Assembly: GCA_013298895.1 (NCBI GenBank)
Contig: JAAFJM010000004.1
Location: 124,001 to 188,000, forward strand
Length of the DNA stretch: 64,000 nucleotides
Direction of reading: 5' to 3'
Origin: Bacteroidota bacterium
Lineage (GTDB): Bacteria > Bacteroidota > Bacteroidia > UKL13-3
Shown here: one piece after another, positions 1 through 64,000 of the stretch
Position numbering within the stretch: the stretch's first letter is position 1
Layout of the letters: each line of letters opens with the position of its first letter
Notes under the pieces: model-generated
Told to the model about the DNA's origin: nothing
The model's input: the letters and a program-made list of their open reading frames with translations, nothing else
Databases searched by the model: none
Program-made: the position numbers and the translations under genes

Positions 1-220
1 TTGGATGTAAAGTTTTAACCCTTCCACCTAAAATACTTGGGTATTCAGTTAAATCCTCTACTTTATTTACTTTAATACCTAATTGCTCAATATAATCTTG
101 AGTACCGCCAGTACTGTAAATATTAACACCTAATTGGTTTAAGGCTTTTGCTAAAACATCTAAACCATCTTTGTAAAAAACTGAAATTAAAGCATTTTGC
201 ATGCTGCGAGGTTGATTCAT
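1..220 (-). CDS. purH: PurH (AICAR transformylase/IMP cyclohydrolase), 5' end only
   Basis: This is the amino-terminal 73 residues of the bifunctional enzyme for the last two steps of IMP synthesis (AICAR formylation, then FAICAR ring closure). What is visible belongs to the IMP cyclohydrolase (MGS-like) domain: a start near MNQPRSMQNALISV, the STGGT loop at about residues 36-40, and GGRVKTLHP at the window edge. These are highly conserved PurH motifs. The rest of the gene, including the formyltransferase half, lies outside the window. The ATG at 220 follows a good -7 box by about 30 bases, which supports this start. Family assignment is firm; completeness cannot be judged. Confidence 0.9.
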   Translation of the reverse strand, partial: MNQPRSMQNALISVFYKDGLDVLAKALNQLGVNIYSTGGTQDYIEQLGIKVNKVEDLTEYPSILGGRVKTLHP

Positions 221-249
221 AAAAAATATTTGCTTTTAAAAACGAGCCG

Positions 250-257
250 CAAAAGTA
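250..257 (-). promoter_or_regulatory. Putative -7 promoter box for purH
   Basis: On the minus strand this reads TACTTTTG, a perfect match to the Bacteroidota -7 consensus TAnnTTTG, about 30 bases upstream of the purH ATG. No clear -33 TTTG was found at the usual distance. Confidence 0.5.
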
Positions 258-739
258 ATATTATATCCTTAAAAAATGACATGATAAAAGAATGTAATCA
301 ACAAAAAAGAACTCTAAATAATTAATTTGCTTGAGTTGATTACAGGTTTATTGACTTTATTAAGTCCAATACAAATTAATAGTACTTTTTTCATTATGGC
401 CATAGCAATAACTCGTTGCCTAAGATAAGAAGCTATAGGAAAGTGATGGCTCAAAATGCCCACTATTTTTTAATAAAAAATGAAACTATTGCTGAACGTA
501 AACCAACCAGGTAAAGTTTATGGGTAACTAGTAAATATAAAGCCTAAGCCAATTAATAATTTAAATTGTAAAATAATGTATAGTTTATTAGGTTTCAATT
601 AAGTTGAAATCATTTGGTATCAAATAAATTGCGAAACTATTTATAGAAGTTTTAATTATTGAATTTGCAGCTTTTTTAAAGGTAATTATGGATTGAAGAA
701 ATATATTATAAAGGGCTTTGTAGTGAGCATAATTTATCT
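258..739. other. Gene-free AT-rich stretch
   Basis: About 480 bases lie between the purH promoter and the end of the next gene. I see no reading frame with a credible start and length, no hairpin terminator and no tRNA. One short open stretch near 400-510 could be read as protein, but it has stops on both sides and no recognisable similarity. Confidence 0.4.
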
Positions 740-1840
740 TCAATAAACTATAAATTTTTTACATGAAATATTTCCATTAAAGTTAGCTTTAATAATATAA
801 ATACCATTTAATAATTGAGGAAGATTAAAGAATATTTCTTGAGGTAATAAAATATTATTATAGAGTAGTTCACCTTTTGAGTTATATATTGAAATTTCTG
901 TTTCAGAAGACGTAGCATTAAAAACCAATTTTTTCCCTGAATTGTCCCAATATAATAGATTTGAAATTTTACTTGCTTTATCTCGTATCACAAGTGCAGT
1001 TGAGTATTCATAACTACCATTAAAATCTACTTGTTTTAACCTAAAGTACACATTGTTATTTGCTATATGATTGCAGATGAATGAGTAGTTTTTAATTGAG
1101 TTGGAATTATTTGAACCTTTAACTTTTCCAATATTCAACCATTTTTCACCGTCATCACTTTGCTCTATTTCAAAATGGCTATTATTAACTTCTGAAGCAG
1201 TTTTCCAATTCAGGTTAATTTTATCTCCCAATCTTTGTGCTGTAAAATCTAACCATTTAACAGGCATCACTGTAGCAGAAAAAGTTTTAGTATATGGCTG
1301 ATCTCCACTAGTTGAATTGTCGTTATCAGTTGAATTAATTGAAACATAAAATTTAACGGGTGTAGTACTTATTGTTGGCGGTGCTGTCCAGTCAAAAGTC
1401 CAAGTTTTTGTATTTGTAATAGCAGAAGTTCCACTTGAGGTATGCGCAACACATGAGCGACCTGGCAAATATCCATTGTGTTCTTGTACCTCAGTGTTTG
1501 AAGGAGAAACAGAGAAAGTGCCTAATGTTGGACTTGAGGCAGAAGCTGTAGCTGAAACAGCAGTTACTTGAAAGCCATATTTGGTACTACTTGGATCTGA
1601 AAATGTAAGAGTCATTGGATAGGTATTTCCTCCAATAAAACCACTAAACGGAACAGTTGTTGTTAAAGTTATATTATTCCAAACACTGCCACTAGTTATG
1701 GGCGAAGCATGACAATTTCCACAATTAGCTTCACCAGGAGCATCAGTATATCCTCCACCAGGAGAGGATGTATTTGTGAAAATATTTGAACTATAAAACA
1801 ATAAATAAACAAGCATTATTAGAGTAACTGTTTTTTTCAT
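740..1840 (-). CDS. Secreted CxxCH-motif protein with T9SS sorting domain (choice-of-anchor V type)
   Basis: A secreted protein of 366 residues from the MKKTVTLIM start, chosen because it gives a canonical signal peptide; an ATG six codons upstream (1858) is possible. The early mature region has CGNCH (Cys40, Cys43, His44), a haem-c-like CxxCH motif, followed by a beta-rich Reelin-like domain ending near TWTFDWTAP. The last ~75 residues resemble a type A T9SS C-terminal sorting domain (short Gly-Asn-rich strands, final KKFIVY), which would route the protein through the outer membrane by type IX secretion. A second copy of the same architecture lies at 59149-60246. Known of the family: secreted, function unclear. 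Whether the CxxCH binds haem is not shown. Confidence 0.75.
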   Translation of the reverse strand: MKKTVTLIMLVYLLFYSSNIFTNTSSPGGGYTDAPGEANCGNCHASPITSGSVWNNITLTTTVPFSGFIGGNTYPMTLTFSDPSSTKYGFQVTAVSATASASSPTLGTFSVSPSNTEVQEHNGYLPGRSCVAHTSSGTSAITNTKTWTFDWTAPPTISTTPVKFYVSINSTDNDNSTSGDQPYTKTFSATVMPVKWLDFTAQRLGDKINLNWKTASEVNNSHFEIEQSDDGEKWLNIGKVKGSNNSNSIKNYSFICNHIANNNVYFRLKQVDFNGSYEYSTALVIRDKASKISNLLYWDNSGKKLVFNATSSETEISIYNSKGELLYNNILLPQEIFFNLPQLLNGIYIIKANFNGNISCKKFIVY

Positions 1841-1890
1841 AAATAAATTATTAGGCATAACAAATATTGTGGTTTTATATTCAATAAAAC

Positions 1891-1927
1891 AAAAAAGCAG
1901 ACAAATTAATTCGTCTGCTTTTTTTTT
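1891..1927 (-). terminator. Rho-independent terminator after the LruC lipoprotein gene
   Basis: A perfect stem AAGCAGAC/GTCTGCTT with a short AT loop, flanked by A and T runs on both sides so it could act in either direction. It lies just beyond the stop of the minus-strand gene ending at 1941. Confidence 0.75.
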
Positions 1928-1940
1928 CGATTATAACTTA

Positions 1941-3932
1941 CTAATAAATGTTTGCATTGTTTCTGTAACCTGAAGTATTTTTATACCAATCAGTATTAGA
2001 TGTTCCACCTGATTGAGCCCAATTTACAAAGAAATTATATGCATTGATAATTTGAACTCTTTCTTTTGGATATTTAAAGCTTTCAGGAATATTAATTGCA
2101 TAAGGCAAATTATTTTTAGTTTTATAATAAACTGTAGGTGGATTTGTATTGTCTGATGATGTCCCAAAAATAGACTTGTTAGCTAAAGTTGTTGGCGCTT
2201 TACCAGCTAAATGAACTTCAAAGCCTCTTCCTTTTCCTACTTCATCTACATATATGAATGGATTGTAAGAACCTAGTGTAAATGTCGTTAATGCTATTGG
2301 TGTTGTTAAATCAAAACTTATAGCTATAGTATCTACATTTTGGAATGGTTCAGTACTTACAGTGTTGAATGCATTATTGAATTTAGTTCTAGAATTATTA
2401 AATAATATCGCTACTCCATTGGTTTGACCTGCCTCTAAAGTTGCACCTGTCATATTTGTAATATTTGAACTCAAAGTTGGGAACTCTATTCCAAAACCAT
2501 TTTTATAAACACCACCTGCTGCTCTTGGCTTAAATTTACCTTCCACTCTTACCACTCTATTTGCTGCATTAGTAACCACCTTATAATTGTAATCAACTAC
2601 TAAATCATTCAAATCGTAATCACCTTTACTTGGCCATTGGTCTTCAAAAGCAACACTTGCAGAACCTGTTTTTGAAGGATAGTAATTATTAAATGCTTTA
2701 TTAGGATCAGTAGGATATTCATCATCTGTATCGTTTACACCATCATTATCTGCATCAACAGCTGGTTTTAATGGTAACACATTTTCTTGTGAAATTGCAG
2801 TTACAGGGTTTGCTTTTGCAAAAAATAAGGCATCGTTAAAATCATTATCGCTACTGCCACCAGTTCTAGGTAAATCTTCAAATCCAAATAAAAATCTATT
2901 AGATGTGTTGTCATAGAACAATACTGAATGCTCTCTTTTTGTAGCGTCAGACTCAATTGTATTTAAACTTTTATCAGAAAAATAAATTGGACTGGTAGCA
3001 ATTGTTGAACCTTTATATCCGTTTGCAACTAAAGCAAAAGCAATAACTGTATCTGCCCCAAAACGACCAATTTTAACTTTATCACCTGAAGTCATTCCTC
3101 CTCCACTTCCAGAGAATGAAACGTTAGGAAAAACAGCAATCAGAGAATCAATATCGTTTGGAGTGGCAGGGGGTGTATTCTTATTGTAAGCATAGTAAAA
3201 TAATGAATTTTGATAACCAGCACCTTCGTGCACAAATGTTATCCAAACATCTGAAAGAGCAGTGATTTTTAAATTTCTTTCAACTGTGTTACTTAAATAC
3301 TGTGGATTATAAACTGGAACTGGTCTTTGTTCTGGCAAAGTTGCATTGATATCTGCCAAATAGCTGCTTGAAAGTATATCTCTTGGAGTTATTAAATAAT
3401 TTGGTACTCCACTAGAATTCCATTTACCAAGTCTAAAAGAAAAATCTGTTGATTTTCCTAAACTTGTTACTTTTGGCGCACCAAGTCTACTTGCTAATGT
3501 TTTAATTTTTTGTGGAGCAGAACCGCCTAATATTAAATTAGCTTTGGCAGAATTTACATCTACCAAAACACCATTAGCCAGTCCTAAATAATTAGTATTT
3601 ACTACTACTTGGCTAACACTTGTCGGCATTTCTACAGAAGCGTTTAACAAACCATTGGCATCAGTTAATCCTACTAGGAATGTATTACCCAAAACATCAC
3701 TTGAGCCGTCCAAAACTTCCACTCTAACACCGCTAATTGGCTTGTCATCATTAGTTAATAATTTTACACTTATATTAACTTCATTGGTAGTTTTGTAATT
3801 GAAACTTGCCGGCACTACCATTTGGTCAATATTTGTAACATTTGTAGGAGTTACAACGGTTGTTTCTTTCACCACTTTTTCACACGACATTAATGTCAAT
3901 GCAGCGGCAGCTGTAATAATTAAATTTTTCAT
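1941..3932 (-). CDS. LruC domain-containing lipoprotein
   Basis: A predicted surface lipoprotein of 663 residues from MKNLIITAAAALTLMSC; an ATG nine codons upstream (3959) is an alternative. The signal peptide ends in the lipobox LMSC (Cys17). The next ~100 residues resemble a carboxypeptidase-regulatory or Ig-like fold. A middle segment has a DUF4114-like GSSDNDFNDALFFAK, then a DxDxDG-type calcium-like motif (DADNDGVNDTDDEYPTDP). The final ~220 residues match the LruC domain, with EDQWPSKGDYDLNDLVVDY. LruC proteins are common in Bacteroidota and have been linked to aggregation and surface functions, but their role is poorly defined. The gene stands alone between terminators. Confidence 0.8.
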   Translation of the reverse strand: MKNLIITAAAALTLMSCEKVVKETTVVTPTNVTNIDQMVVPASFNYKTTNEVNISVKLLTNDDKPISGVRVEVLDGSSDVLGNTFLVGLTDANGLLNASVEMPTSVSQVVVNTNYLGLANGVLVDVNSAKANLILGGSAPQKIKTLASRLGAPKVTSLGKSTDFSFRLGKWNSSGVPNYLITPRDILSSSYLADINATLPEQRPVPVYNPQYLSNTVERNLKITALSDVWITFVHEGAGYQNSLFYYAYNKNTPPATPNDIDSLIAVFPNVSFSGSGGGMTSGDKVKIGRFGADTVIAFALVANGYKGSTIATSPIYFSDKSLNTIESDATKREHSVLFYDNTSNRFLFGFEDLPRTGGSSDNDFNDALFFAKANPVTAISQENVLPLKPAVDADNDGVNDTDDEYPTDPNKAFNNYYPSKTGSASVAFEDQWPSKGDYDLNDLVVDYNYKVVTNAANRVVRVEGKFKPRAAGGVYKNGFGIEFPTLSSNITNMTGATLEAGQTNGVAILFNNSRTKFNNAFNTVSTEPFQNVDTIAISFDLTTPIALTTFTLGSYNPFIYVDEVGKGRGFEVHLAGKAPTTLANKSIFGTSSDNTNPPTVYYKTKNNLPYAINIPESFKYPKERVQIINAYNFFVNWAQSGGTSNTDWYKNTSGYRNNANIY

Positions 3933-3959
3933 GTTATATTTTTTATTATTTGTTTTCAT

Positions 3960-4329
3960 TTTATATTTTATTACTTACTATAATTATTCCCAAAAATCAA
4001 GTATCTGAATTTAAGCATATTAGTAAAAAAATAAAAGCTAGAATTATCCCAAAAAGAATACATTTTCTCATTTTGGGAATTTGTTTTTTTCTTTATCTAA
4101 TGCAAAATAATTCAAATTTTAGGGAAGGAAGTAAAAAAAATTGTAAAAACAATAAGATGAAAAAGTTTTAATAAGATAAATGGCGTTTTACTCTATTTAA
4201 ACGACAAGATTATTTGTTTAGATTGAAGGGAATTTGACTAATTCTAATTGAATAAAATAATTGGTATTTAAACAAAAAAAAGCCACCAACTTTTAGGTTG
4301 ATGGCTTCAAATATAAAATATTGAAAATA
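3960..4329. other. Intergenic stretch, no gene seen apart from a terminator
   Basis: About 370 AT-rich bases upstream of the LruC gene. The only structured element is the terminator at 4274-4308, which serves the gene ending at 4330. Apparent small reading frames here have no coding signal. Confidence 0.4.
4274..4308 (-). terminator. Rho-independent terminator after the E2 gene
   Basis: On the minus strand GCCATCAAC pairs with GTTGGTGGC (one G-U pair) around a six-base loop, followed by seven T. It sits about 20 bases past the E2 stop. Confidence 0.85.
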
Positions 4330-5679
4330 TTACGATTCTCTGTTAACATCCCATTGTTCCATATAGTCGGCTACTCTTCTTAAAAAACTTCCGCCTAAAG
4401 AACCATCTACTACCCTATGATCGTAACTTAATGATAAAAACATCATATGACGAATAGCTATTACATCACCAAATTCAGTTTCCATAACAGCAGGTTTCTT
4501 TTTAACAACGCCAGTAGCCATAATAGCAACTTGTGGTTGGTTGATAATAGGTGTTCCCATTACATTTCCAAATCCACCAACATTTGTTAAAGTAAATGTA
4601 CCTCCTTGTATATCATCAGGTTTTAATTGGTTTGCCCTTGCTCTGTTGGCCAAATCATTTACTTGTTTGGTAATTCCAATTAAGTTCATGGTATCGGCAT
4701 TTTTTATTACTGGAACAATTAAATTACCACTTGGTAAAGCAGCAGCCATTCCAATGTTGATTGCTTTTTTCTTGATAATATTAGTACCATCTACACTGCA
4801 ATTAATCATTGGGAAATCTTTAATAGCACGTGCCACGCACTCAATAAACAATGGAGTAAATGTAATTTTTTCACCTTCACGTTTTTCAAATGCTTTTTTG
4901 TTTTTCTCGCGCCATAAAACCATATTGGTTACATCAGCTTCTACAAAGCTAGTAACGTGTGGACTGGTGTGCTTACTCATTACCATATGGTCAGCAATAA
5001 GTTTACGCATGCGGTCCATTTCTATAATTTCATCGCCACCGCTAACACTTGGAGCAGCTTTAGGCGCAGCAGGTGCTGTAGGTTTTGGAGCTTCTACTTT
5101 CGCTTCAACTATTTGTGCAGGAATAGCTGCTGGAGTGCTAGTAACCGCAGGTGCAGAAACAGTTCCATTTGTTCTATTGCTAACATAGTTTAAAATATCG
5201 CGTTTGGTTACACGTCCTTCATTACCGGTTCCACCTATTGTTTCTAACTCAGCCATGCTTACGTTTTCTTCTCGAGCTATGTTTAATACCAACGGACTAT
5301 AAAATTTATTGCTTCCAGCATTAGCTGCAGGTGCAGCAGTGTTTACAGCATGTTGAACTGTAGCTTCTATTTGAGTTACCACTTTAGGTGTTTCTACCAC
5401 AGGCGCGGCAGGAGCACTTGGCGTTGCGCCAGCAGTTCCTTCTAGTTCTAAAATAGCAATTGGCATATTTACAGCCACTACATCGCCATCGTTGTATAAT
5501 TTCTTTTTCAAAATACCAGCCTTTGGGCTTGGTACTTCGCTATCTACTTTATCGGTAGCTATTTCTAATACAGTTTCATCGGCAGCAATGGCATCACCTT
5601 CGTTTTTTAGCCATTTAATAATGGTTGCTTCGGCAATACTTTCGCCCATTTTAGGCATTACTAGTTGAAATTCGGCCAT
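4330..5679 (-). CDS. Dihydrolipoamide acyltransferase, E2 of a 2-oxoacid dehydrogenase complex
   Basis: A 449-residue E2 subunit that carries acyl groups on lipoyl-lysine and transfers them to CoA. Domains in order: one lipoyl domain (residues 1-80) with lipoylated Lys44 in EIATDKVDSE; an Ala/Pro/Thr-rich linker; a peripheral-subunit-binding domain (about 128-165); a second Ala/Pro linker; and the catalytic domain (about 215-449) with the active-site motif DHRVVDG (His421, Asp425). One lipoyl domain and this length fit branched-chain or 2-oxoglutarate E2 better than the multi-lipoyl pyruvate type; the substrate cannot be fixed. No E1 or E3 gene is adjacent, so it is encoded apart from its partners. 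Confidence 0.92.
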   Translation of the reverse strand: MAEFQLVMPKMGESIAEATIIKWLKNEGDAIAADETVLEIATDKVDSEVPSPKAGILKKKLYNDGDVVAVNMPIAILELEGTAGATPSAPAAPVVETPKVVTQIEATVQHAVNTAAPAANAGSNKFYSPLVLNIAREENVSMAELETIGGTGNEGRVTKRDILNYVSNRTNGTVSAPAVTSTPAAIPAQIVEAKVEAPKPTAPAAPKAAPSVSGGDEIIEMDRMRKLIADHMVMSKHTSPHVTSFVEADVTNMVLWREKNKKAFEKREGEKITFTPLFIECVARAIKDFPMINCSVDGTNIIKKKAINIGMAAALPSGNLIVPVIKNADTMNLIGITKQVNDLANRARANQLKPDDIQGGTFTLTNVGGFGNVMGTPIINQPQVAIMATGVVKKKPAVMETEFGDVIAIRHMMFLSLSYDHRVVDGSLGGSFLRRVADYMEQWDVNRES

Positions 5680-5724
5680 AGGATTTTAGAGTGTTTTTAT
5701 TTTTATAATAGATTAAAAATCGAG

Positions 5725-5732
5725 CAAAAATA
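5725..5732 (-). promoter_or_regulatory. Putative -7 promoter box for the E2 gene
   Basis: The minus strand reads TATTTTTG, a full match to TAnnTTTG, about 46 bases upstream of the E2 ATG. No clear -33 element was seen. Confidence 0.5.
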
Positions 5733-5862
5733 ATTTTTTGTAGCGTTTTTGCTAGTGTAAATTTTACTAAGCCCTAAATTGTTAATATTTATTAGGTTTT
5801 GGTAGTGTTTTGGAAATAATAAAACAGAATTGTTTTCCTTATAAAATTTCATTTAGCTATTG

Positions 5863-5885
5863 TAAGCCTTTTAGGCTTAATTTGC
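5863..5885 (+). promoter_or_regulatory. Hairpin and -7-like box upstream of the helicase gene
   Basis: A 6-bp inverted repeat TAAGCC/GGCTTA with a five-base loop runs directly into TTAATTTGCAG, a near match to the -7 box. The inverted repeat could be an operator over the promoter. It lies about 75 bases before the start codon. Confidence 0.3.
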
Positions 5886-5956
5886 AGAAGATTGTATATT
5901 ATAATTTATAAAACAATCTATTTCAAATAACTGAAAAACAGTTACATAATTATAAA

Positions 5957-7303
5957 ATGCTAAACTTCGAAGATTTAAATTTAAATGCACCATTGCTTAA
6001 TGCTTTAAGCGATTTAGAATATATTCATCCTACCCCAATTCAAGAAAAAGCATTTCCCGTAATTATGTCGGGAAGCGATGTAATAGGTGTAGCCCAAACG
6101 GGAACGGGTAAAACTTTTGCTTATTTATTGCCCATTTTAAGGCAAATGAAATTTAGCCACGAAAAACACCCAAGGGCAATTATTTTAGTACCAACCCGCG
6201 AGTTGGTATTACAAGTAGTGCAAGAAATTGAAAAACTAAGCAAGTACATCACTGTTCGTTTTGGTGGTATTTATGGAGGTTCTAATATCAATCCGCAGCG
6301 CCAATTGGTTTTTGATGGATTAGATATTTTGGTTTCAACACCCGGCCGATTGATTGATTTGGCAGGAATTGGTCATTTAAAATTAAAATTAGCTCAACAA
6401 TTGGTAATAGATGAGGTAGATGAAATGTTTGACCAAGGTTTTAGAGCACAGCTTACTACTATATTAGATTTAATGCCAAAACACCAAAATATTTTGTTTT
6501 CGGCTACCATGACTCCCGAGGTAGAAAAATTGATTCACACTTTTTTTACCAATCCTAAAAAAATAGAAATAGCTGCTCATGGAACACCTTTGGAAAAAAT
6601 TGGTCAATCGGCTTATTTGGTTCCTAATTACAATACCAAAGTTAATCTATTGGAAAATTTGCTTAACCAAAACGAAACCATCAGTAAAGTAATGGTTTTC
6701 GTAAAAAGCATTAAAATGGCGGATAGGCTATTTGAGCAATTGGTTACCAAGTTTACAGATGAGGTAATGGTTATTCATTCGGCTAAATCGCAAACGGTGA
6801 GGTTTGCTACTTTAAAAAAGTTTCAAGAGGGTAAATTTCGTATTTTAATAGCTACCGATATAGCTGCAAGGGGTTTGGATATAGTGGATGTAAGCCATGT
6901 GATAAACTTTGATACGCCTGATACACCAGGAGATTATTTGCATAGAATTGGTAGAACAGGCCGCGCAGGCAAAGATGGTTTGGCAATAACTTTTGTAAAC
7001 GAGGTAGAAGAAGAATACAAGTACTATATCGAAACGTTAATGAGAATAGAAATTCCGTTAGTAGAAATGCCAAAGGAAGTGGTAATTTCAACGGTTTTTG
7101 CAGCAGATGAAAAACCTGAAGTAGGTGCAAAGAATTATTTAAAAATAAAGAAAAATAAAAACGCCAATCCATCGTTTCACGAAAAGAAAGCCAAAAATAC
7201 CAAAGAAAATTTAGGTGGCCCTAGACGCAGAAATCCAAATAAAACCAAACCTCGAAACCGAGCAGTAGAACGCAATAGGGCTTTGAAGAGGAAGAATAAA
7301 TAG
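5957..7303 (+). CDS. ATP-dependent RNA helicase, DEAD-box family with DEVD motif II
   Basis: A 448-residue superfamily 2 RNA helicase, predicted to unwind short RNA duplexes in ribosome assembly, mRNA turnover or cold adaptation. Seen in order: Q motif (PTPIQ, about 26-30), Walker A AQTGTGKT (46-53), PTREL (79-83), TPGR (128-131), motif II DEVD (152-155), SAT, and motif VI HRIGRTGRAG. The C-terminal ~60 residues are strongly basic, rich in Lys, Arg and Asn, as in RhlE-type helicases that use a tail to hold RNA. The oddity is Val for Ala in motif II; the catalytic Asp and Glu are intact, so activity is expected. The ATG at 5957 matches the usual family start. Confidence 0.92.
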   Translation: MLNFEDLNLNAPLLNALSDLEYIHPTPIQEKAFPVIMSGSDVIGVAQTGTGKTFAYLLPILRQMKFSHEKHPRAIILVPTRELVLQVVQEIEKLSKYITVRFGGIYGGSNINPQRQLVFDGLDILVSTPGRLIDLAGIGHLKLKLAQQLVIDEVDEMFDQGFRAQLTTILDLMPKHQNILFSATMTPEVEKLIHTFFTNPKKIEIAAHGTPLEKIGQSAYLVPNYNTKVNLLENLLNQNETISKVMVFVKSIKMADRLFEQLVTKFTDEVMVIHSAKSQTVRFATLKKFQEGKFRILIATDIAARGLDIVDVSHVINFDTPDTPGDYLHRIGRTGRAGKDGLAITFVNEVEEEYKYYIETLMRIEIPLVEMPKEVVISTVFAADEKPEVGAKNYLKIKKNKNANPSFHEKKAKNTKENLGGPRRRNPNKTKPRNRAVERNRALKRKNK

Positions 7304-7335
7304 AATTGAGATTTGTGAGTGTTGATTTATGATTT

Positions 7336-7375
7336 TTGAAGTATAAATCTTGAAGTATAAATCTTGAAGTATGAA
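7336..7375. repeat. Short tandem repeat, 14-bp unit
   Basis: The unit TTGAAGTATAAATC occurs twice perfectly and a third time in part, just after the helicase stop. The remaining ~220 bases to the next gene show nothing I can name. Confidence 0.7.
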
Positions 7376-7598
7376 TTATAAAACAATCTTGTAATCGTTC
7401 TAATTTTTGTAATCTTTCAATAAATAAAGGTGTTGCAACAAATTCCCACTTGTGGGTTGGTTTTGCTAAGTGAAGGGGAATAGGGGGATGTTTTACTCTG
7501 AATGCGAAGCGCGAAATAAATTTTGAATGAGTCTAAATAATTAATAAATTTTGTAATATTTAAATCTCCAAATGAACAATTCGAAAATCTCTCAATTA

Positions 7599-9119
7599 TC
7601 AAATTGAAACGCTCATGCTATTTAATATTTCTTCCAAAATATCGCGGTTATTGCTAAGGCGCGGTACTTTGTGCTGCCCACCTAATTTTTGTTTATTTTT
7701 CAACCAATTGCTAAAGGTTCCTTTAGGCAATGAATGAACTTTAGGTAATTGCATAGCCATGTCTTTAAATCGTTTGGCTTCATAATCGCTGTTGTTTTCC
7801 TTTAAGTAGTTATCTAGGTATACCGTGAATTGTTCTAGGTTCTCTGGCATTTTTTCAAATTCAATTAACCATTCGTGGCCTCCTTTTTGATTTTCTTCAA
7901 TATAAATAGGCGCTGCGGTATAATCAACTATATGTGCTCCTAGGTTTTTACAGGCTTTACTGATGGCATTGTCTGCATTTTCAATCATCAATTCTTCACC
8001 AAATGCATTGATAAAGTGTTTCGTTCTACCAGTAATTTTAAAACGATAAGGTTTAGTGGCTGTAAATTTAATGGTATCGCCTACTATGTAACGCCAAAGT
8101 CCTGCATTGGTACTAATTACTAAAGCATAATTCTCGTCTTTTACTACTTCTCCAATGCTTATTGTTTTAGGGTTCTCTTTGCCATATTCGTTCATGGGCA
8201 TAAACTCGTAAAAAACACCATAATCGAGCATCAGCAACATATCATCGCGGTTTAAATCATCTTGAATTCCAAAAAAACCTTCGGAAGCATTGTATGTTTC
8301 CAAGTAATTAACTTGGTTCGATTTGATTAAGCGTCTAAAACGTTCGCGGTAAGGGGTAAAACTAACACCTCCATGAATATATAATTCCATGTTTGGCCAA
8401 ATATCTGTCAAACATTTTTTACCAGTTATTTCATACAATTTTTCTATTAAAACAGCTGTCCAGGTTGGTACTCCTGACATATTGGTTACGTTTTCACTTA
8501 AAGTAGCTTTTGCCATTTTCTCTACTTTTTCGTCCCAATTATTCATCAAGGCAATTGCCAATTCAGGTGTGCGTAAATATTGTGCCCAAAAAGGCATATT
8601 CTGCATCATTACGGCTGATAAATCACCATAAAAACTTTCATCATTGAGTTTATTTACATTGTTGCTTCCGCCAATTACTAGGCCTTTTCCATCAAATAAG
8701 TTGCTATTAGGGTTTTGTAATAAATAAAATAACAATGCATCTTTTCCACCTTGAAAATGACATTCATCTAAACTTTCATAAGTAACAGGAATGAATTTAC
8801 TTTTATCGCTGGTAGTACCTGATGATTTTGCAAACCACCTAGTGTCGCTTGGCCAAACTACATTTTGTTTACCTTGTAATATTTGATCTATGTAAGGTTT
8901 AAAGCCGTCATAGTTTGTTATAGGTACTTGTTTCTTGAAATCTTCATAGTTTCTAATTTTATTAAAATTAGCTTTAGTGCCAAAATAAGTAAGTTCAGCA
9001 TGGCGCAGAAGTTTGATGAGTTGTTCTTCTTGAACAGCATGTGGTTCAAGCATTATTCTTTCAATAAACGGAACTCGCTTTTTAAGGTACCAACTTACTA
9101 GGGAGTTTACTATAGGCAT
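7599..9119 (-). CDS. GH3 family adenylating enzyme
   Basis: A 506-residue member of the GH3 family, named for plant auxin-responsive acyl-acid amido synthetases, which adenylate a carboxylic acid and join it to an amino acid. The ANL-type ATP-binding loop is visible as SSGTTSDKSKFIP at about 103-115, followed by the family-typical LVIGGS and later a YNASEGFFG-like motif and GDTIKF. Bacterial homologues are widespread in Bacteroidota but their substrates are unknown, so no auxin role should be assumed. The start is ATG at 9119; the reading frame extends two codons to a TTG, which is less likely. It is transcribed away from the Band 7 gene. Confidence 0.85.
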   Translation of the reverse strand: MPIVNSLVSWYLKKRVPFIERIMLEPHAVQEEQLIKLLRHAELTYFGTKANFNKIRNYEDFKKQVPITNYDGFKPYIDQILQGKQNVVWPSDTRWFAKSSGTTSDKSKFIPVTYESLDECHFQGGKDALLFYLLQNPNSNLFDGKGLVIGGSNNVNKLNDESFYGDLSAVMMQNMPFWAQYLRTPELAIALMNNWDEKVEKMAKATLSENVTNMSGVPTWTAVLIEKLYEITGKKCLTDIWPNMELYIHGGVSFTPYRERFRRLIKSNQVNYLETYNASEGFFGIQDDLNRDDMLLMLDYGVFYEFMPMNEYGKENPKTISIGEVVKDENYALVISTNAGLWRYIVGDTIKFTATKPYRFKITGRTKHFINAFGEELMIENADNAISKACKNLGAHIVDYTAAPIYIEENQKGGHEWLIEFEKMPENLEQFTVYLDNYLKENNSDYEAKRFKDMAMQLPKVHSLPKGTFSNWLKNKQKLGGQHKVPRLSNNRDILEEILNSMSVSI

Positions 9120-9259
9120 GAGCAATTTTACTCATTTTTTTTGGTAAATAACAATATTGTACAAATTTTTTAATTAAGGTTTCAGTCAATAATATCTTAA
9201 TCGTTAAAATAACATTGAATTATGTAAAATTTATTTACCATTGTAAAAAAATAAACATT

Positions 9260-10183
9260 ATGTATCTAATAATTGCCATTGTTATCATTGTATTAATAAT
9301 TTTTACTGCGGTTCAAACTGTACAGCAAGGAACAGTAGTAGTAATCACTGTTTTTGGTAAGTATAAACGTATTTTACAACCAGGTTTAAACATGAAAATC
9401 CCACTTATAGAGCAAGTTTATAAGCGTATTTCTATTCAAAATCGTTCAGTAGAATTGGAATTTCAGGCTGTAACAATTGATCAAGCAAATGTTTATTTTA
9501 AATCAATGCTTCTTTTTAGTGTAATGGATCAAGATGATGAAACAATACAAAAAGTGGCGTTTAAATTTTTTAGTGAAAAAGATTTAATGCAAGCCTTAAT
9601 TCGCACCATTGAAGGTAGTATTCGTGCTTTTGTGGCTTCTAAAAAACAGGCAGAAGTACTGGCATCACGTAAAGAAATTGTTGATTTTGTGAAAGATCAA
9701 ATTGACCATACGCTTTCTACTTGGGGTTATCATTTACAAGACTTACAAATCAATGATATTACCTTTGATCAAGCCATTATTGAAAGTATGAGTAAAGTGG
9801 TTGCATCAAATAATTTGAAGGCTGCTGCCGAAAACGAAGGACAAGCATTATTGATAACCAAAACCAAAGCTGCTGAAGCCGAAGGAAATGCCATCAAAAT
9901 ATCGGCAGAGGCCGAAAAACAAGCAGCTTTATTACGTGGTGAAGGAGTGGCTTTATTCCGACAAGCGGTTGCTAAAGGGATGTCGAATGCGGCAGAAGAA
10001 ATGAAGCAAGCTAACCTAGACACGAACGTAATTTTATTTAGCATGTGGACTGAAGCGGTTAAGAACTTTGCAGAATATGGCAAAGGAAATGTTATTTTCT
10101 TAGATGGAAGTCCTAATGGCATGGAAGCTACCATGAAGCAAATTCAAGCCATGATGATAAAGAAAGAAAGTGAGACGAAGTAA
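9260..10183 (+). CDS. SPFH/Band 7 membrane protein (stomatin-like)
   Basis: A 307-residue stomatin/prohibitin-type protein. One membrane segment at residues 2-20 (MYLIIAIVIIVLIIFTAV) is followed by the SPFH domain, with QGTVVVITVFGKYKRILQPG, and a long Ala/Glu/Lys-rich coiled coil (about 195-250, AEAEGNAIKISAEAEKQAAL) that drives oligomerisation. Such proteins organise membrane microdomains and often work with proteases. No NfeD or FtsH gene is next to it. I chose the ATG at 9260: the frame opens earlier only at a TTG (9215), and the usual family start is right before the membrane segment. Confidence 0.9.
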   Translation: MYLIIAIVIIVLIIFTAVQTVQQGTVVVITVFGKYKRILQPGLNMKIPLIEQVYKRISIQNRSVELEFQAVTIDQANVYFKSMLLFSVMDQDDETIQKVAFKFFSEKDLMQALIRTIEGSIRAFVASKKQAEVLASRKEIVDFVKDQIDHTLSTWGYHLQDLQINDITFDQAIIESMSKVVASNNLKAAAENEGQALLITKTKAAEAEGNAIKISAEAEKQAALLRGEGVALFRQAVAKGMSNAAEEMKQANLDTNVILFSMWTEAVKNFAEYGKGNVIFLDGSPNGMEATMKQIQAMMIKKESETK

Positions 10184-10490
10184 GGTTGAAAAAATAATTT
10201 ACCACCAGACAGTAAAGTAAAAGTGGTTAATGTGGTTGCCCGAAAAATCATTTCAAATGCGATGAAATAATAGATAGATGAGGCATTGAACGAGAATTGA
10301 AATAATGCTTAGTGTGATTTGAGTTAGCATTTTTTGAAATCGTATTATTAAATCCTTTGCAAAAAAAATCTATGGTCTATCTTCTATTGACTATTAACTT
10401 TTAATTTTTTTCTTTCATACAACTATCTTTTAAAAGGTGTTGACTTAGTAGTAAGAGCGCGCTATTTCTAACCATTTAAAATTTACTGTT
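10184..10490. other. Intergenic stretch with a weak hairpin
   Basis: About 307 bases between the Band 7 and von Willebrand genes. A weak terminator-like hairpin is noted separately. A ~25-codon open run near 10198-10270 has no start codon and no recognisable similarity. Confidence 0.4.
10304..10335 (+). terminator. Weak terminator-like hairpin after the Band 7 gene
   Basis: AATGCT and AGCATT can pair with a long loop and are followed by a run of T. The stem is short, so this is tentative. Confidence 0.35.
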
Positions 10491-12488
10491 ATGAAAAATA
10501 GATACATCATTTGGATGCTGTTGATGTTATGTTCCAGCGCCATCTTTGCTCAAAATAAAACTCCAAATCATGGAAGTTTAGAATTAAAAATTATTGATGC
10601 AGTCACAAAAAAGCCTATTGAATTTGCTATCATAATTATTCAATCTACAACATATAAAAAATCTCAACCATCAGATAAAAATGGAGAGGTAAAATTTGAC
10701 TCTTTAGCCTCAGGCAAGTATGATGCAATGATAAGTTTTGTTGGTTATAGAAAATTAATGCTTACTGATATACCAATTAATGCAGATAAAATAACAAGTA
10801 GGACAATTGCATTAGAAAGTAATACTGCAACTCAATTACATGCATTAATGATTCGTGACAAAGCTCAATTAATAGATAAAGACGATCCCACTCAAAATTC
10901 ATATAGAACAATTCAAAATAATCCAACCCAAAACCTTAATGCAATTGCTGGTTATTCTCGTGGAATTGATTCAAGAAATGGAAACAGTGTAAATATTAGG
11001 GGCAGTCGTTCGGATAATACTGCTTATTACATTGATGGGGTCAGGGTTTCAAATACCAACGAAACTAATAGTGAACAGTACCAAAAAGTAGCAGAAAACA
11101 GTTTTAAAATTACAGCACAAGAACCATTGAGTACTTTTTCAATTGATGTTGACAAAGCAAGTTATGCCAATATAAGAAGGTATTTAAACGATAATTCCTT
11201 ACCACCCAAAGATGCGGTAAGAATAGAAGAAATGATTAATTATTTCAACTATGATATTGCACTTGAAAAAAGTATTCATCCATTTGTTCTTAAAACCGAA
11301 ATGGCCAATTCGCCTTGGGATGTAAATAAAAAATTGGTTCATATTACACTAAAGGCACCTGAAATTAATTTAAGTGAAGTACCTCAAAATAATTTAACTT
11401 TTTTGATTGATGTTTCGGGCTCCATGAACAGTAACGATAAACTTCCCCTGCTTATAGAAAGTATGAAATTATTGATTGAAAAAATGCGCCCCGAGGATAA
11501 AATAAGTATTGTGGTTTATGCAGGTGCAGCAGGTTTGGTATTGAGTCCAACTAGTGGAAAAGACAAAGAAAAAATCTACAGTGCATTAGATAAATTAGAA
11601 GCTGGTGGTTCTACAGCAGGCGGACAAGGCATTGAATTGGCTTATAAAATTGCCAAAGAAAACTTTATTGCCAAAGGCAACAACAGAATAATTTTGGCTA
11701 CTGATGGGGATTTCAATGTAGGAATTTACAATATCAACGATTTAACTAAATTGATTGAACAAAAACGAGAAACTGGCATTTATCTGAGTGTTTTAGGCTT
11801 TGGAACTGGCAATATAAATGATGTAACCATGGAAACATTGGCCGATAAAGGCAATGGAAATTACAATTATATTGATGGGATTTTAGAAGGCAAAAAAGTT
11901 CTGGTTAGTGAACTTGGAGGCACACTTTATACAGTAGCAAAAGATGTAAAAATACAAATTGAATTCAATCCAAAGTATGTTAAGCTTTACAAGTTGATTG
12001 GTTATGAAAATAGAATGTTAGCTACCGAAGATTTTAATAACGACAAAAAAGATGCTGGTGAACTAGGTGCTGGACATTGCGTAACTGCCATCTACGAAAT
12101 CATTACCAATAATACTTCAGCTACATCAAGTGTTGATTCACTAAAATACCAACAAACTTCATTAACTACTTTGGCAAATGGCGATGAAATGATGAACTTG
12201 AAAGTACGTTATAAAAAACTTAACGATACCAATAGTATAAAGTTTGAAATGCCTGTAAAATACAATGCTCAACCATTTGAATTAGCATCGAACGAAATGA
12301 AATTTGCAGTTTCGGTTGCATTATTTGGTTTGAAATTAAGAACATCGGAAAGTGTAAATAAAGTAACTTATAATGAAATTATAAAAATAGGTAAAGCTGC
12401 CAAAGGAAATGATGATAATGGCTATAGAGCTGAATTTATTAAGTTGGTTGAAACAGCTCAATTACTTGCTAAAAGAGGTTCAGAATAA
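10491..12488 (+). CDS. von Willebrand factor A protein with carboxypeptidase-regulatory and plug-like segments
   Basis: A secreted or envelope protein of 665 residues. The signal peptide ends at FAQ (residue 21). It is followed by a carboxypeptidase-D regulatory-like beta domain (about 28-105), then a segment that reads like a TonB-receptor plug (IAGYSRGIDSRNG, then YYIDGVRVSN, about 148-185). Next comes a von Willebrand N-terminal region with NDNSLPPKDAVRIEEMINYF, a vWA domain with an intact MIDAS motif DVSGS (Asp307, Ser309, Ser311) and ATDGDFNVG, and a DUF3520-like tail. The back two-thirds match the YfbK-type vWA family. vWA domains bind ligands through a metal ion; the target is unknown. 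The next gene repeats the front third. Confidence 0.85.
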   Translation: MKNRYIIWMLLMLCSSAIFAQNKTPNHGSLELKIIDAVTKKPIEFAIIIIQSTTYKKSQPSDKNGEVKFDSLASGKYDAMISFVGYRKLMLTDIPINADKITSRTIALESNTATQLHALMIRDKAQLIDKDDPTQNSYRTIQNNPTQNLNAIAGYSRGIDSRNGNSVNIRGSRSDNTAYYIDGVRVSNTNETNSEQYQKVAENSFKITAQEPLSTFSIDVDKASYANIRRYLNDNSLPPKDAVRIEEMINYFNYDIALEKSIHPFVLKTEMANSPWDVNKKLVHITLKAPEINLSEVPQNNLTFLIDVSGSMNSNDKLPLLIESMKLLIEKMRPEDKISIVVYAGAAGLVLSPTSGKDKEKIYSALDKLEAGGSTAGGQGIELAYKIAKENFIAKGNNRIILATDGDFNVGIYNINDLTKLIEQKRETGIYLSVLGFGTGNINDVTMETLADKGNGNYNYIDGILEGKKVLVSELGGTLYTVAKDVKIQIEFNPKYVKLYKLIGYENRMLATEDFNNDKKDAGELGAGHCVTAIYEIITNNTSATSSVDSLKYQQTSLTTLANGDEMMNLKVRYKKLNDTNSIKFEMPVKYNAQPFELASNEMKFAVSVALFGLKLRTSESVNKVTYNEIIKIGKAAKGNDDNGYRAEFIKLVETAQLLAKRGSE

Positions 12489-12505
12489 ATATTCAAATAA
12501 ATTCA

Positions 12506-12534
12506 AAGTGTGTTGACTCAATATCAACACACTT
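12506..12534 (+). terminator. Strong hairpin between the vWA gene and its small paralogue
   Basis: A perfect 11-bp stem (AAGTGTGTTGA with TCAACACACTT) around a seven-base loop. The following sequence is AT-rich but lacks a clean T run, so it may attenuate rather than fully stop transcription. It lies upstream of the ATG at 12564, which argues against the earlier GTG start at 12510 inside the stem. Confidence 0.55.
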
Positions 12535-12563
12535 ATTTCAAACAATTATTAATTAAAAAAATC

Positions 12564-13133
12564 ATGAAGAACTTAAACATTTTATGGCTACTATTTGTGT
12601 TAATCAGCAATCAAATTTTAGCACAAAAAACCATGTCAATTACCGGAAAAATAACCGATTTAGAAAATAGTAAAACCATAGAAAATGCAACCGTTATTTT
12701 GGTTGGAAATGGAAATGTGTATCAAATCATCTCTGATAAAAATGGCAGATTTGAATTTAAAAATTTGCAGAAAGGAACCTATAATATTTACACAAGTCTT
12801 GAAAGTTATTTATCTAATGAAAAAGCAGGAATTATATTAACAACAAAATCATTAGATGTATCAATCGGTTTAAATAAAATAAACAGAATTGTTCAAAAAA
12901 CTTATAGTTACGTCCCTAGACCAATACGTTATTATAATAGCTATTATCTAAGTCCTTTTGCACAAGCACCTAATCAAAACATCAATGCCATAGCAGCTTA
13001 CTCCCGTGGAGTAGATTCGCGTAATGGAGAAACGCCAAGTATAAAAGGTGCTCGCCCTGAAAATACTGCTTATTATATTGATGGAGTTAGGGTAAATTAT
13101 TTTACTGGTGAAGTAATAATTGGTAAGCAATAA
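12564..13133 (+). CDS. Small secreted carboxypeptidase-regulatory/plug-like protein
   Basis: A 189-residue protein that copies the front part of the vWA protein upstream. Signal peptide to about residue 20 (ISNQILAQ), a carboxypeptidase-regulatory-like beta domain with VILVGNGN and FKNLQKGTYN, a Tyr-rich linker (YSYVPRPIRYYNSYY), then the same plug-like motif: NINAIAAYSRGVDSRNG and NTAYYIDGVRV. It stops straight after that motif, so there is no vWA domain and no beta-barrel. It is either a duplicated free-standing module or the remnant of a longer gene; the intact frame and clear signal peptide favour a working gene. The start is the ATG at 12564, after the hairpin. Confidence 0.7.
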   Translation: MKNLNILWLLFVLISNQILAQKTMSITGKITDLENSKTIENATVILVGNGNVYQIISDKNGRFEFKNLQKGTYNIYTSLESYLSNEKAGIILTTKSLDVSIGLNKINRIVQKTYSYVPRPIRYYNSYYLSPFAQAPNQNINAIAAYSRGVDSRNGETPSIKGARPENTAYYIDGVRVNYFTGEVIIGKQ

Positions 13134-13140
13134 TATCCTA

Positions 13141-14073
13141 TTATTTTAAAAAGTCAGTCACAGCTAAAAGCCATTCTCTCTTATATTTATTCAAATAATT
13201 TTCATGTGCGGCATTCGCAAAAGTTACCAATTTTTTAGGTCCGTTTAAATTGTTAAATATTTGATTGGTTTCATCCATCGAAACTTTATCATCCTTCAAT
13301 CCATACATGAGTAAAACTGGACATTTAACACGGCTGGCATAGTTTTGGGGATTATGATTAAATGCGTTAAAACCATTGATTGTACCTCCCCAAAACACTA
13401 GCAAATAAGCCATAGGAAAACTTGGTACATTCATATTATTAAACCTAGCTTTTACTGTTTGAAGCATGGTTCCAAATGGGCATTCAATAATAATTTTTGA
13501 TACTTTAAGTTGGTAATCGTTTTGTGCTTTTAAAATGGCCGCTGCGCCCATGGAAGTGCCAAATAAAACAATATTTTTTTCACCTAAACTTTCCAAATAA
13601 TCAAAAGCTGTTTTTACTTGCTCCGCTTCTTTAAAACCTATGGTAGTTTGGTTTCCTTCCGATTTTCCACTTCCCATAAAATCAACCAAAAGTGTGTTAT
13701 AACCTAACTTTATAAACTCATTTGCTTTATCAATCATTTTACCCTTTTGCCCACCATAACCATGAAATAAAATAACTGTTCCTTTTGGGTTATCAATTTT
13801 AGATAGCCAACAAACTATTTTTTTATTACTATTTAAAGCTATTTCAGAAAAAGAAAAATCAGGGCTATTTAAGTTTTGAGGACGAGGCAAACTTACTCCC
13901 AATAAAAGTGCTTGAAGCTTTTCGGTAAAAACTAAATCCTTGGGGTCTTTTGGTTTTTGGGTAATGGTTTCATCAAAATGAGTAAATTTATAAGCATGAA
14001 AAAAGGCAATTGTATTCAAAAATAAAAATACAAAACCAATTAAATAGAGTAATTTACGTTTACTTTTTTTCAT
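13141..14073 (-). CDS. Membrane-anchored alpha/beta hydrolase
   Basis: A 310-residue serine hydrolase. A single membrane segment near the N-terminus (LLYLIGFVFLFLNTIAFF, about 8-25) anchors it. The hydrolase fold shows the oxyanion-hole HGYGGQ, the nucleophile elbow GTSMGA (catalytic Ser), the acid in LMYGLKDDKVS and the catalytic His in NAAHENYL near the end. It resembles the BAAT/Hydrolase_4 type of esterase; the substrate is unknown. Its start lies one base from the end of the zinc-ribbon gene upstream, so the two are almost certainly co-transcribed. It converges on the plus-strand gene ending at 13133. Confidence 0.85.
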   Translation of the reverse strand: MKKSKRKLLYLIGFVFLFLNTIAFFHAYKFTHFDETITQKPKDPKDLVFTEKLQALLLGVSLPRPQNLNSPDFSFSEIALNSNKKIVCWLSKIDNPKGTVILFHGYGGQKGKMIDKANEFIKLGYNTLLVDFMGSGKSEGNQTTIGFKEAEQVKTAFDYLESLGEKNIVLFGTSMGAAAILKAQNDYQLKVSKIIIECPFGTMLQTVKARFNNMNVPSFPMAYLLVFWGGTINGFNAFNHNPQNYASRVKCPVLLMYGLKDDKVSMDETNQIFNNLNGPKKLVTFANAAHENYLNKYKREWLLAVTDFLK

Positions 14074-14074
14074 T

Positions 14075-14437
14075 TTAACTCTCCAACCTTTTAACCAACA
14101 TAAAAATATTTCCTTCTAAAGCTAAATAGCCATACTCATAACAAAATACATAAGTAGCCCCAGCTTTAGTGGTGTAAGTATGCGTTTGGTAATTAAAGTT
14201 GTAACCTAAGTCTTGCAATTTTTTTAAAGTTACTTTTGTTTTTCCTTCTTCTTGTGGAATAAGGCTTTCTAAAATTCTTCGGTTTTTGCGCAGCACATTA
14301 TTAATGGTTTTCATCAATGCTGTGCTATCGCTATTTAGTTTGTTATTGTAATTACTTCGACAAGCATCATCACAAAATTTTTTATCAATACGGCCTTTTA
14401 ATACTTCGCCACAACTGGCACACGTTTTAGTTTCCAT
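14075..14437 (-). CDS. Small zinc-ribbon protein
   Basis: A 120-residue soluble protein whose first 26 residues hold a likely zinc-binding site, CASCG then CDDACR (Cys6, Cys9, Cys22, Cys26), as in DUF2116-type treble-clef or ribbon proteins. The rest is a helix rich in Asn, Lys and Arg (about 38-62) and a small beta-rich tail with Tyr-rich strands (NYQTHTYTTKAGATYVF). The type recurs in Bacteroidota as a hypothetical protein; I do not know its function. It sits 9 bases after the transposase gene and 1 base before the hydrolase gene. Confidence 0.7.
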   Translation of the reverse strand: METKTCASCGEVLKGRIDKKFCDDACRSNYNNKLNSDSTALMKTINNVLRKNRRILESLIPQEEGKTKVTLKKLQDLGYNFNYQTHTYTTKAGATYVFCYEYGYLALEGNIFMLVKRLES

Positions 14438-14446
14438 AATTGTTCA

Positions 14447-14887
14447 TTATTTCTCTTTTAAAAAAGTCCACCCATATTTTTTCATGAAACCATTTATTTC
14501 ACTTTCAAATGAATGGACTGAATGATGTAATTCTTGATTATGAATGTATTTTCTTACTGATGCAAGATGACTTTCGCTCACACCAACAACCCAATAATCA
14601 TCTTGCCAAATAAATTTTTCAGTAGTTAATTCATTTTGATTTATCCAAAAAGATGATTCGCCTTTTATTAGCTGGGCAACTTTGCCAATAGTTTGTTCTT
14701 TACCTAGTGAAATAAGGCAGTGAGCATGATCTTGATAGCCATTTATACAATCAAGCCAAATTCCTTTTTCATCGGCATTACTTTTAATATGCTGAAAAAC
14801 CTTTTTTCTTAATTCAGCTGAATTTAAAAATGGCTGTCTATTTTTAGTAGAAAAAACCAAGTGTATATAAACTCTCACCCAACTCAT
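14447..14887 (-). CDS. REP-associated tyrosine transposase (Y1/IS200-like, RAYT)
   Basis: A 146-residue Y1 transposase of the IS200/IS605 superfamily. Visible: the N-terminal strand VRVYIHLVFSTKNRQPF, the HUH metal site DHAHCLISLG (His54, His56), and the helix with the nucleophile KYIHNQELHH (Tyr114), followed by the usual HH and a short tail. Proteins of this class cut single-stranded DNA at hairpins and are thought to spread REP-like repeats rather than a classical insertion sequence. The neighbours fit: two large hairpin-forming repeat units begin within 20 bases of its start codon (14904-15407). No tnpB partner is present. The motifs are intact, so it may be active. Confidence 0.9.
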   Translation of the reverse strand: MSWVRVYIHLVFSTKNRQPFLNSAELRKKVFQHIKSNADEKGIWLDCINGYQDHAHCLISLGKEQTIGKVAQLIKGESSFWINQNELTTEKFIWQDDYWVVGVSESHLASVRKYIHNQELHHSVHSFESEINGFMKKYGWTFLKEK

Positions 14888-14903
14888 ATTTTTTATTTTA
14901 TGT

Positions 14904-15159
14904 GGCTAAAGCCAAGTTGTATTACTTTTTCTTTTATCAGTTGCTAATCCCGAAAGCTTTCGGGAAACTGCAATAGATGCTTTAGTTGCTGAAAATTACT
15001 CTTAATTATCAATTGTTCAGCAACTGCAATAAGTTGTTTTAAAGCCATATTTTACTTTCAATAATAAAAAATTGCAGTAACAAAATCCATTGCAGTTTCC
15101 CGAAAGCTTTCGGGATTAGCAACTGTTAACCAAACAAAATTCCTTTTTTTGCTTTAGCA
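14904..15159. repeat. Nested inverted-repeat element, copy 1 (REP/MITE-like)
   Basis: A structured non-coding unit beside the transposase. The outer arms are GCTAAAGC (14905-14912) and GCTTTAGC (15151-15158). The inner arms are perfect 37-base inverted repeats (14938-14974 and 15089-15125), each holding the palindrome TCCCGAAAGCTTTCGGGA. A further internal stem pairs AGTTGCTGA (14984-14992) with TCAGCAACT (15017-15025). The core AGTTGCT/AGCAACT recurs in alternating orientation. It is probably a substrate of the neighbouring transposase. Confidence 0.8.
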
Positions 15160-15179
15160 TCAATTTTAAATATTTATTT

Positions 15180-15407
15180 GGCTAAAGCCTATTTGTATTA
15201 CTTTCTTTTATCAGTTGCTTAAAAGCAACTGCAATAGATGCTTTAATTGCTGGAAATTACTCTTAATTATCAATTGTTCAGCAACTGCAATAAATTGTTT
15301 TAAAGCTATATTTTACTTTCAATTATAAAAAATTGTAGTAACAAAATCCATTGCAGTTGCTTTTAAGCAACTGTTAACTAAACAAAATTCAATTTTTTGC
15401 TTTAGCA
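15180..15407. repeat. Nested inverted-repeat element, copy 2 (REP/MITE-like)
   Basis: A direct repeat of copy 1, offset by about 275 bases, with the same outer arms (15181-15188 and 15399-15406) and near-identical filling. Its inner arms are a perfect 24-base inverted pair (15212-15235 and 15350-15373), but both arms carry CAGTTGCTTAAAAGCAACTG where copy 1 has the CCCGAAAG palindrome. Each copy is thus symmetric in itself while differing from the other. Confidence 0.8.
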
Positions 15408-15491
15408 TCATTTCCTAATTATTTCAATTTGTATTCAATACTAAATCAATTATTTACAAGTGCAATATAAATAAAATATTTCCGATTGCAA

Positions 15492-15535
15492 ACGGATAAA
15501 TACGTTTATTAACGGAACTAAATGGATAATATACG
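15492..15535 (+). promoter_or_regulatory. Imperfect direct repeats upstream of the ssb array
   Basis: ACGGATAAATACG (15492-15504) and ATGGATAATATACG (15522-15535) lie about three helical turns apart, with a third CGGA between. This could be a regulator site for the ssb genes; it is a visual impression only. Confidence 0.3.
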
Positions 15536-15556
15536 AATCAGGTTTTTGGGCCGCCA

Positions 15557-15564
15557 CATCTTTG
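15557..15564 (+). promoter_or_regulatory. Putative -7 box for the ssb array
   Basis: CATCTTTG followed by CAG is one mismatch from TAnnTTTG and lies about 90 bases before the first ssb ATG. No clear -33 was found. Confidence 0.4.
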
Positions 15565-15652
15565 CAGTGTTGATTTACAAAAACAATCGAAATGTATGGT
15601 CAACAACAAGTTCAATATATTATTTCATTTAAAAAACAAAAAAACAACACGT

Positions 15653-15994
15653 ATGAACAACTTAAGAAACAGCATCCGCTTAATTGGTAATTTAGGTCAA
15701 AACCCAGAAGTGAAAGAAACAGCAAATGGCAAAAAGTTAGCTAAATTTAGCATAGCCACTAACGAAAGCTACCGCGATGAAAATGGCAAAGAAGTAAAAG
15801 AAACCATGTGGCATAACCTAGTAATTTGGGGCAAGCAAGCCGATACAGTGGCGAAATATTTAAAGAAAGGTAGTGAGGTAGCTATTGAAGGCAAACTAAG
15901 CAACCGCAACTACACAGATAAGGATGGGATTAAACGTTATGTAACCGAAATAGTGGTAAATGAATTTGTAATGCTTGGAGGTAAAAATAACTAG
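15653..15994 (+). CDS. ssb: Single-stranded DNA-binding protein, copy 1
   Basis: A 113-residue SSB that coats single-stranded DNA in replication, repair or recombination. The OB fold is recognisable from NSIRLIGNLGQNPEVKETANGKKLAKFSIA (read as two parts), ETMWHNLVIWGKQAD and GKLSNRNYTDKDG. It ends at VMLGGKNN right after the fold, without the long flexible linker and acidic C-terminal tip with which most bacterial SSBs recruit partner proteins. I chose the ATG at 15653 because the other two copies start there; an in-frame ATG at 15596 lies in the leader. It is the first of three near-identical tandem copies. Confidence 0.93.
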   Translation: MNNLRNSIRLIGNLGQNPEVKETANGKKLAKFSIATNESYRDENGKEVKETMWHNLVIWGKQADTVAKYLKKGSEVAIEGKLSNRNYTDKDGIKRYVTEIVVNEFVMLGGKNN

Positions 15995-16060
15995 TAATAA
16001 TAGAAAGTATAAAGTAATTATTTAAGTATAAAATCAAATTTTTAAAAAACAAAAACACGT

Positions 16061-16402
16061 ATGAACAACTTAAGAAACAGCATCCGCTTAATTGGCAATT
16101 TAGGTCAAAATCCAGAAGTAAAAGAAACAGCAAATGGCAAAAAGTTAGCTAAATTTAGCATAGCCACCAACGAAAGCTACCGCGATGAAAATGGCAAAGA
16201 AGTAAAAGAAACCATGTGGCATAACTTAATAATTTGGGGCAAGCAAGCCGACACAGTAGCCAAATATTTAAAGAAAGGTAGCGAAGTAGCTATAGAAGGT
16301 AAAATAAGCAACCGTAACTATACCGATAAGGATGGAATAAAACGTTATGTAACCGAAATAGTAGTAAACGAATTTGTTATGCTTGGAGGTAAAAACAACT
16401 AG
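16061..16402 (+). CDS. ssb: Single-stranded DNA-binding protein, copy 2
   Basis: The second of three tandem copies, 113 residues, differing from copy 1 at only a couple of positions (LIIWG for LVIWG, GKISNRN for GKLSNRN) and with the same end, VMLGGKNN. DNA differences between the copies are mostly at silent codon positions, which suggests the proteins are held under purifying selection after duplication. Like its siblings it is an OB fold only, with no acidic tail. The 66-base spacer before it repeats the leader of copy 3, so each copy may carry its own ribosome-binding region. Recent tandem duplication is the simplest explanation; an assembly artefact is unlikely given the scattered differences. 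Confidence 0.93.
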   Translation: MNNLRNSIRLIGNLGQNPEVKETANGKKLAKFSIATNESYRDENGKEVKETMWHNLIIWGKQADTVAKYLKKGSEVAIEGKISNRNYTDKDGIKRYVTEIVVNEFVMLGGKNN

Positions 16403-16470
16403 TAATAACAGAAAGTATAAAGTAATTAATTAAGTATAAAATCAAATTTTTAAAAAACAAAACAACACGT

Positions 16471-16812
16471 ATGAACAACTTAAGAAACAGCATCCGCTTA
16501 ATTGGCAATTTAGGCCAAAACCCAGAAGTTAAAGAAACAGCAAATGGCAAAAAGTTAGCTAAATTTAGCATAGCCACCAACGAAAGCTACCGCGATGAAA
16601 ATGGCAAAGAAGTAAAAGAAACCATGTGGCATAATTTAATAATTTGGGGCAAACAAGCAGATACTGTAGCCAAATATTTAAAGAAAGGCAGCGAAGTAGC
16701 CATTGAAGGCAAACTAAGCAACCGTAACTACACAGATAAGGATGGCATTAAACGTTATGTAACCGAAATAGTAGTAAATGAGTTTTTGATGCTTGGTGGT
16801 AAAGCCGATTAA
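16471..16812 (+). CDS. ssb: Single-stranded DNA-binding protein, copy 3
   Basis: The third tandem copy, 113 residues, with the most distinct end (FLMLGGKAD instead of FVMLGGKNN). The OB-fold core is otherwise the same and again lacks the acidic C-terminal tip. The array ends after this gene with a strong terminator at 16837-16877, so the three are likely one transcript. With no acidic tip these proteins could only act as plain DNA-coating proteins, or as partners of a full-length SSB elsewhere in the genome. Proximity to a Y1 transposase, an enzyme class that uses single-stranded DNA, is suggestive but not evidence of a shared role. Confidence 0.93.
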   Translation: MNNLRNSIRLIGNLGQNPEVKETANGKKLAKFSIATNESYRDENGKEVKETMWHNLIIWGKQADTVAKYLKKGSEVAIEGKLSNRNYTDKDGIKRYVTEIVVNEFLMLGGKAD

Positions 16813-16836
16813 TTGACTTATTTAATTTGATTACAA

Positions 16837-16877
16837 AAAACGTTAATTGCTTAGTTGCGATTAGCGTTTTTTTTATT
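16837..16877 (+). terminator. Rho-independent terminator after the ssb array
   Basis: AAAACGTTAAT pairs with ATTAGCGTTTT (one G-U pair) around a loop of about 12 bases, followed by a long T run. Confidence 0.85.
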
Positions 16878-16946
16878 TATAGTTTCAAAGTTTATAAAAT
16901 TCTATAATTAGTTTTTTATCGTATAATCGCAACATAAAACTACCTA

Positions 16947-18884
16947 ATGAGACTTAAATTACTTTGCTTATTCATATTAATTTTCAATAGCACATTTGCG
17001 CAAAGTAATTTAATTGATTCGTTTGTAAAATTAAATACCACCGGAGAAAGAATAAAATTTCTTTCAAATGATAATGTTACCAATCTAGGTAAAAACGGTT
17101 GTTATGTGCTTAAAACAGAATTACAAAAAATTGGAGATGATAAGGCATTGTTTTTTTTGTGTGTTAGAATAAATGATTTTTTTATTTTAGATGCAAAGGA
17201 ACTGAAAATAAATACTGATTTAATGTTTGACATTTCGAAAAGAAACAACTTTAATGCAGAATTATTGGTTGCAAATTTTAAATCAACGATAAATCTTTAT
17301 GGAGGGAATCAAATCTCTGAACAAGAAGCATATTATCGATATCTAAATATTTTTGAAGGAATTAAAAATACAGATTTAAATTGTTTTACTAATTATGGTT
17401 TAGAAGGGATACTTTACGAGATAGGACGTAATTTTTACGAAGTGGGCGATTATGAAAAGGCTTTAGAGTGTTTGTTGTTACAAGAAAAAAAAGCAAAAAT
17501 TCGAAATATTTTTTACATACTCTCATTGAACTTAATAGAGTCAATTTATGCCAAACAAAAACAATATAATCTATCAATGATTTATGCCTATAAAATTTAC
17601 AAATTTTCGAGTAATAATAAGAACATTTCAAATCTTCAAATTTGGCAAAGCAACTTTTGGAGTGGTTTTTCTGCTTTGAATATTGCAAAATATGCACAAA
17701 ATTTAGGAAAACATAAAATTTGTTCACACTATCTCTCCATAGGTGAAAAGCTTTCTATCAAAAATACTGATTTAAAAAATATACCCATGTTAGTAAGCGA
17801 GTTTGATGCGCTGCAAACAATAATTCAGATAAAGTTAAGTAACAAACAACTTCCCGAAGCTGAAAAACTGTTAAATCGATCGTTATATTTAACAAATATT
17901 ATTGTAAAAGAGGGTTCAAATATTCATTTTAAGCCGCTTGAATTCTATAAAAACAATGTTTCATTTTATGAGTCAAAAGGAAATTTTAGTGAAGCATATA
18001 AATATTTAAAAACAGTAAATCAAATAGAAGATAGCCTAAACATTAGAAATGATAAAAGAAAACTTTGGCAATCGGAAATGAAAGTTAAATCGGAAGTGTT
18101 TAACGAAAAACTAAAAACCATTCAAGATGATAATGCACTTGGAACCAATACTAGAAATGCAATTATTTTAAGCCTTTTTGTATTACTAGCCATTGCTTTT
18201 ATTGTTTACCAAAAAATAAAAAAAGACAATAAAGTTATTGAAAAACAGAAAAATTTATTAGAACAATCCTTACTCGAAAAAGAGGTGCTATTAAAAGAAT
18301 TGCACCATAGGGTAAAAAACAATTTGCAAATTATTTCGGGTTTGTTTGAAAAACAAATAAATAAAACCGATGACCCAAAAGTAAAACAACTCATTAAAGA
18401 AGCGCAGGATAGGATATTTTCAATTGCTTTGGTTCATCAAAATTTACATCAATCAGAATTATTAAACGGAGTGCAGTTTAACAATTACCTTAACTTATTG
18501 GTTAAAAACATAGTGGATACTAATAATTTAGAAGAAAAATCTTTAGAAATTATTACTAAAGTTGATGATTTTATAATGAATTTTGACCATGCCATATCGG
18601 TAGCACTCATTGTTAATGAGTTAATAACAAACTGTTATAAACATGCATTTGTAAACAGAAGTGAAGGCAAAATAGAAATAAATTGTTCGTTACAGGAACA
18701 AAAAGTTTATTTAAGTGTATGCGATAATGGCATTGGTTTTTCAACCAATGAGGGTGATTATGCTAATAAAACTTTAGGTATGGGCCTGTTAAAAGGCTTA
18801 GCCCGACAAATAAAAGGAATAGTTAATATTACAAGTAATGAAAAAGGTACTTGTGTTCAAATAATTTTCGATTTTAAAAATTAA
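16947..18884 (+). CDS. Sensor histidine kinase, HisKA_2 type
   Basis: A 645-residue membrane sensor kinase. Signal peptide to FAQ (residue 19); a helical sensor region (about 25-385) that looks TPR-like; one membrane helix near 403-421 (AIILSLFVLLAIAFIVY); a short coiled coil; then the HisKA_2 box LLKELHHRVKNNLQIISG with the phospho-accepting His at 453-454. The HATPase domain has ALIVNELITNCYKHAF (N box), CDNGIGF and GMGLLKGLARQ. This TPR-TM-HisKA_2 layout is common in Bacteroidota and usually pairs with a LytTR regulator. The partner gene starts five bases downstream, so the pair is one operon and the signal is probably periplasmic. Confidence 0.9.
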   Translation: MRLKLLCLFILIFNSTFAQSNLIDSFVKLNTTGERIKFLSNDNVTNLGKNGCYVLKTELQKIGDDKALFFLCVRINDFFILDAKELKINTDLMFDISKRNNFNAELLVANFKSTINLYGGNQISEQEAYYRYLNIFEGIKNTDLNCFTNYGLEGILYEIGRNFYEVGDYEKALECLLLQEKKAKIRNIFYILSLNLIESIYAKQKQYNLSMIYAYKIYKFSSNNKNISNLQIWQSNFWSGFSALNIAKYAQNLGKHKICSHYLSIGEKLSIKNTDLKNIPMLVSEFDALQTIIQIKLSNKQLPEAEKLLNRSLYLTNIIVKEGSNIHFKPLEFYKNNVSFYESKGNFSEAYKYLKTVNQIEDSLNIRNDKRKLWQSEMKVKSEVFNEKLKTIQDDNALGTNTRNAIILSLFVLLAIAFIVYQKIKKDNKVIEKQKNLLEQSLLEKEVLLKELHHRVKNNLQIISGLFEKQINKTDDPKVKQLIKEAQDRIFSIALVHQNLHQSELLNGVQFNNYLNLLVKNIVDTNNLEEKSLEIITKVDDFIMNFDHAISVALIVNELITNCYKHAFVNRSEGKIEINCSLQEQKVYLSVCDNGIGFSTNEGDYANKTLGMGLLKGLARQIKGIVNITSNEKGTCVQIIFDFKN

Positions 18885-18889
18885 ATATT

Positions 18890-19636
18890 ATGGATAATAA
18901 TTTAAGAATATTAATAGTTGAAGATGAATTTATAACACTCGATTTATTAAAGGATTATGTTATTGAATTAGGTTATCATGTATCGGGAGATGCAATAAAT
19001 GCGGAAGAAGCCATATCAGTTCTTGAAAAAAATGAAACTGATTTAGTATTATTAGATATAAACCTAAGTAAGGAAAAAGATGGAATTTGGATTGCTGAAC
19101 AAATAAATACTAAATACAAAATTCCGTTTATTTTTATTTCGGCATATAGCGATGCTGAAACCATTAAAAAGGCAGCTTTTTGGCATCCATCAGCTTATTT
19201 AGTAAAACCTGTTAAAAAAATAGATATTTATACAGCTATAGAAGTAGCCATTAAAAACTATACGAAGTATGTCCCCAATAAAAACAGTGAAAATAGGATT
19301 GAAGAAGATGAATTAATGCCCATCGAGAATCATTTATTTATAAAAATTAACTCCAATTATAAAAAAATAATTATTTCAGAAATTCTATATTTCGAATCGT
19401 TTAAGAATTATATTGAAATACAACTTCAAAACGAAAAAATTATTGTTAGACACACTCTACAAAAGTTTTTAGAACTACTCCCTCAAAACAATTTCATTCA
19501 AGTTCATCGGTCGTTTGTGGTTAACAAAAAGTATATATCTGAAATAAAAACCAATAGCATTATAATTTTGGAAACCGAGATTCCAATAAGCAAAAAGAAC
19601 AAAGAAAATTTGCTAAATAGTCTCAAAATAAAATAA
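18890..19636 (+). CDS. LytTR-family response regulator
   Basis: A 248-residue regulator: a receiver domain (1-120) with phospho-acceptor Asp56 in LVLLDINLS, the acidic pair Glu11-Asp12 and the conserved Lys in YLVKPVKK; then a LytTR DNA-binding domain (about 145-245) with ILYFESFKNYIEI and NNFIQVHRSFVVNKKYI. LytTR proteins bind pairs of ~9-base direct repeats about two helical turns apart. Two GTCCC repeats exactly 21 bp apart lie just downstream (19642-19675), in front of the surface gene operon, so this regulator very likely controls those genes. The upstream kinase is its expected partner. Confidence 0.93.
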   Translation: MDNNLRILIVEDEFITLDLLKDYVIELGYHVSGDAINAEEAISVLEKNETDLVLLDINLSKEKDGIWIAEQINTKYKIPFIFISAYSDAETIKKAAFWHPSAYLVKPVKKIDIYTAIEVAIKNYTKYVPNKNSENRIEEDELMPIENHLFIKINSNYKKIIISEILYFESFKNYIEIQLQNEKIIVRHTLQKFLELLPQNNFIQVHRSFVVNKKYISEIKTNSIIILETEIPISKKNKENLLNSLKIK

Positions 19637-19641
19637 ATAAA

Positions 19642-19675
19642 GTTTCTGTCCCTTAATAATAATGTTTCGTCCCAA
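19642..19675 (+). promoter_or_regulatory. Candidate LytTR operator (two direct repeats, 21-bp period)
   Basis: GTTTCTGTCCC and GTTTCGTCCC; the GTCCC cores are at 19648-19652 and 19669-19673, exactly 21 bp apart and so on the same DNA face. The site lies 30-60 bases upstream of the likely -7 box of the next operon, a good activator position. Confidence 0.6.
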
Positions 19676-19701
19676 ATGTTAAAAATATAAAAGGTATACT
19701 C

Positions 19702-19710
19702 TATTCTTTG
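19702..19710 (+). promoter_or_regulatory. Putative -7 box of the surface operon
   Basis: TATTCTTTG resembles TAnnTTTG with one extra base between TA and TTTG, nine bases before the start codon region. A weak core promoter would fit activation from the LytTR site upstream. Confidence 0.4.
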
Positions 19711-19719
19711 TAAAAAATT

Positions 19720-21483
19720 ATGAAGAAATTTATACTCCAACATATTTATACTTTTTATAAAAACACACAATTAATTGTAGTTTTTCCTATCATTTTATTT
19801 AGTTTTTTATATGTTAATGTATATGGACAAGATTCTAAGTCAAAAAGTAAGTTTAAAGTTACCGGAGGGATAAATTTATCACAAGATTTTTTCCTTTACC
19901 AATCGAATGATACATTATATAGGCCTTATAGGCCAAAATCGTTTACTCGTATTGCTGCATATACTACGTTTTCTTATGGTAAATTTTCTCTTCCATTCTC
20001 TTTTTCTTATATTCTACAACAAAAAGGGAGTGAAAGTATTAATAGTCCTATTCCTTCCAATTTTAATTTAAGAGATTTACTTAACAATTATAATCAATTA
20101 TCATTTAGCCCTACTTTTGGAAAACTTCAAATAAATTTAGGAACACAAGTTCCCAAATATTCAGAATTATCATGTGGCGATTTACCTATATTTGGAGTTG
20201 GATTTGATTGGAAACCAAAAAGATTTAGGGCTGCTGCATTTTATGGAATTTCGCAAAGAGGCATTAGTAGCGATTCTATTAATAGAGTAGTTGGTTCCTA
20301 TCAACGAACTTCATTTGGTGGAAAATTAGGTGTAGGAGAAGAAGAGAAATCGCATTTTTACATCAATTTAGTAAAACACGATGATATTGTAAATTCGGCT
20401 ACGGTAAATTCACCAGGCGTTCTACCACAAGAAAATGTTGTTGTTTCAGTTGAAAATAAATTGGTTTTTTTTAAAAAGTTTTTTATTAAGAGTGAATTAG
20501 GGCTTTCTGCTTATTCAAATAATTTAAAAGTTGCTACGTTAGAATCTGATTCATTTACTTTAACCATCAATCCAATAATAAAAAGCCTATTTAAACCACG
20601 ATTTACAAGTAGTTATGGAGCAGCTTTTGTTGGTTCGTTTGGTTATAAAGGAACCTACTGGGGTTTTACCACTTTAGGAAAGGCTTATTCGCCCGAATAT
20701 AGAACATTGAGTTATCCATTTTTTCAAAGCGACCGATTAGAATGGTTAGTAGAACCTTATTTTATTTTATTTAAAAGTAAGGTGTCTTTAAATGGTTCAA
20801 TAGGTGTAAGAAAAGACAATTTTTTTGCAAAAAAATTGTCTGTAAACACGCAAACCATTGGGTCTGCCAATTTAACTTTAATGCCAACCTCCAATTGGAT
20901 AATTAACTTGATGTATGCTAATTTTGGAATGCAAAACAATGTAACTAATGATACAATAAGAATTCAAAATGTGTTTAGTAGTTATGGAATAAATACAAGT
21001 TATACTATTCTTCGAAAAAAATTTAACCATGTAATTATGTTTTCATTTTTCAAAAATGAGTTCGAAGACTTTAATATAGTGAGTGGTAATTTTTCAAATA
21101 ATATAACCACAACTACCACTTTAGGCTATTCACTTAATTTTTTAAAAATTCCGCTTACCCTTTCCACTTCTGGCACTATAGCCGAAAATATTATATACTT
21201 GGGCACACTTAAAATTAACATGGCTTCAATTAATGCTAGCTATGTTTTAGGGAAAAGTAAGAAAGCCAATATTGGTTTAGGTTTAAATATAATTCAAACC
21301 AAACAAATAGAAGGCACGCCTAACTTTAATTTTACAAACACCTTAACTTTATCTTACAAACTGGCCAAAAAATTGAACATTGGAACCAACGCTACGGTAA
21401 ATTTACTTAGGTATGGCAGTATTAAACCTGGCATTGCCAATACTGAAAGTTCAATCAGGTTATTTGCAAATTACACATTTTAA
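19720..21483 (+). CDS. Outer-membrane beta-barrel protein (surface operon gene 1)
   Basis: A 587-residue protein I do not recognise by name. A signal sequence ends near YVNVYGQ (about residue 37). The rest is a run of amphipathic strands with aromatic girdles and short turns (GKFSLPFSFSYIL, KFNHVIMFSFF, TNTLTLSYKL), and it ends in ...SIRLFANYTF. A terminal Phe on an amphipathic strand is the classic outer-membrane barrel signal for the BAM machinery. There are no plug, OmpA or CTD motifs. It opens a four-gene operon (27, 6 and 7 bases between genes) just downstream of the LytTR regulator and could be the pore or anchor for the giant secreted protein that follows. Confidence 0.7.
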   Translation: MKKFILQHIYTFYKNTQLIVVFPIILFSFLYVNVYGQDSKSKSKFKVTGGINLSQDFFLYQSNDTLYRPYRPKSFTRIAAYTTFSYGKFSLPFSFSYILQQKGSESINSPIPSNFNLRDLLNNYNQLSFSPTFGKLQINLGTQVPKYSELSCGDLPIFGVGFDWKPKRFRAAAFYGISQRGISSDSINRVVGSYQRTSFGGKLGVGEEEKSHFYINLVKHDDIVNSATVNSPGVLPQENVVVSVENKLVFFKKFFIKSELGLSAYSNNLKVATLESDSFTLTINPIIKSLFKPRFTSSYGAAFVGSFGYKGTYWGFTTLGKAYSPEYRTLSYPFFQSDRLEWLVEPYFILFKSKVSLNGSIGVRKDNFFAKKLSVNTQTIGSANLTLMPTSNWIINLMYANFGMQNNVTNDTIRIQNVFSSYGINTSYTILRKKFNHVIMFSFFKNEFEDFNIVSGNFSNNITTTTTLGYSLNFLKIPLTLSTSGTIAENIIYLGTLKINMASINASYVLGKSKKANIGLGLNIIQTKQIEGTPNFNFTNTLTLSYKLAKKLNIGTNATVNLLRYGSIKPGIANTESSIRLFANYTF

Positions 21484-21510
21484 ACATCCCAATTCTACAA
21501 TAGAAAAATT

Positions 21511-24500
21511 ATGATATTTTCAATAAAACACAATAAAGGATTCAAATTATTAATTTTTTTAATATTACTTTCTAACAGTTTTCTCTTAACTAGTTTGTAT
21601 GCTCAGTCTCCAACGTTTACAATGACAATGCAAGCTTATCCGCCAACGCGACCATCAGATTGGCTAAACGCTCCTCAACCAATTACCATTACCGTTATGA
21701 ATAATAATTCTAGTATAGACCCTTTAAAACTTCTTGTTACAGTTAAAAAAGGAGATAAAGTGGCTATTAAAACTAAATTAGAGAATGTTACTGAATTTTA
21801 TTTAATTCCGGGTGCTAATAGTATAAATTTATATGATATTTGGGGTCAAGGATCTTTTGAAATTGACAATTCATTAATTGATATTACAAGTGGGAAATTA
21901 CTTCCTGCATCTCCTTTCTCACAACCTGCTTCACAATATGATATATGTGTTGAGTTGTTTGAAGATAAAGGCTTAGGCTATATAAAAATAGGGCAATCTA
22001 TTTGTAGAACATTTTATGTTGCTCAACCAAATGAACCAATTGCTAATTTGCCTAACGAAATTAACCAATTTACACCTACTACTATAACACCAATTAACTT
22101 TTCATGGAGCCCTGTTTCAAATACTGATGATTTTGTAAAATATCAGTTAGAAGTATTTGAAATTGACCAAGGAACTTCAACAGCTGTACAAATACTTAAT
22201 AAAGTACCTATATTTACTGTTGAAACTTCCAATATTCCAAACTATACATGGACAGAAGCAACAGTAAAATTTAATCAAAGAAAAATAAATGGGGTTATTT
22301 CTTATAGGTATGCATGGCGAGTTAAAGCAGTAACTTTTGAAGGTCTTCCAATTGGAAAAAACGAGGGCTTAAACAAGGGATATTCTAATATAAATGAATT
22401 TTATATATTAGATAGACCTAGTTCAACAAACATTGTTACTACCCCTAATTCTGGAACCAATACTCCATTGAAAGAAGAAGAACCAGAGCCTATAAACTTA
22501 ATTGACAATGATAAAATTAATGGCAGTGACGCCCTAAAAGAAGGAATTGAATTTAGATGGAGCCGTTTAAAAAATTCTACAGGATCCGTAAGATATCAAT
22601 TAATAATCTTCGATGAAAATAAAACTGAAATTTTTACAAAAGAAGAAACTTTTGATAATAGTTTCATATGGAATCCTACGCTTAAAGATGTATCTTGGAG
22701 CGAAGAAAAAGTATTTAATTGGGTAATTTATGCATACAAATCCAGAAATAGATATGATAAAAAAAGAATTCCTTTAGGAAGTAAAATTGAACCAAAAAGA
22801 CCCATAAAATATAAGGGTACAGGATATTCTGATTTTGGTAAATTTACCTTTACTACATTAACACAAAAAGAAGCGGTAATTACCCTTCCAATTAACAATG
22901 GCACTGCAACTTATGATAATGAAAAAAAAGGAATTGAATTTTCTTGGGAACAAGTTTGGCCTAAAAAAGTAAATCAATCAGTAATGTATAAGTTGGATGT
23001 TTACAAAAGTAAAAACAAAAAAAAAGATGGTAACTCTATTTTTACAACTACCATAATAGATACAAACTTTTTTATGTGGAACAAACAAGATTTAGCTGTA
23101 GGAGATTATGTTTGTGAAATTACTTCTGCTATAACACCTGTCCAAGGTAGTACGACAATACAACTAATTGGAATAAAAACTGGTAATAGCAAAGGAATAT
23201 CTAATTTAAGTTTTTTCACTTTCACTAAAGAAAAAGTAGATTCAATTGAATATACTAATTGCGATGGCACAAAAAAATATATCACAAATAAGGGAATTAA
23301 TAAATCAGCTTCGGTTACCGATTTTAAAAACAAGTTTGTAAAAGTAAATGAATTTACAATGCTTATAAAAGAAGCAAGTGGAGCGGCAAGCAGTTTAAAT
23401 GGTACTGGTTCTATTGTTGTTCCATGGTTAAGAACACCAATTGCTGTTGAGTTTGAAGGTTTAAACATTGATGTTATGGATATGAAACTTACTAATGGAG
23501 AAATTTATGCCAAAACAGATGAAAATGGGGCGGATATACCCAAATTTTTAAAAACAAAAGAAGGTAAAAATATAACAAAAAATTCTGCAAATGAATTAAA
23601 TAAAAAATTAAAATCCAAAGCTAACACCAAGTTAGTTGCTAACCTAGATTTAGACCAAAATACCAGTAAAATTAATACTTCCGAATCCCCTTCGCTTCCA
23701 TTAGGAATTAATAATTTGTTGGGTTACACCATTGCCATTACCGAAATGCAGTTTAATGCTTTTAAAAATAAACTAGTTGGTGTAGCTATTTTACCATTTT
23801 CAAAAGACCAAAAAGATGATATCATTTCATTTGCTGCAACTGATATTGAATTTGGTTTAAATTCTCCATCAAAAGCAGGAGGTAAATTGGTCCTTTTAGA
23901 GGATTTTGCAGTAGTTGATTCAGGCGAAAGTAGTTATGGAGTTTATTTTAAAGCTAAAAATAAAGAAAATCAACCTACTACTTTTATTGAATGGGACTGC
24001 AAAGGTTTTAAAAATTTGAAAACTACTGTTGATGTAGTTTTACCTAAAAAATGGGCAAAAGCAGTTAAAGATGAAAATGATAAATCAACCGAAGAGCGCG
24101 TAACAGCAACAGCAGAAGCTGATATAACCAAACTAAATGATTGGCTATTAACCCTAAGTATCAAGCCATGTGAAATACAAGGATTAGATGGAGTGGAACT
24201 AGCAGTAGATAATCTAACACTTGATTATTCTGATACTAAAAATATTCCAGGAATGAAATTCCCTTCGAATTATACAGGTATTAAAGGAGTAGATTTTAAA
24301 GGGTTTTATTTACAAAGTGGGAAATTCACTTTACCTAAATTCTACAATAAATCAACTGATACAACGGGTATTGAAATAGAAATGAAGGAGTTTATTATTA
24401 ACAAACAGGGTATAACGGGTCAATTAGCAATAGGCAGTGAAACAGCTCCAATTATAAACTTAGAAAGTGGAACCATAGGCGATTTTCAGGCAAGTTTAGA

Positions 24501-26988
24501 TAAAATAGAAATAGCCATTGTAAGCAATTCTATTACCAAAGCAAGTATAGATGGAAAAATGGTACTACCTATTTCAAACAACACCCCAGAAGAACCAAAT
24601 ACTTTAAAATACAATGCTTCTTGGTTAACCCAAACTGCTACGTCAGGTGCTAAAATTAAAGTAAATATTACCGTAGCAGACAATGTAAAAATTAAAACAT
24701 CATTGCTCGATGGTGCAGAATTAGTGTTAAATAATACATCTACAATATCATTAACATATACCAAAGGAAAAACAAGAAAAGCAAAAGGTAAAAATGAAGC
24801 AATAGTAAATTTAAATGGAAATTTTAACATTCAGAAAAAAGTTAAAGATATACCATTGAGTTTTAGTATGGCTTTTACTAATATTGGTTTTAATTACAAC
24901 GATTCTTTAAAAAAGAAGTTTACATTTATAAAACCCACTTTTAGTTTTGCTAGTCCGCAAAAAAAAGCAAATGGTTTTCCGGTTACTTTTACCAATGTAG
25001 CGTTTGAAGACGAAGCCCTTGCTCCTAATTCCCAATATATAGCCGCTGCTTCTGTAAAATTTGATGTTATGCTTGATCTTAATGATAAAATAAGTGGCAA
25101 AACTAGCATCGCAATTAAAGGAGGAATAAAAAAAGTAGGAAGTAAATATATACCAGAGTTTATTGATGCTAGTATTGGTGCCATTAGTGTTGATGCCAAT
25201 TTAACTGCTGTAAAATTAAAAGGATCAGTAGCACTTTATAGCAACGATGCCGTATATGGCAATGGTTTTATGGGTAATGTAGATGCAACTTTTACTAAAG
25301 TAAGTACTCAGGTTAAAGCTTCATTAAGGTTTGGATCAGCAAAAAAAGAAAATAGTACCGAGGAATATACCTATTGGTTTGCACAAGCCAAAATAATGTT
25401 GGCTAAAGCAATTCCATTATCTGGCCCCATTGGCCTTAAAGGCGGTGGATTGGCTGCATGGTATAATATGAGAATGAGCGACACTTCAAGACTAGATGCA
25501 GACACAGTGGCAAATGCCAAAATCGATGTAAATGAAACTTTATCGGGTAGTAAATTTGTGCCAGATAGTAGAGTTAGCCTTGGTTTTAATATAATGGCAA
25601 TATTAGTAAACAATGCATCTGATAGGGTCTTTAATGGCGATGCTGCTATTAGCGCTCAATTTACCGATGCTGAAGGCATAAGTTTTTTACGTTTTAATGG
25701 AAGTACTTTTGTTGGCTCTCCAATTGTAGAAAGGGAAAAAGCTCCAATAAAAGGATTCATGGTAGTTAATTACGACTTTGTTAAAGAATTGTTCGACTTA
25801 AATGTTAAAGTGGATATTCGCAACCCCGTTGCTGGGCCAGCTTTGTTTCAAACAAGGGAGCCAGCTACTTTAAATTTATTTGTTGATAGTAAAAATAAAA
25901 CACCACAAGGAGAACCCAAATGGCAACTAACAGTTGGTACACCCGAAGTGCCAAATAAGTTTAAACTTTATGAAGTTTTAAACACTTGGTCGTATTTTAG
26001 AGCAGGTAATAATTTGGTTACAAATAACAATTTCCAACCAACTACAGTAACAGAACTTACTAAAATTGATGCATCATTTGCGGCTTTAGCAAAACCAGAA
26101 CCTATTTCGGCAAACGCAACGGGAGGAAAAGGATTTGACTTTGGATTAGGCTTTAATGGAAATGGTAATGTTAGTTTTGGGCCCTTTAAAGGTGGTTATA
26201 GTGTTGGTGCTGAAATTAATTTAGCCATGGCTCAATATGATGCTACAGAATGTGTATCAAGCGATTTTAATTATTGGTATGCACGGGGTGGAATAGCCGC
26301 CTGGGCAAGTGCTTATGTGAGTTTTAAGTCTTTATTGAATGCTGAGCTAAAAGCTGCGGCTGCTATGAAAGCGGGCGGACCAAAGCCACTTTGGGCTACA
26401 GGAAGAGTTGCAGGACAAATAGTTGTAAAAATACTTTTTATCAAGTTTAACTTTAGGGCCAATGTACCGTTTACTTACGGTACCATTTGCAAACCTGTTA
26501 ATTCTGCTATTAACAAAGACAATATGAATTATATTGGCGACTTAGATATGAATGGTTTTCTTGAAGTACAAGATGAGTACGCAATGTATAATAGTTCAGA
26601 TAGGGTAGATAGGCTGACTCCTTTACAACTTGGTTCATATTTCGATTTGTCGAAAGAGTTTAACATAGAATTTACTGAAAATGACGTAGTTGTTACAAAA
26701 ACTTTTAAAGTTAATTTAAACTATTTTGTTAGCGTTGCTGGAGTATCCGGTTTTAACTATTATCCACATATAATGCAAGTTTTACCTAATGATATTTATT
26801 GGATTGGTACTCAATGGGTTGATGGGCAAGCAAGAGGCCAATTTCCTTACAATAAGACTATAACTTATTATTTTGAAGGTACATTACAAGAAAAAGTAAA
26901 TGATAAATGGGTTTATTTTTTAGATAAAAATGGGGCGCTAATTAGGAAAGTAACACCACAAAAATCATTTACAACTAATAAAAACTAA
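21511..26988 (+). CDS. Giant secreted protein, 1825 residues, TANFOR/Fn3-like front (surface operon gene 2)
   Basis: Signal peptide to LYAQ (residue 32). Residues ~33-170 (FTMTMQAYPPTRPSDW...) resemble the N-terminal region of TANFOR-domain proteins. Three Fn3-like repeats follow at about 173-310, 329-455 and 455-585, each with a Trp-rich core (INFSWSPVSN, IEFRWSRLKN, IEFSWEQVW). Residues ~590-1400 are a long beta-rich array of loosely repeating strands without known motifs. The C-terminal ~400 residues are Gly/Ala-rich (GFDFGLGFNGNGNVSFGPF) and end in NKN without a T9SS sorting domain. So it is exported but may not use type IX secretion; the barrel next door is a candidate exit or anchor. 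The TANFOR resemblance is by eye. Confidence 0.65.
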   Translation: MIFSIKHNKGFKLLIFLILLSNSFLLTSLYAQSPTFTMTMQAYPPTRPSDWLNAPQPITITVMNNNSSIDPLKLLVTVKKGDKVAIKTKLENVTEFYLIPGANSINLYDIWGQGSFEIDNSLIDITSGKLLPASPFSQPASQYDICVELFEDKGLGYIKIGQSICRTFYVAQPNEPIANLPNEINQFTPTTITPINFSWSPVSNTDDFVKYQLEVFEIDQGTSTAVQILNKVPIFTVETSNIPNYTWTEATVKFNQRKINGVISYRYAWRVKAVTFEGLPIGKNEGLNKGYSNINEFYILDRPSSTNIVTTPNSGTNTPLKEEEPEPINLIDNDKINGSDALKEGIEFRWSRLKNSTGSVRYQLIIFDENKTEIFTKEETFDNSFIWNPTLKDVSWSEEKVFNWVIYAYKSRNRYDKKRIPLGSKIEPKRPIKYKGTGYSDFGKFTFTTLTQKEAVITLPINNGTATYDNEKKGIEFSWEQVWPKKVNQSVMYKLDVYKSKNKKKDGNSIFTTTIIDTNFFMWNKQDLAVGDYVCEITSAITPVQGSTTIQLIGIKTGNSKGISNLSFFTFTKEKVDSIEYTNCDGTKKYITNKGINKSASVTDFKNKFVKVNEFTMLIKEASGAASSLNGTGSIVVPWLRTPIAVEFEGLNIDVMDMKLTNGEIYAKTDENGADIPKFLKTKEGKNITKNSANELNKKLKSKANTKLVANLDLDQNTSKINTSESPSLPLGINNLLGYTIAITEMQFNAFKNKLVGVAILPFSKDQKDDIISFAATDIEFGLNSPSKAGGKLVLLEDFAVVDSGESSYGVYFKAKNKENQPTTFIEWDCKGFKNLKTTVDVVLPKKWAKAVKDENDKSTEERVTATAEADITKLNDWLLTLSIKPCEIQGLDGVELAVDNLTLDYSDTKNIPGMKFPSNYTGIKGVDFKGFYLQSGKFTLPKFYNKSTDTTGIEIEMKEFIINKQGITGQLAIGSETAPIINLESGTIGDFQASLDKIEIAIVSNSITKASIDGKMVLPISNNTPEEPNTLKYNASWLTQTATSGAKIKVNITVADNVKIKTSLLDGAELVLNNTSTISLTYTKGKTRKAKGKNEAIVNLNGNFNIQKKVKDIPLSFSMAFTNIGFNYNDSLKKKFTFIKPTFSFASPQKKANGFPVTFTNVAFEDEALAPNSQYIAAASVKFDVMLDLNDKISGKTSIAIKGGIKKVGSKYIPEFIDASIGAISVDANLTAVKLKGSVALYSNDAVYGNGFMGNVDATFTKVSTQVKASLRFGSAKKENSTEEYTYWFAQAKIMLAKAIPLSGPIGLKGGGLAAWYNMRMSDTSRLDADTVANAKIDVNETLSGSKFVPDSRVSLGFNIMAILVNNASDRVFNGDAAISAQFTDAEGISFLRFNGSTFVGSPIVEREKAPIKGFMVVNYDFVKELFDLNVKVDIRNPVAGPALFQTREPATLNLFVDSKNKTPQGEPKWQLTVGTPEVPNKFKLYEVLNTWSYFRAGNNLVTNNNFQPTTVTELTKIDASFAALAKPEPISANATGGKGFDFGLGFNGNGNVSFGPFKGGYSVGAEINLAMAQYDATECVSSDFNYWYARGGIAAWASAYVSFKSLLNAELKAAAAMKAGGPKPLWATGRVAGQIVVKILFIKFNFRANVPFTYGTICKPVNSAINKDNMNYIGDLDMNGFLEVQDEYAMYNSSDRVDRLTPLQLGSYFDLSKEFNIEFTENDVVVTKTFKVNLNYFVSVAGVSGFNYYPHIMQVLPNDIYWIGTQWVDGQARGQFPYNKTITYYFEGTLQEKVNDKWVYFLDKNGALIRKVTPQKSFTTNKN

Positions 26989-26994
26989 TAGAAT

Positions 26995-29145
26995 ATGAAA
27001 ATATTTAAATTTTTACCAATAAAAATAATAAATCTTGCGCTATTTTTAATAGTAGGGAATTTCGCCATTGCACAAGAAAAAACTGCTTCAAAAATTGGGT
27101 TAGCTGCACAAAACAGTGCTGATAGCATTACACTTCGCTGGTTGGTTGATAGCTACGAATTGTTTAAGGAGGGAATAAAAATGGGCTATACCATTAAAAG
27201 AGCTGAAGAAATAAAAACTAATAAATACAGTAAATATGAAGCAGTAGCTACTATAAAACCTTGGACAAAGGCAGATTGGAAAGCACGGTTAAATATGCTT
27301 AAAGATACAGCTTCAAAAGAGTTTAAGAACTTTTCAGCAGGGTATGAATTGGTAATTGATTATGCCAAAAACTTACCAAAAGATGTTTCAGGTTTTGAAG
27401 CCATAACAATGGCTAAAGCACAAAACGATATGTCATTTTTATTTATAACTATTGCTTCTTGTAGCGATGTTCAAACAGCAAATGCAATGGGTTTGCGCTG
27501 GGTAGATAAAAATGTAGTTGCAGGCAAAAAATACAAATACACTATTGATTTAGCAAATAATCAAAACAGGTTTAAAATAGAAGTAAAAGAAGCTGAAGCA
27601 CAAGCCATACAAAGTAATAATGGGCCACTTGTTTCTATTGCCAAAGCCGAAAATGAAACCAGTATTGGGTTTAAATGGATGCTTGGTGATCAGCCAATTT
27701 TAGGTTATAGCTTAGAGCGTTCAGTAAATAATGGACAAACATTTGTTAGATTAAACAAGCAAATTATTTTAATAGACAATGAAGAAGATGCAAATGGCAA
27801 AAGCATTGGTTCATTATCTGATACTAGCGTGGTAATGTATGTACCATATGTTTATAGAATTATAGGGCATACCATTTTTGCGGATGAAGTAGTAATAGGA
27901 AATGTAAATGCCATGGCAAGAGATAGAACTCCAGTAACTTGTATTTTTGTTCCAAACCCAGAACCAACTGACATTCAGTATTCCACTGTAAAATGGGAAC
28001 TAACCTGCAAACCATCTGACTTGAAAGGATTTAACATTAGAAGAGATAATAAAAAAGATGGAAAGTTTTTAACTAAGCTAAATACAAATTTGCTGAGCCC
28101 TAATATTAATGAATACAATGACAATGATTTTGATACCACAATAAATAACTTTTATTTAATAGAAACCATTGATACAGCTGGTAACATTTTTCGTTCAAAT
28201 GCTGTATCTTTATTATTTATTGATGTGGTACCACCTTCAATTCCTTTATGGGCTAACGGAACAGTTGATTCGAACGGAATAGTAAAAATAAAACTTAACT
28301 TAAATAAAGAAAAGGATTTTATGGGATACAGGATTTTTAAAGCCAATCAATTAGACCATGAATTTTCTGTAATTAAAGAAAGTTTTACCAAAAACGACAC
28401 GATTTTTATTACTGGTAAAGACAGTATTTTTATAGATACCATTAGTTTAAATTCATTAACACCAAATGTTTATTACAAAGCAACAGCTTTAGATTTTCAT
28501 TTCAATGAATCAACATTTTCATTACCGCTAAAAATTGTATTACCTGATACTATTAAACCGGTTCCACCTGTTCCTTTAAAAATAGATATGTCTGATTCCT
28601 CATTAAATATCCATTTTACACCAAGTAGCAGTGCTGATGCAGTTAAAACAATCATTCTTAGAAGATTTAAGAATGATTTAAACTGGGATATATTAGATAC
28701 AGTAAAAACGACACAAAAAATGTATTTAGACACCAATTTGTATTCAGAAATAGTTTATGAGTATTGCTTGCAAGCTATTGATACCAATGGCTTGCTTTCC
28801 CCATTGTCTTTTTCAATTCCAGGTCGTGTTTATCCTAAGAGTATAGCACCTTCAGTTACTAATTTACAAGGCATATACGAAGCTGATATTCAAAAAGTAC
28901 TTCTTACTTGGAATCATGAAATGGCAGAAAAAATTCCAGGTATAAAATTAGCTTTTCAAGTATATAAGTCAGCTAACAATGAGCCGCCTTCTCGAATAAC
29001 AACAATACCTTTTACTGCAAATGAATTTTATTATTATGACCCTGAAATAAAAAGCAAAGAGACAATTAAATATTTTGTAAAAGTAGTATTGGAATCAGGA
29101 GCAGAATCAGTTTTAAACAATCCAGCAATAGTTAATATACCATAA
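26995..29145 (+). CDS. Secreted fibronectin-III-like protein (surface operon gene 3)
   Basis: A 716-residue protein with a signal peptide to AIAQ (residue 27) and no T9SS sorting domain. After a helical N-terminal region (to ~200, with a duplicated-looking LRWLVDSYELF and LRWVDKNVVAG pair) come at least four Fn3-like units of ~95 residues, recognisable from GYSLERSVNNG, GFNIRRDNKKDG, GYRIFKANQLDH and AFQVYKSANNE, each followed by Tyr-Xaa-Tyr strands such as VYRIIG. Fn3 units commonly mediate contact between surface proteins or with ligands. It starts six bases after the giant gene, so the two are made together and may bind each other. Function unknown. Confidence 0.7.
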   Translation: MKIFKFLPIKIINLALFLIVGNFAIAQEKTASKIGLAAQNSADSITLRWLVDSYELFKEGIKMGYTIKRAEEIKTNKYSKYEAVATIKPWTKADWKARLNMLKDTASKEFKNFSAGYELVIDYAKNLPKDVSGFEAITMAKAQNDMSFLFITIASCSDVQTANAMGLRWVDKNVVAGKKYKYTIDLANNQNRFKIEVKEAEAQAIQSNNGPLVSIAKAENETSIGFKWMLGDQPILGYSLERSVNNGQTFVRLNKQIILIDNEEDANGKSIGSLSDTSVVMYVPYVYRIIGHTIFADEVVIGNVNAMARDRTPVTCIFVPNPEPTDIQYSTVKWELTCKPSDLKGFNIRRDNKKDGKFLTKLNTNLLSPNINEYNDNDFDTTINNFYLIETIDTAGNIFRSNAVSLLFIDVVPPSIPLWANGTVDSNGIVKIKLNLNKEKDFMGYRIFKANQLDHEFSVIKESFTKNDTIFITGKDSIFIDTISLNSLTPNVYYKATALDFHFNESTFSLPLKIVLPDTIKPVPPVPLKIDMSDSSLNIHFTPSSSADAVKTIILRRFKNDLNWDILDTVKTTQKMYLDTNLYSEIVYEYCLQAIDTNGLLSPLSFSIPGRVYPKSIAPSVTNLQGIYEADIQKVLLTWNHEMAEKIPGIKLAFQVYKSANNEPPSRITTIPFTANEFYYYDPEIKSKETIKYFVKVVLESGAESVLNNPAIVNIP

Positions 29146-29152
29146 AAATAAT

Positions 29153-29683
29153 ATGAAAACAACAATTTTAAAAACAACGCTGCTTTTTTTAGTCATAGCG
29201 GCATTAGGTTGTAGCAAGGAAATAGGTAAACTGAATATCAATAGACAATTTGAAAGTAAAATATATATTGATAGTACCAAAGCTGGAGAAATATTTGATT
29301 CTCTTTACACAGTTAAAATTTCTGAAATAAAAACCATTATTCAAGAAAAAGGTTCTGGGAATATAGATTTACAAAACTTATATCTGAAAAGTATTTCATT
29401 CCAAATACCTGATACCTTTAATTATACATTTAGTGATATTGAATCTTGTGTAATAATTTTAGATAATGATACCATTGCAACATTGCCTACTAATGCAAGT
29501 GGTAAAAGTTTTGATCTTACAATACCTTCCCAAAAATTGCAAGATAATTTTAAGGTGTATTATGAACAAAATAAAGATATAACTTTTAAAAGTTATATAA
29601 AGGCAAAAAATAACATACCTCAATCGCATATAATTGCTACAACTGAGTTTAACATTAAGGCTGATATACTTATTTCAAAATAG
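29153..29683 (+). CDS. Small lipoprotein (surface operon gene 4)
   Basis: A 176-residue predicted lipoprotein. The signal peptide ends in the lipobox AALGC (Cys20), so the mature protein is lipid-anchored, probably in the outer membrane. The mature part is a compact mixed alpha/beta domain: a charged helix (KAGEIFDSLYTVKISEIKTII), then strands such as LKSISFQIPD and SCVIILDNDTIATL, and a final strand TEFNIKADILISK. I recognise no family. It is the last gene of the operon, seven bases after the Fn3 gene, and is followed by a strong terminator. Small lipoproteins at the end of such operons often help assembly or retention of the larger secreted partner; that is inference. Confidence 0.65.
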   Translation: MKTTILKTTLLFLVIAALGCSKEIGKLNINRQFESKIYIDSTKAGEIFDSLYTVKISEIKTIIQEKGSGNIDLQNLYLKSISFQIPDTFNYTFSDIESCVIILDNDTIATLPTNASGKSFDLTIPSQKLQDNFKVYYEQNKDITFKSYIKAKNNIPQSHIIATTEFNIKADILISK

Positions 29684-29718
29684 TATTCGTCCTTAGTTGG
29701 TGTCCTTACCAAAACAAT

Positions 29719-29763
29719 AAAACCCCAAAAGCCCGAGAGTAATCTTGGGCTTTTTGGGTTTTA
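29719..29763 (+). terminator. Strong terminator closing the surface operon
   Basis: AAAACCC.AAAAGCCC pairs with GGGCTTTTTGGGTTTT around a short loop, followed by further T. It begins about 35 bases past the lipoprotein stop. Confidence 0.9.
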
Positions 29764-29771
29764 AACTTCAA

Positions 29772-29870
29772 TCATTTCGAGTGAATAAAAAAGTCATGTC
29801 GCGCATAGTCCGATAGCTATCGGACGAGACATTCTTAACGTTCTCGACTCCGCTCGAACTGACCAAATAT
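29772..29870. repeat. Intergenic palindromic repeat of a type common in Bacteroidota
   Basis: Holds the perfect 18-base palindrome GTCCGATAGCTATCGGAC (29808-29825), flanked by CATTTCGAGTG and TCTCGACTCCGCTCGAACTG. Sequences of this kind recur between genes in the phylum. The rest of the gap to 30020 is AT-rich with no gene. Confidence 0.5.
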
Positions 29871-30020
29871 GCCCGCGATTTGTATTTTACCATCTGGGTA
29901 GCTAAACTTGTTGGTAAAAAACCATATGTATATTATCAATTAATTATACTTACAAAATCCTAAATTAAAAATCGGTTTTTTATTATATAATTGCATTAAT
30001 TAAAAATTTTAGATAAAAAT

Positions 30021-31031
30021 ATGAAAATAATAGTACCTATGGCTGGTATGGGCAAACGCATGAGGCCACATACATTAACTACCCCAAAACCTTTAGTACC
30101 TGTTGCAGGTAAACCAATTGTTCAAAAACTAATTGAAGATTTAGAAAAAGTTTGCGGTAAAGGAATTGAAGAAGTAGCTTTTATTATTGGCCCAAGTTTT
30201 GGTAAAGCAGTTGAAAAAGATTTGATAGCTGTAGCCGAAAAATTAGGCGCAAAAGGCAGCATTTATTACCAACACGAAGCATTAGGAACTGCTCATGCTA
30301 TTATGTGTGCCAAAGAAAGTTTGGATGGAAATGTATTGGTAGTTTTTGCCGATACTTTATTCAAAGCCGATTTTGTGTTAGACAGAAGCAAAGAAGGAAT
30401 TATTTGGGTTCAAAAAGTAGAAGACCCTCGTCCGTTTGGAGTAGTAAAAGTAAATGCAGATAATGTAATTACCGATTTTGTAGAAAAACCTGAAACATTT
30501 GTATCTGACCTTGCCATTATTGGTATTTATTACTTTAAAGATGGTGCTTATTTACGTTCTGAATTACAATACTTATTAGATAATAATGTAACTGATAAAG
30601 GCGAATACCAATTAACCAATGCCTTGGAAAACATGAAAGCAAAAGGCACTCAGTTTGAACCAGGAAAAGTAACTGAATGGTTAGATTGTGGTAACAAAAA
30701 CTCTACAGTTTACACCAATGGCCGCATACTTTCGTACATGCACGATGACAAAGAAAACATGGTTCACGAGTCGGTTCAAATGGAAGGTTCAGTAGTTATT
30801 CAGCCAAGTTATATTGGTAAAAATGTAAAACTAAACCGCAGTGTGGTTGGCCCGTATGCTAGTATTGGCGATGGTTGTACAGTAGAAAATTCTGTAGTAA
30901 GCAATTGCATAGTTCAAACCAATACCAAATTGGTAAATGCAGTAATTGATAATGCCATGATTGGAAACAGCGTGGAATACCATGGCGAAGCTAAAGACTT
31001 AAGCATTGGCGATTTTACAACAGTATTGTAG
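30021..31031 (+). CDS. Sugar-phosphate nucleotidyltransferase with left-handed beta-helix tail
   Basis: A 336-residue nucleotidyltransferase of the glucose-1-phosphate thymidylyl/uridylyl type, which makes NDP-sugars for cell-surface polysaccharides. The GT-A-like N-terminal domain shows GMGKRMRPHTLTTPKPLVPV (residues ~9-28), the Mg-binding region VVFADTLF, VEKPETF and GIYYFKDG. From about residue 250 the sequence follows hexapeptide-type turns (VVIQPSYIGKNVKLNRSVVGP, read in parts), a left-handed beta-helix seen in long nucleotidyltransferases and GlmU-like enzymes. Substrate cannot be assigned. No other polysaccharide genes are adjacent, so it probably serves a general pathway. ATG at 30021 is the conserved family start. 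Confidence 0.88.
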   Translation: MKIIVPMAGMGKRMRPHTLTTPKPLVPVAGKPIVQKLIEDLEKVCGKGIEEVAFIIGPSFGKAVEKDLIAVAEKLGAKGSIYYQHEALGTAHAIMCAKESLDGNVLVVFADTLFKADFVLDRSKEGIIWVQKVEDPRPFGVVKVNADNVITDFVEKPETFVSDLAIIGIYYFKDGAYLRSELQYLLDNNVTDKGEYQLTNALENMKAKGTQFEPGKVTEWLDCGNKNSTVYTNGRILSYMHDDKENMVHESVQMEGSVVIQPSYIGKNVKLNRSVVGPYASIGDGCTVENSVVSNCIVQTNTKLVNAVIDNAMIGNSVEYHGEAKDLSIGDFTTVL

Positions 31032-31054
31032 TTACTTAATAAAATCCTAAAATA

Positions 31055-31086
31055 TAAAAATGCCGCCTCATAGAGTGGCATTTTTT
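31055..31086 (+). terminator. Terminator after the nucleotidyltransferase gene
   Basis: AAAATGCC pairs with GGCATTTT around a loop and is followed by a T run. It overlaps the first codons of the longest downstream reading frame (31060), so that frame must begin later. Confidence 0.75.
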
Positions 31087-31122
31087 ATACGCTTTGTTTT
31101 AGTATTACGTTACTATTCGAAT

Positions 31123-32618
31123 ATGATAAACCCTCGTTATAATATTTGGATATTACTTGTATTTGCACTTTTATTTCAGGTGCTTTTTTCTACTCATAAT
31201 ATGGGGCTAAACTGCCTTATTTTTATGGCCTTAACGTCATTGCTTGGCCTCATGCTGGGCAAGAAACCTAAATCAAAAACAGCCTATTTGATTCAAATAT
31301 GTTGTTGGGTAAGTGCCATTGGAGTTGTTATAGCCCATACTTCATATAGCATGGTATTTTTCTGGATATCGTTTTTCATTTACTTAGCTTCCATTATTCA
31401 TGCGGATATTCAGCATTTTTATTTTACACCACTATTTACGTTTAATGCCTTAATATTTATTCCTAAAGGTTTAGGTGATTTATTCAAGCAAAGTTTTAAT
31501 ATAAAGAACAGTAGTAATTTAAAATCGTGGTTACCATTGATTGTGTTACCTCTAATAGTGCTATTGGTATTATTAAAACTTTATGTGCTTTCCAACCATT
31601 ATTTTGAAACTATGATTGATAGTATAATGCAAATATTTTCAAGCTGGCTATTGAAAATTTCGGTAGAAAGAAGCCTGTTTTTTATTGTAGGATTTAGTAT
31701 CGGATTCGTTTATATACTTGAGGTGTCGCTTGAAAAACTTATACAGCGTGATGCAGAACTGAACACTAATTTAAACAGAAAAAGTTTCAAAAGAACTGTT
31801 CTTAAATTTTTAAGTAGAAAGCTATTAAAAGTAAACTACGTAGCAATAGGGCTATTCATTTTACTGAATATTATAATATCCATTATTAACTATCTTGATA
31901 TAAAACACATTTGGGTTGATTTTAAATGGGATGGTGGCTTTTTGAAAGATATGGTTCATCAAGGAACCTATTTACTCATATTTGCCATACTTATTTCAAT
32001 GGCTATATCAGTTTATTATTTAAACTCCAATTTGGTATTCATCAAGAATAATAAGGCTTTAAAAATGCTGATTATAGTATGGCTTATTCAAAATATTATT
32101 ATGATTGTATCGGTAGCTTTTCGTAATGCTTACTATATTCAATATTTTGCTTTGGCCTACAAAAGAATTTTTGTTTACTTTTTTTTAGTGGCCTGTTTGG
32201 TTGGACTCGTTTCCATTATTATAAAAACACTCAAACAAAAAAATACTGTGTTCTTAGGACAAGTAAATTCCATCTTCATATTTCTTATATTTTTAAGTGC
32301 TTCATTATTCAATTGGGATTTGATTATTTCTAAATATAATTTTAGTAATTACAAGGAGTCTTATGTTCATTATGATTTCCTGAAAGAGCTAAATAATAGT
32401 GCCTTGCCTTATTTAGAAACTGACAAAGGGCATTTACATGAAATTGATACTACACAAGCTAACTTTTTACTTTTGACACGAGGGGAAATACTACAAGTGA
32501 TGAGTTTGCTAATTATATTGAATTAAGAAAAAAATCTTTCAAAACTATTTGGCCTGAACAAAGTTGGCTTGATTGGAACTTACCGGAATCAAATGCCTAT
32601 CAGAAATTGGTTAATTAA
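31123..32618 (+). pseudogene. DUF4173-like multi-spanning membrane protein with a frameshift near its end
   Basis: About 500 residues with ten or more membrane helices, matching the DUF4173/DUF4153 type of uncharacterised membrane protein. I start it at ATG 31123, after the upstream terminator. The annotated frame ends at 32526, but at a GGGG run (32482-32485) the natural sequence continues in another frame: the second frame gives TTSDEFANYIELRKKS and KTIWPEQSWLDWNLPESNAY to a stop at 32618, which looks like a normal family C-terminus. Restoring one G in the run joins the two. The loss of one base would remove ~45 residues and add 15 foreign ones. It could be a real mutation, a phase-variable tract or a sequencing error. 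Confidence 0.65.
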
Positions 32619-32620
32619 AC

Positions 32621-32655
32621 AAAAAAAGGCTGTCATTTTGTGACAGCCTTTTTGT
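32621..32655. terminator. Bidirectional terminator between convergent genes
   Basis: A perfect stem AAAAAGGCTGTCA/TGACAGCCTTTTT with a five-base loop and A/T runs on both sides. It serves the membrane protein on the plus strand and the TraB-type gene on the minus strand. Confidence 0.9.
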
Positions 32656-32657
32656 TT

Positions 32658-35600
32658 TTAGTCTTCAGTTTTTTCACTGGCTAGATTATAGAAATTAACT
32701 TCTTCGCATTTATCTCTATCAAGCAATCTAATAGCTAACCTTATTTTGTCAAGTACTTTTTCGTCCATTATTTCTTCGTATTCATTTATAAAAGTTTTAG
32801 TAGCTAATTCCTTTATATCAAAGTTACCAGCATCTTTTAAGTATATATAACTCCATTTCCAATTGTTGTTTTCGCTACTATGTTTCTTAAAAACAAAAAG
32901 TGTTCCTATTCCCTTTTTTGAACGTATATTTTCTTCTTTCAAAACAAGTATAATGGAATCTTTAAAACTGCTTTTTACTTTGTTCATATATACTTGAGCA
33001 CGGGCTATGGAGTCTATGTTTTTGTATGACTTAGGGAATTTATCCAGTTTGCCAATATTGTTTAATAGTTTATAAGTAGCTGTGCGTGTATCGTTATTAG
33101 CGGCCCATTTTTCCCAGTTGTTATCATCAACAGGTATATTGTTTTTTAGTAGTAGAGCGCCAATACTTAATTGTAATGAGGCATCACCATTTTTAATGGC
33201 TTTATCAAAAAAAGATTTAACAGCTGCTTCCTGGTAAAATGGTTGAAGTAATACCGCATAATCAAATATAATGCTTTTATCAACTTGTTTAAGTGTTTCA
33301 TCTATGGTTAAACTTTTTTTGCTGTAATAAGCGTAATAATCGTCTTCTTCATCATCATTATACGAGTCGTTTTCATTGTTGTTTTGTAGGCTTGCTATAT
33401 GTTTCTTTAGTTCAATATTGGCACTGCTTATAAACTTAATTTTGTTTGCTACATACAAACTTGAGGGTATTAGGTTTTTGTATTTAAGATCAGCAAGAAG
33501 TTCTATTATACGGTCTTTGTATTCGTCATAATCCAATAAAAACACAAGCTGAGGCACAACCTTAGCCATTAAAGCTAAACTATCGTTATATACGTTAAAA
33601 CAGCTATTAAAACTAGCGCTTTCTTCTACAATAGGTGTTTCCTTTTTAATTAACTCGGTAAAAGCCAAGGTAGCAGGTAGGGTTTTTTGTGCAGCCAATG
33701 CATATAATATACCAAATTGATAAGCAGGTGTGTCTTTTACAGCGGTATAATATGCTTTCAGCCAATTAATACATTCGGTAGTTTTAATATTTTTAAGGCA
33801 TTCAATAATGATTATGCGTTTGTCCATATCCAAATCACTTTGTTCGGCTTTTTTGATGGCTTCTTTAATGGTTTTAAAGTCACTTGGCTTAACAGCAGCT
33901 GTTAGGCTATATATATTTTCCCTTGCCTCCATTTTGGTGGCAGAGTCTGTGTGAAGTATATTGTTTAAAAGCAATGCAACTTTTGACTCTGTGGCTGCTA
34001 AACCATAGTTTGAATCTAACAATGAAAATGTATTGAAAAAAGAATCAACAAAAGCACTTGACTTTCCTTTTTCGCAAAGGGTATTCAAGGTATATATATA
34101 ACGACCTTTTTGAATGATTTTAACCTTAATGTACTGGTGTGCATTTTCATTGGTTTCTGCATTAAAATCTAATACAGCAGCACCTTTTTTATAGGAATAA
34201 GTTTTGTTAGTTATAGTTGGATTGGTCCATTCAGTGGCTAGTTCTATATTGTTATTCCACAATGAATCTAAGTTTTCATACGATTTATATTGACTAAGTT
34301 TATCGTAGGTAAGTTGTATTACTTCTTTGGTAGCTTTTGATGTATAGAACTCTTTTTTATACTCCTGGTCGTTGGCTTTCTTTTTTTGAGTAAAACCAAA
34401 TAATGCCGTCAATTCATTCTTTTCTGGAATATCAATTAGTTTAACTGAAAATAACATACTGGTATCAGTATGTAATTGGTAGTTATTAGCTACTGGTTTT
34501 TGGTTTAGTTTAAATGAATTGATGAAAGTTTCATCGTTTGTATTATCGAGTAAAAAGTAATAGTGAGGGCCACTAATTAACAATTTACCTTTATAGGTTT
34601 CATTGTTTTTTTTCCATTCAAACAATGCGGAAGTTTTATCGCTGTTCATATGAATATTTTCTATTTGGCAGTTATATTTTTCAGCCGCTTTTTGAATAAT
34701 ATAGTTTAGTTCAAAGGTGTCTTGCTCAATATATTTGGTTTCATTGTTTGTGGCTACCAATAGCAAATTAAATTTTGTACCATCGTTACTGATAGCAATA
34801 TGTTTTGCATCATTATTGTGCACATCGCCATTATGTATATATACATTGTTATGTGTAAACTGGTAGTCAAACGCTGCTTCTTTTTTACTGGCAGCTCCTT
34901 TGGTATATAGTTTAGCGGAGTTTAAAAACTGATTGGCTTCATTACTGTTAGCGTATGAACCATTACCGGCTACTTTGAACACAAATATTTTAAATGGAGT
35001 AATAATAATTTTATATCTTTCTATGTCGCTTCGCCTTGTTTTACTGTTAACAAGGAAACAAATGTCTCCATTTTCTGTAATGCTTTCTTTTTTAAGTGTG
35101 ATGGTGCCTTCAATGTTTTCATATAGCAAACTATCTACTTTTTGCGACCAGTATTTTTTATTGTGTTTATTAATAAATCCGTTATGATTGATACTGGATA
35201 CCATATAATAACTCCCATTGGTCATATCGGTAGCTAAGTATATATCTTCTTGACTAACATTTTGTAATGATTGCATGCTGCTTGGTGCTTCCACCGAAAA
35301 AGAAGAGTCAGTACTGTATTGTTTGCTTAACTCAGTTGTAACAGTAATTTTTTGAATCTGCGCTTTTAGTTTGCTTGGCTTCAACGCTTGCCAACTAACT
35401 GGGCTAACAGTATACCCGTTTTTTCTCAATATATTTAAAACACCCTCTTCGCCTCCTAAATGTGCCGCCCCAACACCTGTGAATAAGGATGCTCCTGATT
35501 TTATTAAACTATCAATACCTTTGTACATAATTTTGTTTCTTTCTAAAATCATGTATTTATGGGACATTTTACTTGACGAGTATCTGCTTAATGAATCAAT

Positions 35601-36302
35601 GAGTACTATATCACCTTTGCGGTATGCTTCTTCTAGTTTTTCTATGGTATAAATACCTTCTTTGTATAAAGTTTTGTTTTTTTCTTTTTCATCCAGTTCG
35701 CTTTCGGCCTTTAACGATTGGGCATACATATCCATCGTTCCTTCAAAAGTTTCTAAGCCTATAATTTTTTTGCGCAACTTTTTTCCTGCTTGAAAAATGA
35801 ATAGGTCCAAATAAGTATCCTCTTCTTTATTCACATTATTAAGACTAGAACGATAAAGGAGATTATTAACTAAATCATTCTTTTGTGATAAGAAGCCAGC
35901 CAAGGTTCTATTCTTAATTTCCTTTAAAGCAAAAGAATTTTCGTAAAAACCTTCTTTGGGTTTAAATAAATGAGCGTTTGCGCCTAAAGCTGATTTCATG
36001 AGCTTGGAGTTAACCAAATCAGTTAGCATTAAGTCTGGGTCAATTTCAAGGGCTATAAAGTCACAGTTTTTTATTCCTAAAAAAAACGAATCGTTTAAAT
36101 TAAAGGCCAACTTTCCGCTCACATGCATGGTACCATAAATGTAAGATGTCTTTTGACCATTCTTGCCAGTAATTTTCCAGAGTAAACTTTTGGGGTTGTT
36201 GGTATTGCTTTGTGAAAAAAGAAGTTGAAAGGATAAACAATAAAGTAAAGTAAAAGCCAATTGTATATTGGTTTTTGTTTTTAGGGAGTATGATTTTGTC
36301 AA
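32658..36302 (-). CDS. TraB/GumN-family protein with a ~900-residue C-terminal extension
   Basis: About 1214 residues. A signal peptide ends at LLFSQ. Residues ~30-310 form a TraB/GumN domain, a putative metal-dependent protease-like fold, with YIYGTMHVSGK at the front and FTGVGAAHLGGEEGV near its end (conserved GTxH and GxGHxxG). Usual members are ~300 residues. The rest (~310-1214) has no recognised family: a beta-rich middle with several ~150-residue lipoprotein-like units, then an all-helical stretch resembling HEAT repeats. The frame has no ATG; I propose the TTG at 36302, which gives MTKSYSLKTK before the hydrophobic core, because the TTG at 36335 lies inside a -7 promoter box. Confidence 0.75.
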   Translation of the reverse strand: MTKSYSLKTKTNIQLAFTLLYCLSFQLLFSQSNTNNPKSLLWKITGKNGQKTSYIYGTMHVSGKLAFNLNDSFFLGIKNCDFIALEIDPDLMLTDLVNSKLMKSALGANAHLFKPKEGFYENSFALKEIKNRTLAGFLSQKNDLVNNLLYRSSLNNVNKEEDTYLDLFIFQAGKKLRKKIIGLETFEGTMDMYAQSLKAESELDEKEKNKTLYKEGIYTIEKLEEAYRKGDIVLIDSLSRYSSSKMSHKYMILERNKIMYKGIDSLIKSGASLFTGVGAAHLGGEEGVLNILRKNGYTVSPVSWQALKPSKLKAQIQKITVTTELSKQYSTDSSFSVEAPSSMQSLQNVSQEDIYLATDMTNGSYYMVSSINHNGFINKHNKKYWSQKVDSLLYENIEGTITLKKESITENGDICFLVNSKTRRSDIERYKIIITPFKIFVFKVAGNGSYANSNEANQFLNSAKLYTKGAASKKEAAFDYQFTHNNVYIHNGDVHNNDAKHIAISNDGTKFNLLLVATNNETKYIEQDTFELNYIIQKAAEKYNCQIENIHMNSDKTSALFEWKKNNETYKGKLLISGPHYYFLLDNTNDETFINSFKLNQKPVANNYQLHTDTSMLFSVKLIDIPEKNELTALFGFTQKKKANDQEYKKEFYTSKATKEVIQLTYDKLSQYKSYENLDSLWNNNIELATEWTNPTITNKTYSYKKGAAVLDFNAETNENAHQYIKVKIIQKGRYIYTLNTLCEKGKSSAFVDSFFNTFSLLDSNYGLAATESKVALLLNNILHTDSATKMEARENIYSLTAAVKPSDFKTIKEAIKKAEQSDLDMDKRIIIIECLKNIKTTECINWLKAYYTAVKDTPAYQFGILYALAAQKTLPATLAFTELIKKETPIVEESASFNSCFNVYNDSLALMAKVVPQLVFLLDYDEYKDRIIELLADLKYKNLIPSSLYVANKIKFISSANIELKKHIASLQNNNENDSYNDDEEDDYYAYYSKKSLTIDETLKQVDKSIIFDYAVLLQPFYQEAAVKSFFDKAIKNGDASLQLSIGALLLKNNIPVDDNNWEKWAANNDTRTATYKLLNNIGKLDKFPKSYKNIDSIARAQVYMNKVKSSFKDSIILVLKEENIRSKKGIGTLFVFKKHSSENNNWKWSYIYLKDAGNFDIKELATKTFINEYEEIMDEKVLDKIRLAIRLLDRDKCEEVNFYNLASEKTED

Positions 36303-36332
36303 AATGAATATTGTATAGTTACAACAAATGAG

Positions 36333-36340
36333 CAAAAATA
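36333..36340 (-). promoter_or_regulatory. Putative -7 box for the TraB-type gene
   Basis: The minus strand reads TATTTTTG, a full match to TAnnTTTG. It overlaps the earliest possible TTG start, which argues that translation begins further downstream. Confidence 0.5.
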
Positions 36341-36447
36341 GAATGAATTAAACAACAACTAATTTTAGTGAATGCAATACTATATACTATTCATAGTCTG
36401 AAGTAATTGATAAGCACAAGAGAATAAGGATTTCAAATGGGAAAAGA

Positions 36448-36483
36448 GTCTTTGACACTTGTTTGAAGGCCCGTGTCAGAGAC
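36448..36483. repeat. Intergenic inverted repeat
   Basis: GTCTTTGACAC and GTGTCAGAGAC pair over 11 positions (one G-U) around a 14-base loop. It lies in the 238-base gap between the DUF3800 and TraB-type genes and may act as a terminator for the former on the minus strand. Confidence 0.5.
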
Positions 36484-36573
36484 ACTACACTACATTTCAT
36501 TTATAATTTGTAAAGCGCTTTGCTAACTTAATGATAAAATAATTAAATTGAATCCAAGTGATTTTATGTTGTT

Positions 36574-37323
36574 TTAGGAACGATGAATTTCTGTGAAGTA
36601 GTATTTATGATTAACTAATTCTGGTCTTATCTTCTCGGTAATTTCGATTATTTTACTTTTAAAAATACCATAATTCTTTTCGAAACTTTTATATTCATTG
36701 CAATGTAGCATGTAACTTATCATATCAACTAATTGAATAAAAATCGAAAATTTACTATCGGCATAAAAGACTTCACCGTAAATGTTTTTCGAGTTTTTAA
36801 TCATTAAATTATTATTGCTTGTTATTTGTCGTGCAATTTCCAATTGTTTGATAAACTGTGAAAATATTTTAGAAATTTTAGGATCAAGCCCGTCCATAAT
36901 TGGAATAACCTTAATGTCTTTAATGTCATTATCTATTAACTCAATGAATTTTGGAAAAATAAGACCCATTAAATTCGGATCTAAATTTTCAAATATATTT
37001 ACCCTTTTATCTTTAAGCCACCCAAGCCTATAAACTTTAATATAATTATCATTAACGATGTCTGCCACCATTTGAAATATTTCGAGTTTTTTTTGATCAT
37101 TATTTTCAAAAACTGTACCTTTTAGTAACTCTTTCCCGTGCATAATAGGAGGACTGAGATCAAACGTACTTTTTCCCATAATGATGAATTGATTTAGAAT
37201 TCTACTATAAAATTCGTTACGTATTTTTTCAAATTTGTCAAGAGGAATTAAAATACAAGTTAGCGATGAGTATTTAGTTTCTTTATTAAATGAATCGTCT
37301 ATGAATAAGAATTGAATATCCAT
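36574..37323 (-). CDS. DUF3800 domain protein
   Basis: A 249-residue protein of the DUF3800 family, thought to have an RNase H-like fold. The N-terminal strand has FLFIDDSFNKE (the conserved acidic DD/DE-S signature), the middle carries PIMHGKELLKG and IPIMDGLDP, and the C-terminal region has the family-typical ADSKFSIFIQLVDMISYML, where an Asp follows the last strand. Members are found in mobile and defence contexts as well as alone; here the neighbours are ordinary chromosomal genes, so a defence role is not supported. The length is typical. The ATG at 37323 gives the conserved start MDIQFLFID. It has its own start region and is not in an operon. Confidence 0.75.
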   Translation of the reverse strand: MDIQFLFIDDSFNKETKYSSLTCILIPLDKFEKIRNEFYSRILNQFIIMGKSTFDLSPPIMHGKELLKGTVFENNDQKKLEIFQMVADIVNDNYIKVYRLGWLKDKRVNIFENLDPNLMGLIFPKFIELIDNDIKDIKVIPIMDGLDPKISKIFSQFIKQLEIARQITSNNNLMIKNSKNIYGEVFYADSKFSIFIQLVDMISYMLHCNEYKSFEKNYGIFKSKIIEITEKIRPELVNHKYYFTEIHRS

Positions 37324-37353
37324 GTGTAATAATAGGTTTTATGTAACAGGAAC

Positions 37354-37389
37354 AAAAAAGCCCTTTCAAAAAACTTTGAAGGGGCTTTA
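37354..37389 (-). terminator. Terminator after alanine dehydrogenase
   Basis: AAGCCCCTTCAA pairs with TTGAAAGGGCTT (minus strand, one imperfect pair) and is followed by a T run. It begins about 65 bases past the ald stop. Confidence 0.8.
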
Positions 37390-37454
37390 TATTTATTAGC
37401 TAACAACTGTCAACCAACAACTAAATCACGCAAGGCGTGAGTCAACTATATGAA

Positions 37455-38567
37455 CTAAAGTACTGAACTTACTTCGTGGTAAGGTAATCCAAAAGCTTCT
37501 GAAACACCTTTGTAAACCACTTTTCCATCTACTACATTTAAACCTAAACGTAATTCTTCGTTATCAGCACAAGCTTTTTTCCAACCTTTGTTTGCTAATT
37601 GCAATGCATAAGGTAAAGTAGCATTGGTTAAAGCCAAAGTTGAAGTATAAGGAACTGCACCTGGCATATTTGCTACACAGTAGTGAATAATTCCATCAAT
37701 TTCGTAAGTTGGATTTTCGTGAGTAGTAGGTTTACAAGTTTCAATACATCCACCTTGATCTACCGCTACGTCAACTAAAACAGTACCCGGACGCATTTCT
37801 TTTAACATATCGCGTGTAATTAAATGAGGAGCTTTAGCACCTGGTATTAACACAGCACCTACAATTAAATCAGCAGTTTTAATAGCTTCACGAATATTGT
37901 ATTCGTTACTAAATACTGTTTTTACGTTTGCTGGTAAAATGTCATCTAACTCGCGTAAACGAGGAATTGAAATATCCATAATGGTAACATCAGCAGCCAT
38001 ACCAGCAGCCATTTTAGCAGCTTGAGTACCTACTATACCACCACCTAAAACTAATACTTGAGCAGGTTTTACTCCCGGAACACCTCCTAATAAAATTCCG
38101 CGTCCACCCATTGGTTTTTCAAGGTATTTAGCACCTTCTTGAATACTCATACGTCCTGCTACTTCGCTCATTGGAACCAATAAAGGCAAAGAACGGTCTT
38201 TTTTCTCTACCGTTTCGTAAGCTAAGCAAGTTGCTTTACGCTCAATCATAGCGTGGGTAAGCGGCTCGTAACTAGCAAAGTGGAAATAAGTAAACAATAA
38301 TTGACCTTCTTTAATTAAAGGATATTCTTGTTCAATTGGTTCTTTTACTTTAACAATCATTTCCGCTTTTGAATACACATCGGCAATGGTAGGCAATACA
38401 GTTGCACCAGCAGCGGTATAATCAGCATCAGAAAAACCACTTCCATTACCAGCAGTAGCCTGAACAAAAACCGGGTGACCAGCTTTTACAAATGCACTAA
38501 CACCTGCAGGAGTTAAGCCTACGCGGTTTTCATTGTTTTTAATTTCTTTTGGAACTCCAATTATCAT
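37455..38567 (-). CDS. ald: Alanine dehydrogenase
   Basis: A 370-residue NAD-dependent L-alanine dehydrogenase, interconverting alanine and pyruvate plus ammonia. Length and motifs match the family: the substrate-binding start MIIGVPKEIKNNENRVGLTP, the catalytic-His region LLFTYFHFAS, the Rossmann motif LVLGGGIVGTQAA and the conserved VDVAVDQGG with the second catalytic residue (Asp). It ends YHEVSSVL. It stands alone between a terminator and its own promoter (38605-38634), so it is probably regulated individually, as expected for an enzyme of amino acid catabolism. Confident identification. Confidence 0.97.
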   Translation of the reverse strand: MIIGVPKEIKNNENRVGLTPAGVSAFVKAGHPVFVQATAGNGSGFSDADYTAAGATVLPTIADVYSKAEMIVKVKEPIEQEYPLIKEGQLLFTYFHFASYEPLTHAMIERKATCLAYETVEKKDRSLPLLVPMSEVAGRMSIQEGAKYLEKPMGGRGILLGGVPGVKPAQVLVLGGGIVGTQAAKMAAGMAADVTIMDISIPRLRELDDILPANVKTVFSNEYNIREAIKTADLIVGAVLIPGAKAPHLITRDMLKEMRPGTVLVDVAVDQGGCIETCKPTTHENPTYEIDGIIHYCVANMPGAVPYTSTLALTNATLPYALQLANKGWKKACADNEELRLGLNVVDGKVVYKGVSEAFGLPYHEVSSVL

Positions 38568-38604
38568 ATTGTTTTTATTTAAATTTTCGATTTGAAATGG
38601 GCTG

Positions 38605-38634
38605 CAAATTAGCCCTTAATTTGGCCAAAACAAA
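38605..38634 (-). promoter_or_regulatory. Promoter of the alanine dehydrogenase gene with an overlapping inverted repeat
   Basis: On the minus strand TTTG is followed after 19 bases by TAATTTG, close to the phylum promoter. The -7 region is embedded in the inverted repeat GGGCT-AATTTGC-AGCCC (38599-38615), a possible operator. Confidence 0.45.
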
Positions 38635-38681
38635 TTAGCTGACCAATTTCAATTTTCTACTAAAAAAGGGTTTCTGTTTTT

Positions 38682-39128
38682 TTAAAAACCACCTTCTGCA
38701 GGTTGAGTTTTTACAGGTGATACAGGGTCGCGAGGCTTATCCTTTACCACTCCTTTAATGGTTAAAGTTACATTATTGGTAACAGCATTACTCGAAACAG
38801 TAATTGTTTTGGAAAATGCACTGCGTAAACCACCTGGACTGTAAATTACTTTAATTTTAGACTTTTGTCCTGGCATAATTGGTTCTCTTGGCCATTCTGG
38901 AGCTGTGCATCCGCAACTTGGTTGAACATTTGATAAAATTAATGGAGCGGTGCCTTTATTGGTAAAATAAAAACTATATTCTTTAGAAACACCATCCCAA
39001 ATGGTACCAAAGTCATGCGTTAATTTTTCAAATTCAATTTCTGCTTTTGGTTCATTTTTTTTCTCTTGGGCCTGTATTTGAGTTAAGCCCAAAAATAATA
39101 GACAAGTAATAGTTATTAGTTTTTTCAT
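38682..39128 (-). CDS. DUF1573 domain periplasmic protein
   Basis: A 148-residue secreted protein with signal peptide to IQAQ (residue 21). The mature part is one DUF1573 immunoglobulin-like domain: FEKLTHDFGTIWDG, the family hallmark YSFYFTNKGTAPLILSNV, then QPSCGCTAPEWP with its two Cys, and the end strand LTIKGVVK. The short Pro/Lys tail (KDKPRDPVSPVKTQPAEGGF) is disordered. Such proteins are abundant in Bacteroidota; some bind metals or partners through the CGC motif, but a function is not established. It has its own start and is ~110 bases downstream of the ald promoter region on the same strand. Confidence 0.88.
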   Translation of the reverse strand: MKKLITITCLLFLGLTQIQAQEKKNEPKAEIEFEKLTHDFGTIWDGVSKEYSFYFTNKGTAPLILSNVQPSCGCTAPEWPREPIMPGQKSKIKVIYSPGGLRSAFSKTITVSSNAVTNNVTLTIKGVVKDKPRDPVSPVKTQPAEGGF

Positions 39129-39174
39129 AAAATTTCTCCAAATTTAAGTAATCTAAATAAGTTTAACCAAAAAA

Positions 39175-40293
39175 TTAATTCAATTTTTTATTGATATTAT
39201 AACTAAGGTAGAATGAATATGAATAATCAAAAAAACGTTTTTCCAAATCGTATACCGGCTCAAAACGTGCACTCATTTTTAGCTGATTAAAAAGGTCGGT
39301 ATGGTATATAATTCTTGGAATTACCAATTGGCGAGTTGTTTCAAAGTGTTTTGGGTTATCAATACTTTGGCTTTGGTAAATGGCTGTTCCCCTTGGCGCA
39401 ATAAAGTCATTACTTAAAAAATAGCTAAGCATAAATTGGAATTGCCTGTTTTGGTATGAAATACTACTGTAAACAGCACTCCCTTGATTAAAAGGAATGA
39501 AAGTACTGTCTCCCGTATCTTTATATCCTAAAAAATAGGCATCAACTGCTACACTGGTTTTTTTATTTACTTTATAAATGGCTTTTGCACCTAAAGTATA
39601 GTTGGCTTGCATAGTTAGTGGGTCCACTGTGTCTGCATCTATTTGTCCGCCTGCATGGCTCAACATACCTTGACAAATACCTTGGAGGTCGAATTTCTTA
39701 TTAGGGTTAAATAATGATTTGGTAAAATTGACTCCTGCTGTAAATTTTTCTTTGTGCGGTGTTCCTCGTTCAATGAATTTTTCCCAATTTATCCATGAAT
39801 CAAAAAAAGTTTTTTCATTGTTATACTTCAATTGAAAGCCATTTTCTATTCTATTTTCAATTGTTCTTGCTATATCAAATAATGGTTCTATCATTTGATG
39901 GTTACTAGCACCCTCTAATGTGCCAAATAACATTTCCAAATTATGGTATTTTGTTTTTACCGTAAATGTTGGAATGGCTTGTGTAAAGTATTGTTCACCA
40001 CCAAAGTCGCTTCTTAAAAATAGGCCTGCTTGTATTTTAATATTTGGGCTAGGTTGGTAAGAAAAATTGGGATGAAATTGTACCCCAAAAAGCGTTCTTC
40101 CAAGCTCAATTTTATTAAAATATTCAGTGTTTCTCATATAGTTTAATATATGAGCTGAGAATTCAAATTTACCACTATCTGATTTGTTAATAGCAATTGG
40201 GTTATAGAATATGTTATTGTTTAGTTGTGCGGTACTTATTTTTACTTGTAACAAAAATAGTCCGATAATAAATAGTATCTTTTTAAAATTCAT
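39175..40293 (-). CDS. Predicted outer-membrane beta-barrel protein
   Basis: A 372-residue protein that I do not assign to a named family. Signal peptide from the ATG at 40293 (MNFKKILFIIGLFLLQV) to about STAQ; the frame opens earlier only at a TTG. The mature sequence has about 14-16 alternating aromatic and polar strands with Asn/Asp turns (FNKIELGRTLFGVQFHPNFSYQ read in parts, YSSISYQNRQFQFMLSYFL, RFEPVYDLEKRFFDYSYSFYLSYN), typical of a barrel for an envelope pore. It ends KKLN rather than in Phe, which is slightly unusual. It may be expressed with the DUF1573 gene, 46 bases downstream. Function unknown. Confidence 0.55.
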   Translation of the reverse strand: MNFKKILFIIGLFLLQVKISTAQLNNNIFYNPIAINKSDSGKFEFSAHILNYMRNTEYFNKIELGRTLFGVQFHPNFSYQPSPNIKIQAGLFLRSDFGGEQYFTQAIPTFTVKTKYHNLEMLFGTLEGASNHQMIEPLFDIARTIENRIENGFQLKYNNEKTFFDSWINWEKFIERGTPHKEKFTAGVNFTKSLFNPNKKFDLQGICQGMLSHAGGQIDADTVDPLTMQANYTLGAKAIYKVNKKTSVAVDAYFLGYKDTGDSTFIPFNQGSAVYSSISYQNRQFQFMLSYFLSNDFIAPRGTAIYQSQSIDNPKHFETTRQLVIPRIIYHTDLFNQLKMSARFEPVYDLEKRFFDYSYSFYLSYNINKKLN

Positions 40294-40763
40294 GGCCGCT
40301 AAATTCTTCTGCAAGTAAATAAAACCAATTGTAATTTAAGTATTTGTGCAATAAGATTTTGAATAAATCTGTTTTTACTTCCAAAAACAAGGTAAATCAA
40401 GCTATTGGTCAAAGGTTTGTGGCATTATAGCCTTTGTCGCAATTTGTTTTTTAGGTATATAATTGAGATTGTATTTGTTGATAATTAGGATTGTTTTGGT
40501 GTTTGCTTAATTATATTAAAAAAAAGATATTAAAAAGCGCGTTAATGTTTTAATAGATAGCGACATTTCCAAGTTATGATACAGATGTTAGTAAAAATGT
40601 GAATAAGGATAAAACCTATTTAAGTTGAAGTAAATTAGAATATACTTTATCTATTTTGTATTTAATTTATAAAATGAACTAATTCAAGCCATTCAAAAAG
40701 AAATACTGCTGCATATTATGTAATAACTAGTAGTAAATTTGCCTTTGAACAAAATTTAAGCAT
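40294..40763. other. Gene-free stretch
   Basis: About 470 AT-rich bases. Besides the -7 box of the next gene (40734-40741) I see no reading frame with coding character, hairpin or repeat. Confidence 0.4.
40734..40741 (+). promoter_or_regulatory. Putative -7 box for the lipoprotein gene
   Basis: TAAATTTG matches TAnnTTTG fully, 23 bases before the start codon. No clear -33 element. Confidence 0.5.
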
Positions 40764-41255
40764 ATGAAAATTATTTACAAATTAGCTAATTTAATAGCAT
40801 TTACCTCCTTATTCATGTTGATGGAAGGTTGTGCTAAAGAACCAACAACGGTAGATTCCTCTGGTATTCCTTCTAATGTAAAGTGTGTACCAACAAAGCT
40901 CCCAAGTTTAATTAAGAGTATCAATCTAAATGATCCGAATGCTTCGGCAGGTTCGGTTCCTTTGGTGGCGGTTTTTAAGTTTGCACAAGATTTAGAAACT
41001 TATGAAGATGCAAAATGCAAAACACTTAAACCTAATTGTAGTGTAATGCTAAATGTACAAAATGCCACAGCTAAAAAAGTATATTTTGATTATACTGTTA
41101 CTTATGTTGCTGGTGGTAATACTTGGGAATATCAAGATTATTTAATTTTGGAACCTAATAAATCGGAAGACATTGGTGTAATTGCAAAAAATTGTGGTTG
41201 GATTAATGGAGGCAGTAACATAACAGTTACCACCAATAATATTATTTATCAATAG
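40764..41255 (+). CDS. Small lipoprotein of unknown function
   Basis: A 163-residue predicted lipoprotein. The signal peptide ends in MEGC (Cys23), a slightly loose lipobox. The mature domain is all-beta and Cys-rich for its size (Cys41, and paired Cys in DAKCKTLKPNCSVML and AKNCGWING), suggesting disulphides in the periplasm or at the cell surface. The last strands (EYQDYLILEPNKSED, NITVTTNNIIYQ) look like an immunoglobulin-like fold. I recognise no family. It has its own -7 box and ends six bases from the convergent saccharopine-dehydrogenase-like gene. Confidence 0.65.
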   Translation: MKIIYKLANLIAFTSLFMLMEGCAKEPTTVDSSGIPSNVKCVPTKLPSLIKSINLNDPNASAGSVPLVAVFKFAQDLETYEDAKCKTLKPNCSVMLNVQNATAKKVYFDYTVTYVAGGNTWEYQDYLILEPNKSEDIGVIAKNCGWINGGSNITVTTNNIIYQ

Positions 41256-41261
41256 TTATAA

Positions 41262-42584
41262 TTACTCTACTATGAATTGTATCCCGTTTTTTGCCAACTC
41301 ATGTAATATGGGTTGGTAAAATTCTTGGGTAATAGGGATAACCACTCCTCGCGCTTTTATTTTATTTTGTAAAATAAGTTTAGTGGCAATTGCCATAGGC
41401 AAACCAACAGTTTTGGACATGGCAGTATATGTTTTGTCTTCACCTTTTACTATTAATGTACTGTTGGCCTTGTGTTTTTTATTATTAATACTGTATTCAA
41501 TTTCGTGCTTCATTACAATCATGTCTAAATCGGAGTTTTCTAAACTCCATTTTTGTTGTAATAACTGCTGTAATATTTGAGCTGGAGTAGCATTATTTAA
41601 TTCAATGGTCTTATTTTCAAATAATCCTAACCATTTAATTCTTTTAAAATCCTTACTATTTTTGGATAAATCGAAAAATTGGCAAAATTTTTCTTCCACA
41701 TTTTTTTCATTGGCACCACTTATAAAAGAAGTAACTAAACTGCGATAAGTTAAATTTTTGTTATTGGTTAAGGTGTAACTATCGTCTGTTAAGCCTAGTT
41801 TTACTAATAGGTTCCAACTTTGACTAAATCCTTTTTTGCGTAAAGTGCCTCGTAAAACCGTTTTTGCATTTTGTAAACCATAAGGTTCAATATAACCCAA
41901 ACTATCTCTATTGGCATAGCTTTCAAAGGCTCCATAATTGACTACATTAACGGTTTCTGTTTGGCTAAAAATACGATTTGGTGGAATAAATTTCAACAAA
42001 CCATTTTCTAAATATTTGGCTGTGGCTTGACCTGCTAATACTACATTTCGGGGATTCCAAGTGAATTTATAATTCCATGGGTTATTATCAAATTCAGGTG
42101 CAATTAAACCGCCACAAAAAGATTTAAAAGATATTATTTCACCTTTTTTATCTTCTATTTTATGAATCATTTCCATTGCAGATAAATGGTCAATTCCGGG
42201 GTCTAAACCTATTTCGTTTAAAAAAAGTACATCAGCTTTTTTGGCGGCTTCATCTAAACTTTTCATTTCATCGCTAACATAACTAGCCGTTACCAAATGT
42301 TTTTTATAAGCAATACACTCTTTAGCAGCTAAAATATGTAGGGTAGGAGGTAAAAGTGATACAACTAAATCGGTGTTTTTTATAGCAGCTTTACGTTCAG
42401 TTTCATTGGTAATGTTAAAAGCGAGTGCAGTTGCATTTTTGGCTTTACCAATTTTTTGCTTTGCTAACTCAATGCTTTGATCAGCAATGGTAATTTCCCA
42501 ATTTTCTTTTTTAGCATTTGCCAATAAGTATTTTATTAGGTATGAAGATGAAAGCCCTGCGCCAATAACCAATATTTTTTTCAT
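41262..42584 (-). CDS. Saccharopine dehydrogenase-like oxidoreductase
   Basis: A 440-residue NAD(P)-dependent enzyme of the saccharopine dehydrogenase family. The N-terminal Rossmann domain opens MKKILVIGAGLSSSYLIKYL, followed by VVSLLPPTLH, the family-typical NEIGLDPGIDHLSAMEMI and SFCGGLIAP; the C-terminal domain ends with AIATKLILQNKIKARGVVIP. These motifs match the saccharopine reductase (LYS9-like) branch, which acts in alpha-aminoadipate lysine metabolism; in bacteria it is more often used for lysine breakdown or an unknown reaction. No lysine genes are adjacent, so the pathway is unproven. It is divergent from the small gene upstream and has its own start. Confidence 0.82.
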   Translation of the reverse strand: MKKILVIGAGLSSSYLIKYLLANAKKENWEITIADQSIELAKQKIGKAKNATALAFNITNETERKAAIKNTDLVVSLLPPTLHILAAKECIAYKKHLVTASYVSDEMKSLDEAAKKADVLFLNEIGLDPGIDHLSAMEMIHKIEDKKGEIISFKSFCGGLIAPEFDNNPWNYKFTWNPRNVVLAGQATAKYLENGLLKFIPPNRIFSQTETVNVVNYGAFESYANRDSLGYIEPYGLQNAKTVLRGTLRKKGFSQSWNLLVKLGLTDDSYTLTNNKNLTYRSLVTSFISGANEKNVEEKFCQFFDLSKNSKDFKRIKWLGLFENKTIELNNATPAQILQQLLQQKWSLENSDLDMIVMKHEIEYSINNKKHKANSTLIVKGEDKTYTAMSKTVGLPMAIATKLILQNKIKARGVVIPITQEFYQPILHELAKNGIQFIVE

Positions 42585-42653
42585 TAACTATAACTTTATT
42601 TTTGGGCAAACTTAGTGTTCATTTCATATTTAACAAACACAAATATTAAACAA

Positions 42654-42686
42654 AAGCCGACTTGTCAAATGAATGAAAGTCGGCTT
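42654..42686 (-). terminator. Terminator after a 37-residue reading frame
   Basis: AAGCCGACTT and AAGTCGGCTT form a perfect 10-bp stem with a 13-base loop, followed on the minus strand by TTGTTTAAT. It is placed correctly to end the short gene at 42742-42855. Confidence 0.6.
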
Positions 42687-42741
42687 CTGTAAGTATTTTT
42701 TATGAGCATGTTTTTTCAAATAGTTTAAAATTTGATACCTT

Positions 42742-42855
42742 TTACTTCTTGTTTTCAATATCAGGTTTTTCTATTTTACTGTTTTTATTACAACCTTTGG
42801 TAAATGAACCTAAAGTGAGGCCCCCAAGTAATAGAATTAATAATTTCGTTTTCAT
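42742..42855 (-). CDS. Very small secreted or lipid-anchored peptide (37 residues)
   Basis: ATG at 42855 to a TAA at 42742. The sequence starts MKTKLLILLLGGLTLGSF, a convincing signal peptide, then TKGC (Cys22) and a short Lys/Asn/Glu tail ending in IENKK. The Cys could be lipid-modified, although the preceding residues (TKG) are not a standard lipobox. Codon use is like its neighbours and a hairpin terminator follows at 42654-42686, so a real gene is plausible. I recognise no family. It faces away from the REC-AraC gene, whose control region lies at 43021-43104, so it does not share that promoter. Confidence 0.5.
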   Translation of the reverse strand: MKTKLLILLLGGLTLGSFTKGCNKNSKIEKPDIENKK

Positions 42856-43020
42856 ATTTAAAATTTGTTTCTTAAACGATACAAAGGAAGTAATAGTTAC
42901 ACAAATAAAGTATTTTTATTTGACCAAGTGAATTTATTAGGTGTTGAACTTTCTTTTTTAGTTTATGAAAGGATTTTTTCAATAAAAATTTTAATTTATT
43001 TTTAAATATGGGCGAAAAGT

Positions 43021-43052
43021 GCAAAATAGAACAATAGTAGGGCAAAATAGAA
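43021..43052 (+). promoter_or_regulatory. Perfect 11-bp direct repeat, 21-bp period, upstream of the REC-AraC gene
   Basis: GCAAAATAGAA occurs at 43021-43031 and again at 43042-43052. The repeat lies 22 bases before the -33 box. Tandem half-sites on one DNA face are typical of AraC-type regulators, so the gene may control itself. Confidence 0.5.
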
Positions 43053-43073
43053 GTAAATATATTTTTTGGAAAG

Positions 43074-43104
43074 TTGTCGGCTTATTTAATATTAAGTAAC
43101 TTTG
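43074..43104 (+). promoter_or_regulatory. Promoter of the REC-AraC gene
   Basis: TTG (43074-43076), 20 bases, then TAACTTTG (43097-43104), a complete -7 match, 21 bases before the start codon. The TTG is promoter, not a start codon. Confidence 0.65.
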
Positions 43105-43124
43105 ATTCAATCAAATTACTGATA

Positions 43125-43856
43125 ATGTTAATAGCAATAATAGAGGATAATAGCAGTATAAGAAACAATCTTGTTCAATTATTTGAACTATATGATTACA
43201 AAACCATAACAAGCGAAAATGGACTAGATGGACTTAATTTAATAAGAAAATATAAGCCTAGTTTGGTGATAACTGATATCATGATGCCTATGATGGATGG
43301 TATAAAAATGGTAGAACAGTTAAGGGAGGATAAGAAGTACAACCATATTCCTGTTATTTTCCTTACTGCAAAAAATGCGGAGGAAGATAGAATTAAAGGT
43401 TTAGAAACAGGTGCTATTGACTTTATTTCAAAACCCTTTGCTACCAAAGAATTGGTTCAAAAAGTAAAAAATTTAATTGAATTAGGCCAAACTCAAATTG
43501 TAAATGCATTATCCAAACCCGATGAGGAAGAATTTGAATCAAGTGCTCATAAGTTTTTGGAAAAACTTAGAAGTATTATAGACGAAAACTTATCTTCACG
43601 CAATTTGGACGTATATCTTATTGGTAAAGAATTAAACTATAGTACCTCTGCCATTCACAAGAAAATAAAAATAATTACCAATAAGTCTACCAATCAATTT
43701 GTGAGAGAATATAGGTTAGAAAAGGCACAACAAATGATTAAATCCAATCATGCAAGCATTTCTGAAATTGCTTTCAGTACAGGATTTGCAAGTGTGTCTT
43801 ATTTTTCAAAATCCTATAAATCATATTTTGGGTTTAATCCAACCCAATTGAAGTAA
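43125..43856 (+). CDS. Response regulator with AraC-type DNA-binding domain
   Basis: A 243-residue regulator. The receiver domain (1-120) has Asp51 in LVITDIMMPMMDG, the acidic Glu7-Asp8 and the conserved Lys in FISKPFATKEL. The C-terminal AraC/XylS helix-turn-helix pair (about 145-243) shows VYLIGKELNYSTSAIHKKI and the signature SEIAFSTGFASVSYFSKSYKSYFGFNP. I begin at ATG 43125 because the longer frame starts inside the -33 box. Receiver-AraC proteins of this form act downstream of large hybrid kinases in Bacteroidota; the PAS kinase gene converging from 43862 is the obvious partner. A 21-bp-period direct repeat lies in front of the gene. Confidence 0.92.
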   Translation: MLIAIIEDNSSIRNNLVQLFELYDYKTITSENGLDGLNLIRKYKPSLVITDIMMPMMDGIKMVEQLREDKKYNHIPVIFLTAKNAEEDRIKGLETGAIDFISKPFATKELVQKVKNLIELGQTQIVNALSKPDEEEFESSAHKFLEKLRSIIDENLSSRNLDVYLIGKELNYSTSAIHKKIKIITNKSTNQFVREYRLEKAQQMIKSNHASISEIAFSTGFASVSYFSKSYKSYFGFNPTQLK

Positions 43857-43861
43857 TTTAA

Positions 43862-46800
43862 TTATACGGCAATAGGTAGTGTTATTATTAATGACGTACC
43901 CTTATTGATTTTACTTTCTATATTTATCGTTCCTTCATGCATTTCCACAAATAGTTTGATAATGGACATTCCTAGGCCAGTTCCTGGAATGTTATCAACG
44001 TTGGTAGACCTAAAAAATGACTCAAATACCAATGGAAGTTCAGCTTCGGGAATTCCAATTCCACTATCTTTAATAGTAATTACTGAATAGTTATTTACCT
44101 TTTCAATTGAAATATCTATTGGCTTTTCATTTGGTGAATATTTTATGGCATTACCAATGGCATTTTGAAGTACTTGTTTCATTAACTTAGTATCAATATT
44201 TACCATTATTGTATTATCAAGGTTGATATTTATTTTTCTTTTATCCGAAATTTTTATGGCATCTATGGATAAATATTCACCAACAAAATCAGCAATATTT
44301 ATAGTTTGTGGATTAAAAGGGATTCTATTGGCCTCTACTTTTCCCATTGTTAATATATCTGACATAAGCTCGGCTATTCTATCAATATCCAATGTTATAT
44401 CATCAAGTTTTTCGGTAACTTTATTATATATTTTTGGAGAAATAGCATTTGGGTCTTTGTCAATAAAAAGTTTAATTAATTCAGCGCTTGAACGAATGGT
44501 AGCCAAAGGTGTTCTGAACTCGTGAGAGGCCATGCTTACAAAACGAGATTTTAATTCACTCAACTCTTTTTCTTTTGCAAGTGCTTTGGTTAGTTCTATT
44601 TCGGCTTTTATTCTTGGCGTTACATCGCGGGTAGAAGATTGTAATAAAATGTTTTCATCATCACTTCGTAATGGTGTAACTATACTTTCAAACCATCTAT
44701 AACCGCCTTTGAAGATTTTAGATCTAAAAAGTATGCTATTTTCTTGATTTGGTTTTATTTCATTTAACAAAAAATTACATACATCTTCTTTGTCATGCTT
44801 ATGAACAGTATTAAGTAAATTACTTCCAATGATATCTTTTTCGCTAAAACCTGATAATTTTACGCCAGAAGGCGACATATATGAAATATTACCATGAACG
44901 TCTAATATGGTAATAATATCTTGTATATTCTCCGAAATTAAACGGTATTTTTCTTCGCTTATTTTTAAATTTTGTTCGGCTATCACCAATGAAGTTATAT
45001 CCGACATAATACCATCTATTCTATTGGGTTTGCCAAATTCGTCAAAACCTACCTTGGCTTTGTCTCTAACCCATTTACATTCGTCACAGTTTTTTACTTT
45101 TATTTTATAAATAAGTTCATGTTCTTTAACAATGCCATTTTTTAAATCATGATCAGCTTGTTTAAAAAGGTCTATATATTCCTCACAAATAAAATCAATC
45201 CACTTATAGTTGTTATTATAAAAATCAGCTTCAGCAAGTCCTGTCATGGTAGCAGCCGAAGGGCTAATGTATGAAAGTGTGTTGCTTTTTATATCGAAAG
45301 ACCAAATTACATCATCAATAGAGGTAACTACTTTATTTAAAATAGCTCTGTTTTCTTCCAATTCATTTTCCGCTTCTATTAGGCCTGTTATATTTTCGGC
45401 CGAACCAATAATACCAATTATTTTTCCATTGATATCTATATGTAAAGTGGCATGAAAATCGAGCCAAATATTATTTTGGTTGGCATCAATAAAGCGCACC
45501 TTGCTATTAATTTTTTCTGTTTTGTTATGTAATAAATTGTTAAATAAACCAATCAATCCTTCTTTATCACTTGGATGAACATAATTGATTATACCATTTA
45601 CCAAAGTATCGTTTATGTTAAGTCCTGTAATTTCTTCCCAACTTTGGTTTAAAAAGGTGCATTTGCCTTCTAAATCTAGTGTGAAAATGATCTCTTTTAA
45701 GCTTTCTATTAATTCACGGTATCTTTTTTCACTTTCCTTTACCTTTTCATCAAATAACTTTTGGGTATTAATATCCAACACAAATCCAGTCATTTCTAGT
45801 GGATTTCCATTTTCATCATGTTTCGATATTTTTCCTACACCCAATACCCAAAGCAAACTACCATCCTGTTTCTTTATTCTATACTCTGCCCTAAAAGTAT
45901 TTTTAGAGTCATTCATAAAATTATTTATGTGGTCTTCAATTTTATTGATTACCAAACTTATGTCTTCAAAATGGATAATGTCTATCCAATTTTGATAAGA
46001 AATTTCAGTTATGTTTCTATCGTTTATTTCAAAAATGGTATTTAAAGTATTGTTAATATTAAAAAGCCCCTTCTCAAAATTATAGGTCCACATGCCCATG
46101 TTGGTTACATCCATGGCCAATTCCAATTGGTCGTTTACTACTTTTACTTTTTCTAGCTCTTCTTTTGTTTTGGTTATGTCGCGGGTTATACATATCAGTC
46201 CGCCATCTTCGGTGGTGCTTAATGAAATGTTTTGCAATACTTTTCTTCCATTTTTGGTAATTCCCTCGCACTCACCTGTCCAGTTTCCACTGCTCATGAG
46301 TAGTGGAAAATAGGTATTTTCTATTTTTTCTATTTCATCTTGTTCATAAATGGTTTTCCATGATTTATCATACAGTTCATTTGGGGTATATTCAAATAAG
46401 TCAGCATGTGACTTGTTCATATAATAAAACTCTCCCTTATTATTGAGCAATGCTATACCTACAGGCGATTTTTCTATGGCTTGGTGCTGTTTTAAAATGA
46501 ACTCTTCTTTTTGTTTTAATTCCGTTACTTCTATACCGTAACCAATAATGTATTCAATGGCATCATCATAACCTATTACGGGGTGCATAAACCTCAAATG
46601 ATGCTTTGTTTCATTGGTTCCAATCAAAAATTTTTCTTCTAATGATAAGGATTTACCAGTATTGGTAACGGTATCAAAAATTTCCTTACGTTTTAAAGCC
46701 AATTCAATTGGTTTGTTTCGGTATTTGCAGTATTCAAAATCATCTTTTCCAACTATCCATTTTCTTATTTCAGGGTCGGCTATACCGTTTTTATTTACAA

Positions 46801-47437
46801 ATAAATACTTATGTTCTTTGTCAAATACAACTACATCGGCAGGTAAATTATTAAAAATAGTTTCGAAAAAGGTTATTTGATCCGTAAGTTCTTTTTGTTT
46901 AACTGCCAATTTTAATTCAAGTTCATTTCGTTGAATATAAATACCTATGTTAAATGCGATGGAGGAAAGTGTAATCAATTCGGCCTCATCCCAAATTCGC
47001 TCCGTTTTGCACTCATCAAAACCTATATAACCCCAAAATATATAATCAACAAAAATGGGCATTACCATTACACTTTTAATATTTTGCGCTTGGAGCGATT
47101 TTTTTAAAACAGGATTTTCAATATCAGTAGTGAGGCTTACCAAGCATTTGCCATATAGCATGCTATCCCTTAGTTCTGAAAGTTCGTCCCAAAAAAATAA
47201 ATTTTTATCCTCAACATTTAAATACGATTCAACTCCATAATTACACCATTCATAAGCATATTTTATTGATTTGAGCTTCCCCTGTTCATAAACATTTTTA
47301 AATATATAAGCCCTATCTACATTGGCTGCGCTTCCTATTGATGCCAATACTTTATTAATAACTATTTCAGGTGTTTTATTTTCTAATAATGTTTTTGAAC
47401 ACGCTGCTAATGCTTTTAATAAAATGGTTGATTTCAT
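43862..47437 (-). CDS. Multi-PAS sensor histidine kinase (GAF, six PAS)
   Basis: A soluble 1191-residue kinase with no membrane segment. Order: GAF domain (about 10-175, VDRAYIFKN... WGYIGFDECK), six PAS domains from ~190 to ~945 (for example NLPADVVVFDKEHKYLFVN, AIEKSPVGIALLNNKG, SENIQDIITILDVHG), then HisKA with His972 in MASHEFRTPLATIRSS and an HATPase domain (NAIGNAIKYSPN, DSGIGIP, GTGLGMSIIK). It has no receiver domain, so it needs separate partners: the REC-AraC, REC-kinase and REC genes nearby. Its first PAS closely matches the eighth PAS of the kinase at 53886. Inputs are likely intracellular (redox, small ligand) rather than external. Confidence 0.93.
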   Translation of the reverse strand: MKSTILLKALAACSKTLLENKTPEIVINKVLASIGSAANVDRAYIFKNVYEQGKLKSIKYAYEWCNYGVESYLNVEDKNLFFWDELSELRDSMLYGKCLVSLTTDIENPVLKKSLQAQNIKSVMVMPIFVDYIFWGYIGFDECKTERIWDEAELITLSSIAFNIGIYIQRNELELKLAVKQKELTDQITFFETIFNNLPADVVVFDKEHKYLFVNKNGIADPEIRKWIVGKDDFEYCKYRNKPIELALKRKEIFDTVTNTGKSLSLEEKFLIGTNETKHHLRFMHPVIGYDDAIEYIIGYGIEVTELKQKEEFILKQHQAIEKSPVGIALLNNKGEFYYMNKSHADLFEYTPNELYDKSWKTIYEQDEIEKIENTYFPLLMSSGNWTGECEGITKNGRKVLQNISLSTTEDGGLICITRDITKTKEELEKVKVVNDQLELAMDVTNMGMWTYNFEKGLFNINNTLNTIFEINDRNITEISYQNWIDIIHFEDISLVINKIEDHINNFMNDSKNTFRAEYRIKKQDGSLLWVLGVGKISKHDENGNPLEMTGFVLDINTQKLFDEKVKESEKRYRELIESLKEIIFTLDLEGKCTFLNQSWEEITGLNINDTLVNGIINYVHPSDKEGLIGLFNNLLHNKTEKINSKVRFIDANQNNIWLDFHATLHIDINGKIIGIIGSAENITGLIEAENELEENRAILNKVVTSIDDVIWSFDIKSNTLSYISPSAATMTGLAEADFYNNNYKWIDFICEEYIDLFKQADHDLKNGIVKEHELIYKIKVKNCDECKWVRDKAKVGFDEFGKPNRIDGIMSDITSLVIAEQNLKISEEKYRLISENIQDIITILDVHGNISYMSPSGVKLSGFSEKDIIGSNLLNTVHKHDKEDVCNFLLNEIKPNQENSILFRSKIFKGGYRWFESIVTPLRSDDENILLQSSTRDVTPRIKAEIELTKALAKEKELSELKSRFVSMASHEFRTPLATIRSSAELIKLFIDKDPNAISPKIYNKVTEKLDDITLDIDRIAELMSDILTMGKVEANRIPFNPQTINIADFVGEYLSIDAIKISDKRKININLDNTIMVNIDTKLMKQVLQNAIGNAIKYSPNEKPIDISIEKVNNYSVITIKDSGIGIPEAELPLVFESFFRSTNVDNIPGTGLGMSIIKLFVEMHEGTINIESKINKGTSLIITLPIAV

Positions 47438-47444
47438 ATTCTTT

Positions 47445-47475
47445 CAAATTTATGGCATTATTTTTCCTTTACAAA
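47445..47475 (-). promoter_or_regulatory. Consensus promoter for the GAF/PAS kinase, almost no leader
   Basis: On the minus strand TTTG, exactly 19 bases, then TAAATTTG, matching both phylum boxes. The ATG is only eight bases after the -7 box, so the transcript probably starts at or a few bases before the start codon. Confidence 0.75.
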
Positions 47476-47570
47476 GCCTGTAAATAATACTATTTTACAA
47501 ATGAATGGCACTAGGTTATAATTAAAGGGTATTGTGTTAAAATAGGAGTTATAGTAATAACTTAAAACCA

Positions 47571-47578
47571 TACTTTTG
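47571..47578 (+). promoter_or_regulatory. Putative -7 box for the REC-kinase gene
   Basis: TACTTTTG matches TAnnTTTG fully, 18 bases before the start codon. The -33 region is not clear. Confidence 0.5.
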
Positions 47579-47595
47579 GGTGAATATTTAAAAGT

Positions 47596-48654
47596 ATGTA
47601 CAAGGTATTGATAATTGATGATGAGAAGCGTTTACGTGAGAATTTAGCTGAAATATTAGAAATTCATGATTATGAAACAATAATTGCTACAGATGGCCTC
47701 GATGGTTTTGCTAAAGCCTTATCGGTGGTACCCGATTTGATAATTTGTGATGTTACTATGCCAAATGTTAATGGGTATGAGTTTTTAGAACGTTTAAAAA
47801 AAACACATTTAGATTATATTCCGGTTATATTTTTAAGTGCCAAAATAGAACGAGAAGATGAGCGTTTGGGCATGGGTTTAGGAGCAGATGATTATATAAA
47901 AAAACCTTTTACTGCAGCCGAAGTGTTGAGTAGCGTAAATGCCAGGATTGAAAAATCTAATAAATCAAAAGAAATCATTAAGCGAAATGCCAATAAATCA
48001 ACTTATGAACTTTCAAAATTACTGAATGGACATGAAATAAGGACACCACTAAATATTATCAGTGGAATGAATATTTTATTATGCGATTTGGCCGATGAAA
48101 ACAAAAAATTGGAGGCCAATCAGATTATGAAATACACCCAAGCATCCATCTATAACATGACAAGCATTATCAATAATATATACATGTATGAGTTACTGAA
48201 ACCTGATGATGAAAGTGGTTTATTAGCTGATAATAATAAGGTGGATATTATAGCTAATATTAGTAAAGTAGCCAAAGAATTTGACAGAGAAGTAACCATT
48301 AATTTTGACAATGATTACATGGTGTATACCAAACATTTAAATGCCATAAATTATATATGTGTAGAATTGGTATATAATGCAATAAAGTTTACCAAAACTG
48401 AAAGCATTTCAATAGCATACACCATGAAGGATAATTATAAAACTATTACTGTTACAGATGGTGGTTTTGGTTTTGATTGTGCTCCTATAACACTGAAGCC
48501 ATTTAATAAATTTAGTAATAGAATGGATATTTCGGGTCTTGGGCTTGGCCTGTATAATATTAAACTAATAGCAGAAAAATTAAATGGATTGTTACAAATA
48601 AGCAGTAACCACGATGGTTGCAATGTTACTGTTACTTTGCCTGTGGTTGATTAA
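47596..48654 (+). CDS. Receiver-histidine kinase hybrid (REC at the N-terminus)
   Basis: A 352-residue protein with the receiver domain first (1-120; Asp52 in LIICDVTMPNVNG, Asp8/Asp9, Lys in DYIKKPFTAAE), then a linker and a compact kinase: His146 in LLNGHEIRTPLNIISG, a short dimerisation helix pair, and an HATPase domain with ELVYNAIKFTK, TDGGFGFDC and GLGLGLYNIKLIAE. It has no input domain of its own, so it probably receives phosphate from another kinase such as the one transcribed away from it (43862-47437) and uses its catalytic part to pass the signal on. Its last four bases overlap the stop of the convergent lone receiver gene. Confidence 0.9.
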   Translation: MYKVLIIDDEKRLRENLAEILEIHDYETIIATDGLDGFAKALSVVPDLIICDVTMPNVNGYEFLERLKKTHLDYIPVIFLSAKIEREDERLGMGLGADDYIKKPFTAAEVLSSVNARIEKSNKSKEIIKRNANKSTYELSKLLNGHEIRTPLNIISGMNILLCDLADENKKLEANQIMKYTQASIYNMTSIINNIYMYELLKPDDESGLLADNNKVDIIANISKVAKEFDREVTINFDNDYMVYTKHLNAINYICVELVYNAIKFTKTESISIAYTMKDNYKTITVTDGGFGFDCAPITLKPFNKFSNRMDISGLGLGLYNIKLIAEKLNGLLQISSNHDGCNVTVTLPVVD

Positions 48655-49022
48655 GCATTTATCAATGCTGCAATTTCATCTATATCGTGCGGCATAATGG
48701 GTTTTAAATAGTATTTTAAAATACCAAACCTTTCTGCATAAGGAATAATGTATTGTTCCAGTTGCGCACTTATAACTATTGTTTTTTTTATATCAAAGCC
48801 GTCTTTTTGAACGCTTTCTATTAAGTCCCAACCACTCATATTAGGCATTTCTATATCAGTTATTATAAAATCAAAGTGAGTGGTTAAGGTTTTATCATAT
48901 CCATCTTTTCCATCCACGGCAGTAATTACTTCAATATCTTTTTTAGAAATTAAACTTTCTAACATGAATATGATAACTGGGTTATCATCGCAAACCAAAA
49001 CTTTCTTTTTTTTTAAAATCAT
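48651..49022 (-). CDS. Single-domain response regulator
   Basis: A stand-alone receiver of 123 residues (from ATG 49022; a GTG six bases upstream is less likely). Asp12-Asp13 and phospho-acceptor Asp56 in FIITDIEMPNMSG, with the switch residue Ser in VISAQ and the conserved Lys-Pro in YLKPIMP. There is no output domain, as in CheY or Spo0F-like proteins that carry phosphate between kinases or bind a target protein. It overlaps the end of the REC-kinase gene by four bases, tail to tail. Together with its neighbours it suggests a phosphorelay: kinase, receiver, then the REC-AraC regulator. Confidence 0.9.
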   Translation of the reverse strand: MILKKKKVLVCDDNPVIIFMLESLISKKDIEVITAVDGKDGYDKTLTTHFDFIITDIEMPNMSGWDLIESVQKDGFDIKKTIVISAQLEQYIIPYAERFGILKYYLKPIMPHDIDEIAALINA

Positions 49023-49186
49023 ACTCACTATTTACGCTGCAATTATATTCGTTTAATAAATAACAATTTTGCACTATATTGTAAATAAGTATAACTTAAT
49101 TTAAAGATAATATTATTAATTAATGTAGTATTCAAACAATAAAAACATTAAAACAAATAATTGTTTTTTAGCTTGTTTTAAAGATT

Positions 49187-49216
49187 GTAAAATAATGCCA
49201 AGTTATGGCAAAATAC
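49187..49216 (+). promoter_or_regulatory. Imperfect direct repeat, 21-bp period
   Basis: GTAAAATAA (49187-49195) and GCAAAATAC (49208-49216) share the G-Y-AAAATA core of the repeat at 43021-43052 and the same 21-bp spacing. In such AT-rich DNA this could be chance. Confidence 0.3.
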
Positions 49217-49254
49217 ATATTTGAAAATCAACTATTTTTGAAAAAAAACTAAAA

Positions 49255-49542
49255 ATGGAACCCACTGCAAGTTCAATTAAATTTTATTTGCCAATTGTTT
49301 TTTATTTAATGACTGCATTTTTTTTAATACAACAGGTTTCTAAAATTCGGTTTAATTTTATTCCCCAAAATTATTGTCCTCGATGCAAGAATGAAAATAC
49401 TGACAGAATAAAAACAAGTTATTTTTACAGTAAAATACCATGGCTAATTGCTAAACATTATGTTTGTTACAAATGCCATAAAACGTATTATAAATTTCTG
49501 TTTAAAAAAAATAGTAAATCAAAATTATTTAAAACAAAATAA
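49255..49542 (+). CDS. Small membrane protein with a zinc-ribbon tail
   Basis: A 95-residue protein with one N-terminal membrane helix (about 9-27, KFYLPIVFYLMTAFFLIQQ) and a cytoplasmic or periplasmic tail holding two Cys pairs, CPRC (41, 44) and CYKC (71, 74), the layout of a zinc ribbon, separated by a basic, Tyr-rich hairpin. The final 20 residues are mostly Lys and Phe. I recognise no family. It lies downstream of the imperfect direct repeat at 49187-49216 and is separated from the convergent sod gene by a terminator. Membrane zinc ribbons of this size are sometimes sensors or assembly factors; here the role is unknown. Confidence 0.6.
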   Translation: MEPTASSIKFYLPIVFYLMTAFFLIQQVSKIRFNFIPQNYCPRCKNENTDRIKTSYFYSKIPWLIAKHYVCYKCHKTYYKFLFKKNSKSKLFKTK

Positions 49543-49563
49543 TAAAGCCCAAATTTTTTTTAT

Positions 49564-49605
49564 AAAAAAAACCCTACTTTCAATGAACTAAAGATAGGGT
49601 TTTTA
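49564..49605. terminator. Bidirectional terminator between the zinc-ribbon and sod genes
   Basis: AAAAACCCTA pairs with TAGGGTTTTT around a long loop, with A and T runs on both sides. Confidence 0.8.
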
Positions 49606-49624
49606 GGTAAAGTAAACTTAAAAA

Positions 49625-50230
49625 TTACAATGCTTCAGCATACATTTTTTCAACTTCTGCCCAATTTACCACATTCCAAAATGCACCAATATAATCTGGT
49701 CTGCGGTTTTGGTAATGTAAGTAATAAGCATGTTCCCATACGTCTAATCCTAAAATTGGGTTTCCTTTGCATTCTGCTATGTCCATTAATGGATTATCTT
49801 GATTTGGAGTAGAGCAAACACAAAGTTTACCTTCTTTAACACATAACCAAGCCCAGCCAGAACCAAAACGAGTAGTTGCAGCTTTAGTAAATTCTTCTTT
49901 GAATTTATCCATTCCGCCTAAATCAGCATTGATGGCTTCTAATAATTTGCCACTAGGGCTTCCGCCTGCATTTGGTCCAATTACTTTCCAAAATAAGCTG
50001 TGGTTAAAATGTCCACCACCATTATTGCGAACAGGTGCAGGGTATTTCGAAATATTTTTACAAATATCTTCTATGCTTAAATTCTCAGCATCAGTACCAG
50101 CAATTGCATTGTTTAAATTAGTTACATAAGCTTGGTGGTGTTTTGAGTGGTGAATTTCCATTGTGCGAGCATCAATATTTGGCTCAAGCGCAGTGTATTC
50201 GTAAGTTAGTTTTGGTAATTCGAATGACAT
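49625..50230 (-). CDS. sodA: Superoxide dismutase (Fe/Mn family)
   Basis: A 201-residue SOD that converts superoxide to hydrogen peroxide and oxygen. All metal ligands are present: His27 in [13 protein letters not shown], the His in NHSLFW, and the Asp and His of [31 protein letters not shown] and the Gly-rich region favour a manganese or cambialistic enzyme over a strict iron type (which has AQVWNH), so sodA is a better label than sodB, though the metal cannot be fixed by eye. It has its own control region, with a perfect palindrome TAGCAAAATGCTA about 40 bases upstream (50271-50283) that could be an operator. Confidence 0.95.
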
Positions 50231-50503
50231 AATTTTATTTTTAAGGTTTTAAATATTTAATATTTTAATTTAGCAAAATGCTATTTTTTGCAATGCAAAT
50301 GTATAATTATAAACCAAATTCAGCATATTAATGTTTTGTAAGTTTTACTTAAATTTTATGTCCTTTATTACAATTTAGAGTTTGGGATTTTTGTCCAAAA
50401 ACCTTTCCTGCCCACATTTTAATATCGAAATTTGTGTAATAGCTTTATTGTATAAGTTAGTTGCTTTTGAGTACTTTGCTTATAAAATCATTAACTAAAA
50501 AAC

Positions 50504-51448
50504 ATGAAAAAAAGCATAGTAACTGTAATTTTACTTATAAGTTGTATACCATTATTTGCGCAAGTTGATAATCCTAAAGGTGTAATTCAAAACCCCAAAG
50601 GATTTAAAGAAAAATCGCATAATTTTTTTATGGGCAAAAGGCTAAAGCAGGCTACTGGTCAGCGCGATACATTGCATGGCATTAATGTAGTTTTTAATCA
50701 AGATACAACTCAGCGCGGTATTGCTTACCGCACTTTAGATTCGGCTTATAATGAATTAATGGCCATGTTTAATGAATTAAATCGAAAGCATAAAGCACTA
50801 CAAATTGACTATACTGAAATGAATCAGCGTTACAGTGATTTGTTAAAATCTTCTCTTAATAAAACAGAGCAATTGAATTTGGCACTTAAGCAAAAGGAAG
50901 ATATGCTTTCGGCTCGCGAAAAACGTTTGACTGAATTAGAAGCCATTATTCGAAGACAAGATTCAATAACGAATGCATTAAACGAAATTGTAAAACGTGC
51001 ATTGCTAAGCTTTAATAGTGAAGAGTTAACTGTAGAAATGAAAAATGGTAAAGTGTATGTTTCTTTAAGCGATAAATTATTGTTTAAGTCAGCAAGTGCC
51101 GATATAGAAGAAAAAGGACAGGAAGCCATTAAAAAATTGGGCGAAGTGTTAAATAAAAACTTTGATATTGATGTATTGATTGAAGGCCATACCGATAATG
51201 TGCCATTGCGCAGCACCATAAATTTTAAGGATAATTGGGATTTAAGTACAGAGCGTGCAGCAAATATAGTGCGTATTTTAAGCGATTTAAGCAAGGTTAG
51301 TCCAAAACGATTAACTGCAGCAGGCCGAAGTGAATACATGCCAAAAGCAAGTAACGATACACCTGAAGGCAGAGCAAAAAACCGAAGGACAGAGATTATT
51401 TTAACTCCTAAATTAGATGAGTTGTATAAATTAATTGATAAGAAATAA
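50504..51448 (+). CDS. OmpA-family outer-membrane protein
   Basis: A 314-residue envelope protein with a signal peptide to FAQ (residue 20), a coiled-coil middle (about 80-160, YTEMNQRYSDLLKSSLNKTEQ read in parts) and an OmpA/MotB-like peptidoglycan-binding domain (about 175-300) with IEGHTDNVPL, DLSTERAANIVR and the conserved Arg in GRAKNRRTEIIL. It lacks an N-terminal barrel, so it is a periplasmic or lipid-linked cell-wall tether rather than a porin. Such proteins in Bacteroidota often hold the envelope together under stress. It is not in an operon with the next gene, which is separated by a hairpin. Confidence 0.9.
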   Translation: MKKSIVTVILLISCIPLFAQVDNPKGVIQNPKGFKEKSHNFFMGKRLKQATGQRDTLHGINVVFNQDTTQRGIAYRTLDSAYNELMAMFNELNRKHKALQIDYTEMNQRYSDLLKSSLNKTEQLNLALKQKEDMLSAREKRLTELEAIIRRQDSITNALNEIVKRALLSFNSEELTVEMKNGKVYVSLSDKLLFKSASADIEEKGQEAIKKLGEVLNKNFDIDVLIEGHTDNVPLRSTINFKDNWDLSTERAANIVRILSDLSKVSPKRLTAAGRSEYMPKASNDTPEGRAKNRRTEIILTPKLDELYKLIDKK

Positions 51449-51473
51449 CCTTATAGCGTTTAGAAAATAAATT

Positions 51474-51516
51474 AGCTGCCATTTTTTTGACAAAATAGCA
51501 GCTTGTTTATTTTTGG
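51474..51516 (+). terminator. Terminator after the OmpA-family gene
   Basis: AGCTGC (51474-51479) pairs with GCAGCT (51498-51503), extended by further imperfect A-T pairing, followed by a T-rich stretch. Confidence 0.6.
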
Positions 51517-51640
51517 TTATTATCAGTTTATCAGATTTTTGCAAGTTTTTGTAGGTAAGAATCATAAATAATTACATCAAAATATAAATAAATGTATCAT
51601 TTTTGTATTACAGTTATTCAATCAATAATTGTAAATTGTT

Positions 51641-51865
51641 ATGTTTAAATTTTTAGTGTATTTATTTCTTTTTTATGCAGTATCACGTTTGTTATTTGGC
51701 ACCTTGCTAAATTTTAAACAAGGTTCTAATACACAAAACTTTCATGATGATCCAAACAAGGAAGAAAGTAAAGTTAAAATAAAGCCCGATCAACAAGCTT
51801 CAAGTAAAACTAAAACCAATAGCTCAAACATTGGTGAGTATGTTGATTTTGAAGAGATTAAGTAG
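51641..51865 (+). CDS. DUF4834 family small membrane protein
   Basis: A 74-residue protein with one membrane helix (FKFLVYLFLFYAVSRLLFGTLL, residues ~2-23) and a hydrophilic, Lys/Ser/Asp-rich tail that ends in the family-typical SNIGEYVDFEEIK. This combination is the DUF4834 signature in Bacteroidota. Function unknown; members often lie beside lipid or surface-modification genes, and here the methyltransferase gene begins five bases later, so the two are one operon. Confidence 0.85.
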   Translation: MFKFLVYLFLFYAVSRLLFGTLLNFKQGSNTQNFHDDPNKEESKVKIKPDQQASSKTKTNSSNIGEYVDFEEIK

Positions 51866-51870
51866 TACAG

Positions 51871-52614
51871 ATGGAGAAAGCAATACGTAGTATTTTATTA
51901 AAAACCCTTGGTTTAGAGGGATACTTAGCCATAGTTAGCGATGCGTATTTACGTATTACCAATGCAGGATTTTTGAAAGCAAAATATCCAGAATTATTTT
52001 TTTTAAAACAATTTATAAAACCAGGTTTTGTAAGCATTGATATAGGTGCCAATGTGGGTTATTACAGTACCAATATTTCAAAATTAAGTGGCTCCACAGG
52101 TAAGGTTTATGCTATAGAGCCAGTGCCTTTGTTTGCCAATGTTTTTAAACGCAACGCGCATAAATTTGCTTTAAATAACATTACTCTATATCAAACTGCA
52201 TTAGGTGCAGAAAATAAAAAAATTGAAATGGGAACACCCGTAATTGATGGTGTTTTTAGACATGGATTAACCCATGTTTTAGATTCGAAAGATGATAATT
52301 CGGCCTTGGCAACATTTGAGGCAGAAATGAAAATTCCTGATGAGTTATTTGCCAAAATGGAGAAACTAGACTTCATAAAATGCGATGTAGAAGGTTATGA
52401 AGTGCATTTATTCCCTCACTTAATTAATACAATAAGTAAGTTTAAGCCGCTAATTCAAATAGAAATTAGCAATGCCGAAAACAGAAAACAAATTTTAGAT
52501 TTGCTAAAACCTCTGGGATACAAGGGTTTTGGATTAAAAAATGGAGCATTAACTGAACTTAGTAATCAAGATACAGTAAATTATACACTAGGCGATTTAT
52601 ATTTTAAAATTTGA
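51871..52614 (+). CDS. FkbM family methyltransferase
   Basis: A 247-residue SAM-dependent methyltransferase. Motif I is VSIDIGANVGYYSTNIS (about 54-70), the acidic SAM residue is in AIEPVPLF, and the family motif FIKCDVEGYEVHLFP lies near 170. FkbM enzymes add methyl groups to sugars or polysaccharides and to some antibiotics, so a role in surface glycans is plausible. It starts five bases after the DUF4834 gene and ends 60 bases before the FIST gene, which has its own promoter. Confidence 0.9.
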   Translation: MEKAIRSILLKTLGLEGYLAIVSDAYLRITNAGFLKAKYPELFFLKQFIKPGFVSIDIGANVGYYSTNISKLSGSTGKVYAIEPVPLFANVFKRNAHKFALNNITLYQTALGAENKKIEMGTPVIDGVFRHGLTHVLDSKDDNSALATFEAEMKIPDELFAKMEKLDFIKCDVEGYEVHLFPHLINTISKFKPLIQIEISNAENRKQILDLLKPLGYKGFGLKNGALTELSNQDTVNYTLGDLYFKI

Positions 52615-52648
52615 GGTAAAATAAGTTTATTAAATAATTCAAATAAGT

Positions 52649-52656
52649 TACATTTG
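52649..52656 (+). promoter_or_regulatory. Putative -7 box for the FIST gene
   Basis: TACATTTG matches TAnnTTTG fully and lies 18 bases before the start codon. Confidence 0.5.
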
Positions 52657-52674
52657 AATTAAATACATACACTT

Positions 52675-53820
52675 ATGAAAACAGCTCAATACAAATTTAC
52701 CCCAGAACAAGGTTGGAATTTTATTAATGGTGATGATTCAATTAACAATGCCAACTTGGTGTTGGTTTTTGGCTCCAGTTCCAATATTAAAAATGCTGAT
52801 AACTTAAATGAAATCAAAAATAAGTTTTCAAAAGCTATCTTTTTAGGAGGCTCTACCTCTGGCGAAATTAGTGATGTAAACGTATTTGACGATACCATTA
52901 TAGCTACCGCTATCTTTTTTGAAAAAACAGAATTACAATACAAAAGTATAGAAATTACAGACTCTTCAAATAGTTATGAAGCTGGAAGTAAATTAATTGA
53001 AATGCTTGATAAACAAAATTTAGCTCACGTATTTGTATTGTCTGATGGATTAAATGTTAATGGCTCTGAACTAGTAAAAGGATTAAGAGCTCATTTGCCC
53101 GAAGGTGTAAGTGTAACAGGCGGTTTAGCAGGTGATGGGCCTAATTTTAAAGAAACTTTTATAGTAACTGAAAATGCCAATAGTAAAAGTAAGACCATTG
53201 CTGCTTTGGGTTTTTATGGTTCCAATATTAGCATTGGTTACGGCTCGTTGGGTGGTTGGGATAGTTTTGGAATTGAACGTTTGGTTTCTAAATCAAAAAA
53301 CAACGTGCTTTTTGAATTGGATGGCAAACCAGCATTGGATTTATATAAATCTTTTCTTGGAGACGATTATGTAAAAGAGTTGCCAGCATCGGGCTTATTG
53401 TTTCCATTAAACTTACGTATTAAACAAGAAGATACACCAGTAGTAAGAACTATTTTAGCGGTGAATGAAGAAGAGCAATCGTTAACCTTTGCTGGCGATA
53501 TTCCTGAAGGTTCTTATGTAAGGTTAATGAAAGCTAATTTTGATAGACTAATTGATGGTGCAGTAGGTGCTGCTAATAGCACATTGCTAGGAAATAATAC
53601 TACTAACCCTGATTTGGCAATTCTTATCAGTTGCGTTGGGCGAAAACTAGTTTTAAAACAACTGGTTGAAGAAGAAGTAGAAGGTGTAAGAGAAGTTTTA
53701 GGCGACAATACCACACTTTGCGGATTTTACTCATATGGTGAAATATCTCCGTTTTCAAAAGATGCTAAGTGTGAGTTGCATAACCAAACAATGACTATTA
53801 CTACCTTTAAAGAGTTATAG
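52675..53820 (+). CDS. FIST domain sensor protein
   Basis: A 381-residue two-domain FIST protein. The FIST_N part (about 20-210) has LVLVFGSSSN, FLGGSTSGEIS and GVSVTGGLAGDGP; FIST_C (about 215-375) has ALDLYKSFLG, AILISCVGRKLV and LCGFYSYGEISPF. FIST domains sense small ligands; related NosP proteins bind haem and nitric oxide and control an adjacent kinase. The neighbouring gene is a giant PAS kinase, 65 bases downstream on the same strand, so the two probably form a sensor-kinase pair. Whether the ligand is nitric oxide, an amino acid or something else is unknown; I did not confirm haem ligands. Confidence 0.92.
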   Translation: MKTAQYKFTPEQGWNFINGDDSINNANLVLVFGSSSNIKNADNLNEIKNKFSKAIFLGGSTSGEISDVNVFDDTIIATAIFFEKTELQYKSIEITDSSNSYEAGSKLIEMLDKQNLAHVFVLSDGLNVNGSELVKGLRAHLPEGVSVTGGLAGDGPNFKETFIVTENANSKSKTIAALGFYGSNISIGYGSLGGWDSFGIERLVSKSKNNVLFELDGKPALDLYKSFLGDDYVKELPASGLLFPLNLRIKQEDTPVVRTILAVNEEEQSLTFAGDIPEGSYVRLMKANFDRLIDGAVGAANSTLLGNNTTNPDLAILISCVGRKLVLKQLVEEEVEGVREVLGDNTTLCGFYSYGEISPFSKDAKCELHNQTMTITTFKEL

Positions 53821-53885
53821 TTTTTATAAAATTTTTACCTAATTAATGCCTTAAAAATCATTTTCATGTTTTCAATTAGAGAATT

Positions 53886-56800
53886 ATGCATAGATTACTG
53901 AAACGACAAATTAAAAAAATGTTTGGCGATAACCCAGAATTCTCAAGAGAGTTATTGGAGTTTATTGAATTGGTTAATTCATCTTACAAATCATATCAAG
54001 ATGACTTTAACCAATTAGAAAGAACACTTGAGTTAAGTTCAAAGGAGTCGTTTAAGGAATTAGCCGATTTTAAATCAGCTGTAGATACTGCTGCCATTGT
54101 ATCTATAACCGATGCAAAAGGTCTTATAGTTTTTGCCAATCAAAATTTTAGCGATATTTCAGGTTATTCAATAGGTGAATTAGTAGGTCAAAATCATAAT
54201 ATTGTTAATTCAGGTTTTCACCCTAAAAGTTTTTTCGAAAATATATGGCAAACCATTAAAAGTGGAAATGTTTGGCAAGGACAAATAAGGAATAAAAAAA
54301 AGGATGGAACTTTTTATTGGACTAATGCTAACATTATTCCACTAGTTAATGATAACGGTGTTCCGCATCAATTCATTGCCATTAGATTTGATATAACTGA
54401 ACGTAAAACTGCTGAAGAAAAGTTAATTCAAAGTGAGAAAAATTTAGCCGAAGTTCTTACTGCTATTAACAGAACTACTGCAGTAATTGAGTTTGAGCCT
54501 GATGGAACAATTATAGAAGCAAATCAAATTTTCTTAAATTTAGTTGGTTTTACCAAAGAAGAAATTATTGGTAAGCAACATAAATTATTTGTGCATGATA
54601 GTGAGATAGAAAACAAGGATTATAATAAGTTTTGGGAAGAAATTGGTAGAGGGAAAATAGTTGGTGGAGAATATAAAAGAATAAAGAAAAATGGGGAAAT
54701 ATTTTGGATAATAGGAAGTTATAATCCTGTTCTTGACGAAAATGGTAATGTTAAACGAATTGTAAAATTTGTGGTTGATATTACTGATAGAAAATTGGCA
54801 GAAAACAAATTGGTTGAAAACGATAGGTTGTTAAAGGCCATCAATAAGGCCTCTTCTATGTTGCTTACCAATATTGATTTTAACGAGGCTATAATTAATG
54901 CTTTGGCGTGTATTGGTTCTGAAGTAAAAGTAGATAGGGTGTATATTTTTGAAAACCATTTATTGCCCGGAAATGTACATGCTTTGAGTCAGCGATATGA
55001 ATGGAGTAAAGATGGAATTGAGCCACAAATTGATAATCCCGATTTACAAAATCTTCCTTATATTAAAACTGGTTTTGGACGTTGGTATAATTCATTGGTT
55101 CAAGGCAAAGCTATAAAAGGATTGGTTAAAGATTTTCCTGAAGAAGAAAGAAGTTTATTAGAACCACAAAATATTATATCGCTAATAGTAGTTCCTATTT
55201 TTATAGCAGAACAATTTTGGGGTTTTATTGGATTTGATAATTGTACAATAGCTACCGATTGGACTAGTACTGATGAAAGTGTATTAAGAACTTTAGCTAA
55301 TAATATAGGTGGTGCTTTGGAGCGACACAAAGCCGAGCAAAAACTAAAAGAAAGTGAAGGTAAGTTTAGGCTACTTATTGAAAGTGCAACTGATATGTTC
55401 TATTACACTGATGCCTCAGGTAAATTTACTTATGTAAATGAAATAGCAACCAAAGTTACTGGCTTTCAAATAGAAGAGTTGCTTGATAAAAGATATATTC
55501 AATTAGTAAGGGCCGATTATAAAAAAACAGTTGAAGCATTTTATTTAAATCAAGCTTATAAAGTTAATAACGTAACTTATTTAGAGTTTCCAATTGTTAC
55601 CAAAAAAGGCGAAGAGATATGGGTAGGACAAAATGTACAATTAATTTATAATGATGGAAAATTTTCGGGTGTACAAGCCATAGCTCGTGATATTACAGCT
55701 TTAAAGGTTGCTCAAAACGAATTAATTAGTTCGAAGAATTTCTTAAATAATATTTTAAATGCAATTCCAAACCCCGTTTTTGTTAAAGATAAAAAACACC
55801 AATGGGTACTAGTAAATGATGCTTATGCTAATTTAATAAATTTAAGAAAAGAACAAATAATTGGCAGAACAGATAGAGAGTTTTTGTCTGTCGAAGAAGC
55901 AGAATATTTCTTAAATAAGGATGAGAAATTATTTGAAACCAAATCAGAAGATTCTTACGAAACTTCATTTAAAACGGTAGATGAAGAACGTATCTTGTTC
56001 ATTAAAAAATCATTGTTTTCGGCCGATGATAAAAAGGAGTTTTTAGTAGGCGTTATAACCGATATTAGTGAAATTAGACAACAACAAAACGAAATCTATT
56101 TGTTGAATAAAATTACCGAGCAAATTAGTGATGCCATTTCGGTAGCTGATTACGAAGGTAAAATGATTTATGTTAATGAAAGTAGGGCCAAGGTTTTAGG
56201 CAAAACTCGCGAAGAAATGATTGGTTCAACTGTAATGCAAATGGAAAAATTATTTCCAACAGTAAATGATTGGCAAGTTCATTTTAACGAAGTAAAAGAA
56301 AAAGGTGAAATTCTAATTGAAGGGATTAATATTAGAAAAGATGGAAGTGAATACCCTGTAGAGGCGAGTGTTAAATTTATAAATGTTGATGGTAATGAAT
56401 TAATAGTAGCGGCTGTAAGGGATATTACTGAAAGAAAATTACAACAAAAAGAAATTTTAGATAAAAGTCAAATATTAAATGCCATTCTAACTGAAATGCC
56501 TTCAGTATTATTCCGTTTAAATAAAGATGGAATATTTACTCAATTGCAAGGAGCTGGTATTAAGCGATTAAATATGATTGATGGGCAACTTTTAGGTCAA
56601 AATGTATTTGATGTATTTAACGAAGTAGATTATCCTATAGTTAATAAACAATTTAAACATGCCTTGTCTTCATTAGCGCCCAATTATACCATTATGGAGG
56701 GAAATGATAAAAATGGCCATTGGTTTTTTGATAATTTTACATTTAAAGATATTACCCAAGAGGATGGTTTGGTTGGGTTTGCACTAGATATTACTGACAG

Positions 56801-59048
56801 AAAATTAATTGAGGCAAAACTTCAAGAAAGCGAAACTAGATTTAGGTCATTGGCTCAAAACTCAAGCGATATTATCACTATTTTAAAACCTGATGGTGTT
56901 ACGGTTTATGAAAGTCCATCGTTTTTTAGAATATTCGGATATGAAGAAAATGAAGTAATTGGGCATAACATATTTGAATTTGTGCATCCTGATGATTTTG
57001 GAATAGTTCAAAAAGAGTTTCAACTTGGTTTGGAGAAAGGTGGAGTTTCAGATGCTATTGAGTTTAGATTTAAACATAAAAATGGCCATTGGGTTTATAT
57101 TGAAGCTATAGGAAATAACTTGCTTGATGTACAAGGAATAAATGGAATAGTAATTAATTCGCGCGATATTACTGAGCGAAAAAAGGCACAAGAAGAAGTG
57201 CAAAAACTAAAAGAGTTTTACGAAAAAATATTGAATGAAATTCCTGCCGATTTGGTGGTATTTGATAAAGACCATAATTATTTATTTATAAATCCATTAA
57301 GTATTAAAAACCCTGAACTGAGGCAATGGATGATAGGCAAAGATGATTATCAATATTGCGAGTACAGAAATAGGCCAATTGAAATAGCTGATAAACGTAG
57401 GTTGTTATTTAACGAGGTTGTAGATAGTAAAAAACAATTTGAGTTTGAAGAATCTATTTTGCAAGAAAATGGCAAACGTAATTGGATGTTAAGGCGTATG
57501 TTTCCAGTATTAAATGCGATAGGCGATGTAATTAACGTAATTGGTTTTGGCTTGGACATTACCGATAGAAAACTTTCAGAGCTAAAATTACAAGAAAGTG
57601 AAGAGCGTTTATCCCTTGCAATTAATTCGGCTAATTTAGGTATTTGGGATTGGAATGTTGTAGAAAATGATTTGCTTTGGGATGCATCTATGTATAAGGT
57701 TTTTGATGTAGATCCTGAAGATTTTAATGGTCATTATGATGCATTTGAAAAAACCTTACATCCAGAAGATAAAGAAAAAGTAAACGAACGTGTGGCTAAA
57801 GCGCTTGTTGGTCCGGATGATTACATTGATAATTTTAGAATATTAGATAAAAATGGAAATGTAAAGTACATCACTGCTTTTTCAAAAACGTTTAGAAATG
57901 AAGACGGAACTGCTAGGCGTATGATTGGCGTTAACTTTGATGTTACTGAAACCAAACTTGCCGAATTTAAAATCTTAAAAGCTCAACGTGAACTTGAAGA
58001 AGCTCAGCATATAGCTAAAGTAGGAGGTTGGGAAATTGATCGAGAAAAGCGCAGTATTACATGGACCAGCGAAATGTATAATATACATGAACTTCCTTTA
58101 GATTATGTACCAACTATTGCCACTTCATACGATTTTTATACAGATGATACAAGAGCTTTAGTAGTGGAGAAATTTAAAGCAGCAATCGATAGTTTAGAAG
58201 AATTTGAGTTAGAAGCAAAAATAAAAACTGCAAAAGGCAATATTGTAGAAATTAGGACAAAAGGTGTACCTGTTATTGAGAACGAAAAAGTAAAAGGTAT
58301 AAGAGGTATTTTTCAAGATATTACCAAAGAAAAAGAAGCAGAGCGCCAGCTTAAGGAATATGCTATAGAACTTGAACAAAAAAACCGAGAATTAGATCAA
58401 TTTGCATACATTGTTTCGCATGATTTAAAAGCTCCATTAAGAGGAATAAATAATCTTTCGCTTTGGATTGAAGAAGATTTAGGCGATCAAATAGAAGGTG
58501 AAATAAAAGCAAGTTTTGATATGATGCGCGGAAGGGTGAAGCGCATGGAACTTTTAATTAATGGTATTTTGGAGTACTCACGTGCAGGACGTATTAAACA
58601 AGAGTCGGCCACTTTTGAGTTAAAACCTATGTTAGATGAGTTGGTTGAATCCTTAAGTCCTGCTGAAAATATAAAAATTATTATACCTGATAATCTACCA
58701 AAAGTTACTGCTGAGCGCATTTCGTTTGAACAAATTTTTACCAATTATATTAGTAACGGAATAAAATACAATAACAATCCCAATCCAGTTATTGAGGTAA
58801 GTTATACCATCAATAAAGGAATGTACGAGTTTTGTGTAGCCGATAATGGAGAAGGAATTGAAAAACAATTCCATGAAAAAGTTTTTGTTATTTTCCAAAC
58901 CCTTCAATCGCGCGATACCTATGAAAGTACAGGAGTTGGTTTAGCTATTGTTAAAAAGATCGTGGAAGACAAAGGCGGTAAAGTTTGGATTGATTCTGAA
59001 AAAGGACAAGGTGCAAAGTTCTATTTCTCATGGCCTGTTGAGTTTTAA
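53886..59048 (+). CDS. Very large multi-PAS/GAF sensor histidine kinase
   Basis: A 1720-residue soluble kinase, among the longer of its type. After a ~60-residue helical cap with LERTLELSSKE, common beside FIST genes, come PAS1 (~65-170) and PAS2 (~185-310), a GAF domain (~325-485, VKVDRVYIFEN ... FWGFIGFDN), then eight more PAS domains to ~1490. HisKA follows with His1512 in YIVSHDLKAPLRGINN, then the HATPase domain (YISNGIKYNNN, DNGEGIEKQF, STGVGLAIVKKIVEDK). There is no receiver or membrane segment. The HisKA/HATPase type resembles phytochrome-like kinases. The FIST protein upstream is the likely input partner; no response regulator gene is adjacent. Confidence 0.94.
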   Translation: MHRLLKRQIKKMFGDNPEFSRELLEFIELVNSSYKSYQDDFNQLERTLELSSKESFKELADFKSAVDTAAIVSITDAKGLIVFANQNFSDISGYSIGELVGQNHNIVNSGFHPKSFFENIWQTIKSGNVWQGQIRNKKKDGTFYWTNANIIPLVNDNGVPHQFIAIRFDITERKTAEEKLIQSEKNLAEVLTAINRTTAVIEFEPDGTIIEANQIFLNLVGFTKEEIIGKQHKLFVHDSEIENKDYNKFWEEIGRGKIVGGEYKRIKKNGEIFWIIGSYNPVLDENGNVKRIVKFVVDITDRKLAENKLVENDRLLKAINKASSMLLTNIDFNEAIINALACIGSEVKVDRVYIFENHLLPGNVHALSQRYEWSKDGIEPQIDNPDLQNLPYIKTGFGRWYNSLVQGKAIKGLVKDFPEEERSLLEPQNIISLIVVPIFIAEQFWGFIGFDNCTIATDWTSTDESVLRTLANNIGGALERHKAEQKLKESEGKFRLLIESATDMFYYTDASGKFTYVNEIATKVTGFQIEELLDKRYIQLVRADYKKTVEAFYLNQAYKVNNVTYLEFPIVTKKGEEIWVGQNVQLIYNDGKFSGVQAIARDITALKVAQNELISSKNFLNNILNAIPNPVFVKDKKHQWVLVNDAYANLINLRKEQIIGRTDREFLSVEEAEYFLNKDEKLFETKSEDSYETSFKTVDEERILFIKKSLFSADDKKEFLVGVITDISEIRQQQNEIYLLNKITEQISDAISVADYEGKMIYVNESRAKVLGKTREEMIGSTVMQMEKLFPTVNDWQVHFNEVKEKGEILIEGINIRKDGSEYPVEASVKFINVDGNELIVAAVRDITERKLQQKEILDKSQILNAILTEMPSVLFRLNKDGIFTQLQGAGIKRLNMIDGQLLGQNVFDVFNEVDYPIVNKQFKHALSSLAPNYTIMEGNDKNGHWFFDNFTFKDITQEDGLVGFALDITDRKLIEAKLQESETRFRSLAQNSSDIITILKPDGVTVYESPSFFRIFGYEENEVIGHNIFEFVHPDDFGIVQKEFQLGLEKGGVSDAIEFRFKHKNGHWVYIEAIGNNLLDVQGINGIVINSRDITERKKAQEEVQKLKEFYEKILNEIPADLVVFDKDHNYLFINPLSIKNPELRQWMIGKDDYQYCEYRNRPIEIADKRRLLFNEVVDSKKQFEFEESILQENGKRNWMLRRMFPVLNAIGDVINVIGFGLDITDRKLSELKLQESEERLSLAINSANLGIWDWNVVENDLLWDASMYKVFDVDPEDFNGHYDAFEKTLHPEDKEKVNERVAKALVGPDDYIDNFRILDKNGNVKYITAFSKTFRNEDGTARRMIGVNFDVTETKLAEFKILKAQRELEEAQHIAKVGGWEIDREKRSITWTSEMYNIHELPLDYVPTIATSYDFYTDDTRALVVEKFKAAIDSLEEFELEAKIKTAKGNIVEIRTKGVPVIENEKVKGIRGIFQDITKEKEAERQLKEYAIELEQKNRELDQFAYIVSHDLKAPLRGINNLSLWIEEDLGDQIEGEIKASFDMMRGRVKRMELLINGILEYSRAGRIKQESATFELKPMLDELVESLSPAENIKIIIPDNLPKVTAERISFEQIFTNYISNGIKYNNNPNPVIEVSYTINKGMYEFCVADNGEGIEKQFHEKVFVIFQTLQSRDTYESTGVGLAIVKKIVEDKGGKVWIDSEKGQGAKFYFSWPVEF

Positions 59049-59148
59049 ATTGATTTAACTTAAAAGCTGTTAATGTATTTGTTAATTTTTAGCATGTTTG
59101 GTAACCGTGTAAAATAATTACTTAAATTACGCCCTATAAATAGTAAAA

Positions 59149-60246
59149 ATGAAGAAGAAAACAATCCTTTCAACACTAACATTAGCCATATTTTTTATTG
59201 GCTATAATCAGTTAACATCAAATCCTACAGGTGCGCCTGCTGGTTATAGTGGCTCTCCAGCCGATGGTCAAACATGTGCCAATTGCCATGGTGGAAGTGC
59301 GGTACCGGCAACCAATGTATTAACTAGTAATGTACCGGCAGCAGGTTATGTACCTGGAACTAATTATACCATTACAGTTTCTGTGTCTGGCAGTACCGCT
59401 CGAAAAGGATTTCAAGTATCTCCCCAAAATAGTTCAGGCGTGCTAATGGGAACATTTACTGCAGGTACAGGAAATAGAGTGGTAAGTTCTAAATATGTAA
59501 CTCACACTTCGGCTAAAACAAGTAATCCTGGAACTTGGACCTTTACTTGGACCGCACCTGCTGCGGGTAGTGGTTCTGTTAATTTTTATGGAGCTTTTGT
59601 AAATGGATATTCAAATATTACTAAACAAGTGTTAACTGTAAATGAGCAAGCTTCTACTATTACAACACCAACTGTATCAACTACTACTGTAACTTCAGTT
59701 AGTAATACTTCAGTTAATTTAAGTGCGAATATTAATGCAAATGGAAAAACTTATAATGCATTATTTCTTTATAAGGATTCTGCTGCAGTTAACTGGACCC
59801 CTGTGCTAGCTAATCCAAACACTATATCTGGTTCAACTAATACAAATGTTTCTCAAACCATAGCTAACTTAAATCCTGGTACTACATACCTATTTAAGGC
59901 ATGTGCATGGAATACTGGCGATTCAACTTTTGGTATAGTAAAAACCTTTAAAACTACCAACAATCCAACCTCGGTTAATGCGGTAAAAGCCTTAACAATC
60001 AATTCAGTTTATCCAAATCCAGCAATTGATAAAATAGCTATTGATTTGAATTTGCTAGAGAAATCTAAAGTGCAAGTAACTGCCGTTAGTCTTGATGCAA
60101 AAGAAAATATTCAATTGCTAAATACTGAATTGAATAAAGGTGCTCAAAACATATTGGTTAATACAAGTAATCTAAATTCAGGCGTTTATTTTATCCTAGT
60201 AAAGGCAAATAATACACTTATTACTAAGAAAATTATTATTCAATAG
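59149..60246 (+). CDS. Second secreted CxxCH-motif protein with T9SS sorting domain
   Basis: A 365-residue paralogue of the gene at 740-1840. After a signal sequence it has CANCH (Cys43, Cys46, His47) near the N-terminus of the mature protein and a choice-of-anchor V type beta domain ending TWTFTWTAPAAGSG. A single Fn3-like module follows (about 180-270, ANINANGKTYNALFLY, then LNPGTTYLFKACAWN), and the last ~85 residues are a T9SS type A sorting domain with VYPNPAID and final KKIIIQ. It is predicted to be exported by type IX secretion and attached to the surface or released. It follows the giant kinase by 100 bases; co-expression is possible but not evident. Confidence 0.82.
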   Translation: MKKKTILSTLTLAIFFIGYNQLTSNPTGAPAGYSGSPADGQTCANCHGGSAVPATNVLTSNVPAAGYVPGTNYTITVSVSGSTARKGFQVSPQNSSGVLMGTFTAGTGNRVVSSKYVTHTSAKTSNPGTWTFTWTAPAAGSGSVNFYGAFVNGYSNITKQVLTVNEQASTITTPTVSTTTVTSVSNTSVNLSANINANGKTYNALFLYKDSAAVNWTPVLANPNTISGSTNTNVSQTIANLNPGTTYLFKACAWNTGDSTFGIVKTFKTTNNPTSVNAVKALTINSVYPNPAIDKIAIDLNLLEKSKVQVTAVSLDAKENIQLLNTELNKGAQNILVNTSNLNSGVYFILVKANNTLITKKIIIQ

Positions 60247-60332
60247 TTGTAGTTCATGTAGTTTTATGAACTTACGCTACAGTGTATACTAAACAAAATA
60301 GAAAGTGGATTTGTAAAAATTAGTTAAGTATT

Positions 60333-62114
60333 TTACTCAATTGTAGAATCCTTTATTTTTGACCTATAACTAGAAAAAATACTCGATTTAGAAACAAAGC
60401 CAATATAAATGCCATTATCAGCTACAGGTAAATTCCATGCCCCTGTTTCGTCAAAAATTTTCATCACACTTTCCATACTTTGGTTAGCCGAAATAACAGC
60501 TGGTGCAGGGTTCATTAAATCGCGAACTGATATTTTTTCGTAAAGCTCTGTTTTAAAAATTATTTCTCTGATATTATCTAAAATAATAATTCCTAATAAC
60601 TTGTTATTGCTATCTAAAACTGGGAAAATATTACGTTTTGATTGTGCTATTACATTTACCAAACCACCCAGATTAAGCGAAGCTGAAACAGACTGAAAAT
60701 TGATTTCAATTAAATTAGATGTGGAGATGGTAGCCAATATGTTTTGGTCCTTATCGTTGGTAAAAACTTTTCCGCTTAAAGCCAGTTTTTTTACATCCAT
60801 AGAGTATGGTTCAAAATATTTTGAAATGGCAAAACTTATGGAAGATACAATCATTAAGGGAATCATTAAAGTGTAGCCTCCGGTAATTTCAGCAATTAAA
60901 AATATGGCAGTTAAAGGTGCATGATACAATCCACTTAAAATACCCGCCATGCCTACAATGGTAAAATTACTTTCAGGCAAATTGGTAAAACCTAACATGT
61001 TTAAAAGCCTTGAAAAGAAAAAACCTAAATAGGCGCCTACAAATAAAGAAGGTGCAAAATTACCTCCATTACCTCCACTTCCTAAAGTTAATCCTGTAGC
61101 TATTGATTTAATAAAAATAAGTAATCCAACAAAAACCAAAACAACCACTTCATTGCCTCTAAATTTTTCGAAAAAACTGTTTATTAAAATATCTTCAGGT
61201 TGTTGCAAGGCAAGATGTTTAATGCTTTGATAACCCTCGCCAAATAAGGATGGAAATGCAAAAATTAATCCTGCTAATAAGAGCCCTCCTATTATTACAT
61301 TTGGATACGTTTTTTGCTTACGCTTGCTAAATAACCCTTCAATTTTTGAAAAAGTACGTGAATGGTAAACAGATATTAATCCAGCAAAAACACCTAGTAA
61401 AATATATTGCGGAACATTGTTATAATTAAATGGCATTTGTAAGCTAAAGCTCAATAAAATATCATCTTGTAATACAATTTTAGAGATGAGTGCACCTGTG
61501 GCAGCCGAAATAATTAAAGGTGTAAAAGCTGAAATACTTATATCCACCAAAAGTACTTCTAAAGCAAATAAAACTCCCGCAATTGGAGCATTAAAAGTAG
61601 CACCAATACCAGCTGCAATTCCGCAAGCCAATAAAAGTGTTCGTTCTCTAAAACTTAAATTATAGGTTTTGGCATAATTACTTCCAAATGCAGCACCAGT
61701 AAGTACTATAGGCGCCTCTAAACCAGCAGAACCTCCTAACCCAACTGTTAACGAACTTGTAGCAATTTGTGCATACATTTGTTCCTGTGGCATCAAACTT
61801 GATTTTTTAGCTATGGCATAATGAATATGTGAAAGTCCTTTTTCTAGCTTACCCTTTAACAAATTTTTTACCACTAAAACTGTTAATAAAATACCTATTA
61901 ATGGAAAAAGTAAAAACAAATACTTGTAGTTTCCTAACCCTTTGTAGGTAGAAGCAAGATAAATAGCATGTACTGCTGTTTTTAGAACAATGGCAGCTAA
62001 ACCTACTGACAAGCCAACCAATACGCTGGAAAGTAAAATAAACTGCTTATTAGTAAGCCTAAATTGAATCCACTCTATAAAAGAATGCATTTTATTTATA
62101 AGCTTAAATTCCAT
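60333..62114 (-). CDS. ClC-family chloride channel or transporter with CBS domains
   Basis: A 593-residue membrane protein with about 10-12 helices over residues 25-435 and two CBS domains at the C-terminus (about 455-590). The first selectivity motif GSAGLEAP keeps the gating glutamate (Glu133) and the second reads GSGGNGGNFAPSLFVGA, as in Cl-/H+ exchangers or channels. CBS domains usually sense adenine nucleotides and adjust gating. The start is ATG at 62114 (an ATG at 62090 is possible). It follows the receptor gene on the same strand by 67 bases. Likely role: chloride or pH homeostasis. Confidence 0.92.
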   Translation of the reverse strand: MEFKLINKMHSFIEWIQFRLTNKQFILLSSVLVGLSVGLAAIVLKTAVHAIYLASTYKGLGNYKYLFLLFPLIGILLTVLVVKNLLKGKLEKGLSHIHYAIAKKSSLMPQEQMYAQIATSSLTVGLGGSAGLEAPIVLTGAAFGSNYAKTYNLSFRERTLLLACGIAAGIGATFNAPIAGVLFALEVLLVDISISAFTPLIISAATGALISKIVLQDDILLSFSLQMPFNYNNVPQYILLGVFAGLISVYHSRTFSKIEGLFSKRKQKTYPNVIIGGLLLAGLIFAFPSLFGEGYQSIKHLALQQPEDILINSFFEKFRGNEVVVLVFVGLLIFIKSIATGLTLGSGGNGGNFAPSLFVGAYLGFFFSRLLNMLGFTNLPESNFTIVGMAGILSGLYHAPLTAIFLIAEITGGYTLMIPLMIVSSISFAISKYFEPYSMDVKKLALSGKVFTNDKDQNILATISTSNLIEINFQSVSASLNLGGLVNVIAQSKRNIFPVLDSNNKLLGIIILDNIREIIFKTELYEKISVRDLMNPAPAVISANQSMESVMKIFDETGAWNLPVADNGIYIGFVSKSSIFSSYRSKIKDSTIE

Positions 62115-62181
62115 ATTATTTTGTTTTTAAAATTATGATAGGCTATTTATATTTCTTAGAGTCTATAAACACCCATTTCGT

Positions 62182-64000
62182 TTAAAATTTCATTTGTAAC
62201 TTAAGGTTAAGCCTTCTACTAGTTAAGTAATTTGGTACGGCCCATGTTTGCGCTGTAGCATCTTGCAGCCAAGTATAACTTATGGTATTATCTACTCCTA
62301 ATAAATTAAATACATCTAAAGCAAGATTGGCATATTTTATATGTCGCTTAAGGAAAGAGTTGCGTTGCGAAGTTTTTAATTTTTCAGGAATTAAATCCTT
62401 GGTAAAACCAATATCCACCCTCCGGTAACTTGGCATAGAGTTTACATCGTTATACCTATTGTGGTCAGGAATTCCAAACGGAAAACCGCTACCATAAACC
62501 AACATTAGGTTTACTTTGTACTTATCATTGCTTGGCAAATAATCTTGAAAGAAAATAGCAAACTGAAATGCTTGATTGGTTAATCTTGGAATGTATCTTT
62601 CATTTTCTTTCACTCCTTGTGTCGTAAACTGATTACTAATTATTTCTTTAGTATCCATTAAACTTAAACTGGCCCAACTTTCGGTTCCTCTAACAAATTC
62701 GCCATTTACCCTAAAATCAACACCTGTGGCATATCCTCTTGAGGTATTATCGGCAAAATAACGTATGCGCACATTGTCAATTTCGTATGGAATTAAATTA
62801 CTTAAATCTTTATAATAAGCTTCAGCAGTAAATTTAAACGGGCGTTTCCAAGCCTTAAAATTCATTTCAGCCCCTAATACATAATGAATTGATTTTTGAG
62901 ATTTAATATTAGCATTTAATTCTCCTTGGAAATTACGTAACTCACGGTAAAAAGGCGTTTGGTAATACCAACCATACGAGGCTTTGATTACCCAATTTTT
63001 ACGCATTTTTTTTACCCAATTAGTATCATTTTTACTATTATCTAAAACCAATTTATTATGCTTTCTATTGGGTTCAAAGGCAAATTGAAACCTAGGACTG
63101 ATTACATTTTCGTTGGTATAACTCCACCAATTGCTGCGCACACCATAAGTAAAAACCATATTGCTGTTTCTATCAATAACCATGGTATTTTGCACATAAC
63201 CATTTAGCCTAAATGTATTCAAACTTAACTGTGTTCGTAAATAATCGGGTAAGGTAATATTGCCATTGGCATCTAAAGTAGGTTGGGCAAAACCCGCGCT
63301 ATCTCTGTAATTCCATTCCTTGAGTCTATCATTAATATTTTCGGTTTGTACAAAAGCACCCCATTGAATATTGTGTTTTCCTTTATCGTAATTACCTCTA
63401 TGGCCAATGTTTATAACCGTTGCTTCAATTCCATTACGGGCATTATTTATAAAATAACCTACACCTCTAAGGGATTTTGCTCTTCCAAAATTGCTGCTGC
63501 TTTGGTCTGTTTCTAATTCACTTAATCTATATGCACCTTCTATGGTAAAAATTTCATTTTCGTTGCTATAAAAGGTAGAACCAATGAGCTTTAATTGCAG
63601 CCTACGTGTTGGATTGTAAACCAAACTAGCTGCGCCTGTGGCTGTTCGGTATTCCATTAAATCGGCACCGCCAAAATACACATTAAGTTGTAAAGCTTGT
63701 TTCACTGTTCCAAAAGTAGTTTGCCTATCTGTAGGCACTAAAAAATACCTATTTTGAGCATAACTTCCTAAAATACTCAAACTTAAATCAGACCTAAAAT
63801 GATACGTTAAAAGTGATTGCACATCGGTAAACGAAGGTTGGTAATCACCTTTGGTATCGAGGGTTGAAACCACATATTTATTACTCCAATACCTGGCTCC
63901 AATTAAATACGTAAAACGTAAGTTTTTTGAAGCACCTTCGGTAGCAGCTTGCACTCCCAATAGCCCAATATTAATGGATGAAGTAGTTTTTTTTGGGTCT
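62182..64000 (-). CDS. TonB-dependent receptor, C-terminal part (cut by window edge)
   Basis: The carboxy-terminal ~605 residues of an outer-membrane TonB-dependent receptor. The reading frame stays open to the window end, so an apparent start at 63960 (a TTG) is not the real one. The barrel strands alternate aromatic and polar residues with large loops (YSWYNSYY-like turns, GVRSNWWSYTNENVISPRFQF read in parts), with the conserved late motifs YLPSNDKYKVNLMLVYGSG and FNLLGVDNTISYTW, and it ends LNLKLQMKF, the usual terminal Phe for BAM insertion. The plug and any carboxypeptidase-like domain lie outside the window. The substrate is unknown. Confidence 0.85.
   Translation of the reverse strand, partial: DPKKTTSSINIGLLGVQAATEGASKNLRFTYLIGARYWSNKYVVSTLDTKGDYQPSFTDVQSLLTYHFRSDLSLSILGSYAQNRYFLVPTDRQTTFGTVKQALQLNVYFGGADLMEYRTATGAASLVYNPTRRLQLKLIGSTFYSNENEIFTIEGAYRLSELETDQSSSNFGRAKSLRGVGYFINNARNGIEATVINIGHRGNYDKGKHNIQWGAFVQTENINDRLKEWNYRDSAGFAQPTLDANGNITLPDYLRTQLSLNTFRLNGYVQNTMVIDRNSNMVFTYGVRSNWWSYTNENVISPRFQFAFEPNRKHNKLVLDNSKNDTNWVKKMRKNWVIKASYGWYYQTPFYRELRNFQGELNANIKSQKSIHYVLGAEMNFKAWKRPFKFTAEAYYKDLSNLIPYEIDNVRIRYFADNTSRGYATGVDFRVNGEFVRGTESWASLSLMDTKEIISNQFTTQGVKENERYIPRLTNQAFQFAIFFQDYLPSNDKYKVNLMLVYGSGFPFGIPDHNRYNDVNSMPSYRRVDIGFTKDLIPEKLKTSQRNSFLKRHIKYANLALDVFNLLGVDNTISYTWLQDATAQTWAVPNYLTSRRLNLKLQMKF

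Follow-up and report, generated by a model that had tools for sequence, protein, structure and literature searches.

The systems closest to the locus described here are the REPtrons, the IS200/IS605 elements and the subclasses of Y1 transposases. In the sections of Quentin et al. (2018; PMC6006769) concerned with these proteins, class 2 RAYT enzymes are given the signature Y---NP, and subclass 1.2 is characterized by the motifs Y---Q--HH, WQ and DH[IV]H, a length of about 148 aa, a C-terminal domain of its own, low copy number and occurrence in Bacteroidetes and Cyanobacteria; the table of the same paper has the entry 'no' under REP for subclass 1.2. Among the matches listed from the open-access literature, one paper (PMC6006769) treats the subclass, and none gives REPs for it. 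The subclass has previously been described as IS200-like, without IS or REP features and with an unassigned substrate. In our study, a Y1 gene tentatively of this subclass was found beside an array of ATTG-footed hairpins, which can be regarded as its candidate substrate. It appears fairly probable that the locus is a REPtron-like unit, consisting of a subclass 1.2 Y1 transposase and an array of its own ATTG-footed REP-like hairpins, arm copying being included in this reading.

The window (the whole stretch of DNA that was analysed, 64 kb long) contains two tandem hairpin units adjoining the Y1 transposase gene, and these are the strongest two short-range inverted repeats of its entire length (Table 1). 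The gap between the Y1 start codon and GGCTAAAGCC of unit 1 is 16 bases, and the unit bodies form a direct repeat of 132 nt at 95% with a spacing of 261. All four window arms have ATTG as the foot. The first-pass annotation had described tandem nested inverted-repeat elements with outer arms, perfect inner arms (37 nt in copy 1, 24 nt in copy 2) and an inner hairpin clear in copy 1; all of these were re-measured and confirmed, the inner hairpin being perfect in copy 1 and imperfect in copy 2. The inner-arm palindrome is also, as had been claimed, of one kind in copy 1 and of another in copy 2, on both arms of each, and within the 64-kb window CCCGAAAGCTTTCGGG is confined to copy 1. In the unit alignment, both sides of the middle hairpin are altered in a matching way in the proximal unit of G003, from GTTGCTGAA/TTCAGCAAC to GTTACTGAA/TTCAGTAGC. 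An Rfam scan of the window gave no family at the gathering score.

Three tandem ssb-type genes (15596-16812) are located just past the hairpin array, the first of which belongs to the single-strand binding protein family; they have 300-nt stretches with 93-94% identity, and in G009 (L017) two or more of them likewise stand in tandem. The Y1 gene is directly followed on its downstream side, here and in G003, by a 120-aa ORF (14075-14437) with an N-terminal CxxC...CxxxC pattern, for which no match was found in Pfam or NCBIfam.

Table 1. Features of the hairpin array and the adjoining gene in the window, followed by the orthologous dispersed sites, which are given by locus
Feature	Position or locus	Strand	Details
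Y1 (HuH) transposase, IS200-type TnpA, tentatively subclass 1.2 by motif Y---Q--HH	14447-14887	-	146 aa; PF01797 E 1.6e-24
GGCTTTAGCC palindrome	14904-14913	-	17-26 nt upstream of Y1 start codon
Unit 1 (copy 1), transposase-proximal	14904-15159	.	outer arm GGCTAAAGCC ... TGCTTTAGCA; aligned with G003 units
Copy 1 outer arms GCTAAAGC/GCTTTAGC	14905-14912 / 15151-15158		
Copy 1 longest perfect inner arms	14938-14974 / 15089-15125		37 nt
Unit 1 hairpin A	14938-14970 (14938-14974 with foot)	-	foot ATTG (CAAT 14971-14974); long tip TCCCGAAAGCTTTCGGGA
CCCGAAAGCTTTCGGG	14949-14964 and 15099-15114		
Unit 1 middle hairpin	14984-15025 (arms 14984-14993 / 15016-15025)	-	AGTTGCTGAA/TTCAGCAACT, perfect; GCAAT next
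Unit 1 hairpin B	15093-15125	+	foot ATTG 15089-15092; long tip, identical to hairpin A
Unit 2 (copy 2), distal	15180-15407	.	near-identical to distal G003 unit
Copy 2 outer arms GCTAAAGC/GCTTTAGC	15181-15188 / 15399-15406		
Copy 2 longest perfect inner arms	15212-15235 / 15350-15373		24 nt
Unit 2 hairpin A	15212-15231	-	foot CAAT 15232-15235; short tip GCTTAAAAGC
Unit 2 middle hairpin	15245-15286	-	imperfect counterpart of unit 1 middle hairpin
Unit 2 hairpin B	15354-15373	+	foot ATTG 15350-15353; short tip
Orthologous tip-replacement site	L003/L132/L151		L003 and L132 both in G000
Orthologous tip-replacement site	L145/L133/L143/L134		
Orthologous tip-replacement site	L138/L139		long tip is another palindrome

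The window protein carries the motifs YIHNQELHH, WQDD and DHAH. The first of these is common to nearly all parsed relatives, the two exceptions ending in RH or KH, and those relatives that bear a name belong to Bacteroidetes or to allied MAGs. With NCBIfam, the protein passed the IS200 model (58.7, cut-off 55) and reached 43.8 bits with REP_Tyr_transpos, below the cut-off of 80. The top match of the PDB sequence search was ISDra2 TnpA (2xm3), and for the AlphaFold (AF2) model (pLDDT 89.0) the best Foldseek matches were ISDra2 and IS608, with the RAYT structure 4er8 at rank 30. The protein does not have the class 2 motif Y---NP, and the hairpins do not have GT[AG]G as their foot. The first-pass annotation had placed a Y1 (RAYT) transposase beside the array: the Y1 part stands, by the PF01797 match and the 16-base gap, and the RAYT (TnpA-REP, class 2) label is ruled out by the YIHNQELHH motif, the NCBIfam cut-off and the fold ranking. 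The Y---Q--HH signature, the WQ motif, the length of 146 aa, the low copy number and the occurrence in Bacteroidetes agree with subclass 1.2. The HuH motif DHAH (DHIH in the 49%-identical relatives) departs from DH[IV]H, which is a published consensus and not an exclusive rule, and therefore the assignment to IS200-type TnpA of subclass 1.2 is kept tentative.

The genome of the window has two matches to the protein at E<=1e-25, one of them a 54% identical paralogue, which is the next best match, and no second window-type gene was found there. No tnpB neighbour is present at the window locus, and mobile whole copies (array and gene together), as in IS200/IS605, were not seen at other sites. The Y1 gene and the array are syntenic in G003 and G009. 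Since dN is 0.034 and dS is 0.215 in the NG86 comparison with G003, the window gene is under purifying selection. The G009 ortholog has an internal stop, yet the hairpin array persists, which counts against the REPtron-like reading. A separate tandem array, made up of different hairpins (AATGGCATTTATGCCATT, AATGGGTTAAAACCCATT and GGGCTGAAGCCC), accompanies the paralogue (G000:C6; L106, about 900-1500).

The search for further copies, suggested in the first-pass annotation, was successful in the own genome and in relatives. The pattern CCGTTN{8,30}AACGGCAAT gave 49 matches in 10 genomes of the genus as compared to 8 for a reversed-pattern control, the own genome having 8 copies of this CCGTT type with a control of 2. 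The outer stem is CCGTT/AACGG in these dispersed copies and CAGTT/AACTG in the window, and most of the dispersed copies have one unpaired base, variable in identity, before AACGG. Nearly all of the 23 distinct dispersed sequences have a palindromic middle, though the pattern does not require one. The copies at L003, L004 and L007 are intergenic; in being extragenic and repeated, the hairpins resemble REPs and BIMEs. The dispersed type is present in 0-11 copies per genome, a low number which counts against the REPtron-like reading and falls short of the more than 100 copies of REP/BIME families. Also against this reading, its copy number is linked only weakly to the window-type gene, with 8, 11 and 7 copies in the genomes having this gene (G000, G003 and G009) and 4, 9, 3, 0, 6, 0 and 1 in those without it (G001, G002, G004, G005, G006, G007 and G008). 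The pattern CAGTT...AACTGCAAT was rejected as a dispersed type, its matches outside the arrays having mostly unpaired middles. When a family of dispersed pairs was sought by means of the spacer, 5 places were found in 3 of the 10 genomes, too few for an arm test.

At three orthologous dispersed sites (Table 1), the tip of the hairpin varies while the foot, the outer stem and the flanks are constant, and the long tip of copy 1 is a tip found in dispersed hairpins. Comparison of L138 (1501-1544) with L139 shows a palindrome around ACTTCGACAAGCTCAGT at the hairpin apex in G006 and a short tip in G000. L003 (G000:C53) and L132 (G000:C25), on two contigs of the assembly to which the window belongs, share about 3 kb at 95.8% identity and have unlike tips, reflecting a strain mixture or a paralogue.

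In the unit alignment, window unit 2 pairs with the distal G003 unit, and marks of the proximal unit occur both in window unit 1 and in the proximal unit of G003. The short tip is nevertheless found on both arms of window unit 2 and of all G003 units (three seen), and the long tip on both arms of window unit 1; both arms of the proximal unit have hence changed in one lineage. An earlier step had probably rendered the arms identical in the ancestor of the window and G003, because G009, Pedobacter cryophilus L050 and L052 have unlike arms, one with a GGCTAAAGCC-type tip and the other with GCTTTTAAGC. The switching of template from one inverted arm to the other is a known process, according to the abstracts of PMC8604942, PMC8794818 and PMC7202029. 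The CTAA joint occurs in the short hairpin and in the CTAATCCCGAAAGCTTTCGGGATTAG palindrome (L033), and such sharing would fit a microhomology template switch. In G025 (L033 and other sites), CTAATCCCGAAAGCTTTCGGGATTAG is a perfect palindrome whose 22-nt centre matches six places; at L033, the one G025 copy examined, it has no ATTG foot. The GTTGCTAATC junction of both copy 1 arms was rejected as proof of a single origin; it is uninformative because it is simply GTTGCT of the array itself fused to the tip, which two events would be expected to yield as well.

Alternatively, each arm of copy 1 may have acquired its long tip from dispersed hairpins in an event of its own, with selection for structure keeping the palindromes and no copying from arm to arm. 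Single dispersed hairpins show tip replacement with similar junctions, so per-arm conversion is possible, and the CTAA microhomology is present at both arms. However, two events in one unit and one lineage would be required, and the earlier match in the window/G003 ancestor demands another coincidence. Moreover, both copy 1 arms are without a base before AACTG, whereas an extra base precedes AACGG in 9/9 long-tip CCCG-type dispersed copies, which lends modest support to one origin for both arms. Separate gains are hence considered somewhat unlikely, and arm copying within the REPtron-like unit is preferred for copy 1.

The relatives of the window protein comprised 36 loci, plus 24 matches in 20 of the 64 family genomes, and the set of 47 loci drawn up from them consists of loci picked by pattern or similarity and is not a random sample. 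From the 36 loci we omitted the partial matches L083 and L084, as well as L072 with its 119 nt of upstream sequence; of the 24 matches, L085-L093 were treated as duplicates of the window or of members of the 36 loci, and L102 and L103 were omitted. L081, L078, L080 and L051, with truncated gene frames, were kept. In the upstream arrays of the relatives, the hairpins vary in sequence and have ATTG directly 5' of the stem in common, and in many cases the start codon has a GGCTTTAGCC palindrome in its vicinity. The GGCTNNAGCC-type 10-mers are found in 35 of the 47 upstream 400-nt regions, in 20 of the 47 downstream regions and in none of the 47 genes. When the 255 tetranucleotides in the upstream 600 nt were ranked by the 7-bp stem following them, TTGC was first and ATTG second, these being overlapping readings of ATTGC. 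A 7-bp stem follows ATTG at 54 of its 573 occurrences in the upstream 600 nt (23 of the 47 loci), as compared to 0-17 stem matches for each of the 11 remaining arrangements of the letters A,T,T,G in the same regions and 2 of 288 occurrences of ATTG inside the genes. The density of ATTG hairpins upstream is 2.55/kb at 0-300 nt, 1.09 at 300-600 nt and 0.04-0.23 beyond 600 nt; the corresponding downstream values are 1.14/kb, 0.43 and 0-0.05.

Two results of this survey count against the REPtron-like reading. The strict ATTG-foot test was passed by merely 23 of the 47 upstream regions, and perfect hairpins of any kind show a weak contrast, with 1.74 upstream vs 1.375 downstream per 400 nt; this plain count was superseded by the foot-specific test with its letter-permutation and distance controls. 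Few or no ATTG hairpins are present at some loci (e.g. L060, L065, L079/L093 and L097), and L062 and L080, labelled Ignavibacteria or Ignavibacteriales, also have them. At L057 (2381-2830), a long AT-rich tandem array with units of about 60 nt lies upstream of the Y1 gene. In the form of tagged palindromes in inverted pairs, the hairpins agree with REPs and BIMEs. The REPtron-like reading with its own foot is adopted because ATTG hairpins cluster beside the genes in the 47 loci, and we read the ATTG-footed hairpins beside an orphan transposase as an unusual bacterial repeat hairpin, having its own foot in comparison to the described GTAG/CGTC REPs.

A purely regulatory role of the hairpins, as 5' leader or terminator for the transposase gene and not as enzyme substrates, has also to be weighed. 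GGCTTTAGCC-type palindromes are placed near the start codon in 24 of the 47 loci, the GGCTNNAGCC-type 10-mer being at a distance like that of the window in 24/47 loci (span -46 to -10), and RAYT expression is reportedly down-regulated by REP hairpins, according to a passage of PMC3733652. ATTG hairpins, on the other hand, also occur downstream and far from the gene, in inverted pairs, and such an exclusive role is unlikely in comparison to that of substrates in a REPtron-like unit.

The two arms were compared in 77 selected sequences, consisting of the window stretch plus 76 of the 188 loci collected. Among the 32 adjacent inverted ATTG-hairpin pairs, 7 have identical arms and 25 differ; the fraction 7/32 applies to detected pairs only, which include a few chance pairs or pairs with a GGCTTTAGCC core, and the script skips hairpins whose basal 5 bp contain a mismatch (e.g. 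right arms in G013). The identical pairs are the two window units, three G003 pairs, L022 (G067) and L127 (G004). The differing pairs include syntenic G009, L050, L053, L058, L063, L075, L111 and L118. In G009, both units have CAGTTGCTTTTAAGCAACTG and CAGTTAGGCTTTAGCCAACTG as arms, the right foot of the second unit having a changed letter, and in G013 four core elements were seen by eye to have two unlike arms each. Both homodimers and heterodimers of REPs are recorded in a passage of PMC3733652.

Arm matching as a general rule was rejected; since 25 of the 32 pairs carry different arms, syntenic G009 included, identical arms are not a rule and would represent a local accident of copying. The first-pass annotation had attributed matched arm changes to hairpin or single-strand copying and had named independently varying arms as the result that would speak against it. 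Its claim holds for the joint change in copy 1 (G003 comparison) and fails in its general form, as arms largely vary independently in relatives. It is accordingly quite improbable that transposase-driven hairpin-templated or single-strand copying is the rule and arms always match: the window and G003 units, L022 and L127 conform to it, but the 25 differing pairs and the G013 core elements do not, and nothing ties the copying to the enzyme. Least probable of all is that the array represents the degraded terminus of a typical IS200/IS605 insertion sequence, or a MITE, since the IS200 family protein with its IS200-type fold is outweighed by the absence of a tnpB neighbour and of a second window-type gene in the genome, by the purifying selection and the synteny in G003 and G009, and by the existence of several units and dispersed solo hairpins.

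In the REPtron-like reading favoured here, a low-copy transposase would be vertically kept next to its own REP-like hairpin array. Each hairpin has ATTG directly 5' of the foot, an outer stem and a replaceable inner palindrome, and the hairpins stand in inverted pairs flanked by GGCTTTAGCC palindromes. ATTG is probably a guide sequence because of the analogy with the IS608/ISDra2 guides and the GTAG of RAYT REPs (passages of PMC8266576), and the enzyme, by analogy, probably binds and nicks the single-stranded hairpin. The foot and outer stem are conserved, and other palindromes now and then replace the inner tips, as the fixed sites show. The two-unit array probably arose by tandem duplication. 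The most parsimonious course in copy 1 would be that one arm first acquired the CTAATCCCGAAAGCTTTCGGGA tip, which replication then carried to the second arm by switching template from one inverted arm to the other. A further-reaching view is that subclass 1.2 proteins are hairpin-editing enzymes, in which an ATTG-guided cut and rejoining of single-stranded hairpins at the fork would swap inner palindromes, the tips moving between arms, units and dispersed sites and the foot and outer stem being left in place; this is doubtful and only faintly probable. The natural tip replacement at fixed sites offers cases for studying palindrome change without loss of pairing.

In comparison to known processes and systems, the arms of copy 1 resemble quasipalindrome correction by template switching, where inverted arms become identical in one step, but this is a general replication error independent of any transposase. 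The IS200/IS605 elements (IS608, ISDra2) provide the nearest solved structures and have subterminal hairpins with a 5' guide tetranucleotide; unlike them, the window locus is without tnpB and without mobile whole copies seen, and has hairpin arrays on one or both sides. Subclass 2.6 (RAYT group 5, Bacteroidetes), in the passages describing it, belongs to the same phylum and has atypical flanking hairpins with copies elsewhere in the genome, but its proteins carry YIH[QN]NP and a 21-aa insertion and are about 179 aa long, as compared to YIHNQELHH and a length of 146 aa in the window protein. With TnpA-Y1 subclass 1.2, as far as the passages of PMC6006769 go, the motif, length, low copy number and Bacteroidetes occurrence are shared; in contrast to its tabulated REP 'no' and DH[IV]H, ATTG hairpins are concentrated beside the genes and the motif is DHAH here. 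The REPtrons of E. coli, Stenotrophomonas and Pseudomonas (GTAG REPs, BIMEs, REPINs) likewise have a HuH-Y1 gene flanked by palindromes tagged with a 5' foot, with inverted pairs, tandem units, dispersed intergenic copies and palindromicity preserved despite sequence change. In passages of PMC2817692 (Nunvar 2010), REPs next to orthologous rayt genes are reported to change jointly, in the same manner as here; the letters of GGCTTTAGCC also occur in this paper, whose passages deal with GTAG-tagged Gammaproteobacteria REPs. Unlike REPtrons, the window protein is of class 1.2 and not class 2, the tag is ATTG and not GTAG/GTGG or CGTC, and the window system has about ten dispersed copies at most as against hundreds. 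Our study suggests that the partnership of REPs with a HuH-Y1 transposase may have arisen in class 1 as well as in class 2.

Follow-up and report, generated by a model that had tools for sequence, protein, structure and literature searches.

A predicted paired-repeat LytTR operator between a HisKA_2/LytTR two-component system and an outer-membrane barrel/surface-protein operon of a Bacteroidota bacterium

In the 64,000-nucleotide stretch of Bacteroidota DNA analysed here (the window), a pair of direct repeats with GTCCC cores lies in the 83-bp gap between the gene of a LytTR response regulator and an operon encoding an outer-membrane barrel and secreted surface proteins. The pair is predicted, with a probability of roughly 0.85, to be the operator by which the adjacent HisKA_2/LytTR system controls this operon. 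It is very probably the regulator's site because both its spacing and its distance to the promoter are kept at the matching locus in distant relatives. Judged from the sequence, the arrangement very probably represents a familiar kind of switch that uses a new DNA word.

Gene Neighbourhood of the Repeat Pair

The features of the locus are as follows.

16947..18884, + strand: sensor histidine kinase, 645 aa (Pfam HisKA_2, 3.6e-24, and HATPase_c)
18890..19636, + strand: LytTR response regulator, 248 aa (Pfam Response_reg PF00072, 3.5e-18; LytTR PF04397, 6.7e-19)
19642..19652, + strand: putative operator repeat 1, GTTTCTGTCCC, core GTCCC at 19648-19652
19664..19673, + strand: putative operator repeat 2, GTTTCGTCCC, core GTCCC at 19669-19673
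19702..19710, + strand: putative -7 promoter element, TATTCTTTG, TTTG at 19707-19710; position kept in three families
19720..21483, + strand: operon gene 1, outer-membrane beta-barrel, 587 aa, about 24 strands (AlphaFold2, mean pLDDT 81.9)
21511..26988, + strand: operon gene 2, secreted surface protein, 1825 aa; homologues adjoin barrel homologues in several genomes
26995..29145, + strand: operon gene 3, secreted protein, 716 aa; homologues adjoin gene 2 homologues; fibronectin-like repeats by eye
29153..29683, + strand: likely operon gene 4, probable lipoprotein, 176 aa; 7-bp gap from gene 3; lipobox-like start by eye

The original prediction that the gene directly upstream of the repeats encodes a LytTR regulator was borne out by the two Pfam matches, a receiver domain being followed by a C-terminal LytTR DNA-binding domain. 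Residues D12, D56 and K106, among them the phosphoacceptor aspartate and the conserved lysine, are invariant across 11 sequences (alignment A3). In the kinase, a signal peptide, a TPR-like sensor region and one transmembrane segment were recognized by eye from the sequence. Directly 5' of the kinase gene (15596-16812) are three near-identical tandem genes (132, 113 and 113 aa) whose products were judged by eye to be single-stranded-DNA-binding-like.

The product of the first operon gene has no Pfam or NCBIfam match, and its structural model confidently indicates an outer-membrane barrel. The best coverage among PDB entries was given by MtrB (6r2q_B; Z 18.8, rmsd 5.0, 445 residues), a resemblance that is read only as that of a large porin-like barrel, a general porin/MtrB likeness from which no function is inferred. 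The 1825-aa and 716-aa proteins co-occur with the barrel in several genomes; neither matched a curated family above the cut-off, the weak Pfam matches below it being taken as chance, and no family match was found for the 176-aa probable lipoprotein.

The Repeat Pair and the Putative Promoter

As originally predicted, a two-copy LytTR-like repeat is present between the regulator gene and the surface-protein operon, and its GTCCC cores start 21 bp apart, at 19648 and 19669, a pitch of two helical turns. The repeats are direct, 11 and 10 nt long, with a spacer of 11 nt, and thus have each feature of the LytTR operator format. An extra T in repeat 1 widens the pitch of the GTTTC halves to 22 bp. 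The prediction also placed the repeats 30-60 bases before a putative -7 box, and the cores indeed lie about 33-58 bp 5' of TTTG, the second ending about 33 bp before it. With the Bacteroidota -7 consensus being TAnnTTTG (PMC7366714), the spacer within TATTCTTTG is one base longer; the -7 of the window promoter is poor, and a clear -33 element is lacking.

Matches to the half-site GTTTCN{0,2}GTCCC number two in the window against 0.15 expected, a value that none of 100 shuffles reached. Six occur genome-wide, and the four outside the pair are isolated and, judged from their surroundings, in coding sequence. The spaced pair GTCCC-N16-GTCCC has a single match in the 3.6-Mb genome (the genome-wide tests in the window's genome were done by pattern search). 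Since about 0.5 would be expected anywhere in the genome by base composition, by our estimate, the mere presence of the pair does not settle the matter; what does is where it lies and that it is conserved.

Conservation at Orthologous Loci

Genome G317, of another family, carries what is a clear orthologue of the whole locus by sequence and gene order, with identities to the window of 38.6% for the kinase, 47.6% for the regulator, 48.9% for the barrel and about 30% for the big protein. One pattern scan of 84,980 species genomes revealed no orthologues closer than G317, and only G317 (locus L233) has the regulator. Its gap between regulator and barrel reads GTCCCAAGTGAGTTTCCATTTGTCCCAA, in which GTCCCAA recurs at a 21-bp pitch. 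GTCCC-N16-GTCCC has only two matches in the 4 Mb of that genome, and hence the chance of a pair falling in the 202-bp gap is about 5e-5.

The strongest further case is G331, whose regulator is 37% identical to that of the window. Its kinase and regulator genes diverge from the barrel gene, and the intervening region bears GTCCC pairs with a 20-bp pitch at both ends, one toward the barrel (L221:5513 and 5533) and one toward the kinase (GGGAC at 5231 and 5211). This arrangement suggests that the kinase-regulator operon of G331 may be autoregulated. No 21-bp pair was found upstream of the window kinase or of the G317 kinase, and there is accordingly no sign of autoregulation in the window.

The distance from the second core to TCTTTG is 31 bp in the window and 32 bp in both G317 and G331. 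The composite pattern GTCCC-N15..16-GTCCC-N31..34-TTTG has exactly one match in each of the three genomes (G000, that of the window, G317 and G331), always directly before the barrel, and its reverse has none in them. Among 395 class genomes the pattern has 38 matches, and a barrel follows those of the window, G317 and G331; the others are mostly in coding sequence or in tandem runs of GTCCC. Since these same sites served to tune the pattern, this uniqueness is a measure of specificity and not a blind prediction or independent discovery. The absence of the pair before orthologous operons, one of the outcomes that would have refuted the original prediction, was thus not what was encountered: core, pitch and -7 distance recur in G317 and G331, once per genome. 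The GTTTC(n)GTCCC pair foreseen for such operons was upheld for GTCCC, at 21, 21 and 20 bp in the window, G317 and G331, but not for GTTTC, which is less conserved, and the core of the putative site is therefore GTCCC. This core is common to only these two other genomes, the remaining members of the genus lacking either the adjacency or the pair.

Two further sites were observed. At L266 (G405:C1:496488), one of the few intergenic composite matches away from barrels, a GTCCC pair with a 20-bp pitch and a TTTG at matching distance lies between the gene of a membrane-bound, receiver-less LytTR-like protein and the next gene. At L010 of G006 (same genus), one lone copy of TTTCGTCCCAAAT, the same sequence as repeat 2 of the window, occurs at 2275 on the reverse-complemented locus, just 3' of the gene of a LytTR regulator with 39% identity.

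Distribution of Barrels and Their Local Regulators

A barrel profile (alignment A1) was searched in the 395 class genomes and four families; a homologue is present in 92 of the 395, and about 90 distinct upstream regions were inspected. A LytTR regulator lies directly upstream in the same direction in the window, G038, G317, G310, G118, G154, G332, G464, G457 and G458, and divergently in G331, as spotted with a profile built before the orientation of some loci was corrected. About 80 of the 90 barrel homologues are without an adjoining LytTR gene, and the LytTR link is thus not general for the barrel operon.

Response regulators whose tails resemble NarL/LuxR occur near or directly before barrel operons, in the place of LytTR, at L134, L178, L141, L168, L132 and L076, that of L178 not being the ORF nearest to the operon; at L073, this place near the operon is taken by a LuxR-like protein of 605 aa. 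It may be noted in passing that the local regulator of homologous barrel operons appears to have been swapped repeatedly.

In a tree of 38 regulators, those of the window, G317 and G331, the loci with GTCCC, form one clade (support 94/93), such that the core motif matches a single regulator clade. The regulators of G118 and G310 belong to a separate LytTR clade; in G118, G154 and G332 the regulator follows a 1045-aa ORF. From the well-supported branches it follows that the barrel neighbour was gained or lost no fewer than three times, and hence that LytTR control of the barrel operon was acquired, or given up, repeatedly.

Changing Letters at a Fixed Pitch

Repeats of other sequence occupy the gaps at other loci with LytTR before the barrel: TTCGTAACA twice in G464, TCGTTTA twice in G038 and CCACCTGT twice in G310, each at a 21-bp pitch, and ACCACCTAT/ACCACTTGT/ACCACTTAT at 20- and 21-bp pitch in G118. 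The gaps of G457 and G458 and of the high-GC loci G154 and G332 contain no clear-cut 21-bp pair. Summed over the ten gaps with LytTR before the barrel, self-similarity peaks at lag 21 (85; next 71, mean 63; lags 9-45, stretch length 12); in 1000 dinucleotide-preserving shuffles, no lag ever attained this value. The peak persists when the window is left out, and with one gap per lineage. For 79 barrel upstream regions without LytTR directly upstream, no comparable lag-21 excess was found (529 vs. a mean of 512, reached by 5% of shuffles); their lag-20 excess comes mainly from L155, L159 and L209, the remainder being A/T-rich pairs. At LytTR regulators away from barrels, lag 21 is again the top, but weakly (99 vs. 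96).

Similar repeats were seen elsewhere. Just 3' of a related LytTR regulator gene at L012 (G042), CGTTCACCC/CGTTCACTT form three copies at 21- and 20-bp pitch, the downstream gene encoding a secreted protein and not a barrel. At L155 (G239, of the same genus as G042), two copies of CCGTTCACTCGG with a 20-bp pitch precede a barrel that has no LytTR neighbour, hinting at control in trans. At L008 (G021), CATTTCATCCCT / CATTTTATCACT are 21 bp apart after a LytTR regulator gene and before a secreted-protein gene, the best lag of this gap being 21.

Given the types of local regulator near barrel operons (two separate LytTR clades, NarL-type and TPR-LuxR), we lean slightly toward the view that the operon of barrel and giant surface protein has been captured repeatedly by differing local regulators, and that, where LytTR is involved, a change of regulator has altered the operator letters and left the 20-21-bp pitch untouched.

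Comparison with Known LytTR Systems

The YpdB/yhjX, BtsR/btsT, AgrA P2/P3, ComE and PlnC operators are, like the window pair, two direct repeats upstream of the core promoter of the target, and the pitch of about 21 bp is also shared. To our knowledge, GTTTC(T)GTCCC is not among the cores described for these operators. Nearly all published LytTR sites consist of two direct repeats of 9-11 nt separated by an 11-13-nt spacer, with no shared consensus (PMC4847170). The window operator differs from the known ones in its Bacteroidota promoter, with a -7 TTTG, and in its target, an outer-membrane barrel/surface-protein operon.

The regulator had been likened to the AgrA/ComE type. The LytTR DNA-binding domain and the paired direct repeats are indeed common to the window system and to AgrCA and ComDE, whose kinases are of the HPK10 type, whereas the window kinase matches HisKA_2/HWE_HK (Pfam), is not an HPK10-type membrane kinase akin to AgrC or ComD, and has a TPR-like sensor; the comparison therefore holds for the DNA-binding domain and the operator format only. 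No pheromone precursor gene was found among the ORFs of at least 80 aa around the system. Likeness to the BtsSR-like LytS/LytTR systems is confined to the G118 and G310 loci, outside the clade of the window; their ACCACYTRT-like repeats at 20-21 bp resemble what we take to be the BtsR consensus.

Alternative Explanations

That the repeats arose by chance in an AT-rich gap is scarcely credible. About half a GTCCC-N16-GTCCC is expected per such genome, and a reader working by eye can pick a motif of his own, but the recurrence of the pair at this position in two further families, improbable as it is in the G317 gap, the double pair of G331 and the results with the composite pattern refute this explanation in our view. 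The pair is flanked by two codirectional genes, as would suit an element acting in RNA, whether in the 3' untranslated region of the regulator transcript or in the leader of the barrel transcript; this reading is nevertheless very improbable. In G331 the pair has no regulator gene before it and pairs face both divergent genes, an arrangement that argues against an element in the mRNA of the regulator; it is the distance to the -7 TTTG, downstream of the pair, that is conserved; and no convincing hairpin spans the repeats, nor does any of the inverted repeats listed have long arms flanking them at hairpin distance.

It is also improbable, if less so, that the pair is the site of another transcription factor acting on the operon in place of the neighbouring LytTR protein. 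It is true that LytTR is absent beside most barrel operons, with NarL- or LuxR-type regulators taking its place in some, but the GTCCC core tracks one regulator clade, the G331 pair also faces the kinase-regulator operon, and direct repeats at 20-21 bp are the LytTR format, found in gaps beside LytTR genes and not before the control barrels. Repression by the same regulator from the same operator, with LytTR domains by the -33 region blocking RNA polymerase until a signal frees them, is the likeliest of these alternatives, though still unlikely. The proximal core is near enough to the promoter to interfere, and the sequence does not dictate the sign of control; against this, the weak TA half of the -7 and the lack of a TTTG near -33 are as expected of activator-dependent promoters, and the LytTR regulator YpdB activates from sites of this kind (PMC4847170).

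Proposed Mechanism and Significance

For the preferred reading, in which the adjacent regulator acts through the repeat pair, we infer binding of the pair by this regulator, driven by phosphorylation, and activation of the operon. On a signal, the kinase would autophosphorylate and pass the phosphoryl group to D56 of the regulator. Two LytTR domains would then occupy the two GTCCC half-sites, arranged head to tail along the same DNA face; the promoter-proximal one of the cores, about 33 bp 5' of TTTG, would lie beside the place where a -33 element would be. At this promoter, with its poor -7 and without a clear -33, the bound regulator would recruit RNA polymerase, and the barrel and its partner surface proteins would be expressed; activation by the phosphorylated regulator is the most likely outcome.

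A limited literature search (titles and abstracts) yielded no described LytTR operator from the Bacteroidota. The finding gives an operon without any family annotation a specific, testable switch, and the regulator/operator sets of G000, G317, G331, G464, G038, G118 and G310 permit a comparison of how LytTR half-sites are read at one pitch. If the barrel operon has indeed been captured repeatedly, the series would provide a natural set for reading the LytTR recognition code.
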